Assembly (NCBI GenBank): GCA_025774865.1
Contig: JALGZO010000500.1
Coordinates: 1-6,854, forward strand
DNA from: a bacterium
Lineage (GTDB): Bacteria > ARS69
DNA length: 6,854 nucleotides
Direction: 5' to 3'
Below the pieces are notes generated by a model. The model did not search any database and was not told where the DNA came from. It was given only the letters and a program-made list of their open reading frames with translations. Positions 1 to 6,854 of this stretch are shown in pieces. The translations under genes were made by a program, and so were the position numbers. Within the stretch, counting starts at the first letter, position 1, and every line of letters begins with the position of its first letter.

Positions 1-1
1 C

Positions 2-747
2 TGGCCCTGCCGGGAAGGGCCGAACATCCATTTCGGGTACAGCGCCATCACGTCGGTCGAATCCGGGAACCCGAACGTGCTGTGCTCGTCGCCGCCGAAT
101 CCGGAGAGTCCCGAGCCGAACCGGGATCCGGTCCTCTGGTGGCATCACAGCAACGGGGCCCTGTCGAATCCCCCGGGATGGTCGCCCAGTCGGTCATCGG
201 CGGCCCGTTCTACACGGGAACGAGCTACCCGGCCGAGTACCAGGGACGCTACTTCCTCGGGGACTACTTGATTGGCTGGATCGGGATGGTCGAGGTAGAC
301 GCCGCGTACAGCGTCCTCTCCTTCTCCCAGTTTCACACCGGAGCGGGCGGTCTCGTGGACATCACGGCGCACCCGGTGACGGGGGACCTCTACTTCACCC
401 GGATCTTCACGGAGCGGGTGATGCGCATTCGGTTCGACGATCCGGCAACGGACGCGCCGATCGCGTCGGCGGACGCCAGCGGGATCGAGATCCGGCCGAA
501 TCCGTTTCGGCGCTCGGCGTCGATCCACTTCGACGTCCCGGTGTCCGCCGACGTTTCAATCGGGGTCTGGGATGTGGGAGGACGCAAGGTGCGGGGTTTC
601 GCGACCCGGCTTCTCCCGGCGGGCCGACACTCGCAGGCGTGGGACGGCCGCGACGATGAAGGCGGCACGCTCGCGGCCGGGGTCTACTTCGTGCGGCTCG
701 AAGTGGGGGAACGGTCGATCACCCGCAAGGTCGTACGCGTGGACTGA
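2..747 (+). CDS. PQQ-dependent sugar dehydrogenase-like secreted protein with FlgD-Ig C-terminal domain; 5' partial, apparent frameshift
   Basis: This is the 3' part of a gene entering from the left edge. From position 2, the second forward frame reads WPCREGPN at 2-25 and later VLWWHHSNGALSNPPGW, matching the 'GWPCxEGP' and 'W.H' blocks of the glucose/sorbosone dehydrogenase family (PQQ beta-propellers oxidising sugars in the periplasm or outside the cell). The next expected block, VIGGPFYTGTSYPAEYQG then YFLGDY, lies in the first frame from about 190, so a one-base deletion (or two-base insertion) falls between about 167 and 190. That frame stays open to the TGA at 745-747. The last 90 or so residues (from about 472) form a separate domain: PNPF start, amphipathic beta strands, WDGRDDEG, then AGVYFVRL and a basic end. 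This is typical of FlgD-Ig/type IX-like C-terminal domains used for surface anchoring or sorting. An ATG-started ORF at 82-747 would lack the conserved upstream block, so it is not the natural protein. The gene may be a pseudogene or carry a sequencing error near CCCCCGGG. Confidence 0.72.
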   Translation, partial: ALPGRAEHPFRVQRHHVGRIREPERAVLVAAESGESRAEPGSGPLVASQQRGPVESPGMVAQSVIGGPFYTGTSYPAEYQGRYFLGDYLIGWIGMVEVDAAYSVLSFSQFHTGAGGLVDITAHPVTGDLYFTRIFTERVMRIRFDDPATDAPIASADASGIEIRPNPFRRSASIHFDVPVSADVSIGVWDVGGRKVRGFATRLLPAGRHSQAWDGRDDEGGTLAAGVYFVRLEVGERSITRKVVRVD

Positions 748-1206
748 CTAGATCGCCGCGAGAAACGAGCTCACCGCGCTCAACGGTACCGCCGCGCGCA
801 CGGCCTCGTCCGGTGTATCCACGTCGATCACGATCCGCCCGTTCCGCTTCTCGATGGTCACGACCTCGCAGGACGTACGAACGTCCACGAGCACGCCGTC
901 GGGGCAGCGGGAAAGCTCTCGCGCCGCCGCCTGGACGATCTCGACCGCGTTACCCACATCGCAGCGGATCTCCTGGCCAGCCTCCTCGATCACGACGGAC
1001 GGCATGAGATGCACCGCGGCCGGTACCAGGATCGCCGGGACCTTGCCCGAGATGTGGCAGCCGTCCGGGCCTTTCTCGAGCACGGCGAACTCGATCGATC
1101 CGGCCCGGTAGATGTTGGACCCGACGAGCCAGACGGGAACGAGCAGCAGGATCGGGACTCCGAACAGGATCGCGAACAATGCGCGGGATTTCGGTTTCGG
1201 TTCCAT
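748..1206 (-). CDS. Small membrane-anchored protein of unknown function, paralogue of the upstream secreted protein
   Basis: The product is 152 residues and I do not recognise a named family. A basic N-terminus (MEPKPKSR) is followed by one hydrophobic helix at about residues 10-30 (uncleaved anchor), so the rest probably faces the periplasm. The soluble part alternates short beta strands and one helix and has four cysteines (50, 82, 101, 113). Residues 103-150 (DGVLVDV, VVTIEK, IVIDVD, AVPLSAV) align in order with residues 91-136 of the protein encoded immediately upstream (DGEYVTV, SVRIAK, LTVHFED, RVPVSVL), so the two look like diverged paralogues. The ATG at 1204-1206 is preceded by GGGAG at suitable spacing and lies 18 nt after the upstream stop, so the two genes are probably co-transcribed. 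Its stop (748-750) directly abuts the stop of the convergent dehydrogenase gene. The existence of the gene is well supported; its function is unknown. Confidence 0.72.
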   Translation of the reverse strand: MEPKPKSRALFAILFGVPILLLVPVWLVGSNIYRAGSIEFAVLEKGPDGCHISGKVPAILVPAAVHLMPSVVIEEAGQEIRCDVGNAVEIVQAAARELSRCPDGVLVDVRTSCEVVTIEKRNGRIVIDVDTPDEAVRAAVPLSAVSSFLAAI

Positions 1207-1224
1207 GGGTCACTCCCGGGTTCG

Positions 1225-1770
1225 TCAGTCGGACTCGTTCTTGCGGTCGATCCAGATGCGTACGGTCGTGTCGGTCTCCTCGACCGTCACCAGAGTCTGA
1301 TCGTCAGCCTCCCCGAGCGCCCGCACGGCCGCCAGCAGGTCGAGCTCGTCGTCCTGGCCGGAGACCAGCGCATCGAGAACAGAGACCGGAACACGTATTT
1401 CGCCCTTCTCGCCGTGGTCCTCGAAGTGGACGGTCAGGTAATTGCCTTCCTTCGCGATGCGAACGCTCTCATTGAGATCGTCGACCGTGACGTACTCGCC
1501 GTCCTTCGCGTCCCGTATCGAGGCGAGGATCTTCACGATGTCTTCGTGACTGAGGTCCTGCTGGTCGATCCAGACCTTGCCGTCGCGGAGCTCCTTCGTC
1601 TCGATGAGGGGAAGCACCGTCTCGACGATCGACAGCGGTAGGTTCACCCGGACTCGCTCGTCGTTTCCGCCCCGGCCGTCGACGGCGACGTGTAGCCATT
1701 GGTCGCGGTCGACCCCCTGAGCGGGCCCGGCGAGGAGCACGAGGGCGAGGCAGGCGATCGTGGCTTTCAT
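1225..1770 (-). CDS. Secreted protein of unknown function with two tandem repeat units
   Basis: The product is 181 residues from the ATG at 1768-1770, chosen because GGAGGA sits about 6 nt upstream and the protein then begins with a clear Sec signal peptide (MKATIACLALVLLAGPAQG, likely cleavage after AQG at residue 19). A longer open frame to 1983 has no such signal and runs into the divergent gene. The mature part is acidic and contains two copies of one unit. Copy A is about residues 25-104: LHVAVDG, RVRVNLPLSIVE, then DIVKILASIRD and YVTVDDLNESVRI. Copy B is about residues 111-172: LTVHFED, EIRVPVSVLD, then DLLAAVRALGE and LVTVEETDTTVRI. Each copy reads as strand, strand, helix, strand, strand. 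The following gene encodes a membrane-anchored relative. No enzyme motif or metal site is visible. A role in the envelope, perhaps binding or sensing, is inference only. Confidence 0.75.
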   Translation of the reverse strand: MKATIACLALVLLAGPAQGVDRDQWLHVAVDGRGGNDERVRVNLPLSIVETVLPLIETKELRDGKVWIDQQDLSHEDIVKILASIRDAKDGEYVTVDDLNESVRIAKEGNYLTVHFEDHGEKGEIRVPVSVLDALVSGQDDELDLLAAVRALGEADDQTLVTVEETDTTVRIWIDRKNESD

Positions 1771-1858
1771 GATCCGTCCTCCGGTTTGCTCTGTGGCCAA
1801 GACGGCCTTTTCCAACTCGTGAGCGGAATACGGATCCTGGCCCCCGGAGGTTGCGGCC

Positions 1859-1891
1859 GGGCGCCCCCTCAAGCCCGTGAGGGGCTCGCCC
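1859..1891 (+). promoter_or_regulatory. Interrupted inverted repeat in the leader of the kinase-like gene
   Basis: The 148-nt divergent spacer (1771-1918) contains a 33-nt hairpin. GGGCG (1859-1863) pairs with CGCCC (1887-1891), and CCCCTCA (1865-1871) pairs with TGAGGGG (1878-1884), around a 6-nt loop with a small asymmetric bulge. It ends 13 nt before the AGGAGAGG ribosome site at 1905-1912 that serves the ATG at 1919. No T tract follows on either strand, so it is not a standard terminator. It could be an operator or an RNA element controlling translation. I found no convincing sigma-70 promoter elsewhere in the spacer, though both divergent genes must start here. The function is inferred from position and symmetry only. 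Confidence 0.35.
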
Positions 1892-1918
1892 GATGAAAAA
1901 GGCCAGGAGAGGACCAAA

Positions 1919-3349
1919 ATGAGTGATCTGCACCCCCGGCTGGAGCGCGCGCTCCGCAATGTCGGGGCGTCCGGCGGTTCCACGTCGCTGGAGCCCCGGG
2001 CGCTGCGCGACCTGCTCCAGGCCGTCAGCCGAGCCTTCTACGACGCCGACTCCGAGCGCTCCGCCCGCGAGCGGCGGGACGAGGAGCTCCAGGCGGCGAC
2101 GCGGGAGCTCGAGGCGGCGCGCGAGGAACGGCGAACGAGTGGGGGATGGCTCGCGGGGCTGGGCCCGGGGCTGCGGTCCCCGTTGACCGAGCTCGCCGAG
2201 CACGTCGACCTGCTCCTCGAGGGCGAGCTCGCGCCCCACTCTCGAGACCGAGTCGAGGGCACCCGCGAGTCTCTCGGTTCGGTCCTGGCGGCGCTGGACG
2301 ACATCCTCGACTTCTCGGAAATGGAGGCAGGGACGCTCGAGATCGACCCGATCCCCTTCGATCTGAGGCCGGCGGTCGAAGAGGTGGCGAGCGCGCTCGC
2401 GCCGCTCGCCGAGGAAAGGGGTCTCGAGCTCGTCGTTCGGTACGACCCCGGTGCGCCGCGCCACGTCGTCGGTGATCCCGGGCGCATCCGGCAGGCGTTG
2501 TTCAACCTCCTCCGCCATGCCGTGACGGCGACTCGCGAGGGATGGGTTCTCATCGACGTGGCCGGGGTTTCCTGGACCGAGGAAGAGGTCGTCATGCGAT
2601 TCGCCGTGGAAGACTCCGGCCAGGGGATCGCGCACCGAGAGCTGCGGCGCCTTTACGAGACGTCCGGCCGGACCGGCGGGGTGCTGCCCGACCTCGGTGG
2701 CGCGGCGCTCGGGCTCGCGGTCGCGGGTCGGCTGGTCGGCCGGATGGGAGGCTCCACCGGGACCGAGCACGACGCGGGGCTGACGTCATCGCTTTGGTTC
2801 GAACTCCCGCTTCCGTTGGATCGCCAAGCCCCCCCCGAGTTGCAGGCCGAGGATCTCACCGACGTCCGCATCATGGTCGTCGATGCGAGCGAGGCGAGGC
2901 GGGTCGCTCTCGAGGATCAGCTGGGTCACTGGGAAATGAGGTGCGAGAGCTTCGTATCCGGGGCCGAAGCGCTGCGGGAGCTCCGCCGCGCGAAGGACGA
3001 GGCGGACCCGTTCCGCATCGTGATCCTCAGCACGCGGATCGAGGGCATGGACGCGGAGCTGTTCGGCGATCTCGTCAAGAGTGACGCGGCCCTCAAGGAC
3101 GTCGACCTGGTGCTGTTGACGGCGCTCGGGGAGAAGGGCGCCGGGAAGCGGCTGCGAGAGATCGGGTTCTCCGCCTATCTCGTGAAACCGATCCAGGAGG
3201 CGCCGCTCAAGGAGACGCTCCAGTGCGTCTGGGGGGCCCGCAAGCATGGCGTCGGCCAGGCGCTCGTCACCCGTCACACTCTCTCGGAGAGTGGCATCCT
3301 CGAGCTCACGCCCTCGGCTCGGGAGCCCGCGTCCTCGAGGCGTCGCTGA
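1919..3349 (+). CDS. Degenerate hybrid histidine kinase (HisKA-like, HATPase-like, receiver) lacking phospho-acceptor residues
   Basis: The product is 476 residues from the ATG at 1919, chosen over the GTG at 1877 because AGGAGAGG lies 6 nt upstream and the GTG is inside a hairpin loop. There is no signal peptide or membrane helix, so it is cytosolic. Order of parts: charged coiled coil (about 40-76), HisKA-like dimerisation domain (about 78-139), HATPase-like domain (about 150-300), receiver (about 315-438) and a short tail. Architecture and spacing match hybrid kinases (ILDFSEMEAG, RQALFNLL, DSGQGI at 232-237, RLVGRMGG). Key residues are lost: the H-box reads LGPGLRSPL, so Pro83 replaces the phospho-accepting His. 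His200 replaces the magnesium-binding N-box Asn, and the second G-box reads GGAALGL. In the receiver the acidic pair is DA (322-323) and Ser371 replaces the phospho-accepting Asp, while Thr401 and Lys423 remain. It is probably a non-catalytic scaffold or pseudokinase. The open frame and intact fold argue against simple decay. Confidence 0.85.
   Translation: MSDLHPRLERALRNVGASGGSTSLEPRALRDLLQAVSRAFYDADSERSARERRDEELQAATRELEAAREERRTSGGWLAGLGPGLRSPLTELAEHVDLLLEGELAPHSRDRVEGTRESLGSVLAALDDILDFSEMEAGTLEIDPIPFDLRPAVEEVASALAPLAEERGLELVVRYDPGAPRHVVGDPGRIRQALFNLLRHAVTATREGWVLIDVAGVSWTEEEVVMRFAVEDSGQGIAHRELRRLYETSGRTGGVLPDLGGAALGLAVAGRLVGRMGGSTGTEHDAGLTSSLWFELPLPLDRQAPPELQAEDLTDVRIMVVDASEARRVALEDQLGHWEMRCESFVSGAEALRELRRAKDEADPFRIVILSTRIEGMDAELFGDLVKSDAALKDVDLVLLTALGEKGAGKRLREIGFSAYLVKPIQEAPLKETLQCVWGARKHGVGQALVTRHTLSESGILELTPSAREPASSRRR
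2829..2836 (+). repeat. C8 homopolymer in the linker between kinase and receiver domains
   Basis: Eight consecutive C residues encode part of the Ala-Pro-Pro linker that joins the HATPase-like and receiver domains. Slippage here would detach the receiver from the rest of the protein. In DNA this GC-rich the run may be chance. Confidence 0.5.
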
Positions 3350-4067
3350 CCCCGTCCACGGGGCCGGACACGATCTCGTGAACCCGGTCGCGTAACGCCT
3401 TCTCGTCCTCGATCGTCATTCCCTCCATCTCGATCGTGTCGTGCAGGTGCACGACGATCTTCGCGGGGCGAAGCATCCAGCTCGTCTTCCGCTTGAGCTC
3501 GAACGAACCCACGATCGACATCGGCACGATCGGCACTCCGAACTCGCGCGCCATGCGAAACACGCCGGGCCGGAACGGACCCACCCGTCCGTCCCGCGTG
3601 CGGGTGCCCTCGGGGAAGACGATGAGACTGATCTCGTCGTCCAGCGCCTCCCGGCATCGCTCCTTGAGGAGGCGCATGGTCGCGGACGATCGCGTGACCG
3701 GCACCGGGACATTCCCGAAACGCTCCATCAACCAGCCGTAGACGGGCACCCGGAAATGCGACTCCAGCTCGAGGCCGCGCACGAACTGTGGGATCGCCGA
3801 GTAGATCACCATCGGATCGAAGATGTTGACGTGGTTGCATACGAAGAAGCTCGTGCGCTCGGGATCGAACCCCGGAGCGCGGCGCACTTCGAGACGGGCA
3901 CCGGTGCAGCGCACGACGTTGCGGATGAAGAAACGCAGGACACGATCGTGCCGGCGAGGGTTGAAAAGAGTAGCGAGGAAGACCAGGAGCGTGGTCCCGG
4001 GGAAGAAGTGCAGGACGCTCAACGTCCAGAAGAAGAGTGAGCGAGCTCCGACGAAGAACCCCGTCAC
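3306..4067 (-). CDS. plsC: PlsC-type 1-acyl-sn-glycerol-3-phosphate (lysophospholipid) acyltransferase
   Basis: The product is 253 residues. The family transfers an acyl chain from acyl-ACP or acyl-CoA to the sn-2 position of a lysophospholipid at the inner membrane. A hydrophobic N-terminal segment (about residues 10-35) would anchor it. The catalytic NHx4D motif is NHVNIFD (78-84), the acceptor-phosphate motif is FPEGTR (151-156), and VPIVPMSI (178-185) is the usual last conserved block. Length fits the family. The start is the GTG at 4065-4067, whose GTGA overlaps the TGA of the upstream ligase. A longer open frame to 4217 would add an Arg-rich stretch inside the ligase gene that matches nothing in PlsC. 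No strong ribosome site precedes the GTG, so translation probably depends on coupling to the ligase. The Arg/Pro-rich C-terminus overlaps the convergent kinase-like gene by 44 bp. The acceptor could be something other than lysophosphatidate, given the ACP and ligase partners. Confidence 0.9.
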
Positions 4068-5854
4068 GAGAGGTCGATCACCCCACGCTCGACCTCGATC
4101 GTCTCGTCGCCGCCGGCCGGCACCATCACCCGGTCGCCGAACTTCCGAGCGATCGCGGCGGCGAGCTCTTCGCGCTTGATCTTCATCGACGCCGTCCGCG
4201 GAAAGTCCCGATCCCACACGATGAGCCCCTTCACGCGCTTGAAGTCGAGCAATCGTCGGTTGCGGCCGACGATTTCCTCGCGAAGATCGGGATAGCTACT
4301 CCAGTCGGTGGACGGCCCTTCGGGGCTCGTCCGGATGACGAGCAGAAGGCGCTCGTCGCGGCCCGCGCGCTCGGGCCAGAGGGTGTGCGCCGCAAAGACG
4401 CAGAACTCAGTCACGTTCGGGAGGTCGGCGAATGCGCCCTCGACGTCCTCCGGGTACACGTTTTTGCCGCCCTCCGTGACGATCATGTTCTTCCGGCGGC
4501 CCAGGATTCGGAGCGCGCCATCGTCGAAGCGGCCGAGATCGCCCGTGTGGAGCCACCCGTCGACGATCGTCTCGGCCGTGAGCTCCGGATCGTCGAGATA
4601 GCCGCGCATGAGCGTGGGCCCGCGCGCGACGATCTCTCCCACGCCTTCCTCGTTCGCTCCGTCGATCCGCAGCTCGACGCCGGGTAGCGGGGGTCCCACC
4701 GTGTCGGGACGGGGGGGGGCGAGGCGGTCGAGGGTGAGCGCCGTTCCCGCTTCGGTCAATCCGTAGCCGTTCGCCACGGGGATGCCGAGGTCGTGGAAGA
4801 AGCGGAGCGTGTCCGGGTCGGTGTAAGCGCCGCCGACGAACAGCGCCTCCAGTCGCCCTCCGAACGCGGCGTGCACGGCCGGAAGGAGCTTCCGGGCGAT
4901 CCGGGGATTCGGGCGCCCGCGGGAGAGCTTTCGATTGAGCGTGATGAGGGTGTGGAGGATCGCGCGCCGGGCACCGGTCAGCTCCGCGAACCGGCTTCGG
5001 AGCCCCGTTGCGAGGTTCTTGAGGACCATCGGGACGAGCGCCATGTGGGTGATCCGGTAACGCGGGAACGCGTCCCGGACGAACTCCGGTCGCAGCGTTC
5101 GAAGATGGACCACCGTGGCACCACACAGGTACGGTCCGATGAATCCCACCATGAAGTCGATGGCGTGATTCGTGGGAAGGATGCTGAGGTAGCGGAATCC
5201 GGGACGGAGCGGATGCAGCTCGGAGAGCGAGCGAAACTGCTCCAGGTAGTTGCCGTGCGTGAGCAGGCAGCCTTTGGGGCGGCCGCCGGTGCCGGAGCTG
5301 TACACGATGCACGCGACGTCGTCGCGGGAGCGGGGGACGACGGCCGTCGCGTCGTCGGAGCCGGCCGCGTCCTCCCACCGCATGACCGTCGCGCCGCCCG
5401 CGGCGGGCAACTCGCGGTCCGCCGGGGTCTCCGTCACGAGGACGAGCTCGGCGGAGAAATCGTCGAAGCCGTCTGCGCGGCTCATCGCCTGCCACAGGTG
5501 GTGCTCGACGAGCAGGACCTTCGCGGCGCAGTGCGCGAGGAGTCGAAGGTGCTCGGAGCCCTCGAGCTTGAAGTCGAGCGGAACGAGAACCCCACCGGCG
5601 CGGAAGACCGCGAACGCCGACAGATGCCACTTCGACTGGTTCGTCATCACGATCGCGGCGCGGTCGGAGGCCTCGAAGCCGCGGCCGCGGAGGAAAGCGT
5701 CGAGGCGCCGTCCCCCGATGGAGAACTCCCCGTACGTCAGTCTCAGGTTCTCGCGATCGCGGTCCGCTTCGATGAGGCAGGTCTCGTCCGTCCAATGTCG
5801 GAGCGCGGTGTCCAGCGCCTCCCCGAGGGAGGTCACGCGATCGAGGTCGATCAT
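4064..5854 (-). CDS. AMP-forming long-chain acyl-CoA/acyl-ACP ligase
   Basis: The product is 596 residues of the ANL superfamily, which activates a carboxylate as acyl-AMP and passes it to a thiol (CoA or ACP pantetheine). Motifs in order: phosphate-binding loop [11 protein letters not shown] (185-195), GYGLTEAG (363-370), HTGD (436-439), LGRRKNMIV (451-459), [11 protein letters not shown] (462-472) and the C-terminal catalytic-lysine motif [11 protein letters not shown] (552-562), with Lys558 as the likely catalytic residue. The loop has Gly190 where Thr or Ser is usual. The overall pattern is of long-chain ligases and Aas-like acyl-ACP synthetases rather than NRPS adenylation domains. The ATG at 5852-5854 overlaps the stop of the ACP gene (ATGA), and its own TGA overlaps the GTG of the acyltransferase. 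The adjacent ACP makes it the likely partner thiol; CoA cannot be excluded. A C9 tract lies inside the gene. Confidence 0.93.
4711..4719 (-). repeat. Nine-base G:C homopolymer inside the acyl ligase gene
   Basis: The plus strand has nine consecutive G, read as C9 in the ligase coding strand (Ala-Pro-Pro-Arg near residues 379-382). The frame is intact here. A tract this long is prone to slippage, and a one-base change would remove the C-terminal third including the catalytic lysine domain. Whether it varies in nature is unknown. Confidence 0.55.
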
Positions 5855-6096
5855 CCGAGACGAGCGTGAATTCGCTCGGCCAGCGTCCGGAAGTCCGAGA
5901 CGTCCTGCATCTCGTAGTCGGGCAGCTCCACTTGAAAATGCGACTCCAGTCGGCTCAAGAGCTCCAGTGCCTTGAGGCTGTCGATGCCGAGCGTCGCGAA
6001 GAAATCATCGTCGGGCGCGAGGTCATCGCGTGAAACTCGAAAGTGGGACGCGGCGAGATCGATGATCTCGTCGAGCGTCTGTTCGGCGGTCTTCAT
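5851..6096 (-). CDS. Acyl carrier protein
   Basis: The product is 81 residues, a normal length for a free-standing ACP. The phosphopantetheine site is [11 protein letters not shown] with Ser40 as the attachment serine, preceded by [11 protein letters not shown] and followed by acidic helix III residues, as in the ACP fold. After modification by a phosphopantetheinyl transferase it would carry acyl chains as thioesters. The start is the ATG at 6094-6096, which overlaps the TGA of the hydratase gene (ATGA) and has GGAG about 10 nt upstream. A longer open frame to 6198 adds unrelated residues from inside the hydratase gene. Its stop overlaps the ligase start in another ATGA. No ketosynthase, ketoreductase or malonyl transferase is in the window, so this looks like a dedicated carrier for the ligase, hydratase and acyltransferase rather than the housekeeping AcpP. 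That assignment is inferred from context. Confidence 0.93.
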
Positions 6097-6854
6097 GCTC
6101 TGGTCTCCGGGGACGAGGGCAAGTACGGCATGGGATCGTCGCTCTCGACGAATCGTCGCAGCTCCTGCTCGACCGCCGGCTTCGTGAAGAGCTCGCAAAA
6201 CAGATCAATCTCCTCCCGAAGGCGTTCGCGCGGGATGGTCTTGAGGAAACGCTTGGCCGCGGCCCGCGTGTGCGGATCGAACTTGGCCGCCTGGCGAGCG
6301 GTCGAGCGGGCCAGCTCGATCGCCTTGCCGGAACCGGCGAGCTGGCTCACCAGCCCGACCTCCCGGGCTCGCGGGGCCCCTAGACTCCGACCGGTCAGCA
6401 GGAGATCGCGCACGACGGCGTTCCCGAGATCGCGCGACAGGCGTGGGATGCCTCCGAACCCCGGGATGAGCCCGAGCCGGAGCTCCGGGAAACAGAAGCG
6501 CGACATGCGCTCCGCGACGATCAGGTCACATGTGAGAGCCAGCTCGAAGCCGCCGCCGAAGACGACGCCGTGCACTGCGGCGATCGTCGTCAGGGAAGTG
6601 CCGTCGAGGGCGTCGAAGACACGATGGATGCTCTCGAGGAAACTTCGCACGCCGGCCAGACGTTCGGCCGGAGGCAGCTCCTGCATGCGAGAGTAGAGCT
6701 CCCGCAGATCGGCGCCCGCGGAGAAGCCGGCCCCCACCGTGCTGTGGATCAGGAGCGCCCGGGCCTCCGTCTCGAGATCGGGCAACGCATCGCCGAGTCG
6801 CTCGAGGTCCGCGAGCATGACGGTGCCGATCTCGTTCGCGGGCGCACGGTGCAG
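6093..6854 (-). CDS. Enoyl-CoA hydratase/isomerase (crotonase) family protein, 5' partial
   Basis: 253 residues are visible; the start lies beyond the right edge. Beyond the internal ATG at 6818 the frame continues to 6854 as LHRAPANEIGTV, matching the usual 'L.RPPAN' opening of crotonases, so 6818 is not the true start. The first oxyanion-hole segment is GFSAGADLRE (43-52 of the visible part), the second is HGVVFGGGFELA (94-105). Both catalytic glutamates of classical enoyl-CoA hydratase are present (Glu104 in GFEL and Glu124 in FPEL), exactly 20 residues apart as in the rat mitochondrial enzyme (Glu144/Glu164), so real hydratase or dehydratase chemistry on 2-enoyl thioesters is likely. GLIPGFGGIPRLSR and AREVGLVSQL follow as expected. 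The stop overlaps the ACP start, placing it first of the visible genes in a coupled operon. With an ACP partner the substrate may be enoyl-ACP rather than enoyl-CoA. Confidence 0.93.
   Translation of the reverse strand: MHRAPANEIGTVMLADLERLGDALPDLETEARALLIHSTVGAGFSAGADLRELYSRMQELPPAERLAGVRSFLESIHRVFDALDGTSLTTIAAVHGVVFGGGFELALTCDLIVAERMSRFCFPELRLGLIPGFGGIPRLSRDLGNAVVRDLLLTGRSLGAPRAREVGLVSQLAGSGKAIELARSTARQAAKFDPHTRAAAKRFLKTIPRERLREEIDLFCELFTKPAVEQELRRFVESDDPMPYLPSSPETRA

Follow-up and report, generated by a model that had tools for sequence, protein, structure and literature searches.

A hybrid histidine kinase with its catalytic residues replaced in both the kinase core and the receiver, and a kinase-dead counterpart at the same locus in another genus

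The locus and the layout of the protein

The window, by which we mean the whole stretch of DNA analysed here (6,854 nucleotides), is the complete contig G000:C504 of the draft genome G000, and relatives were sought in five genomes of the phylum (G000 to G004). A gene of the hybrid histidine kinase type lies in it, preceded by two small divergent genes. The features and the domains of the product are as follows.

748 to 1,206, minus strand: small152, the second divergent neighbour, 152 amino acids with an apparent N-terminal membrane helix; kept in G002, G003 and G004
1,225 to 1,770, minus strand: small181, the divergent neighbour, 181 amino acids with an apparent signal peptide; G003 and G004 also have it next to their kinase gene
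1,905 to 1,912, plus strand: AGGAGAGG, Shine-Dalgarno-like in sequence, 5' of the ATG at 1,919
1,919 to 3,349, plus strand: pseudo-histidine kinase gene, 476 codons and a stop (translation, Pfam)
1,919 to 2,143, plus strand: N-terminus, residues 1 to 75, predicted helical (Pfam, structure model)
2,144 to 2,338, plus strand: DHp (HisKA-like) helical hairpin, residues 76 to 140 (Pfam, alignment, model, core positions)
2,339 to 2,818, plus strand: CA (HATPase-like) domain, residues 141 to 300 (Pfam, alignment, model, structure match)
2,852 to 3,238, plus strand: pseudo-receiver domain, residues 312 to 440 (Pfam, model, structure match)
3,239 to 3,349, plus strand: short C-terminal tail, ending in the linker where the G004 protein runs on to a second receiver (alignment)

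In the Pfam search HATPase_c scored above its cut-off (46.4 bits, 6e-12), Response_reg exactly at it (30.2 bits, 5.4e-07) and HisKA below it (21.0 bits, 3.5e-04), and the nearest NCBIfam models were BarA and TorS. The translation bears out the frame of 476 open codons reported in a preliminary description of this DNA. That description had also remarked on the lack of any sensor domain or membrane helix; neither was found by Pfam or in the structure model, and the lack of a sensor is common to the kinase-intact relative in G004. A second receiver is absent from the translation as well.

The two small genes are conserved in four of the five genomes of the phylum and absent from G001; in both G003 and G004 their homologues flank a kinase gene, and no Pfam or NCBIfam family was found for either product. 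At its 3' end the kinase gene overlaps a convergent acyltransferase gene by 44 nt. This acyltransferase opens a row of genes on the minus strand (3,306 to 6,854), continuing with an AMP-ligase, an acyl carrier protein and an enoyl-CoA hydratase; the row is conserved in G002 and G003, and the ligase is unmatched at E 1e-100 in G001 and G004. At the other edge of the window, positions 1 to 747 of the plus strand hold the last part of a coding region; its product has both a FlgD-like Ig domain and a sorting domain of the secretion type.

It should be considered whether a gene of this kind could be chimaeric or miscalled, since the assembly is a draft of 785 contigs with 8.3% contamination. We regard such an assembly or binning artefact as highly improbable. 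G003 has small152, small181, kinase, acyltransferase, AMP-ligase and ACP in an identical order, G002 and G004 share it in part, and the many motif substitutions described below all fall within an open frame.

Catalytic residues and the same-locus relatives

Alignment to intact relatives places the following replacements at catalytic positions of the window protein.

2,165 to 2,170, plus strand: Pro83-Gly84 where the phospho-acceptor His and the catalytic Glu would stand
2,516 to 2,518, plus strand: His200 in place of the Mg-binding Asn of the N box
2,882 to 2,887, plus strand: Asp322-Ala323 in place of the receiver acidic pair
3,029 to 3,031, plus strand: Ser371 at the site of the receiver's phospho-acceptor Asp (Ser in G004, Asn in G003)

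The H box thus reads GPGLRSPL as against GHEIRTPL in the intact relatives, and the N box NLLRHAVTAT as against NLVGNAVKFT. The N-box Lys has become Thr203, and the G2 box has changed from GTGLGL to GAALGL with one Gly gone, while Asn196 and the G1 box DSGQG (232 to 236) are kept, as are Thr401 and Lys423 in the receiver. The preliminary description had named Pro83, His200, Ser371, Thr401 and Lys423 together with an Asp-Ala acidic pair, and every one of these residues was confirmed by translation and alignment, which set the acidic pair at 322-323. It was also right that the HisKA-HATPase-receiver fold is kept, as seen by Pfam and in the model, but it had overlooked the losses of Glu84, the N-box Lys, the G2 Gly and the second receiver. 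Of the phospho-acceptor His, the complete N and G boxes and the receiver Asp with its acidic pair that belong to a catalytic hybrid kinase, none is present. What is present is a DHp/CA fold stripped of its catalytic residues, that is, a pseudo-histidine kinase, followed by a pseudo-receiver, with a Response_reg match and a CheY-like fold (Z about 20) that lacks the Asp and the second acidic residue. With the residues that stand at 83 and 371, neither a His nor an Asp is available there, and phosphate chemistry by either route is excluded.

Kinase genes at this locus were seen in only three of the five genomes (G000, G003 and G004), at 30-39% identity; a scan of the genome contigs gave generic kinases only. 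The G004 kinase is intact in its motifs (GHEIRTPL, NLVGNAVKFT, GTGLGL), and yet Ser takes the place of Asp in its first receiver (VVDS, VILSS); a second receiver with its Asp follows in another frame. The one-base frame jump in G004 lies at the start of that second receiver (VDDN; L026, 8740 to 8860) and may reflect either a true frameshift or a fault of the assembly. The copy in G003, which belongs to another genus, is kinase-dead (LDGLRPSL, EELVRFAVDHT): it lacks the His, the Glu, the two N-box Asn residues and the Asp of its receiver, and the protein stops, after the first receiver, at the linker where the window protein also ends. The G003 gene overlaps its convergent acyltransferase gene by 53 nt. 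In G002 the acyltransferase stands beside small181 with about 95 bases between them (L035, 4988 to 6150) and the kinase gene is absent; since this genome has the locus without the gene, the kinase is dispensable there.

Because the kinase-intact G004 protein already carries Ser for the receiver Asp, the pseudo-receiver is older than the loss of the kinase. A pseudo-receiver between the CA domain and a true receiver is also the arrangement of ShkA, GacS/BarA and RcsC (PMC7010744). The loss at every catalytic point that the preliminary description had read as one condition was therefore not one event. Its suggestion that orthologues with intact His and Asp would indicate recent decay is answered in two halves, the kinase His of G004 being intact and its first-receiver Asp being Ser already. 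Conservation of Pro83 and Ser371 among orthologues, which it had named as support for a dedicated family, was not seen in G003, whose protein has Asp and Asn at these positions.

The number of kinase losses may be one or two, since the trees disagree on whether the dead copies are sisters. The three same-locus proteins cluster in the HK tree with a support of 98, and within it G000 and G003 are sisters at 91-98 ultrafast bootstrap; the AU test, however, rejects no alternative to this grouping, and the support drops without the motif columns. Receiver-only data favour G000 with G004, as does the tree of the small genes (support 94) and, weakly, the rpoB tree (support 62, with G003 missing). As a marker uvrA was dropped for being too fragmentary. 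That both dead proteins end in the linker speaks for a single loss.

Selection, rates and structure models

At fourfold sites the window gene differs from G004 by 0.63 and from G003 by 0.65, as compared with 0.58 in random pairings. The residue identity is nonetheless 38% to G004 and 34% to G003, where random pairings give 7.5% and 8.4%. With synonymous sites saturated and the identity so far above random, selection has shaped the protein across the whole of this divergence, a large part of its history, and some of that selection may predate the loss of the kinase. The dN/dS called for in the preliminary description was computed, and the ratios (0.59-0.92) are not usable as estimates at saturated synonymous sites; it is the excess of identity that speaks to selection. 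The open reading frame was likewise dropped as a sign of selection, stops being rare at such G+C (GC3 = 0.87).

The domains have changed at different rates. The receiver has the highest identity of all domains between the window protein and G004 (48%), and the CA identity is higher between the two dead proteins (41%) than between the window protein and G004 (36%). Measured as distance to active kinases, window minus G004, the excess is 0.20 for the DHp (95% interval 0.085-0.327), 0.117 for the CA (0.059-0.178) and 0.00 for the receiver. The kinase core has gained distance and the receiver none, and constraint has therefore loosened in the kinase core only, leaving the pseudo-receiver the slower of the two; the G003 copy is fast-evolving throughout, its receiver included. 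Hydrophobic core positions are kept in 21 of 26 cases in the DHp, 42 of 47 in the CA and 31 of 33 in the receiver, and the cores are retained in all domains of both dead proteins.

The structure prediction proposed earlier gave DHp, CA and receiver folds in both dead proteins. In the window model (mean pLDDT 76.7) the DHp forms a long hairpin, followed by a CA fold whose lid (248 to 260) is poorly defined and by a CheY-like receiver, and the G003 model (mean pLDDT 79.9) has the same elements; both are monomers built from 12-sequence alignments. The best whole-length structure match of the window model is ShkA (Z 27.3, rmsd 5.0 over 343 residues), followed by GacS and RetS, and DivL is matched as well.

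Several of these observations could be taken as signs of decay, with an inessential hybrid kinase, now inactive, slowly eroding in a frame held open by high G+C and chance. The DHp and CA are the faster-evolving parts, the gene is missing in G002, the G003 copy has eroded further, down to a shortened ATP lid, and at this GC3 an open frame alone is weak evidence. We nevertheless find decay unlikely: the protein identity at saturated synonymous sites, the retained hydrophobic cores and the unaccelerated G000 receiver all stand against it, and both dead copies have ribosome-binding sites and full frames. The fold is kept, and a kinase-dead relative sits at the same locus in a second genus; for these reasons the window protein is probably a maintained non-catalytic regulator, and to this extent the role proposed in the preliminary description is supported.

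Known systems and the probable role of the protein

Pseudo-histidine kinases and pseudo-receivers are established classes, the His being missing in 0.9% of HisKA domains and the Asp in 2.0% of receivers (PMC12632262). Among the known systems ShkA of Caulobacter (PDB 6qrj) shares the order of DHp, CA and pseudo-receiver and ranks first among the full-length matches both in sequence coverage and in structure; what sets it apart is its kinase activity, its true second receiver and the DDR motif of its linker, all of them missing from the window protein. DivL, also of Caulobacter (PDB 4q20), is a kinase fold without the phospho-acceptor His that reads a phosphorylated response regulator (PMC4211667). 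Unlike the window protein, with its Pro, no PAS and a pseudo-receiver, DivL carries a Tyr where the His would be and also has PAS domains (PMC4211667). RetS of Pseudomonas (PDB 6dk7, 7n0e) has a GacS-class kinase region and acts on another kinase, GacS, by pairing through its DHp, and has an extracellular sensor domain that the window protein lacks (PMC12148439). The ChrS pseudokinase pairs with HrrS (PMC9491836). The pseudo-receivers of the PF00072 class share the receiver fold and the absence of both the Asp and the second acidic residue (PMC12632262), whereas the kinase core to which the one in the window is attached is dead as well.

With these precedents in mind, we consider it probable that the window protein is a maintained pseudo-histidine kinase, derived from a hybrid kinase of the ShkA/GacS type and acting through its dimer stalk and pseudo-receiver. 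The ancestor would have had DHp, CA, pseudo-receiver and true receiver in that order, and its cytosolic descendant would have lost autophosphorylation and the terminal receiver and retained the fold. Most likely a dimer, and transferring no phosphate, the protein would use the pseudo-receiver for sensing or docking, and its DHp/CA stalk may bind a partner, either an intact kinase or a response regulator, and alter the activity of that partner. A phosphorylation-independent dimeric regulator of this sort would fit what is known of DivL, RetS, ChrS and the pseudo-receiver of ShkA.

Two more specific forms of this explanation can be drawn. In one, the DHp would pair with that of an intact kinase of the GacS/BarA type, for instance G000:C565, and block its autophosphorylation in the manner of RetS, which itself acts by such pairing (PMC12148439). 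Among the best matches, in sequence and in structure, are RetS, GacS and the complex of the two, and an intact tripartite kinase is encoded in the same genome; the resemblance, however, spans the whole kinase class, and no clear counterpart of C565 was seen in G003 or G004, which leaves this form doubtful. A candidate partner by its type is the intact GacS/BarA-type kinase at L037 of the same genome (1556 to 4534, minus strand), with two receivers and an apparent HPt. In the other, the dead core would be a dimeric carrier for a pseudo-receiver that binds c-di-GMP, as that of ShkA does, where Tyr338 is required for the binding (PMC7010744). Here ShkA is the top full-length match, Tyr420 aligns with its Tyr338 and is kept in all three relatives, and the genome holds four GGDEF matches. 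Yet the window protein has Lys406 and Gln426 where ShkA has Arg324 and Arg344, ordinary receivers commonly carry an aromatic residue at the position of Tyr420 (PMC12632262), the linker is without the DDR motif and G003 also differs at the c-di-GMP sites, so that we would give this form little chance. Equally speculative is the thought that the pseudo-kinase and the two small family-less proteins make up a new envelope-signalling module in which a signal is passed without phosphate transfer.

What is new is a protein dead at both ends, for which the order of the losses can be read from its relatives. The pseudo-kinase and the pseudo-receiver, so far known singly, are here found in one protein, the receiver having been lost first and then the kinase, and the pseudo-receiver is left as its slowest-changing part. 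If a partner is found, it would become testable how a pseudo-receiver works with no active kinase attached to it.
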